Source of the DNA: a virus
Direction: 5' to 3' (one strand)
Length of the DNA stretch: 56,094 nucleotides
Virus record (IMG/VR): IMGVR_UViG_3300027607_000106
Span: 1-56,094 of that record
How positions within the stretch are numbered: the first letter of the stretch is position 1; each line of letters opens with the position of its first letter. A program made the position numbers and the translations under genes. Below the pieces are notes generated by a model. The model was not told the DNA's origin. It ran no database searches and saw only the letters and a list, made by a program, of their open reading frames with translations. Positions 1-56,094 of this stretch are shown piece by piece.

Positions 1-2397
1 CATCGGGGACTGCTGCCAGTTGCTGGCCGGTGCGTTGGCGTTGGTGGTGCCAAGGCGATACCAGCCGCTTTCGACGATCGTATTCAGATCCGCGTCGGTC
101 TGCGCGACATTCGCCGCGAGGCGATCAGGCGTTCTTTGTGCACCGGCCTCGATCGCCGCGAGTTTTGCTATCTCTTCGGCTGTTGTGAACCGGTTTGTCG
201 TGCCGGCGGTACTGATCTGATCGGCGGTGTAGTCGCCCAGCTGAGACACGACGACACCCGACCGACCATGGACAGACGAAACAGGACCAGTGTCGCCAGT
301 GCGAGAAAACTGCAGCCCGACCGGGTCCGCGGCTGTGAAGCTCGTATCGCCGCTGTGATTGGCGACGGTGATCTTCACGTATCCCGTAGCGTCAGTCACA
401 GCGGCGATGTCAAAGTAAGCCTGACGATCGAGCGGGGCGGTGATCGTGATCTGGCCCTTGGTCGCGCTCGACGAAGCCGCGAGAGACAACAGCCAGGCCA
501 CGATATCGGTGCCGCCGCGCCCGGTCTTGGAGACGAATAGCTGCGTCGCGGAAGCGAGGCTCGCATTGTTCGCCCGGATGCCACCGTTTGCGGGCGCCGC
601 ATCAGCGGTGGCGGTCTCCCAGTTCAGCAAGGTGCCGGGATTGGTCCCATCGGCGCCGGCCGCACCGTCGACACCATCCGACCCCGCGTCGCCCGATCGC
701 GCGAACTGGAGATAGAGCGCATCCGCAGCCGTGAACGCGAGGGCCCCGCTGTGGCCGCTAACCGTGACCTTCACATACCCGGTTGCCGTTGTGACGCTGG
801 TCACCTGGAAGGTCGCAAGCGATTGATCGGTGGCCTTGAGAAGCGTGAGGATGCCGGCGATGCCGTTCACTGCGTCATCGAGCGCAAGCAAGAACGCCTC
901 GATATCGTCGCCCGAGGCGTTTGTCGTAGCGACATAGAGCTGCGTGGCTGCGGCCAAGCTGGCGTTGTTCGCCCGAATCCCGCCGTTCGCGGGCGCTGCA
1001 TCAGCGGTCGACGTCTCCCAACTGACCGGCTGGCCATAGCTGACCCCATCGTCGCCGGCCGGCCCCGCCACACCGGCCGCGCCAGCGGGGCCCGCGTCTC
1101 CCTGCGCCCCTTGAGCACCCGTCGCGCCGGTCGCACCCGTCGCACCTACGGCGCCAGCAGGACCGGTGTCTCCCTTGTCGCCCGTCCGGCTGAACTGGAT
1201 GCTCAACGATGCACCATCTGCGAACGCGCCATTGTGGTCGACATAGGCAACTGTCAGGTTCTTGTAGCCCGTCTGGCCGCTGTATCCTGTCAGGTTGAAC
1301 GATGCGTAATTCGCCTTGTTGTTCAGATCGTAGATCAGGATATGACCGAGGACCGTCGACGTGCTGTCGTTCCACTTGTTGAGGTGTGCGGAGACATTCG
1401 GGGTCCCTGCGTCGGCGGTGGTGTTGTCGATGGCAATGTTGGTGACGTTGCCGATCGCGGCGTCATTGAAGCGGATTTTGCCATTGCCTGGATCGGCGAT
1501 AGTCGTCAGGGTCGAGAAGGTATAGACCAACCCGGCATCCGAGCCGGCAGGACCCTGAGCGCCCTGCGGGCCAGGATCGCCTTGCGCGATTGCCGCAAGG
1601 CTCGACCGCTCGACATAGAATTTGGATGTTCCGTCGCAGACGAGCTCGAGCCCGCCACCGGCGACCGACACCGATTTAGAGGTCAAACCGTCGCCGAAGG
1701 TATCGGCGCCCGACAACGCCACCGCGAGGCTGCCGCCGCCGGTCGTCGGCATCAGCACCCTCAGCCGGTACCCCTCGAACAGCGTCGCGGCTTGCGGCAC
1801 CGTCAGCGTTCGGTTCGCCGCGCCTAGGTCGAACACCATAAGCCGATCATGGTCCGTCGCCTCGGCGGTGTGATTGGCATTGCCGATCGCCCGCGTCGGC
1901 TTCGACAGCGCATTGGTGATCTCAACCCATGCACCGGACGCCTTTGACCAGAGGCGATGCGGCGGTCCGACCAGGACGGCCAGGTCGCTGGGCGAACCGA
2001 AATCCGCCAGCGGGGCATCGGATCCGGCGTCGAAATCCTCGGGCTGAAGGACAGCGACCGTTCCTTTGCCTTGCAGCAGATTCAGCAGATCGCGCACGTT
2101 CGAGGCGATGATCGCGTTCGTATAGTGATTGTTGCCGTGCAGGATCAGGTAACTGAGGCCGCTCGCCGTAGCGCCTTCATACGGCCGATCGAGGGTCAGC
2201 GCGGCATCGCTGGCCGGATCATTCGCGAGGATATAGGGCGCGACTGTGTGCCCGGATGCGTCTGCGCCCAGGATGACAATCAGGTCGCCCTTCAGCGCGT
2301 TGCCAACCCAGGTCGTGCCGGTGCCAGCAAGCGCGGTCGCGCCATTCGTGGCCGCTACGGTGCCTTCTGAGTACCAGATTTGAGGATTTTCAGCCAT
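1..2397 (-). CDS. Modular phage tail (side) fibre protein, C-terminus cut by window edge
   Basis: An open frame starts at ATG 2397 (MAENPQIWYSEGTVAATNGA) and runs off the left edge without a stop. After an N-terminal domain of about 270 residues it has a collagen-like stretch (GDPGPQGAQGPAG), then three tandem copies of a module of about 100 residues sharing the ends ATGYVK-TV and LQFSR(S/T)GD. The modules are joined by further Gly-X-Y linkers and by repeats of TADAAPANGGIRANNASL. Near the edge it shows VSSVHGRSGVVV and EEIAKLAAIEAGAQ, typical of phage fibres, followed by a pyocin-knob-like LNTIVESGWYRLG. Such proteins trimerise and bind host receptors. It is the last visible late gene and lies behind a terminator. 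The family assignment is firm; the receptor is unknown. Confidence 0.85.
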   Translation of the reverse strand, partial: MAENPQIWYSEGTVAATNGATALAGTGTTWVGNALKGDLIVILGADASGHTVAPYILANDPASDAALTLDRPYEGATASGLSYLILHGNNHYTNAIIASNVRDLLNLLQGKGTVAVLQPEDFDAGSDAPLADFGSPSDLAVLVGPPHRLWSKASGAWVEITNALSKPTRAIGNANHTAEATDHDRLMVFDLGAANRTLTVPQAATLFEGYRLRVLMPTTGGGSLAVALSGADTFGDGLTSKSVSVAGGGLELVCDGTSKFYVERSSLAAIAQGDPGPQGAQGPAGSDAGLVYTFSTLTTIADPGNGKIRFNDAAIGNVTNIAIDNTTADAGTPNVSAHLNKWNDSTSTVLGHILIYDLNNKANYASFNLTGYSGQTGYKNLTVAYVDHNGAFADGASLSIQFSRTGDKGDTGPAGAVGATGATGATGAQGAQGDAGPAGAAGVAGPAGDDGVSYGQPVSWETSTADAAPANGGIRANNASLAAATQLYVATTNASGDDIEAFLLALDDAVNGIAGILTLLKATDQSLATFQVTSVTTATGYVKVTVSGHSGALAFTAADALYLQFARSGDAGSDGVDGAAGADGTNPGTLLNWETATADAAPANGGIRANNASLASATQLFVSKTGRGGTDIVAWLLSLAASSSATKGQITITAPLDRQAYFDIAAVTDATGYVKITVANHSGDTSFTAADPVGLQFSRTGDTGPVSSVHGRSGVVVSQLGDYTADQISTAGTTNRFTTAEEIAKLAAIEAGAQRTPDRLAANVAQTDADLNTIVESGWYRLGTTNANAPASNWQQSPM

Positions 2398-2409
2398 GAT
2401 GTTCCCATG

Positions 2410-2430
2410 AAAAAACCGCCCGAAGGCGGC
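2410..2430 (-). terminator. Rho-independent terminator between tip protein and fibre genes
   Basis: On the minus strand the sequence reads GCCGCC-TTCG-GGCGG followed by six T. This is a GC stem closed by a stable UUCG tetraloop with a U tract. It follows the J-like gene and precedes the fibre start by 12 bases, so fibre expression requires read-through, antitermination or its own promoter. Confidence 0.85.
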
Positions 2431-2456
2431 TGCTGATCTTCAAAGGTTCTTGGACC

Positions 2457-5400
2457 TTATCGCTTGTACGCGTTGCCGCTTACCGATCCATCGTTGTAGG
2501 TTCGGCAATTGACTTGATTGCTGTTTGTGCTCGCGAACAGATCGTATTTTGTCTCGACTGACGGCGGGTTTTCATCGATGAAGGCAATCGTTCTATCGAA
2601 CAACATCTGTGAGGCCGACAAATTCAGCATATCGAAGTTGAATTTATTGACCTCCTGACCGCCCCTGAACAAGCGAAATGTAACACCTCCGACAGTGTCA
2701 GGCTGGGCTACATCTGTATATGTAATTTGCGCATGAACAAGGAATTCTATTCTGACGAATTCGACTTCATCATCAAGGTCCATTGTGATGGAGGCGACTT
2801 TCTTTTCAGATATCCCGATGTTCTGAACGTTTGAGAACGATCCGAGCGTCGGGACAGTAATTTCCCGTCGTTTCAAATTGTTCGATTTGAGGTTTCGGAT
2901 GTGGGCATTCTCTATGTAGACGACCCCGCCGCTTATGTAGAACGGGTAGACTTTTTCGTCGTTGTGCGTAAACGCAAAGTTCTCGGCCTCGATGACGGCT
3001 TGGCTGCCGCCGCCCTGCATCGCATCCAGATACAGAGCCGCCTGCTCGAAATTGTCCTCGACACCGGCCCGCACGCGCAATGCCATCCGCGATGCCACGC
3101 CGCTCGGACCGGACTGCGCCTCCATGGCGATCAGGCCCTCGGCATAGCCATCCTCGGTCTCCGCGACGACCGACTTGAGGCTCGATGCGAGCGATTCCAG
3201 GCCCTTCTTCGTTTGGGTCGCCTGGGCCGCGTCCGCTTCCAGCACCGCGCCGAGGGCGGAATCTTCAAGCTGGCCCCAGCCGATATGCGCGAGCTCGAAG
3301 TCGACGGCCTGATCGTCCGAAGGAATGAACTTCAGCCCGGTGATCGTGTTGTTGATCCAGTTGTTGCCGCCGGCATCGAGGTCGGACATGTCAAATGTCA
3401 TGACAACGAATTCATCGTCTTGCGCGTCACCGGTTCCCCACGGGTGCGCCGCGTCCTTGTACCAGCTGTTGCCATACCCATGGCCGTTCGTTTTGTACTG
3501 CAGCCGCCCCTTGAAGTCCGACCCCGCACCGCGCCAGCGACCGACGATCTGAACGACCGGACTGCCGTTCCCGTCAAACTGCATATCGGTCGACAGGTTG
3601 AAGACGTAGCCGGGCTTGCTGCCGCTGCCGCGCAGCCGCGCGGTGTCGTCGAGGCCGCCGCTGATCGTGCCATTTGCGGCCGATGCCTTGGTGAGAAGGA
3701 CTGTCTTGCCTTTCCAGACATTCGTCGGCAGGAACTGCTGAACCTTCGCCGACAGAAGCGTGTCGCGCAACGCGTTGACCTTGAGGCCATCCTTGTTGAG
3801 GTTGACCTGCGTTTCGAGATTGTCGAATGCCGTGGACAGGCCGGAGACATCGCCCTCGACATTCCCGACGCGCGTCGTCAGCAGCGTTGTGGCATTTGCG
3901 ATTGACGTAATCTCGCCCTCGTTCGCGGTGATCCGAATGCCCTGGCTGCTGATCAGCGCGGCGAGAGCCGAATTCCCGGTCACGCTGTCGTTGACGACGC
4001 CGAACAGCGTCAGGATGTCGGACGCCAACAGGTCCAGTCCGTCCTCGGTATCCTGCACCCGAACGACGAGTTCCTGGAGGGCCAGCGCGATTCCGGATTG
4101 ATCGCCCTCGACACTGGTCAGCCGCGCCTCGAGCCCGAGGATCGACTCCGCCCGCGCTTCCTTCTCGTCGACGATCGCACGGTCGATCCTGATGACGGCC
4201 GCTCTCGCATCTTCCGACTGCTGCACCACCGCCGTGATGATCGAATTTTTGGTCAGTTCCATGAACGCGCCGTTCTCGGCGACGAGCGCGGTCAGCTCCT
4301 CCATTGTTTCGCGAAGATTGTCGAGACCGATATTCAGGAAGGCCTGCGAATCCTCCTCGATGCGTTGCAGGTTGCCCTGCACGTCGGGATCGAGATGCTC
4401 GATCTTGATGACACCCGGCGGTGGTTCGACCGGCGGCACCTCCGATTGAGCGATCGAAAGCTCGGCCCATGGCCCGGCCCGCTTGCCGATGCCGCGAACG
4501 CGCACCTTCAGTTCCTGCGCCTTCACCGTCGCCGTGAAGCGGTTGTCTTCGCCGGCATAGACCGGCGTCCATGACGCCCCGTTGTCGTAACTGACCTCGG
4601 CCTTATAGCGCCTGGCGCCCGCCGCCGGCAGCCAGCCGGCCGCGAGCCGGATATCGAAGTCGTACCGCGCGAGGTTTCCGTAGAGACCCGAAACGATCGG
4701 CCGATCCGGGACCTTCGGCGGCGTCGGCGGGCGCAGATAGGGCGGTGGCGTCTCGGTTCCGTCCGCCGAATAGACTTCGGGCGCGTCAAGCTGCGCGATC
4801 ACCTCAACCTGATTGTTCCCGGTCGGCCGGGCCGACACGACAAGGCCGTCGAACGTCGGCGCGTTGTCCTGGTACAGGACCAGATGCGCTTTCTCCGAAC
4901 GCGCGGCCGGCAGGATGCTGGCGATCGTGCCGTCCTGCGCCTCGACGGCCGCCAGATCCGTGGCGTTGAGCTTGATCGTGCGGTCGTCTTGGATCTTGTT
5001 GACGTCGCACGGGCCCCACTCGCGGCCATCCTTGCCGCGCAGATAGACCGAATCCTCTGTGCCCCAGACATAACGAAGGCGAACTTGCGAAATCCGGACC
5101 TCTGCGCCGCCGCCGCTGTCGTTGACATTGACGCCGAAGCGAAGGCGCGCCGCCGTGGTCGCCCAGGCCTCGATGCCGCTGGCCGCGTCCGCCGCGAAAT
5201 AGAACTGCGTCGTCTGCTTGCCGTCGGTCGAGGTCTTCAGATCGGAATACCCTCCAATCGCGCCGCCGATCTGGACATAGGCATCGTCCAGCGCGACGCA
5301 GCGGCCTCGAACGCGCCCCTGCCCCGCTCCTTCGACGCGCCAAACGACCTGAAGCTCGACGATCTGGCCGTCGGTCGGAACGTCCAGAGCCCTCTTGTGT

Positions 5401-7679
5401 CGGATCGAGTTGGCCGCGGTCCCCGAGCGCACAGCCGCCCGCGCGTCCAGCGTCGCATCATCGACGAACGTCCCGCTGAGATCGGGCAACGAGCTCGCAG
5501 CCCCTGCGTTCTGGTTGGTCCAGTCCGCCCCATCGCTCTCGAAATACTGCGGCGCAGGTGATTGAACGATATCGCTGTCGAGCGTCAGTGTGTTCGCGTC
5601 GACGGACCGCACCTGCGCATTGGCAACACCCATGAGAGGATGGGACACGTTGATCGGATCCAGCCGGACGAGATCAAGGCCCTCCATCTCTGTCACGAAC
5701 CCGACGAACTGCCGGCGATAGGCGTTCTTGGCGACGCGGCGGAGACCACGGCGCCATGCGTGGTCGTGATTGGTCGAGCCAAAGGCGTCCTCTTCGACCG
5801 GCGCTTCGCCGCTGTAGGTCGATAGCTCCGCCTTTACCTCGTCCTCGATCCAGGTGTCTTCGTTGATGAACTTGATGTAGAGCGAATCCGGGGACTCATC
5901 GTCGGCGAAGATGAACTCCTGCCAGAAGGACCCCTTGACGATGTTGCGCGGCGTGAAGGTTGCGCGGCGGATGTCGCGCGCCTCGTCGCGGACGAAGCCG
6001 ATCCGGCCGCCCAGGCGGATGATCTGAGCGTCGCCGGCATCAAGGATCGCGTTCGTCGCGACGCCGACAGTCCATTCCCGGTCGAACACGGCGTTGAAGG
6101 TGTCGCCGCGCCCGTCCCAAAGGCTGTCGTAGGCTTCGAGCCAGTCCAGATCGTATTTCGTGTCCGCAAGCCCGGCGCCATAGTCGGTATCGCGCAGCCA
6201 ATCGGCGGTGGCCCAGGCGATCGAGCGCGTTGCAACCGGCGCGGACCAGGTCTTGGTCGACGCGTTGTAGGTCGGCAGCTTGCGCGTGCCGGTAACGAAG
6301 ATCTCGTTCGAGGAGAACTGATTGAAGTCCTCGTTCGCCTTGATCTTGACCGCGATCAGGGACACGCCGGGCGGCGTCTTGAAACCGGCGATATAGCCCT
6401 TCAGGCCGCCCCAGAGCAGCTTGTTCTTCGAGTTCTTGTCGTCGGCTGCCGAGAAGTCCCGCTCGGAGGAGAACCGGACCTCGTAGCGACCCTTCGCAAC
6501 CGCCTTGCGATAAGTGATCCTCTGCGGCTCGCGCGTCCCGCGCACGATCCGGTGGGAGCCATTGTCACCGTTGCCGTTGTTCTCGATATCGAGCCAGGTT
6601 CCCGCACCGACCGGCGCCCCGGCATCGTCGATCTCGCGATACTGCATCCGCACGTCGACGAGATTGACTTGAAGCTCGCCCTCGTCGGTGACGTAGTAGA
6701 GGCCTTCCGGAAAGATCAGATCGACAGCCAGCCGGTTGACCCGGTTCGACGCGCCGGCCGGGTTGACGACGAACGGTCCGAGGATGCCGGGCGGATTCGG
6801 GACCTCCTGGCCGCTGACCTCGCTGGCCGTGATGACGCCGGCCGGAAACAGCGTAATCTCGCCACCCGGATCGATGAACTCGAATTCCAGATCGTCAACG
6901 GTGCCCGTGACGCCATCGACCGGGTTCCAGACCTCCGTATCGCCGATCTCGATCCGCTCGTATTCGATCTCCCCGCAGGTCGTCATCAACACCTGGTAGA
7001 GGAACTGATCGTTGCCTTCGAACTCCTGATAGGGCTTGGTCAGGAACGGCGGCGGCAGGCGCAGGCGACCATACCAGACCGGCATCACCCCGCCCGGGTT
7101 GGCCCGGTTGCTCGCGGCCGACACTGTGTAGGATTCGAAATCCTCCGTTGCCGGGGTCTCCGGCTTCGGCGCCAGCAGGTTCAGCAGCAGCGAACCGCCG
7201 ATGACAAGGCCGGAAGCCGCAAGTGTGCCGAGCGGCGAAAGGGTGCCGGCCGCAGTGGTGAACGCCGCGACACCCACGCCCGCGACAAGATACGGCGCGG
7301 CGATCGCCAGCGCGAGCGAAGCGACGACGGCGGCAACCTGTTTGCCGGAATTCGACCCGCTTCCGCCGCCCCCGCCGCGCGGGACCGGAACGAAGGCGAT
7401 CGTCTCGTCCGGACCGATCACCCGCGTGTGCCAGGTTGCCTGCTTCACATAGGCAGGTTCACCCGAGCCGTCCGGCCCAAGAACCGCCGTCGGCAGTCGG
7501 AACCGAACATCCGCCGGGAAGACCGGGAGCGGCATTGCTGGATCCTGCGGCGCGAAGAAGTGCGGCAGGTCGCGGTTCAGCTGCGCGATTGCCTCGTAGA
7601 CCGTCATATCCGGGCGATCGAGCACGATCTCCCGTTCCGTTCCTTCGTAGAAACGGTCGACAACAACAAGCCGGCCCAT
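2457..7679 (-). CDS. J-like tail tip / central fibre host-specificity protein
   Basis: This protein of about 1740 residues forms the tail tip and contacts the host surface. ATG 7679 (MGRLVVVDRFYEG) is preferred to the upstream start at 7718 because it lies 2 bases after the NlpC/P60 stop and matches how J proteins begin. An N-terminal assembly domain is followed by a glycine-rich linker and a hydrophobic stretch near residues 110-180, the usual pattern in this family. The central J domains follow, then a fibronectin-III-like segment near residues 990-1090 (SYDNGASWTPVYAGEDNRF), heptad-rich helices near 1100-1270, and a C-terminal receptor region. The gene order NlpC/P60 then J is as in lambda-like phages. 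The C-terminal 300 residues are more AT-rich than the rest, as expected for an exchangeable specificity region. Confidence 0.92.
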   Translation of the reverse strand: MGRLVVVDRFYEGTEREIVLDRPDMTVYEAIAQLNRDLPHFFAPQDPAMPLPVFPADVRFRLPTAVLGPDGSGEPAYVKQATWHTRVIGPDETIAFVPVPRGGGGGSGSNSGKQVAAVVASLALAIAAPYLVAGVGVAAFTTAAGTLSPLGTLAASGLVIGGSLLLNLLAPKPETPATEDFESYTVSAASNRANPGGVMPVWYGRLRLPPPFLTKPYQEFEGNDQFLYQVLMTTCGEIEYERIEIGDTEVWNPVDGVTGTVDDLEFEFIDPGGEITLFPAGVITASEVSGQEVPNPPGILGPFVVNPAGASNRVNRLAVDLIFPEGLYYVTDEGELQVNLVDVRMQYREIDDAGAPVGAGTWLDIENNGNGDNGSHRIVRGTREPQRITYRKAVAKGRYEVRFSSERDFSAADDKNSKNKLLWGGLKGYIAGFKTPPGVSLIAVKIKANEDFNQFSSNEIFVTGTRKLPTYNASTKTWSAPVATRSIAWATADWLRDTDYGAGLADTKYDLDWLEAYDSLWDGRGDTFNAVFDREWTVGVATNAILDAGDAQIIRLGGRIGFVRDEARDIRRATFTPRNIVKGSFWQEFIFADDESPDSLYIKFINEDTWIEDEVKAELSTYSGEAPVEEDAFGSTNHDHAWRRGLRRVAKNAYRRQFVGFVTEMEGLDLVRLDPINVSHPLMGVANAQVRSVDANTLTLDSDIVQSPAPQYFESDGADWTNQNAGAASSLPDLSGTFVDDATLDARAAVRSGTAANSIRHKRALDVPTDGQIVELQVVWRVEGAGQGRVRGRCVALDDAYVQIGGAIGGYSDLKTSTDGKQTTQFYFAADAASGIEAWATTAARLRFGVNVNDSGGGAEVRISQVRLRYVWGTEDSVYLRGKDGREWGPCDVNKIQDDRTIKLNATDLAAVEAQDGTIASILPAARSEKAHLVLYQDNAPTFDGLVVSARPTGNNQVEVIAQLDAPEVYSADGTETPPPYLRPPTPPKVPDRPIVSGLYGNLARYDFDIRLAAGWLPAAGARRYKAEVSYDNGASWTPVYAGEDNRFTATVKAQELKVRVRGIGKRAGPWAELSIAQSEVPPVEPPPGVIKIEHLDPDVQGNLQRIEEDSQAFLNIGLDNLRETMEELTALVAENGAFMELTKNSIITAVVQQSEDARAAVIRIDRAIVDEKEARAESILGLEARLTSVEGDQSGIALALQELVVRVQDTEDGLDLLASDILTLFGVVNDSVTGNSALAALISSQGIRITANEGEITSIANATTLLTTRVGNVEGDVSGLSTAFDNLETQVNLNKDGLKVNALRDTLLSAKVQQFLPTNVWKGKTVLLTKASAANGTISGGLDDTARLRGSGSKPGYVFNLSTDMQFDGNGSPVVQIVGRWRGAGSDFKGRLQYKTNGHGYGNSWYKDAAHPWGTGDAQDDEFVVMTFDMSDLDAGGNNWINNTITGLKFIPSDDQAVDFELAHIGWGQLEDSALGAVLEADAAQATQTKKGLESLASSLKSVVAETEDGYAEGLIAMEAQSGPSGVASRMALRVRAGVEDNFEQAALYLDAMQGGGSQAVIEAENFAFTHNDEKVYPFYISGGVVYIENAHIRNLKSNNLKRREITVPTLGSFSNVQNIGISEKKVASITMDLDDEVEFVRIEFLVHAQITYTDVAQPDTVGGVTFRLFRGGQEVNKFNFDMLNLSASQMLFDRTIAFIDENPPSVETKYDLFASTNSNQVNCRTYNDGSVSGNAYKR

Positions 7680-7681
7680 GC

Positions 7682-8116
7682 TCAGTCTCTCGGAAGGTAG
7701 AAGTGGAAGGCCGTCCACGCCTTGGGCGGGGCCTTCATCCGAAACAGGGTGTCGACGACAACGCCCATCGATTTGCTTTCGTCTTCGCCGCCGAGCGTGT
7801 GCAGGACCATGCCCCGATCGATATCGAGATAGGTTCCCATGTGGTGCCCGATGCCCTCACGAAACATCGAGACAATGGCCCCGTCGACAGGCCCGTCGAT
7901 CCGGCGCCAGTTACGGCGCTCGGGATGCGCCTGGATGAAGCCGGCAATGGCCTGCAATCCGGCTCTCTCCGGCGTGACGAACTCCGGCATAGCGCGGCCG
8001 AACAATTCGCGCTGCACGAAACGCGTCAGTCCATAACAGTCGAAAGCATCCGGCCCCTGACCGCCGAGCTTGTAGGGCCGGCCGATCAGACCGTTGATGA
8101 AGGCGATGCGATCCAT
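7682..8116 (-). CDS. NlpC/P60 tail peptidase
   Basis: A cysteine peptidase of the lambda K-like tail-tip type that cleaves peptidoglycan stem peptides during DNA entry. The fold is seen in GRPYKLGG, the nucleophile motif AFDCYGL and the histidine in IGHHMGTYLDI. ATG 8116 (MDRIAFINGLIGRPY) starts 2 bases after the upstream stop and gives the usual distance to the GRPY motif. A GTG at 8140 would add eight residues and overlap the upstream gene. At 144 residues it has the normal length for phage members. It lies between the DUF1833 gene and the J-like gene, the standard distal-tail order. Confidence 0.9.
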   Translation of the reverse strand: MDRIAFINGLIGRPYKLGGQGPDAFDCYGLTRFVQRELFGRAMPEFVTPERAGLQAIAGFIQAHPERRNWRRIDGPVDGAIVSMFREGIGHHMGTYLDIDRGMVLHTLGGEDESKSMGVVVDTLFRMKAPPKAWTAFHFYLPRD

Positions 8117-8118
8117 GG

Positions 8119-8688
8119 TCAGACGAACAGGCTTGGGCACTCTTCGCGCGAGAAGATCCGGCGCGGCGCCGTGACGTTGACGATATCGACGAAGCGAGCG
8201 GTCGCAGTCAGCCGCATAGGTGTCGCCCGCAGCTTCTTGACCGCCAGGCCGTCGATCTTATGCGCGGGACCCATCGTGCTCGCGAGCGAATAGACGCCGG
8301 TCGAGGCATTGTGGTTCAGGATGTACTCCCGGTAGATCAGGATCGCCGGGGTGCGGATCTTCACGCCCTCGCGGATGCGGTTCATGTATTGCATCGGCAC
8401 ATTGTCGATCGCGAACTCCATCTCGCCGAGGCTGCCCTCCTCCTGCGCAGGCTGCACGACCTCGACATTGAGCGGCAGGAACGTCTTGGTCTGGCCGGCA
8501 AACAGCGGCGCATCGGCCTCGATCGGCAAATCCCAGGGCTGATTGTCGAGCGCGATCCGGATCGAATCCTGTCCGCCGCCCGGCGCCTGAAAGCTCGAAT
8601 GGATCAGTTCCAGCGTGACGAGCGTAAACTCGTCGACCGGGTTGCTGGCGTAGATTTCCCGCAGGTCCTCGTCGGTCAGTTGCGGCAT
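8119..8688 (-). CDS. DUF1833 minor tail protein
   Basis: A 189-residue protein starting MPQLTDEDLREIYASNP, with the pattern of the DUF1833 family found in the distal tail modules of lambdoid and HK97-like phages. Its role is likely comparable to the lambda L/M baseplate-hub proteins, but no enzymatic motif is visible. It overlaps the upstream 120-residue gene at the stop/start and is followed after 2 bases by the NlpC/P60 gene, so all are translated from one message. The ending EECPSLFV contains a single cysteine. Confidence 0.75.
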   Translation of the reverse strand: MPQLTDEDLREIYASNPVDEFTLVTLELIHSSFQAPGGGQDSIRIALDNQPWDLPIEADAPLFAGQTKTFLPLNVEVVQPAQEEGSLGEMEFAIDNVPMQYMNRIREGVKIRTPAILIYREYILNHNASTGVYSLASTMGPAHKIDGLAVKKLRATPMRLTATARFVDIVNVTAPRRIFSREECPSLFV

Positions 8689-9050
8689 CAGAAGTCCTCG
8701 ACCTCAAGCGTGATCGCCACATCGTGGAAGAAGCCGCCGCCGGGATTGGCGGTATAGCTGATGTTCCGGCAGGTTCGGGTTTCGTAGGCCGCGCCAGTCC
8801 AAATCGGCATGGTGAAATCCGCCGTCCCGTCGACCAGCTCGTCGCGGACGAACGCCTTGAAGGTGGCGAATTCGGGATTGTCGAGGCGCAGCGCGAACGA
8901 TGCGGTCGCTACATTGAGCGTTGCCATGCGACGGCCGCGACGGTTCCCACCCTCCATATCGGTGCGGTTCGGCGGCCGGAACGGCTCGTCAACGGACATG
9001 GAGCCGGATACCGGCGTGTGCCGGACCGTGCCGGGCCAGGTTGAAGACAT
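8688..9050 (-). CDS. Small distal tail protein
   Basis: A 120-residue protein with the pattern WPGTV...RTDMEGGNRRGRRMAT, then an aromatic-rich C-terminal half. This resembles the small protein that often precedes DUF1833/NlpC/J genes in siphoviruses and may be a hub or distal tail component. The ATG at 9050 has only a weak ribosome site. It is the first distal tail gene after the accessory insertion, so its original upstream leader has probably been replaced. The function is inferred from position. Confidence 0.65.
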   Translation of the reverse strand: MSSTWPGTVRHTPVSGSMSVDEPFRPPNRTDMEGGNRRGRRMATLNVATASFALRLDNPEFATFKAFVRDELVDGTADFTMPIWTGAAYETRTCRNISYTANPGGGFFHDVAITLEVEDF

Positions 9051-9069
9051 GGGTTGGCTTTCGTTTGGA

Positions 9070-9088
9070 GCACTACCCGTGGTAGTGC
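9070..9088. repeat. Perfect 8-bp inverted repeat in divergent gap
   Basis: GCACTACC-CGT-GGTAGTGC lies between the distal tail gene (minus) and the WD40 gene (plus). It has no T tract on either side, so it looks more like a protein-binding site or an RNA hairpin than a terminator. Confidence 0.5.
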
Positions 9089-9119
9089 TTGCGTTCTGCC
9101 AAGCTTACAGGGGTGCAAA

Positions 9120-10145
9120 ATGGGGTTACGTTTTATCGAGCCCGTGCGGCTCGCATTGGCGCTTTCTCTTTTGGGGCCAATCGCCGGTTACTCTTCATCC
9201 AGCGACCTAAGAATATCTGAACATCGAATACAAGATACATCAAATTTTTTCTGGGGCGTAGAACACGTTGATTACGCTCCAGGCGGCTTGACTTATTCGG
9301 TAGGCTTCGTTCATTCAAATGGAGATAGCGTTGTCAACGTGTATGAATCTGCCAAACGCAGTTTGCGATTTTCGATTAAACTGCCCGGCGAGATTCACGA
9401 CGTAGTATATTCCCAAGACAGCAAACTGATTGCTACTGCATCAAGACTTTTTGCAGATCGTTTTAGAATCCAGATTTGGAGCGCCGAAGACGGTGATCTG
9501 ATAGCGACGCGAAAATACGACGACGTGAACCTCTTTGGGCACCACAGCCTAGCATTCTTGGTTGCTCACGACGCATTGGCTATTGCCGGTACGGATAGTG
9601 GATCAGAAATCTGGAGCTTCTACAAAAAGGGAAAAAGAAGGCTAAACACTTCTGCCTCGGGAATAGCTGGAGACAATAAGGGGAAGAAGATAGCACTGTC
9701 ATTGTCTGCTATTGAGGTATATAACTACAAAAAGAAGAAATATACTAGCGATTTTGGCTCAGACCCGAATGCGATCATTTACGGGTTGAAAGACCGGCGA
9801 ATAGCTGCTTCACGCAATGGCTTCATCGATATCTACAACGCCAGAAATGGCAAACAAACGCAGAAACTATCGGGCTTCGATGGAACACCCAGAAGCCTCG
9901 CTTTCACGCCCAGGAAGCCTTTCATCGCCGTTGCAATCTCTGGAGACCCCGTCACTGTCTGGAATGCCAAAACGGGCGATCTGGTCGCCAGCTTGAATGA
10001 CGATCGCACATCTCCGCTCAACGCGTTTCAAACCGTTGCCATCTCTCCCAACGGCAAAATCGCCATGGCTGGTGACATCTTTGACAACCTTTATATCTGG
10101 GACATTGCTACAGGTGAACTCATCGACAAGATCGTGTTTGACTGA
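9120..10145 (+). CDS. Exported WD40-type beta-propeller protein (cargo gene)
   Basis: ATG 9120 follows an AGGGG ribosome site and gives a 341-residue product with a signal peptide (RLALALSLLGPIAG). The rest is built of WD40-like blades, for example IQIWSAEDGD, VTVWNAKTGD and LYIWDIATGE. The signal ends I-A-G-Y where a lipobox would read I-A-G-C, so this may be a former lipoprotein. The gene is markedly more AT-rich than the phage genes and lies on the opposite strand from the whole late operon, so it looks like an independently acquired cargo gene with its own promoter. Its partner is unknown; blades of this kind act as protein-binding platforms. Confidence 0.8.
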   Translation: MGLRFIEPVRLALALSLLGPIAGYSSSSDLRISEHRIQDTSNFFWGVEHVDYAPGGLTYSVGFVHSNGDSVVNVYESAKRSLRFSIKLPGEIHDVVYSQDSKLIATASRLFADRFRIQIWSAEDGDLIATRKYDDVNLFGHHSLAFLVAHDALAIAGTDSGSEIWSFYKKGKRRLNTSASGIAGDNKGKKIALSLSAIEVYNYKKKKYTSDFGSDPNAIIYGLKDRRIAASRNGFIDIYNARNGKQTQKLSGFDGTPRSLAFTPRKPFIAVAISGDPVTVWNAKTGDLVASLNDDRTSPLNAFQTVAISPNGKIAMAGDIFDNLYIWDIATGELIDKIVFD

Positions 10146-10400
10146 TCCAGGCCACATTCTGTCGCGCAGGAAAGTCGGCTCTGCGGATACTCCCTCTACC
10201 CCATAACTGAAGTGGAGGCTGTCAGGAGCGGTCTGAGCATAACCTAAAGATAAGAATCCGGCTTCCCCTCCGCAACTGAAGTCTCTGTTTGCTCGGCTAC
10301 GGAACAAATATACCGCAGTACAATTCTTGCAAAGAACAAATCAATAATTGCAATTCAGCAAAATAAAACTAATACAAAACTCAAAAAGATACGAATAAGC
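10146..10400. other. Convergent intergenic gap, AT-rich
   Basis: The 255 bases between the ends of the WD40 and SleB genes become strongly AT-rich towards 10400. I see no gene, clear terminator or repeat here. Confidence 0.6.
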
Positions 10401-11216
10401 TCAATCAGTTGGCTTGTAAAAAACAAACCCGCCGCTTTCAATCGTCTTCATCAACTCGTCGGACGACGCCCATGATGGATTTACTACATTAACATGATAA
10501 TGAGTCGCGCCATCCGTAGGGTCAATCGTTGCCCCTCCAAGCGCCTGACCGGCAAGCTCATATATCGCATCAAACTGACTATCATCTCCTTTCCTTTTGG
10601 CCAGCATCAACCGGCGATCCGGGCTATTCAGATTCCAGCTCGAAAACTGATACCGCGCCAAAACAACTTCGGCTACCGTACTGCCGTACCTGGCAGATTG
10701 CATCCGGTTTAGCACCACGTGTGCGACAGCTTTCTGTGTTTCGTACCTTTCAGCTCGCGCTTCGCCCCAAATCGTCCTAGCAAGCAATAGACGCGGCTCT
10801 TCCTTCATCAAAACCGAATTATTCACTTCACCCCGAACAACTGGTTCAACAGATGAAGTTATAGCAAAATTCCCCTGAGGCAGAACACCAGTTTTAGCCC
10901 ATGATTCAAACTCGTCTTTGGGGATTTCAACATTTGAGTATTTTGATAAAGATCTAAGTGCAAATTTTCTTGCCTCTACACTATTTTTTGTATCGTGATC
11001 GCCGCTCAATATTGTGAGAGCAACATTAACCATCTGAATATCAAGCTCTCTGTCTTTATTCAAATAACCAAACGCCCCCGTTGTCATTGTCGCGATTGCA
11101 GTGAGTGCGGCTCCGGCGACACCGCTCAAAAGCGGGATAAGGACTTCTTTACGCGCAATCATACGGCGCTGAAACGGCTTACCCGAACTATCAAGTATTT
11201 TGCTTTCATCCGACAT
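10401..11216 (-). CDS. Membrane-anchored SleB-type cell-wall hydrolase (probable endolysin)
   Basis: A 271-residue protein. Residues 1-25 are polar, 26-50 form a transmembrane or signal-anchor helix (VLIPLLSGVAGAALTA), 55-135 are a linker, and 142-268 match the SleB/Hydrolase_2 family, with TIWGEARAE (Glu152 the likely catalytic acid), VVLNRM, YQFSSWN and HYHVNVVNPSWA. The family cleaves the peptidoglycan glycan strand. It is the only lytic glycan hydrolase seen in the window and has the late-gene orientation, so I infer that it is the endolysin, exported by its own N-terminal helix. A host-derived envelope enzyme carried as cargo is the alternative, supported by the lower GC of the region. 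Confidence 0.8.
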   Translation of the reverse strand: MSDESKILDSSGKPFQRRMIARKEVLIPLLSGVAGAALTAIATMTTGAFGYLNKDRELDIQMVNVALTILSGDHDTKNSVEARKFALRSLSKYSNVEIPKDEFESWAKTGVLPQGNFAITSSVEPVVRGEVNNSVLMKEEPRLLLARTIWGEARAERYETQKAVAHVVLNRMQSARYGSTVAEVVLARYQFSSWNLNSPDRRLMLAKRKGDDSQFDAIYELAGQALGGATIDPTDGATHYHVNVVNPSWASSDELMKTIESGGFVFYKPTD

Positions 11217-11246
11217 CCATGTTTTCTCGACTAAGTCAGGAAGCGA

Positions 11247-11420
11247 CTAACTGATAGCAGCATCTCCCATCCCTTCACAACCAATACCCGCGACCAACCC
11301 GATTACCCATGTGGCAGCAGTGGCCGGCGGTGGACTCTTACGGCAACCACCGCCGTGAGCATTCGCCAGACTGGGCAACCCAACCGCGATAGCCGCAACC
11401 AGCATCAATGCAATCCGCAT
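11247..11420 (-). CDS. Small secreted two-cysteine peptide
   Basis: ATG 11420 has a very strong ribosome site (AAGGAGGGG) 5 bases upstream, which decides the start over longer frames. The 57-residue product has a clear signal peptide (MRIALMLVAAIAVGLPSLANA, cleavage after ANA). The mature peptide of about 36 residues has HGGGC, a KSPPP turn and a mildly hydrophobic tail with a second cysteine. It ends 30 bases before the SleB hydrolase gene, on the same strand. It could be a lysis accessory (spanin- or holin-like), but the lipobox is not canonical and no family is recognised. Confidence 0.6.
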   Translation of the reverse strand: MRIALMLVAAIAVGLPSLANAHGGGCRKSPPPATAATWVIGLVAGIGCEGMGDAAIS

Positions 11421-11686
11421 TTCACCCCTCCTTACGTGCAAAAGACGCCTAAGGGCTGCATGCGGCAGCATTGTCACGCAATCAGAAACCGCGATAGTGT
11501 GTCTCAAACGAAACAGGAGACGCTCATGCTAAGTTGCGGCTGATCTGCGATTTCTGAACTGGCTAGGGGCGGCTCCGAGGAACCGCCCTCCCGAAGGCCA
11601 GGATGAAGCCTAAGTGTGGTCCGGCAGGAGCCGGGCTTTTCCATTGACGCGCGCGAACCCCGACCGGCTTCAATCGTCGCTTTGCT
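11421..11686. other. Non-coding gap with two hairpins
   Basis: No convincing gene is present. A stem GGGCGG...CCGCCC lies near 11566-11588, followed by a terminator-like hairpin at 11621-11640. A five-codon ATG frame at 11526 (MLSCG) after CAGGAGA is too short to call. The leader of the 57-residue peptide gene is at the left end. Confidence 0.45.
11621..11640 (+). terminator. Terminator-like hairpin, plus strand
   Basis: CCGGC-AGGA-GCCGG-GCTTTT forms a 5-bp GC stem followed by a short T tract. No plus-strand gene precedes it, so it may end a short untranslated transcript from the gap or be a relic. Confidence 0.45.
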
Positions 11687-11926
11687 CTATTTAGCGTCTT
11701 CTCTCGGGGGCGTGAGCACTTGGTCGCGCCATTCCTCGTCGAACGGTGGGCGGTCCAGATGTAGCTCTTCCATCATTGATGAAATCGCTATCCCAATCAT
11801 ATGGGCTGGCAACTCAAATCCCATCTCTTCGGCTGTCACTCTCGAATATTCCAGCATACGAATGAAAGCGATACATTCTTTGACATTATCGACTTGACCG
11901 GTGTCGGCGGTATCCTCACCCAGCAT
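11687..11926 (-). CDS. Small acidic protein of unknown function
   Basis: A 79-residue, methionine-rich, acidic helical protein (VTAEEMGFELPAHMIGIAISSMMEELHLDRPPFDEEW). The ATG at 11926 has GAGAG 6 bases upstream. I recognise no family. It lies between the SARP/TPR regulator and the small secreted peptide in the accessory block, in late-gene orientation, and the next gene upstream ends about 100 bases away. Confidence 0.55.
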   Translation of the reverse strand: MLGEDTADTGQVDNVKECIAFIRMLEYSRVTAEEMGFELPAHMIGIAISSMMEELHLDRPPFDEEWRDQVLTPPREDAK

Positions 11927-12022
11927 CTCAAATCTCTCATCAGCTAATTCTCACCCTGGGAGAGATGCATACAGTCCACAGCGTTACACGACGTTACAGC
12001 GGGCAGCTGAGGGGCCGATTGC

Positions 12023-14047
12023 CTATTTGAAGCCCGCCCGTTTTAAGCCTTCGCGGTAGTGAGCAATTTGGGACGGGTCATTGTCCGGCAGGACCGAAAG
12101 CCAATTGTCGACAGTGAAATCCGGTATTTCCTCAAGCGTGACTTGCATAAGCCGCTGCGCAGACCGGGTGTTCCCGAGCATAGCGTTTGCCGCGGCACCC
12201 AGCCTGGCGGCCGGGGTCCAATCTTGCATCTTCTCGATGCTCGCCACGGCCTCACCGTAGCGCTCGGAAAAGAAGTTGGCGCCCGCTGATATCCACCAGT
12301 AAACATCCGGCGCATGGGGATTTAGGTCGATCGCCTGATCGATCTTTTGCAGAGCCTCTTCAGGTCGGGAGGCATGCACCAAACTGTCGGCATAGTCCGC
12401 TAGTAAATCGGCATGCGACGGGGTGTATGCTTCGGCATCGCGGAACACGTTGATACTCTCGTCGAAAATGCCTTGAAGCTTTCTGACCGCTCCGAGTTCC
12501 CGATAGCCGCATGCATCATCAGGGTCCAGAGAAATCGCAAGCTTTGCGTGCGTTTCAGCCGAAGACAGCAATTCCCCGTCTCCGCGAGCCGTCAATATCC
12601 ACTCCAGGTGCTCCGTACGCGCCACCCCGCTCCATGCGTTCGCAAAGTATGGCGACTCTTTGGCCGACAATGTGAAGTGCTTGCGGGCACGCCGAACGCT
12701 TGGAAGATCGAGCATCGCCATATACCGCGAGCCGAGCAGGTAATTCTGATAGGCATCCGCGCTTGCGTGCTGGTTGATGCGCGAGATTGACAGTTCTTCG
12801 ATTTCGCGAACGATTGCCCGAACGGTCCTGCTCACTATAGCGTTGTAGGCACTGGTCAGGTGTTGCAGAGACAAGTCAAATCGATCTGCCCAAACCACCT
12901 CGTTGTGTTGTGTATCAATCAATTCCACGATCCAAGAACCACTTTGAAACGCCGCAGCGGCTCGTGTCTGGACCGCGTAGTCAATGTTGTAGATCTGATA
13001 CGCCAGCAGTCTTTCGTCCGGATTGATCCGCCTTGCTGTATGGGTTCCGATAACGCGCAGGTCACGCGCTCGGCAAAGCCCGAGTTGGATATCCTCCAGG
13101 AACGCCGATGCGATGTTGCAATCGGTTCGAACGGATTCTTCCGGCGCGAGAACGGCGACACGAGGCAAAATCCATTCCGGACGATCAAGCCCGTGGTGCG
13201 CCGTTTCCATCTTGGGGGCTAGCCGAAGCCCTTTTATCAGTCGTTCCGTCGCCGACTCCGGGGTCGCCTGGAATTCACTTCGAAGACGGTCTTTGAAGTC
13301 TTCGAGTATCTTTATGGCCTCATAGGGTTTCCGCTTATGCACCAGAACTTCAGTAAGCACCTGATATGCTGTTTCGTTGCTCCAATCGAGAAGAACAAGC
13401 CGACGTGCGGCCTGCTCTAGCAATTCACCATGTTCATGCAGATCGACAGCGCGCATCGCACGGGCGATCAGTTCCACCAACAAAGAAACATACTTGCCGC
13501 GCTCGGCTTCCAGCCAAGCGTCCCCAGCTCGGCTCGAGGCAGAAAGACCCTCAAGGTAGGCCCCACGAACGATGAACAAGAAGCTTGTCAGACTATCGAT
13601 CGCCGAATTGCCAAGACTGGTGTACAGCAAGTCGGTATCGCATTGGATTTGGTTAGGATCGATTGATACGCTGTGTTTTGTAGACGAAAACAGCCGGATC
13701 CCTGATGCCGTCTGCTTGTTCTTGATGCGGAGTAGAAGCTGACGGAGATTGGCCAGCGGCTTTACCGCCTCGGCTTCATCCCAAAGGAAATCGGCTAGTT
13801 CGGCGCGCGTTACTGTGCAGGACGGCCGGGTCTTTATATAGGCGAGCGCCAGCAGTGCCTTCCCTGGGATCGAAATTGCGTCGCCCGAGCCGTCCGAAAT
13901 TCTCGGGGGCCCGAACGAGATAAGGCGAAGCAATTTGTGTCTCGCTGTTGGCCCCGTTGCGGGCAGTGCCGCCTCATCTAACGTGGCTGGAACATCGAGC
14001 CGGCGAGAAAGCGTCCCCTTTACCTCACGCTTCCCGGGTGCCGCCAA
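12023..14047 (-). CDS. SARP/BTAD-type transcriptional regulator with TPR domain
   Basis: A 674-residue cytoplasmic regulator. Residues 40-135 form an OmpR-like winged helix (LAYIKTRPSCTVTRAELADFLW, NLRQLLLRIKNK). Residues 140-280 form the BTAD helical domain (EAIKILEDFKDRLRSEF). Residues 300-430 resemble the FlgO/TolB-like domain that follows BTAD in proteobacterial members (RVAVLAPEES, IYNIDYAVQTRAA). Residues 440-670 are TPR helices (IDQAIDLNPHAPDVYWW). A TTG at 14047 is the only start in frame near a reasonable leader. Such proteins are usually chromosomal regulators and are not expected in a tail operon. An 18-bp palindrome lies just upstream. Confidence 0.8.
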   Translation of the reverse strand: MAAPGKREVKGTLSRRLDVPATLDEAALPATGPTARHKLLRLISFGPPRISDGSGDAISIPGKALLALAYIKTRPSCTVTRAELADFLWDEAEAVKPLANLRQLLLRIKNKQTASGIRLFSSTKHSVSIDPNQIQCDTDLLYTSLGNSAIDSLTSFLFIVRGAYLEGLSASSRAGDAWLEAERGKYVSLLVELIARAMRAVDLHEHGELLEQAARRLVLLDWSNETAYQVLTEVLVHKRKPYEAIKILEDFKDRLRSEFQATPESATERLIKGLRLAPKMETAHHGLDRPEWILPRVAVLAPEESVRTDCNIASAFLEDIQLGLCRARDLRVIGTHTARRINPDERLLAYQIYNIDYAVQTRAAAAFQSGSWIVELIDTQHNEVVWADRFDLSLQHLTSAYNAIVSRTVRAIVREIEELSISRINQHASADAYQNYLLGSRYMAMLDLPSVRRARKHFTLSAKESPYFANAWSGVARTEHLEWILTARGDGELLSSAETHAKLAISLDPDDACGYRELGAVRKLQGIFDESINVFRDAEAYTPSHADLLADYADSLVHASRPEEALQKIDQAIDLNPHAPDVYWWISAGANFFSERYGEAVASIEKMQDWTPAARLGAAANAMLGNTRSAQRLMQVTLEEIPDFTVDNWLSVLPDNDPSQIAHYREGLKRAGFK

Positions 14048-14064
14048 TGTAATTACGCGGATAA

Positions 14065-14082
14065 GAACGTATACGCACGTTC
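14065..14082. promoter_or_regulatory. Palindrome upstream of the SARP-like gene (candidate operator)
   Basis: GAACGT-ATACGC-ACGTTC has perfect 6-bp arms and a 6-bp centre, 18 bases upstream of the TTG start. Its position suits autoregulation of the SARP-like gene. This is inferred only. Confidence 0.4.
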
Positions 14083-14150
14083 TGCGTGATTGTCACTCAA
14101 TCTGTGATGGAGGCGGGTAGCGTAGTTGGGGCCTCAGTTCCTTGCCGGCG

Positions 14151-16283
14151 TCACCGCCTCCGCCTGGGCAGTCCGCGCACGGGGTTGACACCGAAACGTT
14201 TCTCGATCGCCTTGCCGGTCGCCCCTCGATTGGCGACGGAATCGGCAATTGCCCCATCGACCATCCGGCGCATCGTGACCTCTATCGTCCCGTCGGCATT
14301 TTGGCTCACCTCTGCCTTGTCACCGCCGGGCGCCTCGTTGACGACCACATGGACGTCCGGCGCAGCGGCTGCCGCTGAATTGCTGTTCGCCGCCGGAGAT
14401 AGCCGAAGGGGCGTCGGTGATCGGAATGCGGCGGATGGAGAACTGGACTGCCCGGCGATCGTACTGAGACCTGAGATCCGGCTTACCGAACTCATACCGC
14501 CTGGTGTGGCGAAGTCCGGCCCCGGTGTGAGGATCATGGGATTGCCGGTCGCAACCCGTGGGATGAACAGACCGCCCGAGAACAGCCCGGCAAGCGGCCC
14601 TTCACCCAGAAGCAAGGCCTGCAAAACCAGATCACCCAACCTGCTGATCAGGTTGTCGACGACCGCAATCCCGGTGTCGAGTTCCCTGAACAATTGCCGC
14701 GCGGCATCTCGCGCGGTGTCATACCCAAGTGATTGAAGCTCCGTGGCCTGTTCCTGCTTGCGAATGAGTTCTTCTGTTTTCCGTACCCACTCCTCAATCG
14801 AACCCGCCATTTCATGGTTTTCGTCGATCCCTGCGCGCTTCAGCGCGTTGTAGACCGCCTGCTCTTCGTTCGTCCGCTGCAATTGCGCATGTTCGAAGAT
14901 CAGCGAGTCGATGATATTGTCTATCTTCTGTTGCGCGCGTTCTTGCTCGCGGGTGGCCTGCTTCTGCAACCGCTCGGCCTCGCGCTGAGACTTCAACAGG
15001 GCCTCCCGCGCCTTCTCTTCGTCGTACATAAGCGTGACACGAGCGGCGATCTGCTCGGCTTCCTTTGTTCCGGCTTCGGCATTCGCCTCGCGCTGTTCCT
15101 TCAGGATGCGATTCTGAAGCTCGCTCCGCCGGCCGGCTTCAATCTCCTCGTTGAGCCGTTCGACGACCTGCTCATAGGCCGAAGGAAGGTCCTGTGCTGC
15201 GCGCGCCTGCTCCAAGCGTGCGCCGGCATCAATGGCCGCCTCGGCAAGCGCCAGGATATCGTCGCGCAGCTGCAGCAGGTTCGACGGGTTCCCGGCCTCC
15301 TGGACAATTCGTGAGACCTCCTCGCGAAACGCCTTCATATCCGGTGTGCCTGCCCGAGCTTCCTTCCGGAGTTGCTCGATCGGCTCGCGGAACGCTTCGA
15401 ACTGGCTGGTTGCCCGTCCGCCGCCGGCAAAGCCACCGCGTGTTCCAAACAGCAACGTGTTCCCGGTCAAGAATTCCTCGACCTCTTTGTCCAGGCTCTC
15501 CCGCGCCTGCTGGAGGTTCGATGCAACATCGACGTCGAGGACAACCTTGCTCTTCCTGGCATAGTCCTCTAGCCCGTCCGCCGCCTCGCCATAGGCATCC
15601 TTCAACTCGCGGATCAGCTTGTCGTGCTTCTCAAGCGCCTTGTCGGCGTCGTCCGCGCCGTCTGTAACCGCATCGAACAGAAATCCGGCCGCACCGGCTG
15701 CCGCAGCGATACCGATGGTTGTGAGCATGAGCGGATTGGTGACGAAAGAGATCAGGCCAGTGCCAAGGGCCTTCGCAGCGCCGAGCACGCCGGTGCCCGG
15801 CCCAAAGATCGCCGAGATTTGCGCGCCCTGCTGCGCCATGACCATAAACGGGCTCTGGCCGGACGCCAACGAAACGCCGATGTCAGCGATCTGATGGTTC
15901 AGGTTCGTCAGTTGCGCGGCGTTCAACTGGTTTGCGTTGACCGCCTGCCCTACGACGGCATTCTGCGTCATGTAGCGCTGGTTGGCCAATGCCATCAGTT
16001 CGTTCTGGCGTTCGATCGATACAAGGCCTTGTTCGCGAGCGCGCAGGAGCGTTCTCTCGACCTTTTCAAGCTGTAGCTGCCCTCGATGAACGGGATCGAG
16101 AGACCGCTGCAAACGCGCATAGGCCCGTTCAACGCTCAGTGTTGCGCGGGACGTCTTGGCCCCTTTCGACGCGACATTGTCCTGGGCAGCGGCGACCTTG
16201 TTCAGATCGGCGGCGGCCTCCTTGACACCGCGCGTCTTACCCTCAATCAGGACAGAGCTGCGGATTTCACTGATCGACGGCAT
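14151..16283 (-). CDS. Tail tape measure protein
   Basis: A 710-residue protein that sets tail length and occupies the tail tube. It has the N-terminal pattern of the prophage tape-measure family (SVERAYARLQRSLDP, then NQLNAAQLTNLNHQIADIG and GQSPFMVMAQQGAQIS). A hydrophobic segment near 170-205 follows, then long heptad-rich helices near 215-520, and a Ser/Ala-rich C-terminus with HVVVNEAPGG. The start overlaps the end of the frameshifted T reading frame by 17 bases, as expected for the G-T-H order. At 710 residues the predicted tail is fairly short. Its 3' end faces the accessory block. Confidence 0.92.
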   Translation of the reverse strand: MPSISEIRSSVLIEGKTRGVKEAAADLNKVAAAQDNVASKGAKTSRATLSVERAYARLQRSLDPVHRGQLQLEKVERTLLRAREQGLVSIERQNELMALANQRYMTQNAVVGQAVNANQLNAAQLTNLNHQIADIGVSLASGQSPFMVMAQQGAQISAIFGPGTGVLGAAKALGTGLISFVTNPLMLTTIGIAAAAGAAGFLFDAVTDGADDADKALEKHDKLIRELKDAYGEAADGLEDYARKSKVVLDVDVASNLQQARESLDKEVEEFLTGNTLLFGTRGGFAGGGRATSQFEAFREPIEQLRKEARAGTPDMKAFREEVSRIVQEAGNPSNLLQLRDDILALAEAAIDAGARLEQARAAQDLPSAYEQVVERLNEEIEAGRRSELQNRILKEQREANAEAGTKEAEQIAARVTLMYDEEKAREALLKSQREAERLQKQATREQERAQQKIDNIIDSLIFEHAQLQRTNEEQAVYNALKRAGIDENHEMAGSIEEWVRKTEELIRKQEQATELQSLGYDTARDAARQLFRELDTGIAVVDNLISRLGDLVLQALLLGEGPLAGLFSGGLFIPRVATGNPMILTPGPDFATPGGMSSVSRISGLSTIAGQSSSPSAAFRSPTPLRLSPAANSNSAAAAAPDVHVVVNEAPGGDKAEVSQNADGTIEVTMRRMVDGAIADSVANRGATGKAIEKRFGVNPVRGLPRRRR

Positions 16284-16614
16284 TTCTGTCTTTGCTCACA
16301 TGCTTGATGTAGTCCGCATCGAGAGTGCGGATCAGGCCTTCGAACCACTCGAATTCATCGATTCCGTGCGGGCCATAGCGCTGCGCATAGGCGTTGATGG
16401 CAGACCAGTAAATCGGGCCGCACCCGCCCATGCCGATCTGGCGATCGCCGTTGAGCGCCCAGAAGGCCCGCCAAACCGGCAACAGGTGGTCATGGGGATC
16501 GACGCGCCGCAGCAGCGCCTTCGGCGGCACCCCGTCCAGTTCGGCCTGATCTTCCAGCCATTGAACGCGCTCACCCCATTGCAGGTGCCAGGCGAGCGCG
16601 GCTGTTAGTTTCCC
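16267..16614 (-). CDS. Tail chaperone T part, made as a -1 frameshift fusion with G
   Basis: The frame opens at the slippery site and reads without a stop to 16267 (W-H-L-Q-W-G-E-R-V-Q-W-L-E, then IGMGGCGPIYWSAINAYAQR). There is no good ribosome site at the internal GTG 16530, so independent translation is unlikely. As in lambda G/GT, a minority of ribosomes should produce the GT fusion (about 255 residues), which recruits tail tube subunits to the tape measure. The tape measure gene follows immediately with an overlap. Confidence 0.85.
   Translation of the reverse strand, partial: GKLTAALAWHLQWGERVQWLEDQAELDGVPPKALLRRVDPHDHLLPVWRAFWALNGDRQIGMGGCGPIYWSAINAYAQRYGPHGIDEFEWFEGLIRTLDADYIKHVSKDRNAVDQ
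16605..16614 (-). promoter_or_regulatory. Programmed -1 ribosomal frameshift site G GGA AAC followed by TAA
   Basis: On the minus strand the heptamer G-GGA-AAC lies at 16614-16608 in the zero frame of G, with the stop codon TAA next (16607-16605). This is the X-XXY-YYZ pattern, close to the lambda GGGAAAG site. Slipping by -1 reads GGG-AAA-CTA and enters the open T frame. Confidence 0.88.
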
Positions 16615-17033
16615 TCATCGGCCTTGGTGTCGACGGCGGCCTCGTCACCGACGATCAAGGCGGCCCAGACCACGCTGTCGCGGAAACGCCGGTATTCAGG
16701 CTCATTGAGCAGCGGCTCGGCCTGCCCCTTCGAATACTTGATCGGCTTCCCGTCATCGTCCGACAGGTTGCGCCAATCGAGCAGGACGGTTTCGAGAAGG
16801 CACTGCGAAACGATCCTGTCGGCCGCCGCCGGATCGATCATGCCGCCGATTTTGGCGCTTCGATCAAGGCCGCGGACGAGCTTGGCGTACAATGCGCGAT
16901 AGTCCGCATTGTCCATACCCCGGACCTTGAGCTCGAGGTCGCCCATTTCCGGAATCTGATACTCGGTCGACGGCCCGATCCAGCGCCCCTGGTCGATCGC
17001 GACCGTATTCACCTTGACGGCGGAAAGCTTCAT
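16605..17033 (-). CDS. Tail assembly chaperone G
   Basis: A 142-residue protein (MKLSAVKVNTVAIDQGRWIG...) in the position and size range of lambda G-type tail chaperones, between tail tube and tape measure. It would coat the tape measure during tail assembly. It ends DEGN with the stop TAA directly after a slippery heptamer, so some ribosomes shift to the -1 frame and add the T domain. The ATG at 17033 overlaps the stop of the preceding 53-residue gene. Confidence 0.88.
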   Translation of the reverse strand: MKLSAVKVNTVAIDQGRWIGPSTEYQIPEMGDLELKVRGMDNADYRALYAKLVRGLDRSAKIGGMIDPAAADRIVSQCLLETVLLDWRNLSDDDGKPIKYSKGQAEPLLNEPEYRRFRDSVVWAALIVGDEAAVDTKADEGN

Positions 17034-17191
17034 GATTTGTCCTTCTCAAGCTTGGGGAATTTGGCAAGGCCCTTGGCGACGATCAGGTCGGCATAGTCGT
17101 CGTCCTCGATGTCGGTCGGGCCCGCGGGATAGAACGTCTTGATGCCGCCCGGATAGCCGGTATGCGGCGTGGTCACGGTGACGGTTTTCAT
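17030..17191 (-). CDS. Small tail-module protein of unknown function
   Basis: ATG 17191 overlaps the tail-tube stop as TGATG, so the start within the longer frame is clear. The 53-residue product (MKTVTVTTPHTGYPGGIKTF...) is acidic and ends in a lysine-rich tail. Small genes of this kind commonly separate tail tube and chaperone genes in HK97-like prophages. No enzymatic or membrane features are seen, and the role is unknown. Confidence 0.7.
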   Translation of the reverse strand: MKTVTVTTPHTGYPGGIKTFYPAGPTDIEDDDYADLIVAKGLAKFPKLEKDKS

Positions 17192-18114
17192 CAGGCTACC
17201 GCCCGCGTGATCTTCAGCGAGCACGCTTCTGATGCGTCGTAGACGGCGGTGTAGGGAAGCCTGACCATGATATCGTCATCGTTCCCGCCGACCGGCTTGG
17301 AGCCGCTGCCCAGGATGATCTTGGGCAGGTCGAAGGTGTATTTCTCGTTGGCGACCTGGCCCACCGTGAAGCTCACCGCGCCGCTGCCATGATCGAGCAC
17401 CGACTGATAGAGCGTGTTGGACTCGAAATAGATCTCCATTTCGCCGGTAATCGTCGTGCGACCGGCGCCGAATTCCTCGGAATAGAGCGACCCGATGACA
17501 GGACGCGTCCTCAGATTGTTGTTGATGTTGAGCGTCAGGCTTCGGACCTTGTAGGAGCCGCCCAGGACGCTGAGTGAGCCCAGCGATCCGGAAGCCGACA
17601 TGACCGCATTGGTGTTCGCCGCGGTATAGGTCGCGCCGAAAATGATCGCTGCGTCCAGCTGCTCCTGCTTCGCCATCACGTTGAAGCTGCCGGTGATCTT
17701 CCCGCGCGCAGTGAAGTTCAGCGACATTTGCGAGATCATGGCGCCGACATACCGTGAGAAGGAATCCGTCGCGCCGAGTTCAACCGTCTCCTCGAAGGTG
17801 AAGAACTTACGCGTCGTGCCGTTCTTCAGGATGTTCGCCGCCCAATCCCCGAACATGACTGCCGCGAGGATGTCGTCAAATGACCCGTAGCTGAGTTCGA
17901 ACGGATAGGAGCCCGCGACGTCCTGCCCGAGCTGGATTTCATCGCGGACATTGCGATCGGCCTGCAGTTCGTCGGAAATCGCCGTCGTCTTGTTCGTCGA
18001 GACCCCGCCGCCGGTCGTCCGCAGCACCTGGAACGCCGGCGTCGCCGGCGTCGTGCCAAATGTCGATTCCGCGATATAGGCAATGCGGGTCCCTGCCCCG
18101 TCACCAAAGGCCAT
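17191..18114 (-). CDS. Major tail tube protein
   Basis: A 307-residue protein with the signature of the siphovirus tail-tube family: N-terminal RIAYIAESTFGTTPATPAF, DELQADRNVRDEIQLGQDVAGSYPFELSYG, then alternating beta strands and a C-terminal GNDDDIMVRLPYTAVYD. It polymerises into the tail tube through which DNA passes. It lies between the tail terminator and chaperone genes, in the usual order. No extra Ig-like domain is fused at the C-terminus. Confidence 0.92.
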   Translation of the reverse strand: MAFGDGAGTRIAYIAESTFGTTPATPAFQVLRTTGGGVSTNKTTAISDELQADRNVRDEIQLGQDVAGSYPFELSYGSFDDILAAVMFGDWAANILKNGTTRKFFTFEETVELGATDSFSRYVGAMISQMSLNFTARGKITGSFNVMAKQEQLDAAIIFGATYTAANTNAVMSASGSLGSLSVLGGSYKVRSLTLNINNNLRTRPVIGSLYSEEFGAGRTTITGEMEIYFESNTLYQSVLDHGSGAVSFTVGQVANEKYTFDLPKIILGSGSKPVGGNDDDIMVRLPYTAVYDASEACSLKITRAVA

Positions 18115-18148
18115 GGCTCATGTCTCCTGATTGTCGGATAAGGATCGG

Positions 18149-18559
18149 TCAGCCGATCAGGTCGTAGTCGTAGGCAACCGCGAAACTCAGCTTGTAGTAG
18201 TTGCCGTCTTCATTCGTCTGGTCTTCCGTCGCCGGCGAGGCCTCGAAGCACTGGACACCGTCGAAGGTCTTGCCCCGAAACAGCGCCCGAAGCGTATCGG
18301 CCCAGCCGAGATAGGTATCCTTGCCCTGGCCGCGCTCGCCATGAATGACGATCCGGAACGCACCCTCTTCGCGCCAGACATTGGCGCCCGGCGACCCGAT
18401 AGACATCTGCTCTTCATTGGCGACCGGATACTGAACCACGAGAAACGCGCCACCATCCGCCGGCGGCGTGGCGTCTTCGTTGATCGTCCGGATCGGACAT
18501 GTGGCCCAGTTCGCCGCGAGACGCGTCTCCACGGCGGTCACGACGGCAGCAGACGCCAT
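18149..18559 (-). CDS. Tail terminator protein (DUF4128-like)
   Basis: A 136-residue protein (MASAAVVTAVETRLAANW..., LVVQYPVANEEQMSIGSPGANVWREEGAFRIVIH) with the length and beta-rich pattern of tail terminators of the lambda U/DUF4128 group, which cap the growing tail and join it to the head. It starts within the stop region of the preceding gene and lies directly upstream of the tail tube gene. The assignment rests on pattern and position. Confidence 0.72.
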   Translation of the reverse strand: MASAAVVTAVETRLAANWATCPIRTINEDATPPADGGAFLVVQYPVANEEQMSIGSPGANVWREEGAFRIVIHGERGQGKDTYLGWADTLRALFRGKTFDGVQCFEASPATEDQTNEDGNYYKLSFAVAYDYDLIG

Positions 18560-19221
18560 CAGCGCATCCTCACCACGATGGCTGGATTACGAACATCTTT
18601 GAGCAGTTGCCGTTCGCGAGCCTTGGTGCCGAGATCTGGCAAATCACGTCCCCTCGCCCACTCAAGGATCGGACCGGTCAGCGGCTCGCGAAAGGTGAAC
18701 TTGATCGAAGCCATATTGCTGAACCGCCTTCGGGCAAGAAGGGCCACTGCCTCGTAAACACCGGATGGCGCCTGGCGAGAAAGCCCGCGTTCGATTTTGC
18801 GCGCATAGGGCTGCACGTTGACAAACACGTACTCGTCAGCCTCGACGAGTGGTGCCCCCGGCTCATGTGCAACGCCATCCGCAAAGAGCATGTGTGAATT
18901 GGCATACGTCCCCCTCCACACAGGCGAATGCTGGATTAGTTGCGTCCCGATCCATTCGAGCATGTCCTCGAAGATCTCGAATTCGAACAGGATCGTGCCC
19001 GTCGGCTTGACGCTCTCAAGGGGCGCGCCCGATCGGCCGTCGACATAGGTCTCATGCGGCGGCACATGACCGAGCGCTGCCTTGTTGATCGCCTGCGCCT
19101 CCGCCAGTTCCTCCTCGGCCGCATCGGCCAGGAAGCGGCTCGCGGCCTCCGGCGAGAGTGTATCGTCGATCAGGATCTCGATATCCCGGGCGATCGGCTC
19201 GACCTTGACGGTAACAGCCAT
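18559..19221 (-). CDS. HK97 gp10-like head-tail / tail completion protein
   Basis: A 220-residue protein located between the adaptor and the tail terminator, where HK97-like phages encode gp10-type completion proteins. It shows PVWRGTYANSHMLFADG, VEADEYVFVNVQPYARKIERG and a basic C-terminal half. Both junctions with its neighbours overlap, which indicates translational coupling. A role in the neck complex is inferred from order and size. Confidence 0.68.
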   Translation of the reverse strand: MAVTVKVEPIARDIEILIDDTLSPEAASRFLADAAEEELAEAQAINKAALGHVPPHETYVDGRSGAPLESVKPTGTILFEFEIFEDMLEWIGTQLIQHSPVWRGTYANSHMLFADGVAHEPGAPLVEADEYVFVNVQPYARKIERGLSRQAPSGVYEAVALLARRRFSNMASIKFTFREPLTGPILEWARGRDLPDLGTKARERQLLKDVRNPAIVVRMR

Positions 19222-19559
19222 CAGCCGCGCACCTGAAGCTCATAGGCGATCAGCGTATCGCCGATCCGCCTGGTATTGTCATCGCTAGCCTCGATGTTGC
19301 AGCGCCGCCCGGAGATCACGACGGCGTCGTTCTCCTCCGGCAAGCCCCAGGCCGTCCCCTCGACATCCTCCGCCAGAACGATCACCTTGCGGTCGCCCTG
19401 CTGAATGCCGCTGGTCAACTCATCCGCCCGGTAGCCCATCACGCGCGCTTTGACGGAGAGATCGGACGGCGTTGCGGCGGCGCCCTTGCGCAGGACGACC
19501 GTCTGGCCGCGTTGGTCGATCTGCCGGCGATACATCGCACGCGCTGCGTCCGGTGTCAC
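19221..19559 (-). CDS. Head completion / head-tail joining protein
   Basis: A 112-residue basic beta-rich protein (MTPDAARAMYRRQIDQRGQTVVLRKG...VVISGRRCNI), the size and composition of siphovirus head-closure proteins (SPP1 gp16 / HK97 gp9 position). It overlaps the upstream connector by 4 bases and the downstream gene by one base. It probably seals the DNA-filled head before the tail attaches. Confidence 0.65.
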   Translation of the reverse strand: MTPDAARAMYRRQIDQRGQTVVLRKGAAATPSDLSVKARVMGYRADELTSGIQQGDRKVIVLAEDVEGTAWGLPEENDAVVISGRRCNIEASDDNTRRIGDTLIAYELQVRG

Positions 19560-20194
19560 AGGCCGGCCCTCCGATAGGGCATCAGCAGCGCGTTGACGGC
19601 TCGATCAACAGTCGCTGAAATCTTGTCGGAATCGGCGTATTCGGTCGACCCGACACCCTGCACCACTTCCTTGCTCGCCATAAGATCCGCCTTGGCCATA
19701 GTGTAGAGCTTCCCGACCATGATCTTGATCGCCGCTTTGATGGCTTCCGGCACGTCTTCAACGGCGCCGAAGCCGGAGACGAAGGTCACCTGAATGGCAT
19801 CGGACCGGTCGCGGTAGACAGCCGGGCTATCGAACTGATCCCGGAACCGCACGAATGCACCGAGCGAGTCTTCCAGCAGCTCATGGAGTGAAGAGTCGAC
19901 GGTCTGCTCGGCATTGTCGGCATCGAAGTACCTGACGGTCGCCGACGACACATCAGGGAACGGCAAGCGAATATCGCCGCTCCTTGGCCAGTCCGAGAAG
20001 TCCGCACGCCAGGTCTGGCTGACGATGCAGCGGCCAAGGATCCCGGCCCGGCCGTCGAGATGTGCCGTCGCCGCACCAATCAATGACAGAATCAAAACGT
20101 CATCGTCCGTGGTCGTGACACGACTGTTGGCCTTGACCTGGGCCAGGGTCACAGGTGCGTCGGTCGGCGCGACCGTGCGGACGGGCCGAAGCAT
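19556..20194 (-). CDS. Head-tail connector (gp6-like adaptor)
   Basis: A 212-residue protein whose first 60 residues (APTDAPVTLAQVKANSRVTTTDDDVLILSLIGAATAHLD) match the gp6-like connector family, whose subunits form a ring under the portal. The C-terminal half contains VPEAIKAAIKIMVGKLYTM, the long helix usual in this family. It overlaps the neighbouring genes by 4 bases downstream and one base upstream. Confidence 0.82.
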   Translation of the reverse strand: MLRPVRTVAPTDAPVTLAQVKANSRVTTTDDDVLILSLIGAATAHLDGRAGILGRCIVSQTWRADFSDWPRSGDIRLPFPDVSSATVRYFDADNAEQTVDSSLHELLEDSLGAFVRFRDQFDSPAVYRDRSDAIQVTFVSGFGAVEDVPEAIKAAIKIMVGKLYTMAKADLMASKEVVQGVGSTEYADSDKISATVDRAVNALLMPYRRAGL

Positions 20195-20556
20195 CAGTCG
20201 ACCTTCGCGATTTCCTGCTCAAGGCGCGTCGCGCCCCAGCGGCTGTCAACATCGATCCCTAGCGTCTCGGCGCGTTCCCTAAGAGCATCGATGTCGTCTT
20301 CCTTGCCCTTGTCCTCGGAATTGTTGCCTTCGGACGATGGTTCGGTTTCGGCTTCCGTTTCGACGGTTTCGACGTCCTCGGATGGGGGCTCGGTTTCGGC
20401 TTCTGCTGCGGACACGTATCCCTCCGCGACTAGTCCGGGGACGAGTTCATCTGGAATATTCCGCTCCTCGCCCACCTCAGCACCCTTTGCCGTGAAGCCG
20501 TCTTCCGAGTAGGGGAAATACTTGAGGATCTTGCAAAGCATGGCAGTAACTTTCAT
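20194..20556 (-). CDS. Acidic-linker protein with C-terminal SAP/HeH-like motif
   Basis: A 120-residue protein. Residues 1-50 are a small domain (VGEERNIPDELVPGLVAEGYV), 52-85 a strongly acidic low-complexity linker of Glu/Thr/Ser, and 88-118 a helix-extended-loop-helix motif (LRERAETLGIDVDSRWGATRLEQEI) like those at the C-terminus of phage head-associated proteins. These motifs often bind DNA. A location in the head or at the connector is inferred from its place between the decoration-like and connector genes. Confidence 0.62.
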   Translation of the reverse strand: MKVTAMLCKILKYFPYSEDGFTAKGAEVGEERNIPDELVPGLVAEGYVSAAEAETEPPSEDVETVETEAETEPSSEGNNSEDKGKEDDIDALRERAETLGIDVDSRWGATRLEQEIAKVD

Positions 20557-20596
20557 AGAAATGGACGGAGCCGAAGCCCCGCCCTAGCCAAGGGGA

Positions 20597-20995
20597 TCAG
20601 CCAGCATGACGCGGGTTGCCGAGCGCAGCGCAAGCGCTCAGCGTACCGCCGGAAGTGGTGCCAGCGCTGGTCACCACGAGCCGGATGTACCGCTTGTCGC
20701 CCTTGTACCCGATGCTCTTGATCGCATCGTCATCAGTGGCAGCAAACGTCGCAGCCGCGATGGTTCCGATCAATTCGGCCGCGGTCACCGCGACGCCGTC
20801 GGACAGATCGCTCTGGTCGCCGGCAACGAGAGAGGGAGTGTAGGTCCCATCGGTAAGCGTCGCAGATTGAAGAAAGAACGCGACGCTCTGGTATCCTTGG
20901 AGGTCGACAATTTCACCGTTGGTGGCGGTGTCTGTGCTGATCGCTTGCGGCGTGAGAGCCACTTTCGGCGTCAGATTGCTGTGCAAATCACGCAT
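20597..20995 (-). CDS. Head decoration-like protein
   Basis: A 132-residue protein rich in Thr, Ala, Ser and Gly (STDTATNGEIVDLQGYQSVAFFLQS, then IRLVVTSAGTTSGGTLSACAALG). It is encoded directly after the major capsid gene, where HK97-like prophages of alphaproteobacteria commonly carry a small beta-rich capsid-surface protein. No other function is suggested by the sequence. Confidence 0.6.
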   Translation of the reverse strand: MRDLHSNLTPKVALTPQAISTDTATNGEIVDLQGYQSVAFFLQSATLTDGTYTPSLVAGDQSDLSDGVAVTAAELIGTIAAATFAATDDDAIKSIGYKGDKRYIRLVVTSAGTTSGGTLSACAALGNPRHAG

Positions 20996-21061
20996 AGGAT
21001 TGCTCGCTTGTTCGGAATTGAGGGGTAGCGGGCCGCTGGTTCGCGCGGCCCGCTATGATCA

Positions 21062-22417
21062 CTAAGCCGCGCAAACCAGCGCGCGGAGCGCCTCGGCCAG
21101 AGTCACTTGACCGCCGACACGCTTGCGCAGGATGAAGCGCACATTGCCGGACGTCGCCTGTGTATAGGGATCGCGAAGCATCTCCATGACGATCCGGTCG
21201 ACCCAGGTGTAGGCACGGCGGAAATCGCCGAATGCGACGGGCTTGGTGCCGGCACCTTCGTTCGGCATATCCGGCATTTCTACATAGGGAGCGCCGTTGA
21301 TCGAATTCGGCTGGCCCTGGGCCAAGCCGGGCATCCAGAGATACTGGTTGTTGGCATCCTTGAGCTTGCGAACCGAGCCAAGCGTGGTGCGATTCATCAA
21401 CCAGGTGGCATTGCGAGCGTAGGCGGTTTTGATCCCGTAGAACAGCGACAGGATACCGTCGGCGGTAACCGCGGTGGCCGCCCCGGAATTGGTGGTCGCC
21501 ACGTCCGCATTGGACAGGAACCCTTCGGGCTTGCCGACACCGGTGCCGGACACGAACGCTGTCCCTTCCGCGACCGAAAACTGCTCCTCGGCCTCCATCC
21601 GGATCTCGGCCTCCATATCGAATGCGGAGTCCTCGACCATCTGATTGGAGATGTCGATCAGTGCGTACAGCTCGTGCGTCGGGAGTTCTTCCAGGCCATA
21701 GGAAAGCCCTGTCGTTTCGGACTTGGTGCCCTGTTCCGACACCCACTGCGCGGCAAACTGACCGGTACGTTTCGGGATCTCCACCGACTTGTTCATCGTT
21801 GTGCGAACGCGCGCGAGCGACCGCACAGGGCTCATTTCGGTGATGCCCTTGATGATCTCCCGAACGTATTCCTCCGGGGCCAGATAGCCGCCGGCCGTAT
21901 CGGTTGACACGTTGAGCGACTTGTACTCGTTCCGGATCGCGTCGATCGCCTTCCGCTCTTCCTCGGGCAAGTTCGGCACGCCGACGGAATACGCGTTGAC
22001 GACACCGCGGGCCCAGAGATTGACCCGCTCCTTGAGCTCTTCAGCGCGATCTTCGCGAGATTTCGGCGGGCGCCCGGCCTTGGTCTCGATCCGGTCAAGC
22101 TGACTTTTCAGCTCTTTTCGGTCTTCATCGGCGGCATGGGCCTTCTTTTCAGCCTCGGTCAGCTTCTGGTTCAGGTCCTCGAACTTCGCAAGATCCTGCT
22201 CGATCTTTGCCAGTTTTTCCTCGGTCAGAGGATCGGCCGCGCCTTTCTCTTCGACCTGCTTCAGCCGCTCGTCGTTGGCCTTCTTGAACTCATCGAATGT
22301 GCTCATGAAGTCATCTACCGACTTCTTGATTTCCTCGATGAGGTTCTCGCCATCCTTGCGCTCCGGCGCAATAAGGGCGGTGGTCCCGAGCAGCTCGGGA
22401 TTGACATGTTTGGACAT
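21062..22417 (-). CDS. HK97-fold major capsid protein with N-terminal scaffolding (delta) domain
   Basis: A 451-residue protein. Residues 20-125 are a charged coiled coil (LAKIEQDLAKFEDLNQKLTE) corresponding to the delta domain that scaffolds assembly and is removed by the protease. The capsid fold starts near residue 145: NVSTDTAGGYLAPEEYVREI, MSPVRSLARVRTT, GTGVGKPEGFLSN and ATWLMNRTTLGSVRKLKD. It is preceded by the S78 protease and portal genes, the HK97 order. The cut is expected between about 125 and 165. Confidence 0.95.
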   Translation of the reverse strand: MSKHVNPELLGTTALIAPERKDGENLIEEIKKSVDDFMSTFDEFKKANDERLKQVEEKGAADPLTEEKLAKIEQDLAKFEDLNQKLTEAEKKAHAADEDRKELKSQLDRIETKAGRPPKSREDRAEELKERVNLWARGVVNAYSVGVPNLPEEERKAIDAIRNEYKSLNVSTDTAGGYLAPEEYVREIIKGITEMSPVRSLARVRTTMNKSVEIPKRTGQFAAQWVSEQGTKSETTGLSYGLEELPTHELYALIDISNQMVEDSAFDMEAEIRMEAEEQFSVAEGTAFVSGTGVGKPEGFLSNADVATTNSGAATAVTADGILSLFYGIKTAYARNATWLMNRTTLGSVRKLKDANNQYLWMPGLAQGQPNSINGAPYVEMPDMPNEGAGTKPVAFGDFRRAYTWVDRIVMEMLRDPYTQATSGNVRFILRKRVGGQVTLAEALRALVCAA

Positions 22418-22432
22418 GATGGAATGCCTTGA

Positions 22433-23125
22433 TCAGGCGCGCAGGGCTTCTGTCGCCTTGCGCAACGACATGAGCACGTCTGCGGCTTCGTCACGAAGCC
22501 CCGGCTCGGGTCCCTCAGCATCCCGCTGAAGCGCTTTGCGGAAGATCGACACCGCGATTTTGCTGTGTCGTCGCGACAAACCTGCATCCCGCAGGTCACC
22601 TTCCATTTCGCCAGGATCAAAGTCCTTCACATTCTCCACCAACGCCCCCGGCATTGCGGGTACGGTGACGAGAGAAACCTCGAACAGTTCGATCTGCTTG
22701 AGCAACCTTGCACCGGTGGTGCGATCTATCGCTTTGTCGATCGTTTTGTAGCCGATGGATAGATGCCGGATTGCCCCACGACCAAGAAGTGCACGGGCTA
22801 TCTTGGCTTGCGGCACATCCAGGATCAGTTCGCCAGTAGCGTGAAGCCCCTTCTCGTCTTCCCGCAAGTCCGTCCATACACCAATCGGATTGTCTGGATC
22901 GTGCTGCCAGAGCATGGGGGGCATCGAACCGGCCTTCTTCCAATCCGCTATGGAGCTCTTGAAAGCACCAGGAACGATGATGTCGCCGACCCGATCGAGC
23001 GAGTTGAAGACTGCCCCATAACCCTCAACAAAGCCGGGCCGCTCTTCGTCCTGCACAAATTTTAGTTCGCAAGCAAAATCGAACCGTTCGCGACCCGACG
23101 AGCTCTTTCTTTCAACAATTCGCAT
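22433..23125 (-). CDS. HK97-type prohead protease (S78)
   Basis: A 230-residue serine protease that trims the capsid delta domain during head maturation. The first 160 residues match the family: GFVEGYGAVFNSLDRVGDIIVPGAF, LWQHD (His75) and HLSIGY (Ser123), the two catalytic residues visible. The C-terminal 50 residues are helical and charged, probably a self-removed tail. It lies 3 bases after the portal stop and 15 bases before the capsid start. Confidence 0.93.
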   Translation of the reverse strand: MRIVERKSSSGRERFDFACELKFVQDEERPGFVEGYGAVFNSLDRVGDIIVPGAFKSSIADWKKAGSMPPMLWQHDPDNPIGVWTDLREDEKGLHATGELILDVPQAKIARALLGRGAIRHLSIGYKTIDKAIDRTTGARLLKQIELFEVSLVTVPAMPGALVENVKDFDPGEMEGDLRDAGLSRRHSKIAVSIFRKALQRDAEGPEPGLRDEAADVLMSLRKATEALRA

Positions 23126-23128
23126 AAA

Positions 23129-24337
23129 TCAGCCCTCACTCGGCTGCGCAGATGGATTTGTCGGCTGGGGCAGCTTGTCACCGTCCGGATGCGGGTCTCG
23201 CCCCTCGTCCGCACGCACCTCATTCGGAGTCAGCCAGGCGGGAGAACCACCGGATCCGAGCGCCTTCGCGTTGTACTCGGCGCGGTCCTTCACATTGCCC
23301 ATCGTCAAATACCGGAAGTCGAATTCCGGCTCCAAATCACCCTCATAGTCAAGCAAGTCCCTATCAACTGCCTGTTTCCAGCGCTCCGCCCATGGCTTCA
23401 GCGTCTCCCGCACATGTGCGCTAAAGAAAGCCTCCGCACTGGCGAATGTCGGCGTCTGGTCCCCCGCATGACCGACCATCTGCGGGAACACCTTCAAGGC
23501 CCGGCAAATCTCTTCGATTTGGAACTTCCGAAGCTCAATATGCTGATTGTCTACGCCCGAGAATGCAAACGGTGTCCAAGACGCCTTCGAGTCCAAAACA
23601 GCCGTCCGGAAGGCGTTTTCAACGCCGCCCATGACGCTGTTCCACTGCTTCTTCAGCGCTTCGCGGCTTTCAGGGCTGAGATCACCCTCGACGGCTAAAA
23701 TGCCGCCTGGGCGGGCGCCGTTCGCGTGCAGGCTGGCATGGGTCTGCTCCGTCGCGATGGCAAGGCCAATCGCCTCGCGTGCTTTCTGGACAAGGTCCAG
23801 ACCTACGATCCCATCCCAAGACGGGCCGCGAAGGTGGAACATCCGCTCCCGCGGCACCGTGCCGAGCAACTTCTTTCCGTCGAAGATATGGTATTTGAGC
23901 GTGTAGTCGCTCTCCTGCTCAACTTGAACCGAGCCTTCGCAAATTGGTGTCAGCTCGATCGGCTCGCCGTTGACATCGCCGATGTAGGCGTACCCGTTGC
24001 CCGTCAGAACGGCGTGAAGCGTCATTGTCTCCCGAAACTCGAATGCCGTCTGCCAATCATTCGGGCGACGAGTCAGCAATCGACGAACGGGATGACCCGG
24101 AAGTTCTTCCCTGTTCTTTCCCGGCGGTCGACGCACAATTCGTAGCGGGAGTTGGGCGCAACCTTCAGCGATCACACGTGCGCAATCCAGCACTGTTGAA
24201 ACGCCCAGCGCGGTTTGCACTGTGACAGGCACACCCGACTTTGCCTTTCGAAGGTCGAAGAAGAGCTCCCAATTCGCATCAAACCCGACAGATTTGGTCT
24301 GAAGCCCCGCTGTCACGGCCGAGAAGATTCCACCCAT
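23129..24337 (-). CDS. Portal protein
   Basis: A 402-residue HK97-family portal that forms the dodecameric DNA channel at one capsid vertex. It shows the conserved TALGVSTVLDCARVIAEGCAQLPL, GNGYAYI, HLRGPSWDGIVGLDLVQKAREAIGL, the NGARPGGIL turn and the EEICRALKVFPQMVG helix that lines the channel. The C-terminus is a flexible proline-rich tail (LPQPTNPSAQPSEG). Length and order (terminase, portal, protease) fit the family. Confidence 0.94.
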   Translation of the reverse strand: MGGIFSAVTAGLQTKSVGFDANWELFFDLRKAKSGVPVTVQTALGVSTVLDCARVIAEGCAQLPLRIVRRPPGKNREELPGHPVRRLLTRRPNDWQTAFEFRETMTLHAVLTGNGYAYIGDVNGEPIELTPICEGSVQVEQESDYTLKYHIFDGKKLLGTVPRERMFHLRGPSWDGIVGLDLVQKAREAIGLAIATEQTHASLHANGARPGGILAVEGDLSPESREALKKQWNSVMGGVENAFRTAVLDSKASWTPFAFSGVDNQHIELRKFQIEEICRALKVFPQMVGHAGDQTPTFASAEAFFSAHVRETLKPWAERWKQAVDRDLLDYEGDLEPEFDFRYLTMGNVKDRAEYNAKALGSGGSPAWLTPNEVRADEGRDPHPDGDKLPQPTNPSAQPSEG

Positions 24338-24338
24338 A

Positions 24339-24530
24339 TCAATTGGCCTTCATGCCGCTCAGCAGGGCACCAGCCAGCAACAAAACACCGCCAGCTATGA
24401 AACCGGCGGCCGGCAGCACAAGCCACGCGCCGTATGCTATGAGCCCGACCCCTGCCAGACCCGCTAGGTCGCGGATCAAGGCCGGAGCATAGGCCGCAAA
24501 CTGTCTCAAGGCATATCGCGGTGCGCTCAT
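24339..24530 (-). CDS. Small two-helix membrane protein
   Basis: ATG 24530 (MSAPRYALRQFAAYAPALI) follows the TerL stop by 14 bases and gives 63 residues with two hydrophobic helices (LAGLAGVGLIAYGAWLVLPA and GGVLLLAGALL). Such tiny membrane genes often sit between terminase and portal in HK97-like prophages of alphaproteobacteria. A holin role is possible because no other two-helix holin candidate is seen, but the position is unusual for a holin. The function is unknown. Confidence 0.65.
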   Translation of the reverse strand: MSAPRYALRQFAAYAPALIRDLAGLAGVGLIAYGAWLVLPAAGFIAGGVLLLAGALLSGMKAN

Positions 24531-24544
24531 GATAACTCTACGGC

Positions 24545-26395
24545 TTATAGAAGGATCAGTTCTTCGGTCTCTAGATACGAGCCGTTCACTTTGGTTTCGT
24601 GCGCATGAGCCGCGCCGACCGCCATGGCCAGCGCAATCGCCGCATCGATCTTGTTCGTCGATTTCTCTTTGGACAGCCAGTAGTTGTCCCAACGGTCACT
24701 AACCGTCACCGCACTCATCATGGCGGAGATCAGGACCGGATTTCTTCGGATCCGGATGCGCCCCTCGGTGATCAGATCCTCAAGCCGCCGGATGCTCATC
24801 GGCATCCAAAGGCCCTCGGGTTCCCGGTCGGCCTCTTTCGCCGCTTTGATCATGGCGTCGGTGGGCTTGCCTTTCTTTACCCCGCCTTGCGGGTGCTCGA
24901 CGAATTGAAGGGAGAGGCCGATTTCTGTGCACTCAGGCTCGAGCCCGCTTGCGAACGCATACCGGTCATAGGCCAAACACTGAACGTCGTAGTCGCGCAC
25001 GTTTTCAGCGAGTGCCTGCGCGACATGGCGATAGTTGATGCTCTTTCCTGCGGGCGCGTTGAGATAACCCTTTGCTACCCAGACATCGTAGGGCAGGTTG
25101 TCCTCCTTCGCGCGCTCCGCGAGCGTATCGCCAGGCGTCCACGCCTCAATCCAGGCATCAAAGAGCGGCTTTCCCGCATGCTCGCCCGAGGCAACCGTGC
25201 CGGTGCGAACCACATAACCCAGAGCCGTGATGTCCTTGTTGCGCGACAGGTCGCAACCTATCCAGACCTGCTTGCCGCGATGATCATTCGGGGCGTATTC
25301 CACCAAGACCGGCTCAAGCGCCTTTCTTGTCAGCCAGGCAGTGGCGGCATCTGTCCAGACGCAGAAATGCAGCCGCAGGATCGAATTCAGTTTCGAGGGA
25401 ATATCGCGCGCCTGCGCGACAACCCCAGCAAGGTACTCCTCAGTTATGGTTACGCCGAGAAGCGGATTGGCCTTCGGCCAACACGACGGGTCTTCGAGCG
25501 GGTCATCTTCCGGATCGATCGCGCAGACGTAGCTGAACGTCGTGTCGTCTATCGCTTCGCCGAGATACTCCGCATCTCCATCCTTCGCATCCCGGTCGCC
25601 GGCAGCCACCCGGATCGCATGCTCATGTTCATACCAGCAGGCAGAGTTTCGATCGCTCCCAGAGTTCGTAATCATCAAGAGCAAAGGCTGCCGTCGGAAC
25701 TTGAAGCCGCGCTCGAGGATCTCGATTATCCCCGCGTCGGCATGCTCGTGAAGTTCGTCGACAAGCGCAAAATGCGGTCTCGGGCCTGAACCGGTCTTTT
25801 TCGTCTCTCGGGAAACCGGACGGAAGAACGATCCGTTCCGGAGATAGGCTATGTTGAACTCCCTGCCCGGCCCGCCGCTCATTTTGACGCGCTTGGCCAG
25901 GTCCGGAGATTTTTCCACCATCTTCACGGCATCTCGGAACAGAATGCCCGCCTGCTCCTTCGTGGCCCCGGCTGAATAGATTTCGGCGCCTGCCTCGCCG
26001 TCATACATCAGGCCGAACAATCCGATGCCGCCGGCAAGCGGTGATTTCCCGTTCCCCTTCCCCTGTTCGATGTAGGCCCGTCGAAAGCGCCGTGTCCCGT
26101 CCGCTTTCTTCCACCCGAATAGCGACCCGATTATGAAATCCTGCGATGGATGTGATCGGAACGGCTGGTCTTCGAACTGGCCTTCGCTGAGTTTCAATCG
26201 CCCCTCGAAAAACCCTTCGATCGCACGATGAGCCGCCACTCCATCAAACCAAATGTCCGTCCGGGCCAGGTCGCATAGGTGACGTCTACATGCGTTTCGA
26301 ACATGCGGGCCGGCGACAACTTCACCCGAAACGACGGCTTGAGCATACGCGTTGACCCGATTAAGCGAACTCGTCGTCGTCCTCGTCTTCGGCAT
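24545..26395 (-). CDS. terL: Terminase large subunit
   Basis: A 616-residue packaging motor. The ATPase domain has Walker A EQGKGNGKS (residues 110-118) and Walker B HFALVDELHEH (about 208-218), with the coupling motif near ITNSGSDRNS. The C-terminal nuclease domain begins with IGCDLSRNKDITALG, whose aspartates bind metal. The N-terminus (YAQAVVSGEVVAGPHVRNACRRHL) matches HK97-type TerL. The start overlaps TerS by 35 bases. It pumps DNA into proheads and cuts concatemers; the nearby HNH protein suggests cos-type cutting. Confidence 0.95.
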   Translation of the reverse strand: MPKTRTTTSSLNRVNAYAQAVVSGEVVAGPHVRNACRRHLCDLARTDIWFDGVAAHRAIEGFFEGRLKLSEGQFEDQPFRSHPSQDFIIGSLFGWKKADGTRRFRRAYIEQGKGNGKSPLAGGIGLFGLMYDGEAGAEIYSAGATKEQAGILFRDAVKMVEKSPDLAKRVKMSGGPGREFNIAYLRNGSFFRPVSRETKKTGSGPRPHFALVDELHEHADAGIIEILERGFKFRRQPLLLMITNSGSDRNSACWYEHEHAIRVAAGDRDAKDGDAEYLGEAIDDTTFSYVCAIDPEDDPLEDPSCWPKANPLLGVTITEEYLAGVVAQARDIPSKLNSILRLHFCVWTDAATAWLTRKALEPVLVEYAPNDHRGKQVWIGCDLSRNKDITALGYVVRTGTVASGEHAGKPLFDAWIEAWTPGDTLAERAKEDNLPYDVWVAKGYLNAPAGKSINYRHVAQALAENVRDYDVQCLAYDRYAFASGLEPECTEIGLSLQFVEHPQGGVKKGKPTDAMIKAAKEADREPEGLWMPMSIRRLEDLITEGRIRIRRNPVLISAMMSAVTVSDRWDNYWLSKEKSTNKIDAAIALAMAVGAAHAHETKVNGSYLETEELILL

Positions 26396-26750
26396 CGGCG
26401 GTGCGGTTTCTCTCGTCGGTCAGGCCGAGTTCGCTCATGTAGGCACGCATCTGTCCGTGCTTTGATGCGGGGAATCCGGTCGGATTGAAGCGGAACTCTG
26501 CCCACAGTTCGCAAAAGGCGATCGCCGCGGGCTCCCGAGATCCGTCAAGCCAGCCTGCCGGCGCGATGTATCGATCCCAAGCCTTGCGCGCCTCGCCCTT
26601 CAACGTGGCAGGACGCTTCAGATCATTGAAACGGCCCGCCTGGGTCACGGCCGCCTTCGCATCGTCGACCGAACCATGGCGAGTGGCCCGGTGCGTCCCA
26701 TCAACCAACCGCAGCTGTGACGGCTTCGGCTTAGCGCCGCGAGTAGCCAT
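26361..26750 (-). CDS. terS: Terminase small subunit, P27 family
   Basis: A 129-residue protein with the P27-type pattern: N-terminal RGAKPKPSQLRLVDGTHRATRHG, LKGEARKAWDRYIAPAGWLDG, then a helical middle and an acidic C-terminus (AEDEDDDEFA). It recognises the packaging site and recruits TerL, whose gene overlaps its 3' end. It begins 142 bases after the HNH gene, and that gap may hold packaging signals. Confidence 0.88.
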   Translation of the reverse strand: MATRGAKPKPSQLRLVDGTHRATRHGSVDDAKAAVTQAGRFNDLKRPATLKGEARKAWDRYIAPAGWLDGSREPAAIAFCELWAEFRFNPTGFPASKHGQMRAYMSELGLTDERNRTADAEDEDDDEFA

Positions 26751-26892
26751 ATTCAGCAGTCCCGAACATCAATCTGGTTTTGCGAAAGATTGTGCCCCAC
26801 GCCGGTCCCGCGTCCCCGGGGCCCAGAGATTTGATGCCCCCCGGTCACAGTGTGGCCTGTCTGCAACACTTTCACCCTTCGCCCTCAGGGGC

Positions 26893-27219
26893 TCACTGAC
26901 GGGCGTTTGCCGGGTGACGCGGGTCTGTAGGCCAGCCATCCGTATCGACCGCTGCCGAGTATCCCAAGCGCTCCTCACGCTGCTTGGCTCCAGCATGGTG
27001 CGCCTTGCATAGAGACTGGAACGGACCGGCGAAGAACTTGGCCTTGTCACCACGGTGCGGCTCGATGTGGTCACAGTCGGTGGCTGGGACTGCCCTGCCC
27101 TCGTCCACACACATCCGACACAGCGGCTCTTTGCGCAGCTGAGCGACGCTGATCGCCCTCCATGCCTTGGTCTTGTACCATCGGCGGTAGGCGCGCGCTG
27201 CGTTGCTGCGTTGATCCAT
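26893..27219 (-). CDS. HNH endonuclease next to terminase
   Basis: From ATG 27219 the product is 108 residues: YKTKAWRAISVAQLRKEPLCRMC, then the HNH core TDCDHIEPHRGD and SLCKAHHAGAKQREE. The cysteine pairs bind zinc, and the first histidine of DHI is the likely catalytic base. In HK97-like phages a terminase-adjacent HNH protein is needed for cos cleavage together with the terminase. It is the first late gene read from the right. A start at 27249 is also possible. Confidence 0.9.
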   Translation of the reverse strand: MDQRSNAARAYRRWYKTKAWRAISVAQLRKEPLCRMCVDEGRAVPATDCDHIEPHRGDKAKFFAGPFQSLCKAHHAGAKQREERLGYSAAVDTDGWPTDPRHPANARQ

Positions 27220-27475
27220 ATCGCATTCCGCAGTCAGGGGCACTGGCATGCCCCAGCCCCCGTCACCTGCGCAGCTAACGCATACGGGCTGCCGGAATGG
27301 AGACGGCCAGAGTAACGCGAACGTGCCGTACTCAAAATCGGGTCCGGCACCACCAGCAAATTATATTTCTGTATGTCAGGCCGGTGCCCGACTCTACCCG
27401 ATTGCCGTAGCCGTAACGCATTGAGTTGCCTATAGTGCTCGCTGGGGTTGAACTCGACTGCAGGGCGCGGAAGTG
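27220..27475. other. Divergent gap between late operon and membrane gene; probable cos/late promoter region
   Basis: This 256-base stretch lies upstream of the first late gene, the place where HK97-like phages usually have cos. It has imperfect inverted GGCACC/GGTGCC arms around 27346-27393. I cannot identify cos or a convincing sigma-70 promoter by eye. Confidence 0.4.
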
Positions 27476-28081
27476 ATGAATCTGGCGAAACTAGAGGAGA
27501 AATTGATAATATATTGGAAGAATCAGAAAGAAAATATTCTGATCTCTTCCGTCATGTTAGCAATGACATTCGTGTTTCTGGCATCCATTAGCAGCACGTG
27601 GCAATTCCTCTTGGCAGCAGCCACTATTTTTGTAATTGGTTTTGCTATTACCGGCTTAGTGTTAGTTTGGATTTTCTTAAGGCTGATGTGTGATATCCTT
27701 TACGCCGTTCGGTTTCCAACCCTGTCCATCGAAGCGGCGCAGCGACACCCCTCCATATACAGATTGTCATTGTTCATGATCCGGGCTGGCTTGGCCTTAT
27801 TGATAATCGGCGCTCCTATGCTCCTGTTTTCCGACTATTTATTCAACAAAGAGCACACGTTATACAGTGTTATAATAGGAGGAGTGCTTCTTATACTAGG
27901 ATCCATTCTCTTTTTCGAAGGCGGCCGGATAATGCGCAGGTTGCGAATGAACACTGCGAAACAGCTACAACTGGAAGGCCAGCAAGTTGATACACGGCCT
28001 TACACGGATATCGACCTATCGCAGTTGCGGCCGTGGGACAGCGGCGAATTCTGGCGCGGCCCTAGGCCACCGGGGCTTTAG
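27476..28081 (+). CDS. Four-helix inner-membrane protein (cargo gene)
   Basis: An AT-rich gene on the plus strand between the early and late operons. The 201-residue product has four hydrophobic helices near residues 20-40, 45-75, 100-122 and 130-148 (for example LLAAATIFVIGFAITGLVLV), then a polar cytoplasmic tail ending FWRGPRPPGL. ATG 27476 is preceded by GTG 27473 in frame and a GGAAG ribosome site. No family is recognised. Position, strand and base composition fit a lysogeny-expressed cargo gene, and membrane proteins there often block superinfection, but that is inference. Confidence 0.7.
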   Translation: MNLAKLEEKLIIYWKNQKENILISSVMLAMTFVFLASISSTWQFLLAAATIFVIGFAITGLVLVWIFLRLMCDILYAVRFPTLSIEAAQRHPSIYRLSLFMIRAGLALLIIGAPMLLFSDYLFNKEHTLYSVIIGGVLLILGSILFFEGGRIMRRLRMNTAKQLQLEGQQVDTRPYTDIDLSQLRPWDSGEFWRGPRPPGL

Positions 28082-28225
28082 CAGGATGGCAGTCGCGGAT
28101 CAATGATGCGCTGTGCAAGGCCGGGCCCTAACGCTTAATTCAACGGGCCCAGTTGTTCAGAAATCGCAGGCCAACCGAAACACAGAAACACAATCGAACA
28201 CACGCAAAAATTTAGTGGATTCCGG

Positions 28226-28255
28226 TAGACAACCCTAAATTTGCAGATCTATTAT
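28226..28255 (+). promoter_or_regulatory. Candidate sigma-70 promoter for the S24-like gene
   Basis: TAGACA at 28226-28231 and TATTAT at 28250-28255 are separated by 18 bases in an AT-rich stretch, 57 bases before the start at 28312. Confidence 0.45.
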
Positions 28256-28311
28256 TAGCCACATAATCAGAAAAGACGTTTTGAAGCCAATGAACCCTCT
28301 GGGGCACCCAT

Positions 28312-28620
28312 ATGAAAGCTCATATTGACGTAGGGGCAGAATTCGACACGAAGGCAATAACCCGAGACCGGCAACTCGAGACACCTCCTTATCAAGTTCA
28401 GATCAATACCAGATTGTTGGGCCGGAATTTTCCCAGCGGGGCCACAGTCGTTGTGGACCCTTGCGCGGAAATTCGACCCGGTGACATCGTCTATGCAGTA
28501 TTCGGCCAGGAAAACGAAAATCTGACCAAACGGTTCTTCGAATGGTACGATGGCGCATTGAACGAATTCGATAAGGTCTGTGCGATCCATAAAGTGGTCG
28601 CAAAGCTGCCTCGTACTTGA
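28312..28620 (+). CDS. Headless S24/LexA-like protein, paralogue 1
   Basis: A 102-residue protein resembling only the C-terminal domain of LexA/CI-type repressors: SGATVVVDPCAEIRPGDIVYAVFG, then LTKRFFEW and AIHKVVAKL. There is no N-terminal helix-turn-helix. The GDSM serine motif is absent, while a Lys-Arg at the lysine position is kept. It is clearly related to the protein at 44857-45165 (shared VVDP, RPGD, FFEW, GAL-EFD and HKVV). It may dimerise with, or interfere with, an S24 repressor. No experimental counterpart is known to me. Confidence 0.75.
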   Translation: MKAHIDVGAEFDTKAITRDRQLETPPYQVQINTRLLGRNFPSGATVVVDPCAEIRPGDIVYAVFGQENENLTKRFFEWYDGALNEFDKVCAIHKVVAKLPRT

Positions 28621-28685
28621 TGCCCGTGTGCGAACGTAAGGCGCACACAACGCGAACCATAAGGTTGCAACTGGTTGCAAATGGA

Positions 28686-28747
28686 GAAGCCTCGCCTTCA
28701 GCGGGGCTTCACGCCGGGCATGAGAATGACGACATCGCCACGATGTC
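28686..28747. terminator. Bidirectional terminator-like hairpin cluster
   Basis: A 10-bp stem (GAAGCCTCGC with GCGGGGCTTC, one wobble) lies at 28686-28710. A second perfect hairpin GACATCG-CCA-CGATGTC lies at 28731-28747, and GGCCG-TTT-CGGCC follows near 28753. They lie between convergent genes and could end both transcripts, or be the site where the NusG-like protein allows read-through. Confidence 0.55.
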
Positions 28748-28830
28748 TTCTAGGCCGTTTCGGCCGGGCGGCTGCCGGAGTGTCGCACTGGCACGGGCCA
28801 GATTGGGCCGGGTCAGCCACCGATCGGGCG

Positions 28831-29361
28831 TCAACGGTCAGGTCCGCTGACAATCTCCCCGATCGCGTCAGGCGGAAGCTCCACCTTGACGCCCGCGCAA
28901 TATGCCTTGATTTTGTTCCCAAGGTCAACCGAGACTTGGGCAATAAGTCCTTCGAGAGGATTTCCGTCCGCAATCCTGGCGATTGTGCCGGGATCGAGCC
29001 GCTTGCGGCCAACCTCGTCGACAGCCTGCCCCTCGGCCTCCTCCATGATCCGATCCATGATCTCATCGGGAAGTGGGACCGGGTCGCGGCCGGGCACGCT
29101 GATCACGGTAGAGACCCACAACGTGTCGTTGATCAGGCCTATCTCGAATGGTTCGCAGAGCACGAAGATGTACCGGTGGAAGCGCGGCACATCGCTCCAT
29201 GCGGCCATGAACCGGGCCTGCTTGATCGTTGTTCCGGGAACCCGGCGCCGTTTGCGCACACGAATGACTGGGAAGAAGGTCATAAACCCCTGCCGCCGCA
29301 ATTCGCGGTCCGCGCCGGCTTCGGCTTGCGGGTGAGTATGGACCGCATACCAGTTCTTCAT
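28831..29361 (-). CDS. NusG/RfaH-like transcription antiterminator
   Basis: A 176-residue protein. Residues 1-105 match the NusG N-terminal domain (NWYAVHTHPQAEAGADRELRRQGFMTFFP, then FHRYIFVLCEPFEIGLIND). Residues 128-168 form a KOW-like beta domain (PLEGLIAQVSVDLGNKIKAYC). It would bind RNA polymerase and change termination. It is the last gene of the early operon and immediately precedes the hairpin cluster and the late genes, the place lambda gives to Q, so I infer a late-gene regulator. It overlaps the preceding gene by 4 bases. Confidence 0.88.
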   Translation of the reverse strand: MKNWYAVHTHPQAEAGADRELRRQGFMTFFPVIRVRKRRRVPGTTIKQARFMAAWSDVPRFHRYIFVLCEPFEIGLINDTLWVSTVISVPGRDPVPLPDEIMDRIMEEAEGQAVDEVGRKRLDPGTIARIADGNPLEGLIAQVSVDLGNKIKAYCAGVKVELPPDAIGEIVSGPDR

Positions 29362-29603
29362 TGCTCCGCGGCCTCCTTGATCTCCACGGAATAGCTCTCG
29401 ACCACGGTCAGGCCGTTCTCGACTGACGGGTGCCCGCTACGGTGGGCTAACGAGTGCCCGGGCACATACCGAAGCGCGCCTTTCCAGGCGATCACGTCGA
29501 TCCTGATGACCAGCGTGCCCGGCAGGTGGCCGACGACCACGCCCTCCCAGCCGGACGACGTGCAGCGGACTCTCTTGCCGATGTCGATCGGGCCACGGGT
29601 CAT
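29358..29603 (-). CDS. Small beta-rich protein of unknown function
   Basis: ATG 29603 overlaps the primase stop as ATGA, which decides the start over the longer frame. The 81-residue product (MTRGPIDIGKRVRCTSSGWEGVVVG...) has a KOW- or SH3-like pattern in its first half, with a GWEGVVVGHLPGTLVIRID strand pair. Being coupled to the NusG-like gene by ATGA, it could be a partner in nucleic-acid binding. I recognise no named family. Confidence 0.65.
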   Translation of the reverse strand: MTRGPIDIGKRVRCTSSGWEGVVVGHLPGTLVIRIDVIAWKGALRYVPGHSLAHRSGHPSVENGLTVVESYSVEIKEAAEQ

Positions 29604-30529
29604 GCGGCGCGCTCCATCCGAGCCATCAGCACGTCGTTCCAATCGCCGACCTGCGGGGGAATTGCGACGGTCACAGTGCGGCCGCGCGTTGCAAGCCGAT
29701 GCGCCAAGGCATATGCCGAGGATTGGCCGGTGAACCCGGCATCGTTGTCACCGAAGACGATGATCTCCTTCGCCTCCTCCGGCGGCTCCCATGCCATCAT
29801 CAGGCCAGCGGTGAGCGCGGCCCACACAGGTATGCTCCAGAGGACCGACGCGGAGAAAGCCGTCTCGATACCCTCCGCAACCCCGAGGACGTCGCCGGCC
29901 GGCGCAAGGCGGACAGCTCCACCCTTCTCGATCTTGCCGGGCATGAGCCCCCGTGGCTTCTCCACGGGCGCCTTCCCACCGTTACCGTCGAGAAACGTCC
30001 GGTGGATGGTCACCGGTCGACCGTCCGGCGCCATGAACTTCGCGATCATCGCCGGGAAGTAGCGGGCTTCGCCACCAATGTATCGGCAGCGCTCGACATA
30101 GCGAAGGGTCGACGGATAGTCGTCCGGCTCAATCCCGCGGCATTCGAGATAGTAGGCGACAGGATCACCCCGCTCGATGCGGTGTCCCACCCGCCACAGC
30201 CGGTTCATCGAATCCCGGAGCGATTGTTCGTCTCGCTTCTGCCGAACCTGTGTCGTCTCCGCCTTGCCGACGATCGCCTCGACCTCGCGGGCGCACTCGG
30301 CGAAGTCCCAGCCCTTCACCCTCATCAGCAGCGAGAAGCCGTCCCCCGCCCCGCATACCGAGCAAATCCACGTCCCGGTGCCGTCCTTGTCGTCGAACCG
30401 GAACCGGTCGCGCCCCTCATCGCAAACCGGACAAGGGCCGTGCTTGCCGGTCAGGTACCGCCGGTCGATCCCTAGCATCGACAACAGGCTTGGCCATCGG
30501 CCCTTGGCGAGATCGCGAAGACTGCTCAT
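29600..30529 (-). CDS. Zinc-finger/Toprim phage primase
   Basis: A 309-residue protein with an N-terminal DnaG/gp4-type zinc ribbon (CPVC at 33-36, CSVC at 56-59), a helical region with YLECRGI, and a Toprim domain with the acidic motifs VAEGIETAFSA and VFGDNDAG. It makes RNA primers for phage DNA replication. No helicase domain is fused, but an SF2 helicase gene ends 4 bases into its start (ATGA overlap), so the two are probably co-expressed replication proteins. ATG 30529 is chosen from that overlap. Confidence 0.9.
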   Translation of the reverse strand: MSSLRDLAKGRWPSLLSMLGIDRRYLTGKHGPCPVCDEGRDRFRFDDKDGTGTWICSVCGAGDGFSLLMRVKGWDFAECAREVEAIVGKAETTQVRQKRDEQSLRDSMNRLWRVGHRIERGDPVAYYLECRGIEPDDYPSTLRYVERCRYIGGEARYFPAMIAKFMAPDGRPVTIHRTFLDGNGGKAPVEKPRGLMPGKIEKGGAVRLAPAGDVLGVAEGIETAFSASVLWSIPVWAALTAGLMMAWEPPEEAKEIIVFGDNDAGFTGQSSAYALAHRLATRGRTVTVAIPPQVGDWNDVLMARMERAA

Positions 30530-32028
30530 GCCGCCTTGCCTCGCGATTTCGCGTAGCGGATGTCTTTTGCGCGGATCCACGACCGGACAACCTCGCCAAC
30601 GGCCTCAGCCGGCTCAGCGTCCTTCAAGCGCTGATCGTTGGGCCACACCGAATAGTAGTCGCGGTATGCATGCGCGACCCAGCCGGGCGACCGGCCACGA
30701 TCGAGAGCGAACCTGCGCAGCTGCCGGATGAAGTTGATCTTGACCGGCCATTCGTCGGTCTGGTTTCGCCGCTCAGCTGCGCTGACCTTTCGCCCGACGC
30801 GATTGACCTCGACGAGCTCACCATCCCCGACAGCCACATCCGCCTGTCGCTGCGGCGCGAACCCGCAGGACGGGCATTCGTGCGTCGATGGGGGCTTCAG
30901 GAAGGCGCAGGACGGGCATTCTTTCGGCAGCGGCGCAGACCGGTCCCGTTCGCCGCTCGACTTGCTCCTGCGGCCATCGTTGAGGGTTTCGTGCTTGATA
31001 TCCGTGACGAAACCCAAGCGCTGTGTCGTGTCGCTGTGATCCAGAACCCGGAGGTCCTCCTTGCCGACCGCCGTGCGCAAGCCGCGGCCGATCATCTGGA
31101 CGTAGAGCATCTCGCTTTTGGTCGGCCGGGCGAGCACGATGCAACGCACATCCCAGTCAACGCCGGTGGTGAGGCACGCGACGTTGCAGACGACCTTCAC
31201 GTCGCCGGAGTGGAACCGGCGACGGATGGCTTCCCGCTCCTCGGCATCCGTGAACGCGTCGATGTACGCGGTCGGAATTCCGGCTTCGGCGAAGCGCTCC
31301 TCGAGATGCCGGGCATGAGCGCGATCGACACCGAACACCAGTGTCGGGCGATCCTCGCCAAGGCGACGCCAGGTCTCGACGACATCCGCCGTCAGGTCTG
31401 GCTTGTCCATCGCTTCCGACAGGTCGCCCTCGTGATAGTCGCCCGCGACCGTCCGGACGCCCTGCAGGTCGGGATGCGACGGCGCGAAAACATGGAACGG
31501 CGCAAGATAGCCCGCCTGGATCAGATCCCCCGTTGTCGCCGCGATGATCAGGTCGTCGAAGTGCTTGCCAAGCCCCTTGGTCCACGGCGTCGCGGACAGC
31601 CCAACGAATGGGATTCCGGCCCATTCGGGCTTGGCCATCCACTTGCCGTAGAACTCGTACCAACGATGCGCCTCGTCAATCACGACGATATCGGCCTCGG
31701 GGATTTCGCGGCGCTGCAGGGTCTGAACGCTGGCGATCTGGACCGGCTTCGCGGCGTTGGTCATCTCGTGATTGGCCTGGATCACGCCGACGTCCCGGAT
31801 GCCTTCGGCCCAGAAGGCCTGCACGGTCTGATCGACCAGCGACAGGGCCGGCACCGTGAAGATGATCCGGTTGCCCTTGCCCAACGCGCCGTCGACGATC
31901 GCGGCGGCAAGGATCGTTTTCCCGAACCCCGTCGGCGCCTGGATCATGGGCCTGCGACGCCCCCCGACCAAGGACCAGCGAAGCCTGTCGAGGGCAGCAG
32001 TCTGATGAGGGCGGAGGTCGCTGTTCAT
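30526..32028 (-). CDS. SF2 DEAD/DEAH-box helicase
   Basis: A 500-residue helicase: motif I APTGFGKT, motif II VIDEAHRW, motif III LSATPW, motif VI MIGRGLRT. A C-terminal zinc ribbon is built from CPSCAF and CPSCGF, followed by a basic helical tail. The domain order resembles phage replication or repair helicases of the RadD/UvsW type. It lies between the DUF1376 protein and the primase, both overlapping by ATGA, so unwinding at the origin or during fork restart is the likely job. Confidence 0.9.
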   Translation of the reverse strand: MNSDLRPHQTAALDRLRWSLVGGRRRPMIQAPTGFGKTILAAAIVDGALGKGNRIIFTVPALSLVDQTVQAFWAEGIRDVGVIQANHEMTNAAKPVQIASVQTLQRREIPEADIVVIDEAHRWYEFYGKWMAKPEWAGIPFVGLSATPWTKGLGKHFDDLIIAATTGDLIQAGYLAPFHVFAPSHPDLQGVRTVAGDYHEGDLSEAMDKPDLTADVVETWRRLGEDRPTLVFGVDRAHARHLEERFAEAGIPTAYIDAFTDAEEREAIRRRFHSGDVKVVCNVACLTTGVDWDVRCIVLARPTKSEMLYVQMIGRGLRTAVGKEDLRVLDHSDTTQRLGFVTDIKHETLNDGRRSKSSGERDRSAPLPKECPSCAFLKPPSTHECPSCGFAPQRQADVAVGDGELVEVNRVGRKVSAAERRNQTDEWPVKINFIRQLRRFALDRGRSPGWVAHAYRDYYSVWPNDQRLKDAEPAEAVGEVVRSWIRAKDIRYAKSRGKAA

Positions 32029-32588
32029 GAGCCCGCGCCCCCTGAGAAATTAACTACTTCAGTAGGTGTTGTATCCTCTTGGCTAGGTCTTTTGTCCCTG
32101 TCTATGTCCTTCTCTCTCTGCGACGTCGCGCGTACGAAACGCGTTTCATCATGCGTTTCATCATGCGTTTCAGGTGGCGTTTCATCCGCGTTTCGTTGGC
32201 GTTGCCGCCAGCGTTTCAGTCTATCGGCGTCCTTGTTTCGCTTGCTGACCTGAGTGCGTTTCCGCTCCCATGCTTCGATCGCCTTTTCGCAGACGACAGG
32301 ATGGTACAGTCGCCCATCAGTGCACTTGATCCAGCCCTGGAGCGCTGCGGTCCTGACCCTCTTCCACTTCGAACCGGCCTGGCTCAGGATCGCCAGCATC
32401 TTGTCATTGTCCGGCAAGGAACCCGCTGGCATCTGATGCCAGCTTTCCAGCCAGAGCGTCATCGCCGCGGCCTTCTCGTCGCCACTCGCGGTCAGCCACG
32501 TCTCGCTCGTCAGCAACCTGCGAATGTCGACCGGCATGAAGGGGAAGTCGCGGAGATCAAGATCGGCGTGAACAAGAGGCTCGGTCAT
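32025..32588 (-). CDS. DUF1376 replication protein
   Basis: A 187-residue protein starting MTEPLVHADLDLRDFPFMPVDIRRLL. The first 110 residues match DUF1376, a winged-helix-like domain found in phage replication initiators. The C-terminal region is basic, with a DET-PPET-HDET-HDET tract encoded by 12-bp DNA repeats that look like iterons. As in lambda O, the gene may contain the origin it binds. It is followed by helicase and primase genes. ATG 32588 has GGGAGG upstream; a TTG at 32597 is less likely. Confidence 0.82.
   Translation of the reverse strand: MTEPLVHADLDLRDFPFMPVDIRRLLTSETWLTASGDEKAAAMTLWLESWHQMPAGSLPDNDKMLAILSQAGSKWKRVRTAALQGWIKCTDGRLYHPVVCEKAIEAWERKRTQVSKRNKDADRLKRWRQRQRNADETPPETHDETHDETRFVRATSQREKDIDRDKRPSQEDTTPTEVVNFSGGAGS
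32141..32218 (-). repeat. Iteron-like 12-bp direct repeats (candidate replication origin)
   Basis: The 8-mer TGAAACGC (minus strand) occurs at 32141, 32153, 32165, 32177 and 32211 (plus-strand starts), with a one-mismatch copy at 32188. The first four are spaced exactly 12 bp apart. They lie inside the DUF1376 replication gene, like the lambda ori iterons inside O. Confidence 0.6.
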
Positions 32589-32593
32589 TGCGG

Positions 32594-32818
32594 TCAAGCC
32601 TCCCGGAGGTCCAGTTTGTCGATCAGGAATTGCGTCTCCTCGTGCGTCAGCACCGAGACATCATCGGCGCGCATCTCCATCAGCAACCGCTTCAGTGCGG
32701 CGTCAGCGGCACCCGTGCCGCGCGCAACGAGCAGCATGGCGCTGGTGGCGTTGACGAGCGCCCGGCGAGCCGTGGAGCGTCTGTGTGGGTGCTCTTGCGG
32801 GAGATAGGCGACGGTCAT
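32594..32818 (-). CDS. Small helical protein of unknown function
   Basis: A 74-residue protein (MTVAYLPQEHPHRRSTARRALVNATSAMLLVARG...) with a basic first half and an acidic helical C-terminus (HEETQFLIDKLDLREA). It overlaps the preceding gene by ATGA and ends 5 bases before DUF1376. Its place suggests a replication accessory, but no family is recognised. Confidence 0.6.
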   Translation of the reverse strand: MTVAYLPQEHPHRRSTARRALVNATSAMLLVARGTGAADAALKRLLMEMRADDVSVLTHEETQFLIDKLDLREA

Positions 32819-33003
32819 CGGATCACCTCGCCGAACAGGTTGCGCTCAGCCGGCGGGATGCGGCGGCGACCGTTCGCTGCCCATTGCAAGAGCATTGCAG
32901 CGAAGCCGAGTTGGCCGTTTATGCGCCGAATGCGGGCTTCGCGCAGAAGCGTCCGGCAGTAGAAGACCCGCATTTCCCTTTCATCAATGCCGACAGCAGT
33001 CAT
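32815..33003 (-). CDS. Small basic protein of unknown function
   Basis: ATG 33003 overlaps the C5-methyltransferase stop as ATGA, so the start is chosen there and not at 33090. The 62-residue product (MTAVGIDEREMRVFYCRTLL...) is arginine-rich and probably helical, with features of a small nucleic-acid-binding protein. No domain is recognised. Confidence 0.6.
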   Translation of the reverse strand: MTAVGIDEREMRVFYCRTLLREARIRRINGQLGFAAMLLQWAANGRRRIPPAERNLFGEVIR

Positions 33004-34922
33004 TCGGCTGCCTCCGCCTGCACCGCCATGTCGGCGCAGTTCGCCGCGACCAGCGCGCGGGCGATATCCGGACACACCGAGTTCCCACACATCCGGATCG
33101 CCGCCGTTTTGGTCATCCGGATTTCGGCCCCGTCCGCGTCGACGCCGCGATCGATGATGTAGGAATCCGGGAATCCCTGCGCCCGGAACAACTCGCGCGC
33201 CGTCAGCATGCGCATGCCGATGTCGACGATCTCGAATGGCTCGCCGCCCACCGTGACAAGCCCGAAACGAGGCTTTGCCGTGACGGTGTGCAGCGGGTCG
33301 CCCAGGTCCTGACCGATCGCAGAGCCGAAATACTTGATCAGGAACGCGCGGACCTCGGCCTGATGCCAGCCGCCTGCCGGGTGTCTAGACACCTGCGCCG
33401 GGGCGGGCGCGTCCGGCCCGCTCATCCGCCGATCGGATCCTTTCAGGTTGACCAGCCCGGCCGAGACGACGGCCTGGGTGCAGCCCTTCTGCACCACGGT
33501 CGAGACCGGCTTGCGCGCGTCATGTCCCGTGACGCCCGTGTTGTGCTGCGCCAGGAACGCCGCGACCACCCCGAGCGGCGGCGCGCCGCCCGGCCGCTTG
33601 ATGTAGCTGTTCGCCGTGACGGTCGGTGCCGGCTCGTCGATCGGAACACCCCCGGAGTCGCCGCGAAACTTCGCCAGATGCGGCGCGATCAGGATCTGAT
33701 CGGCCTTCGCCGTCAGGGTGTTCAGCGGCGCGTTGCCGGGCTTCGGCGGCGATTGCGCCGCACGGCCGCCGCATCCCGACAGCACCGGCGCGACAAGCGT
33801 ATGGCCGTTGCCGTTCGGCACGACCGTCGGCGACGGACCGGTCACGGCATGGGTGCGCGGCTCCTGTCCCGCCCGCTCGCCATATCGCGGCACCAGATAG
33901 GGCGCGACGAGCGCCTTTTCGCCCCGGTTCGCCCCGGTAACGGTGCGCAGCGGGTCATCTATCCGCTCGACGCGATCGCCGCCCTGATGGGTCAGGTTCG
34001 CCACGAACGGCTGCACAAAGGCATGCCGGTTTTCCGTGACGACGGTGCGCAGCGGCTGGTCAACGGCCGAACTGCGATCCGTGCCGCCGGCGCCCTCGCC
34101 ATAATAACTGACTATAAACGGCTCCGCCGCATCGATCACATAGCGCTTCACGCCCTTTGCAATCCTGGCCATCGTGTTCTCCGCCAAGGGCCTCTTGCAG
34201 CCGATCGCGCGGGCCTCCTCTTTCGTCAGGAAGATCGACGGACAGGGAATCGAGAAGTCGATCACGCTGTCCGCTGCGGTGCGATAGGGCAGCTTGCGGC
34301 CGGCCAGGACATCGGGATCGTCCGGCGCGCCATGCGTCGGCTTTGGCCAGATAATCGGGTGCCCGTCGCGCCGGGCGATAACGAACAGCCGTTTGCGGAT
34401 GGTCGGCGCGCCATAGTCGCAGGCCCGCAGTTCCCGCCACTCGACCTTGTATCCGAGCCGCTTCAGGTCCTTCACCCAGGCCGCGAAGGTCTGCCCGCGC
34501 CGGTCCGGACACGGCGCGAACCGCCCCGGCTCGCGTTCGGTGAGCGGCCCCCAATCGCGGAATTCCTCGACATTCTCCAGGATGATCACGCGGGGCCGAA
34601 CGCGGCGCGCCCAAAGGACGACGGTCCAGGCCAGATCACGGATATTCCGCTTGACCGGCTTGCCGCCCTTGGCCTTCGAGAAGTGCTTGCAATCCGGCGA
34701 GGCCCAGAGCAGCCCGACAGGCCGGTTGCCGACCAGATCGTCGGGATCGGCCTTCCATATGTTGCGCTCGACATGCAGGGTCTCGGGATGGTTTGCCCGA
34801 TGCATCGCGATCGCTTCGGCATCGTGGTTGATCGCGATATCAGGCGACCGGCCGAGCGCCATTTCGATGCCCGTCGATGCACCGCCCCCGCCGGCGAAGG
34901 AATCGATGATCAGTTCCATCAC
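33000..34922 (-). CDS. DNA cytosine-5 methyltransferase with repetitive target-recognition region
   Basis: A 640-residue C5-methyltransferase. Motif I is DSFAGGGGAS, motif IV ASPDCKHFS (Cys78 nucleophile), motif VI ENVEEF (116-121), motif VIII RKRLFV, and motifs IX-X lie at the C-terminus (TARELFRAQGFPDSY, GNSVCPDI). Residues 290-560 hold seven copies of a P-x-x-TV(V/T) repeat (PLRTVVTEN, PLRTVTGAN, SPTVVPNGN, PLNTLTAKA, APTVTANS, PVSTVVQKG, PLHTVTAKP), an unusually long recognition region. It may protect phage DNA from host nucleases. A PD-(D/E)XK-like nuclease gene overlaps its start. Confidence 0.93.
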   Translation of the reverse strand: MMELIIDSFAGGGGASTGIEMALGRSPDIAINHDAEAIAMHRANHPETLHVERNIWKADPDDLVGNRPVGLLWASPDCKHFSKAKGGKPVKRNIRDLAWTVVLWARRVRPRVIILENVEEFRDWGPLTEREPGRFAPCPDRRGQTFAAWVKDLKRLGYKVEWRELRACDYGAPTIRKRLFVIARRDGHPIIWPKPTHGAPDDPDVLAGRKLPYRTAADSVIDFSIPCPSIFLTKEEARAIGCKRPLAENTMARIAKGVKRYVIDAAEPFIVSYYGEGAGGTDRSSAVDQPLRTVVTENRHAFVQPFVANLTHQGGDRVERIDDPLRTVTGANRGEKALVAPYLVPRYGERAGQEPRTHAVTGPSPTVVPNGNGHTLVAPVLSGCGGRAAQSPPKPGNAPLNTLTAKADQILIAPHLAKFRGDSGGVPIDEPAPTVTANSYIKRPGGAPPLGVVAAFLAQHNTGVTGHDARKPVSTVVQKGCTQAVVSAGLVNLKGSDRRMSGPDAPAPAQVSRHPAGGWHQAEVRAFLIKYFGSAIGQDLGDPLHTVTAKPRFGLVTVGGEPFEIVDIGMRMLTARELFRAQGFPDSYIIDRGVDADGAEIRMTKTAAIRMCGNSVCPDIARALVAANCADMAVQAEAAE

Positions 34923-35617
34923 CGAATCATCTCCATCTGCTCCTGCGTCTGAACCGCGCGCGGCGCGGAAACATGCGCCCCGTCCGGTGTGTCGGCTTCA
35001 GGGAACGGCCGGCGCCGCAATTGCCGACACACCGCCTCGGCGATCTCGCGGCCCGTCATGTGCCAGGCCATCTGCCCGACGATCTCGCGGATCGGTGCAC
35101 GTCGCCCGTGCGCGACGCGGTTGCGCGTCGCCTCATCGACAAGCTCGGCGCGCCACAGCAGCGACAGCAGATCCCAAGCGCGCGGCTGCGCCATCTCCGG
35201 CCGGGGCATGCGCCAGGCGTAGTTCAGGTTGGCCCCGAATTCCTCGATCGTCGGGGCGGGATGGCACCACAGTTCAGGCCGGCGCGGCCCATTCATAACG
35301 CCCGCCAGATCCTCGGTTGGGCGCAGACCGTATTCGTATTCCTCGAACCACTTGCGATGGGCGACAACCACGACCTGGTGTGCCGCCTGCTGGAACGCCG
35401 CGACCTGTCCGGCCAGCCGGCTCAGCGTGTCCCGCTCCGATTTGATCTCGAACACCACCAACCGGTCGCGCCCCACGGCGGCGAGATCGACCCGCCGCTC
35501 GCCCATGACCAACTCATGCACCACCCGTGCGCCCTGCACGCCCGCAACGCCGCCCATCCGCCGGATGTGGCCGGCCACCGCATCGCGGATCTCCCGTTCG
35601 GCTGCCGAGCCCGGCAT
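34919..35617 (-). CDS. PD-(D/E)XK-like nuclease (sce7726/MmcB-type fold)
   Basis: ATG 35617 overlaps the preceding stop as TGATG, giving 232 residues. The core RRVDLAAVGRDRLVVFEIKSERDTLSRLAGQV is the D...E-x-K nuclease pattern (Asp in VDL, then Glu and Lys in FEIKS), followed by QQAAHQVVVVAHRKW. The C-terminal half is helical. Its ATGA coupling to the C5-methyltransferase raises the possibility of a restriction-like pair, but related nuclease-fold proteins are common alone in phages, so a repair or recombination role is equally possible. Confidence 0.72.
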   Translation of the reverse strand: MPGSAAEREIRDAVAGHIRRMGGVAGVQGARVVHELVMGERRVDLAAVGRDRLVVFEIKSERDTLSRLAGQVAAFQQAAHQVVVVAHRKWFEEYEYGLRPTEDLAGVMNGPRRPELWCHPAPTIEEFGANLNYAWRMPRPEMAQPRAWDLLSLLWRAELVDEATRNRVAHGRRAPIREIVGQMAWHMTGREIAEAVCRQLRRRPFPEADTPDGAHVSAPRAVQTQEQMEMIR

Positions 35618-35841
35618 CACTTGCCACCCCGCCGGTAGTATTCCTGCTCGGTGATCTCCGCGCAGGTAAACATGGACGCGATCTTCCGCTCCTCCGCTGC
35701 ATTGCGCGTACGGTGGCCGTTCTCGACGAGGAGCTTGTAATCCTCTGCCTGCTGGGTCGCCTCGCCCCAGGTATCGATCGCGGCCTGCTGCAGGTCGTCG
35801 TTGAGCTTCCGTTTCGGCGCCGGCCAGTCCTCGCGTTTCAT
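35617..35841 (-). CDS. Small charged protein of unknown function
   Basis: A 74-residue, highly charged helical protein (MKREDWPAPKRKLNDDLQQAAIDTWGEATQQAEDYKLL...). It starts by ATGA overlap with the amino-methyltransferase gene and ends by TGATG overlap with the nuclease gene. No family is recognised; it could be a nuclease partner. Confidence 0.65.
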   Translation of the reverse strand: MKREDWPAPKRKLNDDLQQAAIDTWGEATQQAEDYKLLVENGHRTRNAAEERKIASMFTCAEITEQEYYRRGGK

Positions 35842-36725
35842 TCGGCGGCTCCCGCGAACAATTCGGATTGCCGGTCCTCGGCATCGAGATAGCGGCAGGA
35901 CTGGCGCCAGTAGCTTTCCTTCAATTCGATGCCGATGAATTTTCGGGATTGCTTGAGCGCGACGACACCTTCGGAGCCGATCCCCATGAATGGCGACAGC
36001 ACAACATCACCCGGATTGCTCCAGAGCGTTATCGCGCGTTCAATCACGTCGAGTTGCAGCGGACACAAATGGCGCTCGTCCTGCGCCTCACGCGCCATCC
36101 TGACGTTCAGGACATTAGACTGATCAACTGTCATCCAAACCGGTGATGCCCATTCCTGCCATTGATCGAGCGGAAACTCGGTTGGCGTGTGAGCAATCGG
36201 CTCGGCATTGTCACCGGGCTTTACGAAGGTCAGCAGATAGTCGGGCATCCCGCCGCGCGACTTGGCGCTGTCCTTCTGCAGTTGCTTGTAAAGAAGGCCA
36301 ACATGCTTAGTCCGCGTCATCTCCGTGACCGGACACTTCCAGATGGTCCGGCGCCCGTGAAGTATCCAGCCAGCACGTCGGTGGATATCTATAATCTGAC
36401 CTGAGAAATCCTTTATGCCCACTGCCCCATCCCGCCACTTAGTCATTGGCAGGTCGGAACAGTGCACTGCCGTCAGGCGTCCTGGCTTTGTTACTCTGAG
36501 CTTCTCACCAACCAAGTACGCATAGTGGGCCGCGAATTCCTCGTCGGTAGAATTCCCCATGTCAGCTGCACTTTCCGAGTACACGAACAACGACCCAAAC
36601 GGAGGTGAATAGATCGAGAAATCGACGCTGTTTTCTGGAAACTGGCGGGCGATGTCGACGCAATCGCCGTGATAGGCCGCATACCGATCGTCATGCACCG
36701 CGTTCAGGCAACGGATCTCAGCCAT
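35838..36725 (-). CDS. DNA amino-methyltransferase (N4-cytosine or N6-adenine), beta-class order
   Basis: A 295-residue methyltransferase. Catalytic motif IV SPPF is at residues 40-43 and the SAM-binding motif I region LSPFMGIGSEG at 243-253 (motif IV before I, the beta-class order). FSIYSPPFGSLFVYS fits a group common in phages. SPP(W/Y/F) motifs occur in both N4-C and N6-A enzymes, so the modified base is undecided. There is no evident CcrM-type C-terminal domain. Its 5' end lies within the last 22 bases of the SNF2-like helicase gene, indicating tight co-expression. Confidence 0.9.
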   Translation of the reverse strand: MAEIRCLNAVHDDRYAAYHGDCVDIARQFPENSVDFSIYSPPFGSLFVYSESAADMGNSTDEEFAAHYAYLVGEKLRVTKPGRLTAVHCSDLPMTKWRDGAVGIKDFSGQIIDIHRRAGWILHGRRTIWKCPVTEMTRTKHVGLLYKQLQKDSAKSRGGMPDYLLTFVKPGDNAEPIAHTPTEFPLDQWQEWASPVWMTVDQSNVLNVRMAREAQDERHLCPLQLDVIERAITLWSNPGDVVLSPFMGIGSEGVVALKQSRKFIGIELKESYWRQSCRYLDAEDRQSELFAGAAE

Positions 36726-38095
36726 GCCGGCACCTCCGCTATGTGGTTTGGGTCGTAGGCAACCTTGAGGCCGGCAGTGCGACCAGTCGCCCGGCGCATG
36801 GCATCCCGCATGGCGGCCTTCATCTTCGCGTGATCATCTGCCTTGCGGTTGATCACGCGGCCGATCGTGTCTTCGCCCTCGGCAACGACGAGATCGACGA
36901 TGACGCGGCGTTTTTGGCCATAGCGCCAGCAGCGGCGCACCGCCTGATACCAGGTCTCATAGGAGTAAGTTCGGCCGACGAAGGCCATCCGAGCGCAATG
37001 CGACCAGTCGAGGCCGAACCCGCACATGCTCGGCTTGGCGATCAACGTCTTGATGTCGCCCGTCGAAAAGGCTTCGAGGATCCGTTCCTTCTCATCGATC
37101 GACATTGAGCCGCGGACTTCCGACGCATCGGGGACCGCGCGCTTCAGAACGTCGGCCTCGTAGTTCGTGTCGCACCAGATGATCCTGGTTTCTCCGGGCT
37201 CATCTGCAACGAGCTCGGCCATCCGCTCGGCCCGCGCTTCGCTCGTCTGCCGCTTGACGTCGTGCATGGACGTTGCGGACATGGACGGGGATCCGAACAG
37301 TCCGCCAAGACCCTGCTGCAGATCGCTCTCGGCTGCACGATGCGAGCGCACCTCAAAGGGCGGCAGGTCGTATCCATCATCGCTGTCGCCAAGGTCGGAT
37401 GGCTTCTCCGCCATCCGGGCCCAGGACGCCATCCAATCCCAAAAGGCAGTCTCGGCGTGGCCTTTCAGGCGCCACTTGTGCGAAGCAGTGGACGTGTCGT
37501 TGATGAAGAACCGCGACAACATTTCGTTTGTCGCCATCGTGCCGAGAAACTCGGCATAGTTTCCGATCTCCATGTGATCGTTGGGCGCCGGCGTTGCGGT
37601 GGCCGCGAGCTTGAACCGAACACCGCGGAACATCTCAATCAGCGCGCGCGTCGTCTTTCCGGTGAAGGACTTGAGGATCGATGCCTCATCCAGCGACACC
37701 ACATCGAAGGCGGACGGATCGATCTTGTCGAGCCGATCGTAGTTGCAGATGTTGATGCCGGACCCGACGTCGGACGGCTCACGAATGACTCGCGCCTCGT
37801 AGCCCCATCGGTCCGCGCGGCGCTTCGTTTGAGAGGCAACCGCGAGCGGCGTCAGGATCAGCGCCCGGCCATTCGTCGGCTCGATGGCACGCTGACAGAA
37901 CTCAAGCTGGACTTCCGTCTTGCCCAGGCCGGTATCCAGGAAGCAGCCGGCCGATCCAACGCGTAGGTGGTGCTCGACGCAAAGGGCCTGGAAGGGAAAC
38001 AGATGATCGGCAAGCTCCGGCACACGCTGCAGGCCTCTCTGCGGCACGGAGACGGCCTTCTGTCGCAGGAACTGGCGGTAGGCGTCCTGTGTCAC
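36704..38095 (-). CDS. SNF2-type SF2 helicase
   Basis: A 463-residue helicase/translocase: motif I DTGLGKTE, LTPLAVASQ, motif II SLDEASIL, motif III ATATPAPND, and C-terminal motifs GFGLDW and YQAVRRCWRYGQ, the SNF2-like VI pattern. Such proteins sit next to the amino-methyltransferase in many phages and may help it or clear DNA-bound proteins. It overlaps the MT-A70 gene by ATGA upstream and the methyltransferase gene by 22 bases downstream. Confidence 0.9.
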   Translation of the reverse strand: MTQDAYRQFLRQKAVSVPQRGLQRVPELADHLFPFQALCVEHHLRVGSAGCFLDTGLGKTEVQLEFCQRAIEPTNGRALILTPLAVASQTKRRADRWGYEARVIREPSDVGSGINICNYDRLDKIDPSAFDVVSLDEASILKSFTGKTTRALIEMFRGVRFKLAATATPAPNDHMEIGNYAEFLGTMATNEMLSRFFINDTSTASHKWRLKGHAETAFWDWMASWARMAEKPSDLGDSDDGYDLPPFEVRSHRAAESDLQQGLGGLFGSPSMSATSMHDVKRQTSEARAERMAELVADEPGETRIIWCDTNYEADVLKRAVPDASEVRGSMSIDEKERILEAFSTGDIKTLIAKPSMCGFGLDWSHCARMAFVGRTYSYETWYQAVRRCWRYGQKRRVIVDLVVAEGEDTIGRVINRKADDHAKMKAAMRDAMRRATGRTAGLKVAYDPNHIAEVPAWLRSVA

Positions 38096-38676
38096 TCTGC
38101 GGCCTCGACGAATTTGGTGGTTTCATTGCCGAACGTCTCAAAACCTGGATGCCCGGATCGGGCGAACAGTTCACATCGGGGACCGTCGAACATGTTTGCG
38201 ATCTGATCGCGGATAATGTCCGGCTTCCGGCTGTGCTCCCGGCGACGCGCGAAGAACAGGCTGCCCGGTTTCTTGCCTTCGATCGGCTGAACCCGGCCGC
38301 GCTTTGCAATCACCAGCAGTTCGCAGTTCCCGACAACCTCGTAACCGGTCCCGCGCGCCATGCTGTCGGGATAGATGAACATCTCGTCTTCGGACGGCCA
38401 GAGCTTCGCCCAGACGCGCGCGGTCGAATACCGGAAGCCCCACGGCTTCAGGACGTCCATTATGCGATGCAGCAGCGGCATCGTGATCCACAGGAACAGC
38501 CGGCAGCCGTCGGGATGCGCCAGGTCGCGGACCGGCAATCCGGCGATCTCGTCGATCGGCATTGTCGGGTAGTGCTTGCGCGGATTGCGCGACGGGCCGG
38601 ACGAGAACCGCCACGGCGGATCCGCGATGATCACGCGGTAGGCATGCGGCTCAAGCGGGGCGAAGGGCCAATTCAC
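38092..38676 (-). CDS. MT-A70 family adenine methyltransferase
   Basis: The GTG at 38676 (VNWPFAPLEPHAYRVIIADPPW) overlaps the GcrA-like stop as GTGA and has GGAGG 7 bases upstream, so it is preferred to ATGs within the GcrA-like gene. The 194-residue product carries the DPPW catalytic motif of MT-A70/Ime4-type N6-adenine enzymes and the matching FLWITMPLLHRIMDVLKPWGF and HSRKPDIIRDQI. Phage members modify DNA, often to evade restriction. It is coupled directly to the regulator that senses adenine methylation in alphaproteobacteria. Confidence 0.92.
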   Translation of the reverse strand: MNWPFAPLEPHAYRVIIADPPWRFSSGPSRNPRKHYPTMPIDEIAGLPVRDLAHPDGCRLFLWITMPLLHRIMDVLKPWGFRYSTARVWAKLWPSEDEMFIYPDSMARGTGYEVVGNCELLVIAKRGRVQPIEGKKPGSLFFARRREHSRKPDIIRDQIANMFDGPRCELFARSGHPGFETFGNETTKFVEAAE

Positions 38677-39236
38677 TCTGCGGCCTCCAAAGCCTGCATC
38701 CATTCGGGATACGCGATGCGGCAATGGTGCTCGCAATAGGGAACGCCCTCACCTGACCGGCGGCCGCAGAAATGAAAACCCGGCAGCCCGGGATCGCCGA
38801 TCGGCCATTTGCAGGTGGTCTCGTCGAGCTCGAGAACGGACAGCCGCTTAACCGGCTCCGGCGGGTCAGCAGGATCCGGCGGAAGATGGAACGGCGCGTC
38901 GTCGAGCGGCGGCGCGTCGGGAGGGCGGGCAGCGACGGCGGCGATCGAGACCGTCTTTGATGCCGGGCCGCACGAGCCAAGCGAATCCCTGTTCGGGACC
39001 GATACGGCCTGCGGCGTGATGGCAGGTGGTTTCTTGGCGCGCGCGCGCCGGGGCGTGCGCGATTTGGTCGACCGGCGGAAGCCCAGATTCGTATGTCTGA
39101 CCAGCTTGAGCCGCGTCGCCTTCCCGATGACAGCGTTCCGCGTGACACCGCCGAGTTCCTTCGCGATCTGGCTGGCGCTATGGCCCTCACACCACAGCTT
39201 CTTGAGCAACTCAACCCGTTCGTCGGTCCAGGTCAT
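38673..39236 (-). CDS. GcrA-like cell-cycle regulator
   Basis: A 187-residue protein. Residues 1-50 are the GcrA DNA-binding domain (WTDERVELLKKLWCEGHSASQIAKELG, TRNAVIGKATRL). A proline-rich linker follows, and residues 140-185 match the GcrA C-terminal sigma70-binding region (CKWPIGDPGLPGFHFCG, PYCEHHCRIAYPEW). In Caulobacter-type bacteria GcrA recruits sigma70 holoenzyme at promoters with methylated GANTC. A phage copy could redirect host transcription or use phage methylation marks. It overlaps the CtrA-domain gene by ATGA and the MT-A70 gene by GTGA. Confidence 0.93.
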   Translation of the reverse strand: MTWTDERVELLKKLWCEGHSASQIAKELGGVTRNAVIGKATRLKLVRHTNLGFRRSTKSRTPRRARAKKPPAITPQAVSVPNRDSLGSCGPASKTVSIAAVAARPPDAPPLDDAPFHLPPDPADPPEPVKRLSVLELDETTCKWPIGDPGLPGFHFCGRRSGEGVPYCEHHCRIAYPEWMQALEAAE

Positions 39237-39796
39237 GCGGCAGCCACCCCAGTCAATTCGGAGGCCGAAGGCAGCCGCCCGCGAATGGCCGCGATTGCAT
39301 CCGGCCCCATTGAGTAACCGCGACCCCAGACGGTATCGATCTCAATCCCAAACGGACTGAGCTTCTTGCGCGCTTTGCAGACGAAGACATCGACGATCTT
39401 TGGATTGCTGGCTGGGAGACCGTGATCCGCGATAGCAGTATGCAGTGTCGCCTTGCCGACGACGTTGCCGTGCCGCATCAGTGCTGCCACCAAGCGGCTT
39501 TCGGACTTTGTTAGTTGGAAGGCTCCCATCAGTTCATCACAGATGCCGTCAACATCGGTGGGCCTTGATGGCTTCCCTGTCGGCAAGCGGTCTTCGCGGC
39601 GCGCACCTATCGGCCAATCCACAGCGGGAACGCTGATAAGATGACCGGCATCGCGAGCGTTACTCACGACATCCTGAACATCGTCAAACGGCCGTCGTAG
39701 GATCCGGCAGATTGCGCGTATCGGAATACCCTCATCGGCTGCTCGGATGACAACGTGGTTGCTGACGGGGGCCCGGTAGTCTGAATTGGTTGTCAT
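39233..39796 (-). CDS. Regulator with a CtrA-type winged-helix domain and a new N-terminus
   Basis: ATG 39796 overlaps the upstream stop as ATGA. The 187-residue protein has an HTH-like N-terminus (IRAADEGIPIRAICRILRRPFDDVQDVV), then residues 94-163 nearly match the CtrA output domain: LTKSESRLVAALMRHGN, NPKIVDVFVCKARKKL and IDTVWGRGY. There is no receiver domain and no phosphorylatable aspartate, so it would act without the CckA phosphorelay. It may compete with host CtrA at its sites or control phage genes. It is directly coupled to the GcrA-like gene. Confidence 0.85.
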   Translation of the reverse strand: MTTNSDYRAPVSNHVVIRAADEGIPIRAICRILRRPFDDVQDVVSNARDAGHLISVPAVDWPIGARREDRLPTGKPSRPTDVDGICDELMGAFQLTKSESRLVAALMRHGNVVGKATLHTAIADHGLPASNPKIVDVFVCKARKKLSPFGIEIDTVWGRGYSMGPDAIAAIRGRLPSASELTGVAAA

Positions 39797-39927
39797 GACG
39801 CCACGCTCCCCTCGATAAGCACCAGCCACCAAATGAAAAGAAATGCGCCTAAGCACGCAGTGCCCCACAAACAGATCGACCAGAAGCGGCGGCGGTCGTC
39901 GGATGGCCAGAGATCGCGATCACGCAT
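39793..39927 (-). CDS. Small single-helix membrane protein
   Basis: ATG 39927 gives 44 residues: a charged start (MRDRDLWPSDDRRRFW) and one hydrophobic helix (ICLWGTACLGAFLFIWWLVL). It overlaps the RuvC-like stop by 8 bases and the CtrA-domain gene by ATGA. The function is unknown; it may be a membrane tether or a small regulator. The longer frame from 40011 would run inside the resolvase gene and is not favoured. Confidence 0.6.
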   Translation of the reverse strand: MRDRDLWPSDDRRRFWSICLWGTACLGAFLFIWWLVLIEGSVAS

Positions 39928-40558
39928 CGCCGTACTCCGCTGCTTCAGAGAAAAGGTTCGGCCCGTGTCTGCGCAGCGCGCCGGCGGGCAGGTTTCCGCC
40001 TTGGGCGGCAAGCCAGATGGCTACGCCGAGGCTGTCTGCCGCGTCATGATTGGGGACCGCAAAGCCGTAGCGGAGCGCGAGGTCGCCGGCGTGCTTCCGC
40101 ATCTCCGCCTTGAACCAGTTCTCTTCCGTGCCCTTTGGCCGGCGCCCTCTTCCTAGAACCGCTTTCCGCCAAGTAGCCGACGGAACGGACACCGGGCGTG
40201 CTCCGAAGGCTATCAAGATCGCGCGGGCGGACGCGTACATGCGGTTCTGCATGACGAACGTTTTGGGGTTGCCATCAAGGACCTTGCGCTTGCGTCCGTT
40301 CCTATCGACGATCTCCTTCATGGGCACCGTCTCCATCGGCCGTTCGATCGCCGATCGGCTCACCCGCCGCCCGCGCGCCTTGCAGTCCCGCAGGAAGCCC
40401 CGCAGATGCTCTGCCAGCAGGTCGGCCTTCTCGTCGGCGCCCTGTCCTTCAAACGACCACGACCCGCATTCAATCTCCGGCGCGATCAAGGACGCACCGT
40501 CGGTCCACAGGGTGAAGCCTGAGCGTGACGCAAGATCTAAAGCTAGGAGGGTCCGCAT
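39920..40558 (-). CDS. RuvC-like Holliday junction resolvase
   Basis: A 212-residue protein with the RNase-H-fold pattern of RuvC-type resolvases: MRTLLALDLASRSGFTLW (first acidic residue), RSAIERPM (second), then FAVPNHDAADSLGVAIWLAA (last two aspartates). It would cut branched DNA formed during replication and recombination before packaging. The middle of the protein is basic (DRNGRKRKVLDG). It starts the stretch that contains the regulators and methyltransferases. Confidence 0.88.
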   Translation of the reverse strand: MRTLLALDLASRSGFTLWTDGASLIAPEIECGSWSFEGQGADEKADLLAEHLRGFLRDCKARGRRVSRSAIERPMETVPMKEIVDRNGRKRKVLDGNPKTFVMQNRMYASARAILIAFGARPVSVPSATWRKAVLGRGRRPKGTEENWFKAEMRKHAGDLALRYGFAVPNHDAADSLGVAIWLAAQGGNLPAGALRRHGPNLFSEAAEYGDA

Positions 40559-40576
40559 CTGAACGAGGTCCGGGCT

Positions 40577-41248
40577 TCAGTGCTTCGTCTGCTCGTCTTG
40601 CTTGAAGCGCGGGCGGAGGTCCTCGTCGTCGCCCTCGCCATCGAACGGGTCTTCGCCGCCGTCCTCCTCGGCATCAGCCTGCGCATCCGCCTTCTTGATC
40701 AGCTCAGCCTTCTTGGCTTCCGCTTTGTTGGCGTTGTTCTTTTCGAGGGCGGACTGAAGGTCCTTCAGACGGCTTTCCTGCGCCTCATCCCAACCGGATT
40801 CGAACATCTCCGCTTCGGTCGACCCGGTGGTGTATTCGTGACTGTCGCGGTCCTTGGCCAGAAGCCCGGCCGTGACGCCTTCCTGGCGGATGCGCTCAAG
40901 ACCGTCGTCGAAGTCTTCGAACAGATCGGACTGCTTGGCGAGCGCGAACCATTCCGCGATAAGCGCCATTCGCTTGAGTTCGTCCGGGACGATTGACGGA
41001 TCCTCGAGCGTCGCGCAGCGCAGAGCGAAGTCGAGGTCCGCGAGCGTCAAACCATCCGCCTTGGCCGTCTTCCGCAAGCGCTTGTATTCTTCCTTCGCCG
41101 CGTTCACGACCGCCAACTGGTCGTTGATCTTGTTGAAGTGGTGGAAGAACAGCTGCTTCTTTTCCGCCTCGGTCATCTCCGTCTTGCCGGAATTGTGACC
41201 GGCCTCGGCGGGCGCGGATGACGCGGATTCCTGACCTGTGGCCTGCAT
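40577..41248 (-). CDS. Coiled-coil early protein, GapR-like in pattern
   Basis: A 223-residue protein with AGGAGA 7 bases upstream. Residues 25-75 are a helical segment (EKKQLFFHHFNKINDQLAVVNAAKEEYKRLRKTAKADG) reminiscent of the GapR/DUF2312 arrangement, although the match is weak. The C-terminal half is an alternating Lys/Glu/Ala coiled coil with an acidic tail (EEDGGEDPFDGEGDDEDLRP). A DNA-associated role is possible. I do not assign a family. Confidence 0.62.
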   Translation of the reverse strand: MQATGQESASSAPAEAGHNSGKTEMTEAEKKQLFFHHFNKINDQLAVVNAAKEEYKRLRKTAKADGLTLADLDFALRCATLEDPSIVPDELKRMALIAEWFALAKQSDLFEDFDDGLERIRQEGVTAGLLAKDRDSHEYTTGSTEAEMFESGWDEAQESRLKDLQSALEKNNANKAEAKKAELIKKADAQADAEEDGGEDPFDGEGDDEDLRPRFKQDEQTKH

Positions 41249-41258
41249 GGCGGTTCTC

Positions 41259-41555
41259 CTACTTGTATCGTGATGCGCGCCGGCGGCGATCGACGCTATG
41301 GCGGTACTTTTCTGGCCGCTCTTCGCTCACCTTGTTCATTGCCGCGGCTCTTCGAGCGCGCTTCTTGTCGCCTCTCGTCCGGCCCTGGGCATCGGTGGCA
41401 ACCGACTTCTTCGGCTGTCGAAACCCCGCCGGGTTCAGAGACGCGAAGAAGTTCAACCGCCGCTCGTTCGCAGCCTCATCGCCCAGGCGGTTGCCGAGCG
41501 TGTGTTCGCTCGCCTGTTCGCGGGCGACATGTTCGGAAAAGATGCGCTTCAACAC
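41259..41555 (-). CDS. Small very basic protein
   Basis: The GTG at 41555 is supported by AGGAGG 9 bases upstream. The 98-residue product is rich in Arg and Lys (RTRGDKKRARRAAAMNKVSEERPEKYRHSVDRRRRASRYK) and probably binds nucleic acid. It follows the CII-like gene by 18 bases and precedes the coiled-coil protein. No family is recognised. The alternative that it is a shadow frame is reduced by the good ribosome site and the gap it fills. Confidence 0.55.
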   Translation of the reverse strand: MLKRIFSEHVAREQASEHTLGNRLGDEAANERRLNFFASLNPAGFRQPKKSVATDAQGRTRGDKKRARRAAAMNKVSEERPEKYRHSVDRRRRASRYK

Positions 41556-41573
41556 GGCCGCATGCCTCCTGTC

Positions 41574-42086
41574 CTACGGGTTGGCGTCGCGCGCTTCGAT
41601 CTCTGTGAACGCGTGATGGATCTCGCTCGCGATCGCGATCAGATCGCGGAACTCTTCCTTCAGCCTGAGCTCGCGGACTTCTTCGGGCGTGATCTTGCCG
41701 TCACGCGCGGCCGTGGCGAGCGCAGACAGCGCTTCACTGCTTTCCTTCGCCGTCGCGACAATGCGCTCGGTCCAAGCTGGGTCGCCAGTGCCCGCAGGCG
41801 CCATCGGCAACAGCACGTAGCCGGCCAGCGTCGCCAACTCGCGCGTCACGATCGGCGCGCCTGCATCGGCCTCGAGATCGGCGATCACATCGACGGGGAT
41901 GAAGTTCGGATCGTCAGCCTTGCCGTAGCGGCTCAGGCTCTGGAAGCTGGCACGGGTGACGGACGCCGCCGATTCCAGACCGCCCGATCGGGTGATCAGA
42001 CGCCGAACGGCAGCCTTCAATGTCAGATAAACAGAGGCGCCGTGCGGACGACCCAAGCAACCGGTTCCCGTCCCCTCGCCGCTCAT
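41574..42086 (-). CDS. Phage regulatory protein CII, CP76 family
   Basis: A 170-residue protein with the CP76-type pattern: LTLKAAVRRLITRSGGLESAASVTRASFQSLSRYGK, then PNFIPVDVIADLEADAGAPIVTRELATLAGYVLLP. A mixed helical C-terminus carries IVATAKESSEALSALATAARDGKITPEEVREL. Such proteins activate lysogeny promoters or early genes in the P2/CP76 group. GGGGAA lies 8 bases before ATG 42086. It is encoded after the tRNA and the structured stretch, in the early operon. Confidence 0.8.
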   Translation of the reverse strand: MSGEGTGTGCLGRPHGASVYLTLKAAVRRLITRSGGLESAASVTRASFQSLSRYGKADDPNFIPVDVIADLEADAGAPIVTRELATLAGYVLLPMAPAGTGDPAWTERIVATAKESSEALSALATAARDGKITPEEVRELRLKEEFRDLIAIASEIHHAFTEIEARDANP

Positions 42087-42169
42087 GAGAAATTCCCCGC
42101 GGCTTTCTCGGTGACATTGCCAATGCCGTCTGCCAGCTTGCCGTCATGGCCGAGGGCAGAGGAAAAGGG

Positions 42170-42374
42170 GCCGGGGGCCGCAGCCCCCGGCGAGTTGAGG
42201 GAGGAAACGTCCCAAGATATTGGGCAGGTCCGGGGCAAGGCCCGCCAGTCACAGGGTGTTGGTCCAGAGATGCATGGAGCCAACGAATGCCCGGAACCGC
42301 CGGGCCGGCTTTGCGCATTCGCGCAAAAGGGAAATCCCGGTCCGCCGTGGAGACCGGCGGCGACGGACCGGGAT
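42170..42374 (-). ncRNA. Highly structured non-coding stretch downstream of the tRNA
   Basis: Three perfect hairpins lie in 205 bases. GCCGGGGGC-CGCA-GCCCCCGGC is at 42170-42191. TTTGCGC-ATTC-GCGCAAA is at 42310-42327. ATCCCGGTCCG pairs with CGGACCGGGAT (42334-42344 with 42364-42374) around an inner hairpin. On the minus strand the first is followed by CCCTTTTCC, which looks like a weak terminator. The gap 42087-42408 has no gene. It could be tRNA 3' processing signals, a terminator or a small RNA. Confidence 0.45.
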
Positions 42375-42408
42375 GCGGCGCGGTCAGGCTCATGGTGCGC
42401 GCCGAAAC

Positions 42409-42484
42409 TGGTAGCGGGGGGCGGACTCGAACCGCCGACCTCCTGGTTATGAGCCAGGTGAGCTACCGTCTGCTCTACCCCGCG
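42409..42484 (-). tRNA. tRNA-Met(CAT), initiator-like, CCA encoded
   Basis: A complete 76-base cloverleaf with anticodon loop CTCATAA. Initiator traits are the C1-U72 mismatch at the acceptor end and A11-U24 in the D stem. The anticodon stem CCTGG/CCAGG has two of the three G-C pairs typical of initiators. The T arm GGCGG-TTCGAGT-CCGCC and the 3' CCA are present. It lies in the early operon between small genes. A plain elongator tRNA-Met is less likely, given C1-U72 and A11-U24. Confidence 0.93.
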
Positions 42485-42660
42485 AGAAATGGCGGACGGG
42501 GATGCTGTCGCACCAGCAAACCCCGCTTGTTCCGGAAATTGGCCGCAAAGATGGGCGTCTTTCGACACAGCGGCGTTCGGCACTTCATCTCCGGCATTGG
42601 ACAACCCGCGGCCTGCTGGGCCGTTGAAAGGAGGCACCGCTGCAAACTTGACGGGCACCA

Positions 42661-42867
42661 TCACACCAGCCCCCGATCGATCGCGAGCCATTCGGGCATG
42701 GTGATGACGGCGCAATCCCCCGCATCGATCGAAACGTCGATCTGCGATAGTGGAAGCCAAACCGCGCTGTCCGCATCGCCGTCATCCGAAACGAAGATCG
42801 CCCGATCGCACCGGTCGTGGACCAGCACATGGACATCAACCAGTTCGGACTGGCCGGCCTCGCTCAT
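42661..42867 (-). CDS. Small conserved phage protein
   Basis: A 68-residue acidic protein (MSEAGQSELVDVHVLVHDR...DSAVWLPLSQID...VITMPEWLAIDRGLV). The VWLPLSQ and ITMPEWLA motifs recur in small proteins of alphaproteobacterial prophages, whose role is unknown. It starts by ATGA overlap with the YdaS/Cro-like gene and lies before the tRNA. Confidence 0.72.
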   Translation of the reverse strand: MSEAGQSELVDVHVLVHDRCDRAIFVSDDGDADSAVWLPLSQIDVSIDAGDCAVITMPEWLAIDRGLV

Positions 42868-43136
42868 TCCGCCGCCTCGACCGGTTGCGCGGGCGCGGCC
42901 TGTTGACCGTCGCCCGCGCCGGGTGCCGCCTGCGGGGCTGGATAGATATCGGGGCGGAGCTCGTGACGCGGCACGCCCGTGGCGGCTTCAATCGAGAGGA
43001 CGAACTGGGCCGAAACTCCCTTCTTCGACCTCGATAGCCAATACCAAACTTGAGATTGGGTGGTGCCGATCAACGTAGCGAGCGGCTTTTGACCGCCTGC
43101 CACTTCCACTGCTTTTTCGAGGGCCGAGATGCTCAT
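42864..43136 (-). CDS. YdaS/Cro-like transcriptional regulator
   Basis: A 90-residue protein with a helix-turn-helix of the YdaS/Cro type (LEKAVEVAGGQKPLATLIGTTQSQVWYWLSRSKKGVSA, then AATGVPRHELRPDIYP) and a disordered Ala/Pro-rich C-terminus. It is the first gene of the leftward early operon and is transcribed away from the S24 repressor gene, the Cro position. It should repress the repressor promoter and tune early transcription. The leader overlaps the operator sites. Confidence 0.88.
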   Translation of the reverse strand: MSISALEKAVEVAGGQKPLATLIGTTQSQVWYWLSRSKKGVSAQFVLSIEAATGVPRHELRPDIYPAPQAAPGAGDGQQAAPAQPVEAAE

Positions 43137-43148
43137 ATGAAGAAAATC

Positions 43149-43213
43149 ACTAATTTTTTGGTATTAGTCAACCAAAAAATCTGTACCTGCGGCGATACCT
43201 AATTATTGGTACT
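43149..43213. promoter_or_regulatory. Divergent early promoter/operator region
   Basis: Arms ATTTTTTGGT (43153-43162) and ACCAAAAAAT (43171-43180) form a perfect 10-bp inverted repeat. A further site with core TACCAATAATTAG (minus strand) lies at 43198-43213, by the repressor start. Between the arms, TTGACT (minus, 43171-43166) is a -35 for leftward transcription. The WACCAA core recurs at 45205 and 45228, so these are probable repressor/Cro operators. Confidence 0.7.
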
Positions 43214-43222
43214 GTCCATCGC

Positions 43223-44011
43223 ATGTCGGTTTTGGGCAAAAGAATCGCAGATCGGCTGATCGATCTTGGTCATGGGAAGGGCGGTCAAACTTGGCTGGCC
43301 AATCAAGTCGGCATGCGGCAACAAGGGATCCAGGCAATAATCGCAGGTCGGTCCGAGCGGCCTCGAAAGCTCCGGGAAATAGCCGCAGCGCTTGACACCA
43401 CTCAGGATTATCTCCTTGGCGACACGGATGACCCAGCGCTTCCTCACGAACGAACCCATGGCCCCAATCCGGAGGACGAAACGGCCGGGTTCCGAGAGCC
43501 CGATAGCGACTTTGGCTACGATGCTTACAAACGAGAATCCTATCAGCCGAAAATACCTGGCGCCCTCCCCGAGCTGGACGCGGTACCCGGAGCTGGTGAG
43601 GACGCGGTAGGCGATTTCGTCGCCATACAGGTTGGAGGCGAAACCGGGATCGGTCACGCGGTCACGGCCGAATGGTACTTTCCGCCCGAATACCTTCGGA
43701 GCGAGGCCAAGGTCGCGCCGAACCACACGATCGTGATGCCAGTCGTCGGCGACAGCATGATCCCGACCTATCAGCCAGGCGACCGGGTGCTCGTCGATCT
43801 AACGCAGAACGAATTGGTCGCGGACTCCACCGTCTACGTCATCTCCGATGGCCAAAGCCCGCCGCAGATCAACCGGTTGACCCGTATCCTTTTCAGCGAC
43901 CCGCCGGAAGTGGACATCATTTCGGACAACGTCGATCAGGCGAAACAGCGCGTTGAGCTTGATCGGTTGGTGATCATCGGCCGCGTGTGCGGCCTGGTGG
44001 CGAGACGGTGA
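43223..44011 (+). CDS. C2/CI-type prophage repressor with S24 domain lacking the usual lysine
   Basis: A 262-residue protein. Residues 1-66 are a helix-turn-helix (ADRLIDLGHGKGGQTWLANQVGMRQQGIQAIIAG), and residues 130-260 are a LexA-like S24 domain with PVVGDSMIPTYQPGDRVLVD (Ser178). The catalytic lysine expected in the V-K-R position is replaced (QINRLTR, Asn217), so RecA-stimulated self-cleavage may be lost. It should hold the early promoters shut in the lysogen. It is read divergently from the YdaS/Cro-like gene. Confidence 0.93.
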   Translation: MSVLGKRIADRLIDLGHGKGGQTWLANQVGMRQQGIQAIIAGRSERPRKLREIAAALDTTQDYLLGDTDDPALPHERTHGPNPEDETAGFREPDSDFGYDAYKRESYQPKIPGALPELDAVPGAGEDAVGDFVAIQVGGETGIGHAVTAEWYFPPEYLRSEAKVAPNHTIVMPVVGDSMIPTYQPGDRVLVDLTQNELVADSTVYVISDGQSPPQINRLTRILFSDPPEVDIISDNVDQAKQRVELDRLVIIGRVCGLVARR

Positions 44012-44054
44012 AATCGCCTGTCGCCATTTGATTGTTTCTATAAGCGAGCTTGCT

Positions 44055-44360
44055 ATGCCGGAAAGCAACACAGATGCTAAACGGAAACTGACAAAGCTGA
44101 CAGAAAATCAGCTTAACGCGTTTTTTGCTGCAAAAGCCCCACTTAAGAACTGCCCTTCATGCGGCGAGTTTAAATACACAATTCAGACAGAATGGAAAGA
44201 TGGGCAAACACCAGGAATATTCTTATACGATCCAGTGCTTGGCATGGTCAACTCTTCGATGTTTCCTGTAGTACTATTGATGTGCAATAACTGCGGTTAC
44301 ATCAGGAGTTATTCTCGATTTCTAATAGAGGATTGGGTTCGAGAAAACGATGTCAAATAA
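44055..44360 (+). CDS. AT-rich zinc-ribbon protein (cargo gene)
   Basis: A 101-residue protein starting MPESNTDAKRKL, with two CxxC knuckles (CPSCGEF and CNNCGYI) separated by about 50 residues, probably one zinc ribbon. It lies just after the repressor, is AT-rich, and overlaps the next gene by 11 bases, so the two are co-expressed from the lysogen. I recognise no named family. A role in lysogenic conversion or exclusion is inferred. Confidence 0.7.
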   Translation: MPESNTDAKRKLTKLTENQLNAFFAAKAPLKNCPSCGEFKYTIQTEWKDGQTPGIFLYDPVLGMVNSSMFPVVLLMCNNCGYIRSYSRFLIEDWVRENDVK

Positions 44361-44679
44361 CCCCACAGTTTCTAGTGATTTGGAGGCAATCTCTCTGCAC
44401 CCAAAGCTAGAAAACAGAATTTATGACGCAATAGACGCCGCCGCTGCGGCACACTTGAATCGATCTAGCGGCGACGGTACATCTGGAGGCATGGAAGCGC
44501 GTGTTGCTCGTTTGGAATCCGATGTAGCGCACATCCGAACCGATATAACGGATGTAAAGGCAGACTTGCGCGATCTGAGGAAAGATGGCCAGCGCGATTT
44601 TCGCATCCTGTTCGGCGCAGTAATTGTTGCAACGCTCGGTTTGGCCGGGCTTATGGCACGTGGCTTCGGCTGGATTTAA
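44350..44679 (+). CDS. Coiled-coil membrane protein, XhlA-like
   Basis: A 109-residue protein with a heptad-rich segment (MEARVARLESDVAHIRTDITDVKADLRDLRKDG) followed by a single C-terminal membrane helix (FRILFGAVIVATLGLAGLMARGF). The arrangement resembles XhlA-type phage proteins. It overlaps the zinc-ribbon gene and is followed by a terminator, so the two form a unit transcribed with or after the repressor. A superinfection-exclusion role is possible. Confidence 0.7.
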   Translation: MSNNPTVSSDLEAISLHPKLENRIYDAIDAAAAAHLNRSSGDGTSGGMEARVARLESDVAHIRTDITDVKADLRDLRKDGQRDFRILFGAVIVATLGLAGLMARGFGWI

Positions 44680-44706
44680 CCCCTGCCCCGTTTGCGGATT
44701 GCGAAG

Positions 44707-44728
44707 GCCCCGCTCCGGCGGGGCTTTT
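44707..44728 (+). terminator. Rho-independent terminator after the repressor-side operon
   Basis: GCCCCGC-TCCG-GCGGGGC-TTTT is a 7-bp GC stem with a short T tract, 28 bases after the XhlA-like stop. Confidence 0.82.
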
Positions 44729-44856
44729 CAATTCCCACGCCACAACGCCGGCGGCAAAGTCGACTTTCACTCTCAGATATGCCAAGCTACTGATCGGAAA
44801 AAAGAAAAGTCGGCTTGAAGTACGCATAGCCAACTTTTTCACATGTGAGGCTGTGC

Positions 44857-45165
44857 ATGAATTTGTCCGCGAACCTGGAGGCCGGATGCGGCGAGGAGAC
44901 AACGTCACGGGTGCCGTGGCTGGACCTCTCTCCATATCGTGTGAGAATTGATACTGGAGTTCTGGCACCGCGGCTCATGCGCGGCTCTATCGTCTTGGTG
45001 GATCCCCTCGCCGCAGTTCGGCCTGGCGATACTGTTTTTGCCGTAATCGGCAGCTGCGACGGCAATCTCGAAACCCATTTCTTCGAATGGTTCAATGGAG
45101 CGCTCGACGAGTTCGATATCGTTCGAGCGGTCCACAAGGTCGTCAGGGTGGAGCCGCCAGCCTGA
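44857..45165 (+). CDS. Headless S24/LexA-like protein, paralogue 2
   Basis: ATG 44857 has GAGG 6 bases upstream. The 102-residue product is related to the 28312-28620 protein: RGSIVLVDPLAAVRPGDTVFAVIG, HFFEWFNGALDEFDI and AVHKVVRVEPP match it nearly position by position. It too has no HTH and no GDSM serine, and here the Lys-Arg position reads ETH. Lying between the repressor unit and the rightward operon operator, it is well placed to modify repressor action. Confidence 0.75.
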   Translation: MNLSANLEAGCGEETTSRVPWLDLSPYRVRIDTGVLAPRLMRGSIVLVDPLAAVRPGDTVFAVIGSCDGNLETHFFEWFNGALDEFDIVRAVHKVVRVEPPA

Positions 45166-45204
45166 GAGCGCGGTGACCCGCCCTACAAATTCGTAAGCCA
45201 CTAA

Positions 45205-45248
45205 CTACCAATTTTTTTGTTGACTGACTACCAATTTATTTGTAGTTT
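45205..45248 (+). promoter_or_regulatory. Rightward early promoter with two operator repeats
   Basis: Two 16-bp direct repeats, CTACCAATTTTTTTGT (45205-45220) and CTACCAATTTATTTGT (45228-45243), flank TTGACT (45220-45225). A weak -10 (TAGTTT, 45243) follows at 17 bases. The layout mirrors the leftward promoter at 43149-43180, so both are probably shut by the same repressor. Confidence 0.68.
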
Positions 45249-45280
45249 CCGCCCATCGTCACTGATGATGGAGCCGCCCG

Positions 45281-45673
45281 ATGTCATCCCTTTCCGACCG
45301 GACCTTCTATTTCGTCCTCGCCCGCACCAATGGGCGGAACAGCGTGGAGTTTTCGCGCGAACTGGATGAGCCGACGGATCGCGCGGCGACGTTCGATCTG
45401 GTCAAGGAAATGGCCAATGACGGCTACGAGATCATCACCATTTCCGCCTTCAACCCGCATGAGGGCCACGCGCAGGACATCACCGAGGACTTTGCCCGCG
45501 AGTGGCTGGCCGAACTGACCGCCGAGGGTCACCGGTTCGATCTCGAGTTCCCGCCGTTCATCGAAAGCGCGATCGGCCTTGGCGATGCCGAGCAGATCCG
45601 CCGCGAGTGCGAAGCCAGCGCCGAGGAAGATCGCCGGGAGACGGCCCTCATGGTCGGAGGGGTCGCGGCATGA
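45281..45673 (+). CDS. First gene of the rightward operon, unknown function
   Basis: A 130-residue acidic protein (MSSLSDRTFYFVLARTNGRNSVEFSREL...). It begins just after the repeat-containing promoter, with GGAG 9 bases upstream. No domain is recognised; the mixed alpha/beta pattern and DITEDFAREWLAEL suggest a compact cytoplasmic protein. As the first early gene it may act against host functions. Confidence 0.7.
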   Translation: MSSLSDRTFYFVLARTNGRNSVEFSRELDEPTDRAATFDLVKEMANDGYEIITISAFNPHEGHAQDITEDFAREWLAELTAEGHRFDLEFPPFIESAIGLGDAEQIRRECEASAEEDRRETALMVGGVAA

Positions 45674-45903
45674 TGGCGACCCGAGACCGGAAAATCGCGT
45701 TCATCGAAGACGCCGGCTACGGCGCCCTGGAGAGGGCCGTTGTGTCCGCCCTGCGGCGCAATGGAGCCGATTGGCTGACCGATGAGCAGGTGTCCGAGTT
45801 GGCGTCGCGCGAGGTAGCAGACGCACGGTTCCGCCAGCACCTCAATATGCGCAACCGCGCGGCCACGGGCGCCAACGCGCCGGCTGATGGGGTGGCGGCA
45901 TGA
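45670..45903 (+). CDS. Small helical early protein
   Basis: ATG 45670 overlaps the previous stop as ATGA and gives 77 residues (MMATRDRKIAFIEDAGYGALERAVVSALRRNGADWLTDEQVSEL...). The last two thirds are helical and moderately basic. No family is recognised. The longer frame from 45502 runs inside the previous gene and is not used. Confidence 0.65.
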   Translation: MMATRDRKIAFIEDAGYGALERAVVSALRRNGADWLTDEQVSELASREVADARFRQHLNMRNRAATGANAPADGVAA

Positions 45904-46310
45904 GTTCTAAAGTTCCTCAAACGCTGCTCGACGAGTGGCAAGCCGTTCAACGGGCAATCGCCGACTTTCGAGCGGTTGCGCACGGAGAGCAGATGCTTTG
46001 CCCGCACACACATGCGGTTCAGTTCAACCCTAAGCAGGGAAGGTTCGCCGGCCTTTCGGAAGGCTATTCGCGCCGGTGTTGCATTGCCTGCGGTCTGACC
46101 GACACCGCGGAAGAGAGATGGAATCCCGACTCGTTCGATGAAACGTCGCCGCTTTGCGGTGCAGAGATCGTCGAGACCTTCGATCAGGGGTATCGGTTCA
46201 ACCACTTCACGCTGCCGAGCATCACAACCTACGAACCCGGTCACACTGACGCGCGCTATGACGCGTTGATAAGCGGCGCCACGGTACTAGGTCCGGACGG
46301 CACGTCATGA
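45900..46310 (+). CDS. Early protein with cysteine/histidine cluster
   Basis: A 136-residue protein with possible zinc ligands (MLCPHTHAV, RRCCIACGLTD, SPLCGAEIV). It overlaps both neighbours by ATGA. The C-terminal half is rich in aromatic residues (QGYRFNHFTLPSITTYEPG). I recognise no family. Confidence 0.65.
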   Translation: MSSKVPQTLLDEWQAVQRAIADFRAVAHGEQMLCPHTHAVQFNPKQGRFAGLSEGYSRRCCIACGLTDTAEERWNPDSFDETSPLCGAEIVETFDQGYRFNHFTLPSITTYEPGHTDARYDALISGATVLGPDGTS

Positions 46311-46558
46311 ACGCCCCGGTCCGAAACGAGACGCAGGCCTTCGCCGCGTTCCAGACCGCCGTGGCCGACTTCCAGCGCAATCCGACCATGGAGATGCGCG
46401 AGACCGTGCTGACCTGTCAGCGCGCCTATCTGGAAGCCGCGGGCGAGGCCCCGGAGGAAATCGAGAGGCTGGTCTCCAAGCAGCAGCGCAAGACGCTCGC
46501 GTTCATCGATAAGCACGGTACCCGGACGAACGGGCGGGATCGGAGGGCGGCGGGATGA
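46307..46558 (+). CDS. Small helical early protein
   Basis: An 83-residue protein of mostly helical character (FQTAVADFQRNPTMEMRETVLTCQRAYLEAAGEAPEEIERL), with a basic C-terminus. It is coupled by ATGA to both neighbours. No family is recognised. Confidence 0.62.
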   Translation: MNAPVRNETQAFAAFQTAVADFQRNPTMEMRETVLTCQRAYLEAAGEAPEEIERLVSKQQRKTLAFIDKHGTRTNGRDRRAAG

Positions 46559-47496
46559 GCGCGCCGGTCTGCCCGCACTGCGGAAACGCAGCGATCCTGA
46601 CCGACGGCAAGGAGGTACATCCGCACCGTTCCGACCTCTGGGCGAAGCGGTTTTGGGTTTGCCACCCGTGCGACGCCCGCGTCGGCTGCCATCCTGGCAC
46701 GACAACGGCCCTTGGGACGCCGGCGAATGCCGAACTCCGACAGGCCCGAATGAAGCTGCATAAGCAGATGGTCGATCCGCTTTGGAAGACCGCAGACCAG
46801 TGTGGCCTCTACCGGACCAACACCCGGAGGGAACGGCGTCGCGTCAAGCGCCTCGCCCGCACCCGCGTCTACGAGTTCCTGGCCGACCGCATGGGCCTGA
46901 CCACGGACGAAACGCATGTCGGCATGTTCGATCTCGAGCAATGCCGCGCCGCGTGGGTCGCGCTCAGAGGCGTGACCTATCCCGAAATTCGAGCATGGGC
47001 GAAAGCCCGCGAGGCGGAAGGAGAAGCCGCATGTACGACGTCTACGCATGGTGGCGGAGCGCCATCGATGGAAAGCCCGGTCCGATCCACGATGGAGATC
47101 CGCAATGCGGTTTCTACCGTCGACGGACACGCAAGAACGGACCATTCGTCGGCGTCGCGATCTATCCCGATCCGGCGACCGGCGAGATCGTGGGCGTATG
47201 CGACCGGGCGCTCGTCGATGGTGATGAGCTTGATCGCCTCTGGCTCTGGGTGGCGAAGAATCCGGTCACGGAAGATGCCTATCGGGATTGGGAGAAGAAC
47301 GGCATCTGGCCGGATGATCACCCCACGATCGAGCACCCCGAGCCCGGCCACAACCAACCGCCGGCCGACAACGAGATCGAGGCGCTTCGCGATCAGATCG
47401 CGAGTGCCAAAGCCGGCGCGGGCGAATTCGCTGAGATCAAAGACGACAAGACCGCAAGCAAGGCGCAGGCGTTCCGCGCGCGGCTCAATGAACTGA
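46555..47496 (+). CDS. DUF3268-like zinc protein, reading 465 bases into the next gene
   Basis: The first 159 codons match the DUF3268 type: CPHCGNAA, then FWVCHPCDARVGCHPGTTTALGTPAN and LARTRVYEFLADRMGLT. The zinc site is formed by the CxxC pairs. At 47031 the next gene starts, but the junction is ATGT rather than ATGA, so this frame has lost its expected stop and continues 155 codons with Ser/Arg-rich, low-quality sequence that is simply the other frame of the next gene. The functional part is 46555 to about 47031. Confidence 0.72.
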   Translation: MSAPVCPHCGNAAILTDGKEVHPHRSDLWAKRFWVCHPCDARVGCHPGTTTALGTPANAELRQARMKLHKQMVDPLWKTADQCGLYRTNTRRERRRVKRLARTRVYEFLADRMGLTTDETHVGMFDLEQCRAAWVALRGVTYPEIRAWAKAREAEGEAACTTSTHGGGAPSMESPVRSTMEIRNAVSTVDGHARTDHSSASRSIPIRRPARSWAYATGRSSMVMSLIASGSGWRRIRSRKMPIGIGRRTASGRMITPRSSTPSPATTNRRPTTRSRRFAIRSRVPKPARANSLRSKTTRPQARRRRSARGSMN

Positions 47497-47990
47497 GCAA
47501 GCAAGCCGACAAGAAGCGCGACGAGCTCAAGCGCCCGCACCTTGAGGCCGGCCGGGCGATCGACAAGGAATGGATGCCGCTCGTCAAGGATGCCAAGGCC
47601 GCCGCCGATCAGATCCGCAAGGCACTGAGCGCCCACGAGACCCGCAAGGCCCGCGCCGCCGAGGAAGCCCGGCGGAAGGCCGAGGAGGAGCAACGCAGGC
47701 GCGAAGCCGAAGCTGCGAAGGCCGCGGCGGCCGGCATGCCCGCTCCGGCACCTGAACCGACGCCGCAGCCCGAGCCCGCCCCGACGGCCCAGATCAAGGG
47801 CGCCTATGGCAAGGCAGCATCGGTCCGGGAAGTTCTCATCGCTGAAGTGGTCGATCAAGACGCAGCCTATCAGGCAATGCGGACGCATCCGGAATTGGTC
47901 GATCTGATCAGGAAGCTGGCTCAGCGCGCCGTGAACGCGGGACATGAAATCGCCGGCGTCAAGGTCGTCAAAGAAAGGCGCGTGGCATGA
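47031..47990 (+). CDS. Coiled-coil protein upstream of RecT
   Basis: ATG 47031 (MYDVYAWWRSAIDGKPGPIHDG) gives 319 residues. Residues 1-95 are a compact domain (YRRRTRKNGPFVGVAIYPDPATGEIVG). Residues 120-240 are a Lys/Glu/Ala coiled coil, followed by a Pro/Ala linker. The C-terminal 70 residues (SVREVLIAEVVDQDAAYQAM, LAQRAVNAGHEIAGVKVVKERRVA) resemble a tail domain seen next to phage RecT genes. It overlaps recT by ATGA and may be a RecT partner. It is not a recognisable exonuclease. Confidence 0.7.
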   Translation: MYDVYAWWRSAIDGKPGPIHDGDPQCGFYRRRTRKNGPFVGVAIYPDPATGEIVGVCDRALVDGDELDRLWLWVAKNPVTEDAYRDWEKNGIWPDDHPTIEHPEPGHNQPPADNEIEALRDQIASAKAGAGEFAEIKDDKTASKAQAFRARLNELSKQADKKRDELKRPHLEAGRAIDKEWMPLVKDAKAAADQIRKALSAHETRKARAAEEARRKAEEEQRRREAEAAKAAAAGMPAPAPEPTPQPEPAPTAQIKGAYGKAASVREVLIAEVVDQDAAYQAMRTHPELVDLIRKLAQRAVNAGHEIAGVKVVKERRVA

Positions 47991-49162
47991 ACCAGGTCGC
48001 GACGATCGAGAAGCCGACGAGGCTCGAAGCCTTCAAGGAACAGGTGCTTCCGCCGGAGCGGGCCAAGGATCTGTATTCATCGCTGCCGACGCATGTCCGC
48101 CGCGAAGTGTTCGACCGCAATCTGGTCAACGCTCTAATGGCGAACCCAGACCTGATGCAATGCGATGCGCGCCTTGTGTTCCGCGAGGTCTCGAAGGTCG
48201 CAGCGCTCGGCCTGCTGCTCGATCCACAGTTGGGCGAGGCCTACCTGATCGCTGGTTGGAACGGTCGCCAGAAGCGGAAAGAGCCGCAATTGCGGGTCGG
48301 GTATCGGGGCCTGGTCAAGCTGGCCCGCCAGTCGGGCGAGATCAAGATGATCTACGCCCACGAGGTCCACAAGAACGACCAGTTCGAATGCACCTTGGGC
48401 GACAGCAAGAGCCTCATCCACAAGCCGGACCTGTTCGGCGAGCGCGGCCCGATCGTCGGCTACTACGCGGTCGTGAAGTACGACGACGGTGAAAGCGACT
48501 TCGAGCCGATGTCCGTTGAGCAGGTTCACGGCATCCGGGACCGCTCTGACGGCTGGAAGGCGTTCAAAGCGGGCAGGATCAAGTCGACCCCTTGGAGCAC
48601 CGACGAAGTGGAGATGGCCAAGAAGACGGTCATCCGGCGGCTGGCAAAGCGCATTCCACAATCGCCAGAGCTTGCCGAGGCCATCAAGATCGAAGATGCG
48701 GCCGAGCATAGCGAGATGCGCGCGATCGCGCCGCCCTCCCCGCCGTCTCCCCCGTCCCCGCCGCCGGCACCGTCCGCGCCGCTGATCGAGCACGACGACA
48801 ACGGCGAGCCGGATATGCCGGACCATCTCAAGCGCGACAAGAATTCCGCCGGTGCCGCCGCGCCGGCGGAGCAGGCGGCGGAGCCTGCCGAAGCATCATC
48901 CTCGGGCGGGAATGGTGTGCCCGAGGGCTCCGCCGCCGATCCGTCGCAGCCGCAGGACGACGAGCTCGATCCGATCAATCCGGAGAAGTTCTACGACGAT
49001 GCCGAAGCCGAGTACGCGGCGGCGACCACACGCGACGACGTGAACGAGGTCTGGGCCCGCACCGTTGAACCGGCGATCGAGGACGAGTTGATCTACTTCC
49101 CGCACGACAAAGACCGGCTGGACAAGCAGTACAAACGCCATCTTGAGAGGGTCGGCCAATGA
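47987..49162 (+). CDS. recT: RecT-family single-strand annealing protein
   Basis: A 391-residue protein. Residues 1-245 match RecT/Bet-type annealing proteins: FDRNLVNALMANPDLMQCDARLVFREVSKVAALGLLLDP, GEAYLI, QLRVGYRGLVKLARQSGEI and TPWSTDEVEMAKKTVIRRLAKRIP. The C-terminal third is a disordered Pro/Ala/Ser linker ending in an acidic helical tail, longer than usual for the family. It anneals complementary strands during phage recombination. No RecE- or lambda-exonuclease-like partner is seen. Confidence 0.93.
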   Translation: MNQVATIEKPTRLEAFKEQVLPPERAKDLYSSLPTHVRREVFDRNLVNALMANPDLMQCDARLVFREVSKVAALGLLLDPQLGEAYLIAGWNGRQKRKEPQLRVGYRGLVKLARQSGEIKMIYAHEVHKNDQFECTLGDSKSLIHKPDLFGERGPIVGYYAVVKYDDGESDFEPMSVEQVHGIRDRSDGWKAFKAGRIKSTPWSTDEVEMAKKTVIRRLAKRIPQSPELAEAIKIEDAAEHSEMRAIAPPSPPSPPSPPPAPSAPLIEHDDNGEPDMPDHLKRDKNSAGAAAPAEQAAEPAEASSSGGNGVPEGSAADPSQPQDDELDPINPEKFYDDAEAEYAAATTRDDVNEVWARTVEPAIEDELIYFPHDKDRLDKQYKRHLERVGQ

Positions 49163-49635
49163 CCAAGGCAGCCTTCATCAAGCAGAACGGCGCGCTGGCT
49201 CCCTGCGACGACGACGGCCGCGAACTCCTTGCCGCTTTGAAAGACGACAAGGAGGTCATGGTGGAATTCCATGCGCCCCGGAACATCCGACACCATCGGA
49301 AGCTTATGCTTTTGCTGCAGCGGATCGTCGACGGTGGCGCCTGGGATGGCGATACCGACAGCCTGCTCAAATGGCTGAAGTTCGCGACCGGGCTCGTCGA
49401 TGTCGTGGTCAGCCCGAAGGGTCGCGCGTTCTCCTACCCGCAATCGATCAAGTTCGAGAGCATGCCGCAGGACAAGTTCGCCCGATGGTATGACCGGGCC
49501 ATCTACGTCATCTCGACCGAGTTGCTCGGGGGCGAAGAATGTCAGGCTCTCCGGGCGGAGATCGACCGGATCATCGACGGCGACATTGCCGACCGGCTTC
49601 GCGAGCACGACGAGCGTTTCGGGAGGGCGGCATGA
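49159..49635 (+). CDS. DUF1367 phage protein
   Basis: A 158-residue protein with the DUF1367 signature near its N-terminus (KEVMVEFHAPRNIRHHRKLMLLLQRIVDGG) and SYPQSIKFESMPQDKFARWYDRAIYVIS later. Members are found in the recombination/replication regions of many phages; the function is unknown. It overlaps recT and the ASCH gene by ATGA. Confidence 0.82.
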   Translation: MTKAAFIKQNGALAPCDDDGRELLAALKDDKEVMVEFHAPRNIRHHRKLMLLLQRIVDGGAWDGDTDSLLKWLKFATGLVDVVVSPKGRAFSYPQSIKFESMPQDKFARWYDRAIYVISTELLGGEECQALRAEIDRIIDGDIADRLREHDERFGRAA

Positions 49636-50231
49636 AGGCTCTCACTGTCTGGCAGCCCTGGGCATCGCTGATCATGCTCGGCGCGAAGCAGTACGAGTTC
49701 CGGAAGTGGGATTTCCGGTCCCGAGAACCTGGCCTCGTCGGTGAGCGCATCGTCATTCATGCCGGCGCGCGCCCGGTCAAGATCGATGACCTCACGGACA
49801 TCTTGGAGCGGATCGCCGACGACGTTTCGGCGCTCGACGCGAAGATAGCTATCCCGGTCATCACACGACAGCTCAAGCTTCTTCGCAGGGAGAAAGCGCT
49901 TTTGAAGGCGTATCGCCGGCTCCATCGGCAATGGCGCACCCAAGCGGATCGCCGCCGGAAGCGCGGCCCGTTCGTCGGCGATAAACCGTTGCCGGAGCCC
50001 GAGAAGCCTGCATCCGGTCAGATCCTGCCGTTGGCTGCGGGGCTCGGAACGGCATTGATCGGGGAACCCGTCAAGGCAACCGAGATCTTCGACGATCCGA
50101 CCAATGACTCCTACCGCGCCGATCATTCGATCTGGGCTTGGCCGCTGACCGACATCGAACCGTTCGATGCGCCGATCCCGATGGGTGGCGCGCAGGGATT
50201 CTGGACATGGACGGAGGGAATTGCGGCATGA
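49632..50231 (+). CDS. ASCH-domain protein
   Basis: ATG 49632 gives 199 residues. The first 45 residues (MKALTVWQPWASLIMLGAKQYEFRKWDFR, then RIVIHAG) and the ending SIWAWPLTDIEPFDAP are the ASCH fold, a PUA-like RNA- or modified-nucleotide-binding domain. The middle 90 residues are a basic helical insertion (TRQLKLLRREKALLKAYRRLHRQW). It may bind RNA or modified DNA. It is coupled to both neighbours by ATGA. Confidence 0.85.
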   Translation: MKALTVWQPWASLIMLGAKQYEFRKWDFRSREPGLVGERIVIHAGARPVKIDDLTDILERIADDVSALDAKIAIPVITRQLKLLRREKALLKAYRRLHRQWRTQADRRRKRGPFVGDKPLPEPEKPASGQILPLAAGLGTALIGEPVKATEIFDDPTNDSYRADHSIWAWPLTDIEPFDAPIPMGGAQGFWTWTEGIAA

Positions 50232-50653
50232 CCAGCACCCGCGCCCTTCGCCAGCGCTACGCCGCAGAGATCCGCGAGCGGATCGGCACGCGCTCAGGCT
50301 GGAAATGCGAGGTTTGCAAGGTCGCCCACGGAGAGCTGATCATGCGCGGCACCGGGGACGATGCCGGCACGTTCATGTTGTCTGAAGGCGACGTGTTCGA
50401 TGCCGAGACGGGTGAGCGTCTGGGTCGGGCCCGGATGTCCGATTACTGCGGCGTCAAGGTCATCGAGGTCGTGCTAACGGTCGCGCATCTGAACCATGAC
50501 GAGACCGACAACCGTGACGAAAACCTGAAGCACCTTTGCCAGCTTCACCACAATCGTCAAGACGCCGAGCATCGCCGGCAGAATGCCGAGAAACGCCGAC
50601 GTACGCGCGGCGGGCAACTGGACATGGGTGACATGCTCGGGAGCGGCGTATGA
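50228..50653 (+). CDS. HNH endonuclease-like protein
   Basis: ATG 50228 overlaps the ASCH stop as ATGA and gives 141 residues. An N-terminal CEVCKVAHG knuckle and the C-terminal HNH core VAHLNHDETDNRDENLKHLCQLHHNRQD form a zinc-dependent nuclease fold, with AHLNHD holding the likely catalytic histidine. It is a second HNH protein, different from the terminase-adjacent one. A role in recombination or host DNA attack is possible. Confidence 0.85.
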   Translation: MTSTRALRQRYAAEIRERIGTRSGWKCEVCKVAHGELIMRGTGDDAGTFMLSEGDVFDAETGERLGRARMSDYCGVKVIEVVLTVAHLNHDETDNRDENLKHLCQLHHNRQDAEHRRQNAEKRRRTRGGQLDMGDMLGSGV

Positions 50654-51186
50654 CCGACGAATTCAAGCCCGGCCCCTGCCGATGGTGCGATAGTGAAGGC
50701 GATGTCTTCGTCGACAACGGGCTGTGCGAGGATTGCGACCGCGACGTGATCCGGTGCGAGATCTGTGGCGAAGAGCAGCACTATCAGGATAGCTGTCGGC
50801 ATGTTTTCACAGATGAGCATTTGGAATGGTGTGGTTCAGGCGTCGGCTATGCGACTGATGCCGTCAAGGCTGCCTTTCTGTTGCTGGTGTCGCGCATGCC
50901 GGGCGGCTTCGCCGATCATCTTCGCGTGGCGATCGAGGCACGGTCGTTCCACAGCTGGATGGTCGCGCCGCTGATCGGCGGCGGCGGCATCCTCACGCTG
51001 CACGGCATGCCGAACGACGTCGGTCGCAAGTACGGCGACGCGATGATTGCGCTTGGCGAGGGCGACGACGCCGAGGCGATGCACGACGGCTACATGTGGC
51101 TCGCCAGTCTCTATGACGATCAGACCGACGAGGCGTGCCGGCTGACGCTGATGTGGCTTGATGAACAACCGGCGGTGGCCGCATGA
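50650..51186 (+). CDS. Zinc-ribbon early protein
   Basis: A 178-residue protein with a Cys-rich first 60 residues (CRWCDSEG, LCEDCDRD, RCEICGEE), probably two zinc knuckles, and a helical second part (DAVKAAFLLLVSRMPGGFADHLRVAIEAR, YGDAMIALGEGDDAE). It is coupled by ATGA at both ends. No family is recognised. Confidence 0.65.
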   Translation: MTDEFKPGPCRWCDSEGDVFVDNGLCEDCDRDVIRCEICGEEQHYQDSCRHVFTDEHLEWCGSGVGYATDAVKAAFLLLVSRMPGGFADHLRVAIEARSFHSWMVAPLIGGGGILTLHGMPNDVGRKYGDAMIALGEGDDAEAMHDGYMWLASLYDDQTDEACRLTLMWLDEQPAVAA

Positions 51187-51566
51187 GCCGCATCCAGCCC
51201 CACCCCGAAGCCTTCACGCTCAGCCGGGTGAAGCGGCCGCGGATCAAGGACGATGGCTTTCGCGCCTTTGTGAAGCGCCTGCCCTCACTGATCACCGCAG
51301 CGCCGAACCCCGATGCCGCGCATATCCGGTAGTCCGCATTGCACCTCGGCAAGCGCGAGACAGGGATGGGCGAGAAGGCACACGACCGATGGATCGTGCC
51401 CCTGTCGCGATCGCTACACGACGAGCAACACAGGATGAATGAACGCACCTTCTGGGCCCGGTACGGCATAGACCCTCTGATCGTGTCCCTGGCGCTGTAC
51501 GGGGCCTATCGGGACGGCGACGAAGATATGGCCCGGCGCATCGTTCTGACCGGTGGGAGGGAATGA
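51183..51566 (+). pseudogene. DUF968-like phage nuclease interrupted by an in-frame amber codon
   Basis: One frame runs from ATG 51183 to 51566 (127 codons) with a single TAG at 51330-51332. Upstream it reads RVKRPRIKDDGFRAFVKRLP...DAAHIR, downstream SALHLGKRETGMGEKAHDRWIVPLSRSLHDEQH, together the usual AHIR-Y...DRW-PL-HDEQH nuclease pattern, where the residue at the TAG is normally aromatic (Tyr). TAC/TAT to TAG is one change. Either the gene is broken, or it is read by suppression. A TTG restart at 51339 could make the C-terminal half. Confidence 0.72.
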
Positions 51567-51568
51567 GG

Positions 51569-51943
51569 ATGACAGAAATCCAGGAGTTCCGCCGCCCCCA
51601 CCCATTCACGCGCTGCGTGTCGGATTGGTGGGAAGACGGTGAGCTTGTCCAAAAGTATGTCCGCTGGCGTCCCGGCGCATGGGGTACCGAGATCATACCC
51701 CCAGACGACGCCCGTGCTTTCGCTCACGCCATGGGCGAGTGCGTCTTCACGGTGCAGGGAGAATACAAGCCGGGTCGGTATCCGACGCGGGTATTCTTCA
51801 CGCAACAATTCGTTGATCCGGACGGAAAGCCGCTCAAGGCCAGTGGCCTAAAGATCAAGACGAAGAGCGCCTTCAAAAGGCAGGTGGACGGTCTGCCGTT
51901 CGCATTTGAATTGGACCCGTTCGCGGACCCGATTGAAACCTAG
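51569..51943 (+). CDS. Early protein of unknown function
   Basis: ATG 51569 is preferred to 51563 because GGGAGG is then 8 bases upstream. The 124-residue product (MTEIQEFRRPHPFTRCVSDWWEDGELVQKYV...) has many aromatic residues and no recognised family. Its middle (VFTVQGEYKPGRYPTRVFFTQQFVDPDGKPL) suggests a beta-rich fold. Confidence 0.62.
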   Translation: MTEIQEFRRPHPFTRCVSDWWEDGELVQKYVRWRPGAWGTEIIPPDDARAFAHAMGECVFTVQGEYKPGRYPTRVFFTQQFVDPDGKPLKASGLKIKTKSAFKRQVDGLPFAFELDPFADPIET

Positions 51944-51959
51944 AGAGACGCCTTCACCC

Positions 51960-52040
51960 ATGACCCGATACGCTCAGAGCACCGACGTCTCGTCCAGCAA
52001 GTCACGGATGGAGATCCGAGCAGGAAAGGCAAGCAGATGA
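51960..52040 (+). pseudogene. Remnant of a small phage gene, internally deleted
   Basis: A 26-codon frame (MTRYAQSTDVSSSKSRMEI, ending in RAGKASR) begins like a widespread phage protein of 150 or more residues whose start reads MxRYAxxTxVxxxxSRxEIE, but it ends after 26 residues. Its stop still overlaps the next start as ATGA (52037-52040). The pattern fits an internal deletion that kept both ends and the coupling to the next gene. Family recognition is from memory of the start only. Confidence 0.5.
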
Positions 52041-52372
52041 GTAAGTGCGTGACTGCCGAAGAACGGCAAAGGCTGATTTCGGAGATCACCGAGGCGCCTT
52101 ACGACGCGGGCGATAGCTTTGACCAAGCGGCACTATTTCTGCTGACAGCAGTTGAAATCGGCACCGATACAGAAGCGCTCGCCAATTCCACTGGGCTGCC
52201 GATAAGCGTATGCGAAGAATGCGACAGACATGCGCATGTGAGCGGCATCTTTCTGAACGAAGAGATCTACGTTGGCGACTGGTTGGACCCTGAGACCGGC
52301 GCAATAGCATTCATGCTGGATGCCATGTGCGTTGCCGGGCTCATGGAGCGCACCAGCGAGGCAACCCAATGA
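52037..52372 (+). CDS. Small acidic early protein
   Basis: A 111-residue acidic protein (MSKCVTAEERQRLISEITEAPYDAGDSFDQAALFLL...) with a helical pattern and several cysteines (VCEECDRHAH). It is coupled to both neighbours by ATGA. Somewhat more AT-rich than adjacent genes. No family is recognised. Confidence 0.62.
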   Translation: MSKCVTAEERQRLISEITEAPYDAGDSFDQAALFLLTAVEIGTDTEALANSTGLPISVCEECDRHAHVSGIFLNEEIYVGDWLDPETGAIAFMLDAMCVAGLMERTSEATQ

Positions 52373-52623
52373 CTAACGGATGGATGCCGATAGAGACTGC
52401 GCCGAGAGATCGCGAGATAGACCTTTGGATGTCCGTCGGGGTTCGTATCGCAGATTGTCGCTGGGGACGGCCAAGCCACGCAAATTGGGGCGATCGGCAC
52501 GGAGCCGATCAGAATCTACCCGCTCAGTGGATTTCCCGTAGCGGCGCCGCGCTTGACCGCCGAAACGGTCTCCCAACGCACTGGCGCGAGAAACCCGAGC
52601 CCCCGGAGAGCGGAGATGAGTGA
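52369..52623 (+). CDS. DUF551-like small phage protein
   Basis: ATG 52369 overlaps the previous stop as ATGA and gives 84 residues. The start (GWMPIETAPRDREIDLWM) and end (THWREKPEPPE) are the paired motifs of DUF551-like phage proteins, with a shorter middle. The function is unknown. Confidence 0.75.
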   Translation: MTNGWMPIETAPRDREIDLWMSVGVRIADCRWGRPSHANWGDRHGADQNLPAQWISRSGAALDRRNGLPTHWREKPEPPESGDE

Positions 52624-52942
52624 GCTGCCCCCCTGCGCCTGGTGCGGCCATGACGGTGATGGACTTCAGTATGCAGTTCGCAACTGTGGAGCCGGACCTG
52701 TCAGCGTTGATTGCTTGAAATGCAGGGCCTCCGGCCCAGTCCGGGACTCCATGGCTGAAGCCGTGAAGGCATGGGGAGCCGGCCCACCGCACACATACCG
52801 CGCAGGTCTGGAAGCAGCAGCGCGGTGGCATGAAGAGCAGGCGCTGAACATCGACAGGCGCGAAGGGCCAAAGGTCATGCTCGACTTCCACCGCACCTGC
52901 GCCACCGCCATCCGCCAGCTACCCGCAAGGGGCGGACAATGA
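52616..52942 (+). CDS. Lar-like restriction alleviation protein
   Basis: ATG 52616 gives 108 residues. The first 55 match the Lar-type zinc ribbon (PPCAWCGHDGD, VDCLKCRASGPVRDSMAEAVKAW). Lar of the Rac prophage reduces host type I restriction. A helical C-terminus follows, ending CATAIRQLPARGGQ, a tail that recurs in the next gene product (AAIRQLPTPGESQ), which hints at shared sequence by recombination. It overlaps the previous gene by 8 bases. Confidence 0.78.
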   Translation: MSELPPCAWCGHDGDGLQYAVRNCGAGPVSVDCLKCRASGPVRDSMAEAVKAWGAGPPHTYRAGLEAAARWHEEQALNIDRREGPKVMLDFHRTCATAIRQLPARGGQ

Positions 52943-53466
52943 GCCCCCGATCGAAACTGGAGGCGCGCCCACTTCATTTGAAGGAGGCGAATCGAGCCGT
53001 TGCGCTCTGGCACCGCCATTGTGACCCGGTGCGCTTTCATTTGTTCTCTATCGGAGCCTATGACGACGAGCACAACATGCGCGGGGCCATCATAGTCATG
53101 CGGCCAGTAAACCAACATCGCAGTTGGGGTGGGCTTATGGTCGAAGTATCCCGGCTTTCGACAGATGGTTGTCAGAATGCTTGTTCGTTTTTACTCTCCA
53201 GGGCTGCGCGCGCAGCCTTCGCGATGGGGTATGCATGCATGCAAACCTACACCCTTTTAGAGGAGCCCGGCACATCACTACGTGCCTCTGGGTGGATGGA
53301 AGATGGAATTACATCCGCGCGCGACTGGAATGGGTCTAGGCGTCGGCCGAGGGCTTTAGAGCCCAGTCAAAAGCGACGCTGGATATTGCCTCGACCCGAT
53401 GCATGGATGGCGGCGCAAAAGGCTGCCGCCATCCGCCAGCTACCCACGCCAGGAGAGAGCCAGTGA
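52939..53466 (+). CDS. XF1762 family protein
   Basis: A 175-residue protein matching XF1762-type phage proteins: LKEANRAVALWHRHCDPVRFHLFSIGAYDD, GAIIVMRPVNQ, VEVSRLSTDGCQNACSFLLSRAARAAFAMGY and YTLLEEPGTSLRASGW. The fold resembles acetyltransferases (GNAT-like), but no activity is established for the family. The C-terminus shows a basic patch and the repeated RQLP tail shared with the Lar-like protein. Confidence 0.85.
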   Translation: MSPRSKLEARPLHLKEANRAVALWHRHCDPVRFHLFSIGAYDDEHNMRGAIIVMRPVNQHRSWGGLMVEVSRLSTDGCQNACSFLLSRAARAAFAMGYACMQTYTLLEEPGTSLRASGWMEDGITSARDWNGSRRRPRALEPSQKRRWILPRPDAWMAAQKAAAIRQLPTPGESQ

Positions 53467-53822
53467 GCAGCGACGCAAGCTATCTGCTCGTCAAGCGCGG
53501 CCTCTACTATGCGCCACACAACAAGGGTTACACCGGCGTCAAGGAATTGGCTGGCCGTTATCTTGCAGTCGACGCAAGGCCCGACGCGGGCGTCACGGCC
53601 GTGCATGAGGACGATGCCCCCGAGTTCTCGCAAGCGTGCTGGCCTGAAGTCGCGCGCGACCACCTCGCCAAAAAGGTCAACCGCATTCGGTCATATCTCG
53701 AACTTCGGGATACCCGTCTGCTGTGCAGCGACGGGCCTGCGCGCGACACCCATGAAGGATGCGAGGCCGCGCTGCGAGATGTCTACCTGATGCTGATCGG
53801 TGAGGCCCCCACCCATGAATGA
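53463..53822 (+). CDS. Early protein of unknown function
   Basis: The GTG at 53463 overlaps the previous stop as GTGA and gives 119 residues (MSSDASYLLVKRGLYYAPHNKGYTGVKELAGRY...). The first half contains YYAPHNKGYTGVK, seen in small phage proteins. No catalytic motif is evident. The longer frame from 53403 lies within the XF1762 gene and is not used. Confidence 0.65.
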   Translation: MSSDASYLLVKRGLYYAPHNKGYTGVKELAGRYLAVDARPDAGVTAVHEDDAPEFSQACWPEVARDHLAKKVNRIRSYLELRDTRLLCSDGPARDTHEGCEAALRDVYLMLIGEAPTHE

Positions 53823-54135
53823 CAAGTTCGTCAGCCCCGAGAAGCCGCCGGAAGGACTTGAGCGGGAATTGCTCACAATCCTGATCGAAGAGTGCGCCGA
53901 GGTTCAGCAGCGTGCAACCAAGATGCTGCGGTTCGGTGTGAACGAAGCGCAACCGGGACAGCCATACACCAACGCCGAACGCCTATCGGTAGAGGTCGGC
54001 GACCTGTCCCATCTAGTTCGGCGCTGCATAGACGCGAGATTGCTGGACGGTGTGCTGGTGCTGCGCGCATCGGAGGCGAAGCGGGAAAAGCTCGATCGCT
54101 TCCTGCAGTCCGACACGGAGGCCAACCATGCATGA
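53815..54135 (+). CDS. MazG-like nucleotide pyrophosphohydrolase family protein
   Basis: ATG 53815 overlaps the previous stop by 8 bases. The 106-residue helical protein has the MazG-like pattern LLTILIEECAEVQQRATKMLRFG, then TNAERLSVEVGDLSHLVRR, whose E-E-C-A-E and E-x-x-D residues bind metal and pyrophosphate in that family. It may remove nucleotides or alarmones during infection. The activity is inferred from motifs. Confidence 0.75.
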   Translation: MNDKFVSPEKPPEGLERELLTILIEECAEVQQRATKMLRFGVNEAQPGQPYTNAERLSVEVGDLSHLVRRCIDARLLDGVLVLRASEAKREKLDRFLQSDTEANHA

Positions 54136-54373
54136 CAAGGCGATAGAGCCAACGCGGGCATCGGCCGGCTTTACCGCACGCGGCATTGATAACTTGGCCA
54201 AACCGGAGGCTGATGGGTTGCGATCGGATTTGACCGTGTTCGCGGCCTATTGGGGTTTGGACGCGTACACTCCGCCGCCCCAAATCACGAAAGCGGTGCG
54301 CGATATCGTCTCTGCATTCGTCGCCGACGCAAACGCGATCGCCAATTCTGACCGACCCAAGGACGGTGCGTGA
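54128..54373 (+). CDS. Small early protein of unknown function
   Basis: ATG 54128 overlaps the MazG-like stop by 8 bases and gives 81 residues (MHDKAIEPTRASAGFTARGIDNLAKPEADG...). It is helical in the second half (ITKAVRDIVSAFVADANAIAN). No family is recognised. Confidence 0.6.
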   Translation: MHDKAIEPTRASAGFTARGIDNLAKPEADGLRSDLTVFAAYWGLDAYTPPPQITKAVRDIVSAFVADANAIANSDRPKDGA

Positions 54374-54696
54374 TGGCTGCCAAGCCCGTCAGGATCCAGC
54401 GGAAGCGTACGAAGGGATGGTCGGGCCTGTCCGAGACAGGCAACGACCTGCCGATCACATACGTCAACCGGCCGTTGCTCTGGGGCAACCCCTTCTCGTT
54501 CCCGCGCTGCAACCTGAAGGCCCAGGCGCGGGCCGTGCGCTGCTACGAGACCGCATTGCAGGGCGGGCGACTGCCCTACTCCGTTGAGGACGTGAAAAGC
54601 CAGTTGCGGGGGCACAACATCGGCTGCTTCTGCAAGGTCGGAGAACCGTGCCACGGCGACGTTCTGCTGCGGATAGCGAACGAGGATGACGTGTGA
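54373..54696 (+). CDS. DUF4326 protein
   Basis: ATG 54373 overlaps the previous stop as TGATG and gives 107 residues. The pattern YVNRPLLWGNPFSF, then LKSQLRGHNIGCFC-like CFCKVGEPCHGDVLLRIAN is the DUF4326 signature, whose cysteines and histidine suggest a metal site. These proteins are common in phages. The function is unknown. Confidence 0.85.
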   Translation: MAAKPVRIQRKRTKGWSGLSETGNDLPITYVNRPLLWGNPFSFPRCNLKAQARAVRCYETALQGGRLPYSVEDVKSQLRGHNIGCFCKVGEPCHGDVLLRIANEDDV

Positions 54697-54734
54697 TGGC
54701 CAACGTCGACCAGATCCAGAGCGAGGCAGCGTGA
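54696..54734 (+). other. 12-codon mini-frame bridging DUF4326 and excisionase genes
   Basis: MANVDQIQSEAA starts in a TGATG overlap with the DUF4326 stop and ends in a TGATG overlap with the excisionase start. It is either a coupling leader or the remnant of a deleted gene that kept its ends. Confidence 0.4.
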
Positions 54735-54991
54735 TGGCTGCCGAGGTTCTCCGACTCCCCGACGTGCCGGCAAGGCGCGATGGACCGCGCCGCGGCCTTC
54801 GTCGAGATGACGCGGCGCGCTACATCGGGGTCGGAGCAACGAAGTTCGATAGCATGGTCAAAGATGGACGGATGCCTCCGCCGCGAGAGATTGACGGATG
54901 CCGGATTTGGGACATTCGCGAATTGGATATCGCCTTTGACGACTTGCCTTCGCGCGCTGCACCGGTTCACAATCCATGGGATGATGAATAG
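54734..54991 (+). CDS. Excisionase / AlpA-like DNA-binding protein
   Basis: ATG 54734 gives 85 residues. Residues 22-72 form a MerR-type helix-turn-helix of the excisionase/AlpA group (GLRRDDAARYIGVGATKFDSMVKDGRMPPP, then RIWDIRELDIAFDDLP). It lies 2 bases before the integrase gene, the usual place for the directionality factor, and should bias the integrase towards excision. Co-transcription with the rightward operon means it is made on induction. Confidence 0.85.
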   Translation: MAAEVLRLPDVPARRDGPRRGLRRDDAARYIGVGATKFDSMVKDGRMPPPREIDGCRIWDIRELDIAFDDLPSRAAPVHNPWDDE

Positions 54992-54993
54992 CG

Positions 54994-56094
54994 ATGGCGG
55001 CGCGGGTGGCTCTGGTCAATTTCCCGAAAGTGAAGAAGTACAAGAGCCGTCACGGTCGAATCTATTTCTACCATCGCCCGACCGGAACACGACTTCCCGA
55101 CGACCCTACGACGCCAGAGTTCGCCGAGGCCTACGCCCGGGCTGAAAAGCAAGGCCAGTCCAAGCCGGACACCCCATTGCAAGATGGGAAACGCCCGAAG
55201 TTTCCGCATGGAAGCTTCGGCGCTGTCGTCGAGGAGTTCATCGCATCAGGCGAGTTCAAGGACCTGAAGCCATCCACAAAGTACGAATACCAGCGCGTCC
55301 TGCGCAGCCTTGCCGATGCCGGGCATGGCAACAAGCCAATCCGGATGATGCAGCGGCGGCATGTCCGGAAGATGCGCGACGAGCGCGCGGACACGCCAGG
55401 TGCCGCAAACACCGTCGTGCGCCACGTCCGCCGGCTGCTGAGCTTCGCTGTCGAGGAGGAGTATCGGGCCGACAACCCCGCGCTCAGATTGAAGCTTCTG
55501 AAGGTGGGAGAATGGCGCGCGTGGACGGACGAGGAGCAATCCGCGTTCGAGGCCCGATGGCCATCCGGTTCGATGGAACGACGCGCCTATTCGCTCGCCC
55601 TGTATACCGGTCAGCGCCGCGCTGATCTGGTGTCCATGACGCAGGCGGATCGAAAGTCCGGCGCGATCTGTGTCGTGCAGAGCAAGACCGACGAGCGATT
55701 GTGGGTTCCCGAGCACCCCACCCTTTCGGAGGAACTCCGCGCGATCGACCACATGAGCTTGCTCTACACCTCGAAAGGCAAGGCGTTCGATCCGGTCTAT
55801 TTCGGAGCATGGTTCGCAGAAGCGATCGACAAAGCCAAGCTGCCGGATGATTGCGTGCTGCACGGCCTCCGGGCGTCCGCGGCGACACGCCTCGCCGATG
55901 CCGGATGCGACGACAAGGACATCATGGCGATCACCGGTCACCAGTCGCCGCAGATGGTGAAGAAATACACCAAGGCAGCGGATCAAAAGAAGCGCGCCGA
56001 GAGCGCCATGCAGAAGGTAAAAAGGTTAGACGCTGGCCGGAAAGCGGCATTGAAAAACAACGACAAATCCGGATCGGCGAAAACCCGAGGTTAG
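54994..56094 (+). CDS. int: Tyrosine integrase
   Basis: A 366-residue tyrosine recombinase. After an N-terminal arm-binding region, a core-binding domain spans about 75-155 (FGAVVEEFIASGEFKDLKPSTKYEY). The catalytic domain has Arg208 (TGQRRADLV), Lys231 (SKTDE), His290 and Arg293 (LHGLRASAA), His316 (TGHQS) and the Tyr325 nucleophile (KKYTK). All six expected residues are present. The stop TAG is the last base triplet of the window, so attP or attR would lie just outside it. Confidence 0.96.
   Translation: MAARVALVNFPKVKKYKSRHGRIYFYHRPTGTRLPDDPTTPEFAEAYARAEKQGQSKPDTPLQDGKRPKFPHGSFGAVVEEFIASGEFKDLKPSTKYEYQRVLRSLADAGHGNKPIRMMQRRHVRKMRDERADTPGAANTVVRHVRRLLSFAVEEEYRADNPALRLKLLKVGEWRAWTDEEQSAFEARWPSGSMERRAYSLALYTGQRRADLVSMTQADRKSGAICVVQSKTDERLWVPEHPTLSEELRAIDHMSLLYTSKGKAFDPVYFGAWFAEAIDKAKLPDDCVLHGLRASAATRLADAGCDDKDIMAITGHQSPQMVKKYTKAADQKKRAESAMQKVKRLDAGRKAALKNNDKSGSAKTRG

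What the first reader, a model, noticed from the sequence alone, without database searches (positions are those of the whole stretch)
38092..39796. Phage carries coupled GcrA-like and CtrA-type regulators joined to an MT-A70 methyltransferase
Three genes overlap by ATGA/GTGA: a protein with the CtrA output domain, a GcrA-like protein with both its DNA-binding and sigma70-binding ends, and an adenine methyltransferase. In the host, CtrA, GcrA and the adenine methylase CcrM form the cell-cycle circuit. A phage cassette with a counterpart of each part could redirect sigma70 to phage promoters by phage-made marks, or hold the host at a chosen cell-cycle stage. The gene content is seen directly; the circuit is inferred.
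Basis: partly seen in the sequence, partly recalled or inferred. Interest (0 to 1): 0.85.

Follow-up and report, generated by a model that had tools for sequence, protein, structure and literature searches.

The report
Phage operon with GcrA- and CtrA-type regulators
A virus of alphaproteobacteria carries, in one tightly packed early operon, its own versions of two host cell-cycle regulators (GcrA and the DNA-binding half of CtrA) next to a DNA methylase; the genes are real and the regulator pair recurs in other phages, but nothing here shows that they form a working methylation circuit.

Summary
On the minus strand, 38092-39796 holds a receiver-less CtrA-type winged-helix protein, a GcrA homologue with both the DNA-binding and sigma70-binding ends, and an MT-A70 methyltransferase, overlapping by ATGA and GTGA. 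They sit inside a longer overlapping early operon of a lambdoid temperate phage. Phage GcrA, phage CtrA-type domains and phage adenine methylases are each known. The adjacency recurs in other alphaproteobacterial phages: CtrA-type next to GcrA in both gene orders, and all three genes abutting in one other phage. I found no paper on the combination. Three results cut against the proposed closed circuit. The methylase is MT-A70, not the CcrM family. A related phage has GcrA and MT-A70 but no CtrA-type gene. The 94%-identical block these phages share holds the sigma-binding end plus the methylase, but not the DNA-reading end. The phage also lacks CtrA boxes. My reading: phage GcrA is an extra, phage-timed sigma70 co-activator, probably reading host CcrM (GANTC) marks. 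The CtrA-type protein is a phosphorylation-independent DNA binder, and MT-A70 is most simply one of three modification enzymes in the operon. New variant of a known kind.

The parts
39233..39796 (-). CtrA-type regulator without receiver: N-terminal helix-turn-helix (about residues 13-49) plus C-terminal CtrA-type winged helix (about residues 82-163)
   Evidence: Pfam Trans_reg_C 1.8e-10; AlphaFold model pLDDT 91-98 in most of the wing domain, best PDB matches are OmpR/PhoB-family DNA-binding domains; tree separates it and host CtrA from 17 other host OmpR-type paralogues
38673..39236 (-). GcrA homologue, full length
   Evidence: Pfam GcrA 8.4e-45; phmmer to Caulobacter GcrA 7ye1 2.7e-31, to the DNA-binding domain 5yiu and to the sigma-interacting domain 5yix
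39102..39236 (-). GcrA DNA-binding domain (residues 1-45)
   Evidence: matches PDB 5yiu residues 5-48, E=6e-16; 79% nt identity to L002
38676..38861 (-). GcrA sigma70-interacting domain
   Evidence: matches PDB 5yix (GcrA chain of a GcrA/sigma complex), E=2e-14; dN/dS 0.05 against L002
38092..38676 (-). MT-A70 methyltransferase, DPPW motif, GTG start overlapping the gcrA stop
   Evidence: Pfam MT-A70 6.5e-22; 95% aa identity to L002; dN/dS 0.13
38092..38861 (-). block shared at 94% nt identity with phage contig L002: sigma-binding end of GcrA plus whole MT-A70; most sequence around it unrelated
39793..39938 (-). small membrane-peptide gene directly upstream; in L002 its homologue abuts gcrA with no CtrA-type gene between
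36704..38095 (-). SNF2-type helicase, overlaps the MT-A70 stop by GTGA
   Evidence: Pfam Helicase_C 2.2e-8, phrog_62 1e-57
35838..36725 (-). N6_N4-type DNA methylase with SPPF motif (SPPF suggests m4C)
   Evidence: Pfam 1.6e-18; weak partial match to CcrM 6pbd, 1.5e-10 over 48 residues
33000..34922 (-). C5-type DNA methylase in the same operon
   Evidence: phrog_116 5.9e-102
41574..42086 (-). CII-like regulator near the start of the leftward early operon
   Evidence: phrog_101 2e-17
42864..43136 (-). Cro/YdaS-like repressor gene; the cI-like repressor 43223-44011 is divergent
   Evidence: Pfam YdaS 1.3e-17; phrog_4 4.6e-30

Best explanation
The genes are part of the leftward early operon of a lambdoid temperate phage of a CcrM/GcrA-bearing alphaproteobacterium. 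After induction or infection the phage makes its own GcrA. Its C-terminal end binds host sigma70 region 2, and its DNA-binding end, nearly the same as that of Caulobacter GcrA, most likely recognises GANTC sites methylated by host CcrM. This gives sigma70-dependent transcription of replication-type genes and of selected phage promoters outside the host's cell-cycle timing. The receiver-less CtrA-type protein is a second DNA-binding regulator with a CtrA-like recognition helix that cannot be controlled by the host phosphorelay. It sets, or blocks, a subset of promoters independently of CtrA phosphorylation. MT-A70 is most simply one of three phage modification enzymes in the operon (C5, probable m4C, adenine), protecting phage DNA, and not a needed partner of GcrA. 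Shown: gene content, domains, coupling, purifying selection, recurrence. Inferred: binding partners, target sites, timing, function.
For: GcrA match over its full length, including the solved sigma-binding domain. The sigma-binding end has dN/dS 0.05. Phage GcrA proteins are diverse and outside the host GcrA clade, yet 51 of 73 keep the sigma-binding signature. The CtrA-type domain sides with host CtrA against 17 other host OmpR-type paralogues and belongs to a broad phage radiation; no receiver domain. GANTC is the most depleted of 16 XYNY'X' motifs in the window (0.25 of expected), in host-family DNA (0.31) and in GcrA-phage loci (0.26), as expected for a phage of CcrM hosts. CtrA-type genes lie next to or near GcrA in L007, L123, L128, L137, L080, L091 and L039, in both orders. 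In L007, L091 and L123 the pair sits in the same helicase/N6_N4-methylase early region, with a different CtrA-type version in each.
Against: No binding data of any kind. The window has no TTAAN7TTAA site even with one mismatch (0 found, 2.45 expected), so canonical CtrA boxes are not in the phage and the CtrA-type target is unknown. GANTC sites are not concentrated in the uncovered (mostly intergenic) part: 21 of 79 in 20% of the sequence. Most phage GcrA loci have no CtrA-type gene within about 5 kb (57 of 65), so the two can work apart.
Confidence: 0.45

Rival explanations
1. Closed writer-reader circuit: MT-A70 puts an adenine mark on phage (or host) promoters, phage GcrA reads it and brings sigma70, and the CtrA-type protein provides the opposing or timing input.
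For: GcrA and MT-A70 abut here, in L002 and in L148; all three genes abut in L148 and lie within about 2 kb in L137; the sigma-binding end and MT-A70 moved or were kept as one block.
Against: The phage reader is nearly identical to Caulobacter's, which reads GANTC. Only 5 of 65 GcrA loci have MT-A70 within 1 kb. MT-A70 is not the CcrM family, and its specificity is unknown.
Confidence: 0.15
2. Phage-only middle/late promoter switch: the CtrA-type protein and GcrA act together on phage promoters, as MotA and AsiA do in T4, with changed DNA specificity and no role for methylation or the host cycle.
For: Early-operon position after cro and cII; recurring neighbour pair in many phages; no CtrA boxes in the phage, so specificity may have changed.
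Against: Recognition helix and wing are close to CtrA's and the GcrA DNA-binding domain is close to the host type; no shared promoter motif was found; a NusG-like antiterminator (28831-29361) could drive late genes instead.
Confidence: 0.22
3. Chance neighbours: separately acquired early accessory genes that sit together because this operon slot accepts cargo; no functional link between the three.
For: L002 has the slot without the CtrA-type gene; versions differ between phages; the enrichment among GcrA neighbours is modest (Trans_reg_C 4 of 105 neighbours against at most 1 of 148 distant genes); recurring gene-end sequence GAGGCCGCAGAGTGA at 38092 and 38673 could serve as an exchange joint.
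Against: Where both occur in one ~11 kb locus they are clustered: 6 of 8 GcrA-anchored and 6 of 13 CtrA-anchored pairs lie within 1 kb, about 19% expected if uniform, and all of these are on the same strand.
Confidence: 0.13
4. MT-A70 is an RNA-directed or non-specific methylase with no part in promoter control.
For: A prophage MT-A70 enzyme of E. coli prefers 16S rRNA when paired with a second subunit (PMC10810198); solved-structure relatives include METTL3-type and mRNA m6A enzymes.
Against: Best PHROG (phrog_359) is annotated DNA methyltransferase and the PADLOC match is Type II methyltransferase; the other methylases of the operon are DNA-type families.
Confidence: 0.05

Closest known systems
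phiCbK-like phage GcrA (gp222; Gill et al. 2012, PMC3556154)
   Same: phage-encoded member of the GcrA family, proposed to alter host cell-cycle gene expression
   Different: lone gene in large lytic phages; no abutting CtrA-type gene or MT-A70 described
GcrA genes of Sinorhizobium prophages (PMC12429752) and of Brucella phage Y17 (PMC11836647)
   Same: GcrA-like genes in phages or prophages of alphaproteobacteria
   Different: only listed in annotation tables, no neighbouring CtrA-type gene discussed
Phage receiver-less CtrA-type proteins: Roseobacter phage RDJL Phi 1 'ctrA', Rhodobacter capsulatus phages, Paracoccus phage vB_PmaS-R3
   Same: CtrA-type winged helix without receiver
   Different: the annotated neighbourhoods I opened name no GcrA; their N-terminal regions differ from the window protein
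Phage methylases with CcrM-like GANTC specificity (PhiLM21 and others, PMC5537653)
   Same: adenine methylase in a phage replication module, thought to mimic host regulation
   Different: NPPY/F/W-type enzymes of known GANTC specificity; the window enzyme is MT-A70 (DPPW), specificity unknown
Host CtrA acting on phage promoters (lytic deferment, PMC9437464)
   Same: CtrA-dependent control of alphaproteobacterial phages
   Different: there the host CtrA acts on phage sites; here the phage has no such sites and brings its own CtrA-type protein
T4 MotA/AsiA sigma appropriation (reviewed in PMC7403470)
   Same: DNA-binding protein plus sigma-binding protein redirect host RNA polymerase
   Different: unrelated proteins; AsiA remodels sigma region 4, GcrA binds region 2

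Membership tests
GcrA (PF07750) | N-terminal DNA-binding domain | tested here: met
   matches PDB 5yiu, 6e-16; Pfam full-length match
GcrA (PF07750) | C-terminal sigma70-interacting domain with CKWP...FCG...YC..H signature | tested here: met
   matches PDB 5yix, 2e-14; signature present
GcrA (PF07750) | binds sigma70 and methylated GANTC DNA | not testable with these tools
   needs protein and DNA assays
CtrA | CtrA-type output domain (KIIDVFICKLRKKL helix, TVWGRGY wing) | tested here: met
   KIVDVFVCKARKKL and TVWGRGY; tree side with host CtrA against 17 other OmpR-type paralogues, few columns, rough support
CtrA | receiver domain with phosphorylatable Asp | tested here: not met
   only Trans_reg_C matched above its cut-off; N-terminal part is a short helix-turn-helix
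CtrA | CtrA boxes TTAAN7TTAA in the presumed target genome | tested here: not met
   0 in the window even with one mismatch; 2.45 expected. Host genome not tested
CcrM | N6_N4_Mtase (beta-class) family member related to CcrM 6pbd | tested here: not met
   gene at 38092-38676 matches MT-A70 only
CcrM | methylates GANTC | not testable with these tools
   needs a methylome or protection assay
MT-A70 (PF05063) | MT-A70 domain with DPPW catalytic motif | tested here: met
   E=6.5e-22 over residues 13-185; IIADPPW in the sequence

The most novel reading that the evidence does not exclude
Alphaproteobacterial phages repeatedly assemble, in an early-operon slot, a portable counterpart of the host cell-cycle core: a GcrA, a phosphorelay-blind CtrA-type protein and an adenine methylase. 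Together these work as a phage-made promoter-marking and sigma70-redirecting circuit independent of host cell-cycle phase.
Probability: 0.2. Interest if true: 0.85.

Novelty: new variant of a known kind. Interest (0 to 1): 0.55.

Why it matters
If the pair works as its sequence suggests, phages carry ready-made, signal-blind copies of the two main transcription inputs of the alphaproteobacterial cell cycle. That would make it testable whether phages uncouple replication-type transcription from cell-cycle phase, and would give small natural parts (sigma-binding end, DNA-reading end, receiver-less CtrA) for dissecting GcrA and CtrA function. The recurring GcrA plus CtrA-type neighbourhood was not found described in the library searched.

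Tried and rejected
Search for close relatives of the CtrA-type protein in IMG/VR with the single sequence: none; reached only with an alignment. Near-identical DNA in phage records: none. CtrA boxes as targets in the window: none. Three TTAA at 44113-44170 are in a low-G+C coding-looking stretch, not spaced as sites. Repeats in the other gene-poor regions gave no shared operator-like motif. Idea that the phage pair was captured from adjacent host genes: rejected, the regulator next to host gcrA is PhoB-like, not CtrA (L185). Idea that the N6_N4 methylase of the operon is the CcrM counterpart: only a weak partial match to CcrM, and an SPPF motif. The Chelatococcus relative of MT-A70 (L174, 70% identity) has neither GcrA nor a CtrA-type gene in 16.5 kb. 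The paper with GcrA contact residues (PMC5887438) is not held. Neighbour tally caveat: for L128 and L007 I put in the abutting CtrA-type reading frame by hand where my gene caller had chosen another frame, so 2 of the 4 Trans_reg_C counts depend on that.
Full report
What the window is. The window is an IMG/VR virus record of 56,094 bases. It has the layout of a lambdoid temperate phage: terminase, capsid and tape-measure genes on the left, a CI-like repressor at 43223-44011 (+), a Cro/YdaS-like gene at 42864-43136 (-), a CII-like gene at 41574-42086 (-) and an integrase at 54994-56094 (+). The finding lies in the leftward early operon.

The observation. The three genes are present as described. 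The CtrA-type protein (39233-39796) matches Trans_reg_C at 1.8e-10, the GcrA (38673-39236) matches the GcrA family at 8.4e-45 over nearly its full length, and the methylase (38092-38676) matches MT-A70 at 6.5e-22. Their overlaps are ATGA and GTGA. The same kind of overlap joins a membrane-peptide gene upstream and a SNF2-type helicase downstream, so the trio is a stretch of a longer coupled operon, followed by an N6_N4-type methylase with an SPPF motif (which from general knowledge suggests m4C), a nuclease-like protein and a C5 methylase.

GcrA. The phage protein aligns to Caulobacter GcrA over both domains with solved structures: the DNA-binding domain (5yiu, 6e-16) and the sigma-interacting domain (5yix, 2e-14), and to the full protein at 2.7e-31. 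By my count of the alignment, 35 of the first 45 residues are identical. In a tree of 101 proteins it lies outside the host GcrA group (93/76), among diverse phage GcrA proteins, 51 of 73 of which keep the Cys/His sigma-binding signature. It is therefore most likely a phage-lineage GcrA, not a fresh host copy.

CtrA-type protein. It has no receiver. An AlphaFold model (mean pLDDT 79.6) shows an N-terminal helix-turn-helix and a C-terminal winged helix whose best solved matches are OmpR/PhoB-family DNA-binding domains (the best E-value is 4.5e-3, with probability 1.00). The recognition helix KIVDVFVCKARKKL and wing TVWGRGY match CtrA closely. In a tree of 100 winged-helix domains, 17 other OmpR-type proteins of one host genome fall on one side of a branch, and host CtrA, the window protein and most phage proteins on the other. 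With 85 columns that tree is rough. The N-terminal part is shared with phage proteins in L015, L016 and partly L040.

Methylase. It is MT-A70 with DPPW, not the family of CcrM. Its specificity is unknown. A prophage MT-A70 enzyme of E. coli was reported to prefer 16S rRNA with a partner subunit (PMC10810198), so DNA as substrate is likely but not shown. Phage methylases of CcrM-like GANTC specificity are known in phage replication modules but are of another type (PMC5537653).

A near relative that separates the parts. Contig L002 shares 94% nucleotide identity with the window over 771 bases, 38092-38861: the sigma-binding end of GcrA plus the whole methylase, ending at the methylase stop codon. 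The DNA-binding end is 79% identical, the linker differs, and the CtrA-type gene is absent: the membrane-peptide homologue abuts gcrA directly. In L002 the next gene of recognisable kind after MT-A70 is a DnaB-like helicase by inspection of its sequence, not the SNF2 helicase. Selection on the block is purifying (dN/dS 0.05 for the sigma-binding end; 0.13 for MT-A70; 0.28 for the DNA-binding end). Here it does not.

Recurrence elsewhere. From the IMG/VR scans I kept 65 non-redundant GcrA-anchored and 61 CtrA-type-anchored loci. CtrA-type genes lie within 1 kb of GcrA in 6 of the 8 GcrA-anchored loci that have one at all, and GcrA within 1 kb in 6 of 13 CtrA-anchored loci, where about 19% would be expected if positions were uniform. 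Pairs occur in both orders: GcrA first in L007, L123, L080, L091; CtrA-type first in the window, L128, L137. All three genes abut in L148 in another order (CtrA-type, MT-A70, GcrA) and lie within about 2.6 kb in L137; L056 and L082 hold all three within about 3.5 kb. L091 and L080 carry a full-length CtrA with receiver after the GcrA-like gene (receiver judged from the sequence). In L007, L091 and L123 the pair sits in the same helicase plus N6_N4-methylase early region as in the window. Among 105 immediate neighbours of phage GcrA the commonest Pfam families were N6_N4 methylase (5) and, tied with one other, Trans_reg_C (4), with MT-A70 in 2. Among 148 distant genes of the same loci, N6_N4 methylase had 3, and Trans_reg_C and MT-A70 were not among the families listed, so at most 1 each. 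The enrichment is in the expected direction but modest, two of the four Trans_reg_C counts depend on frames I chose by hand, and most phage GcrA genes have no CtrA-type neighbour.

Sites. The window has no TTAAN7TTAA even with one mismatch (2.45 expected). GANTC is the most depleted of 16 comparable motifs (79 against 315 expected), as it is in host-family DNA and in other GcrA phages. This fits a phage of CcrM hosts but says nothing about phage regulation. GANTC is not concentrated outside the called genes.

Judgement. The GcrA most likely acts as a phage-timed sigma70 co-activator that can read host CcrM marks. The CtrA-type protein is a phosphorylation-blind DNA binder of unknown targets. 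The methylase is most simply one of three phage modification enzymes. The three-part circuit is possible but the relative L002 and the family assignment of the methylase speak against it. Phage GcrA (PMC3556154, PMC12429752, PMC11836647) and phage CtrA-type domains are known separately. A full-text search found no paper that mentions both MT-A70 and GcrA, and searches for GcrA with CtrA and phage terms returned none that I saw describe the pair; the library holds only open-licence papers.

Noticed in passing
42409-42484 (-): A tRNA-Met (CAT) gene lies inside the phage early region between the cro-like and cII-like genes.
   Followed up: no
32141-32220: Iteron-like direct repeats (GCGTTTCATCAT, 3-4 copies) in a gene-free stretch of the early operon, between the C5 methylase and the DEAD helicase/primase genes: a possible replication origin.
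   Followed up: no
45200-45243 and 43137-43222: Repeated operator-like sequence (ACTAACTACCAATTTTTTTGT) upstream of the gene at 45281 resembles the cI-cro intergenic region, so one repressor may control both.
   Followed up: partly
38092, 38673: The gene-end sequence GAGGCCGCAGAGTGA (ending EAAE-stop and overlapping the next GTG start) occurs at two successive junctions; similar EAAE ends occur at 33000 and 42864. It may act as a joint for gene exchange.
   Followed up: partly
28831-29361 (-): NusG-like phage antiterminator, a candidate for late-gene control.
   Followed up: no
L091:5260-6402, L080:5578-6525: Phage contigs that encode a full-length CtrA (receiver plus output domain plus a C-terminal extension) overlapping a GcrA-like gene upstream.
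   Followed up: partly
L042, L043, L045, L046, L048, L049, L055, L060, L075: Related prophage contigs in which a coiled-coil plus CtrA-type winged-helix gene overlaps a gene of about 540-650 codons with a C-terminal MT-A70 domain (in L043 apparently after a ParB-like region).
   Followed up: no
34919-35884 (-): The nuclease-like gene after the N6_N4 methylase matches a PADLOC model named cll (1e-15) and phrog_984.
   Followed up: no
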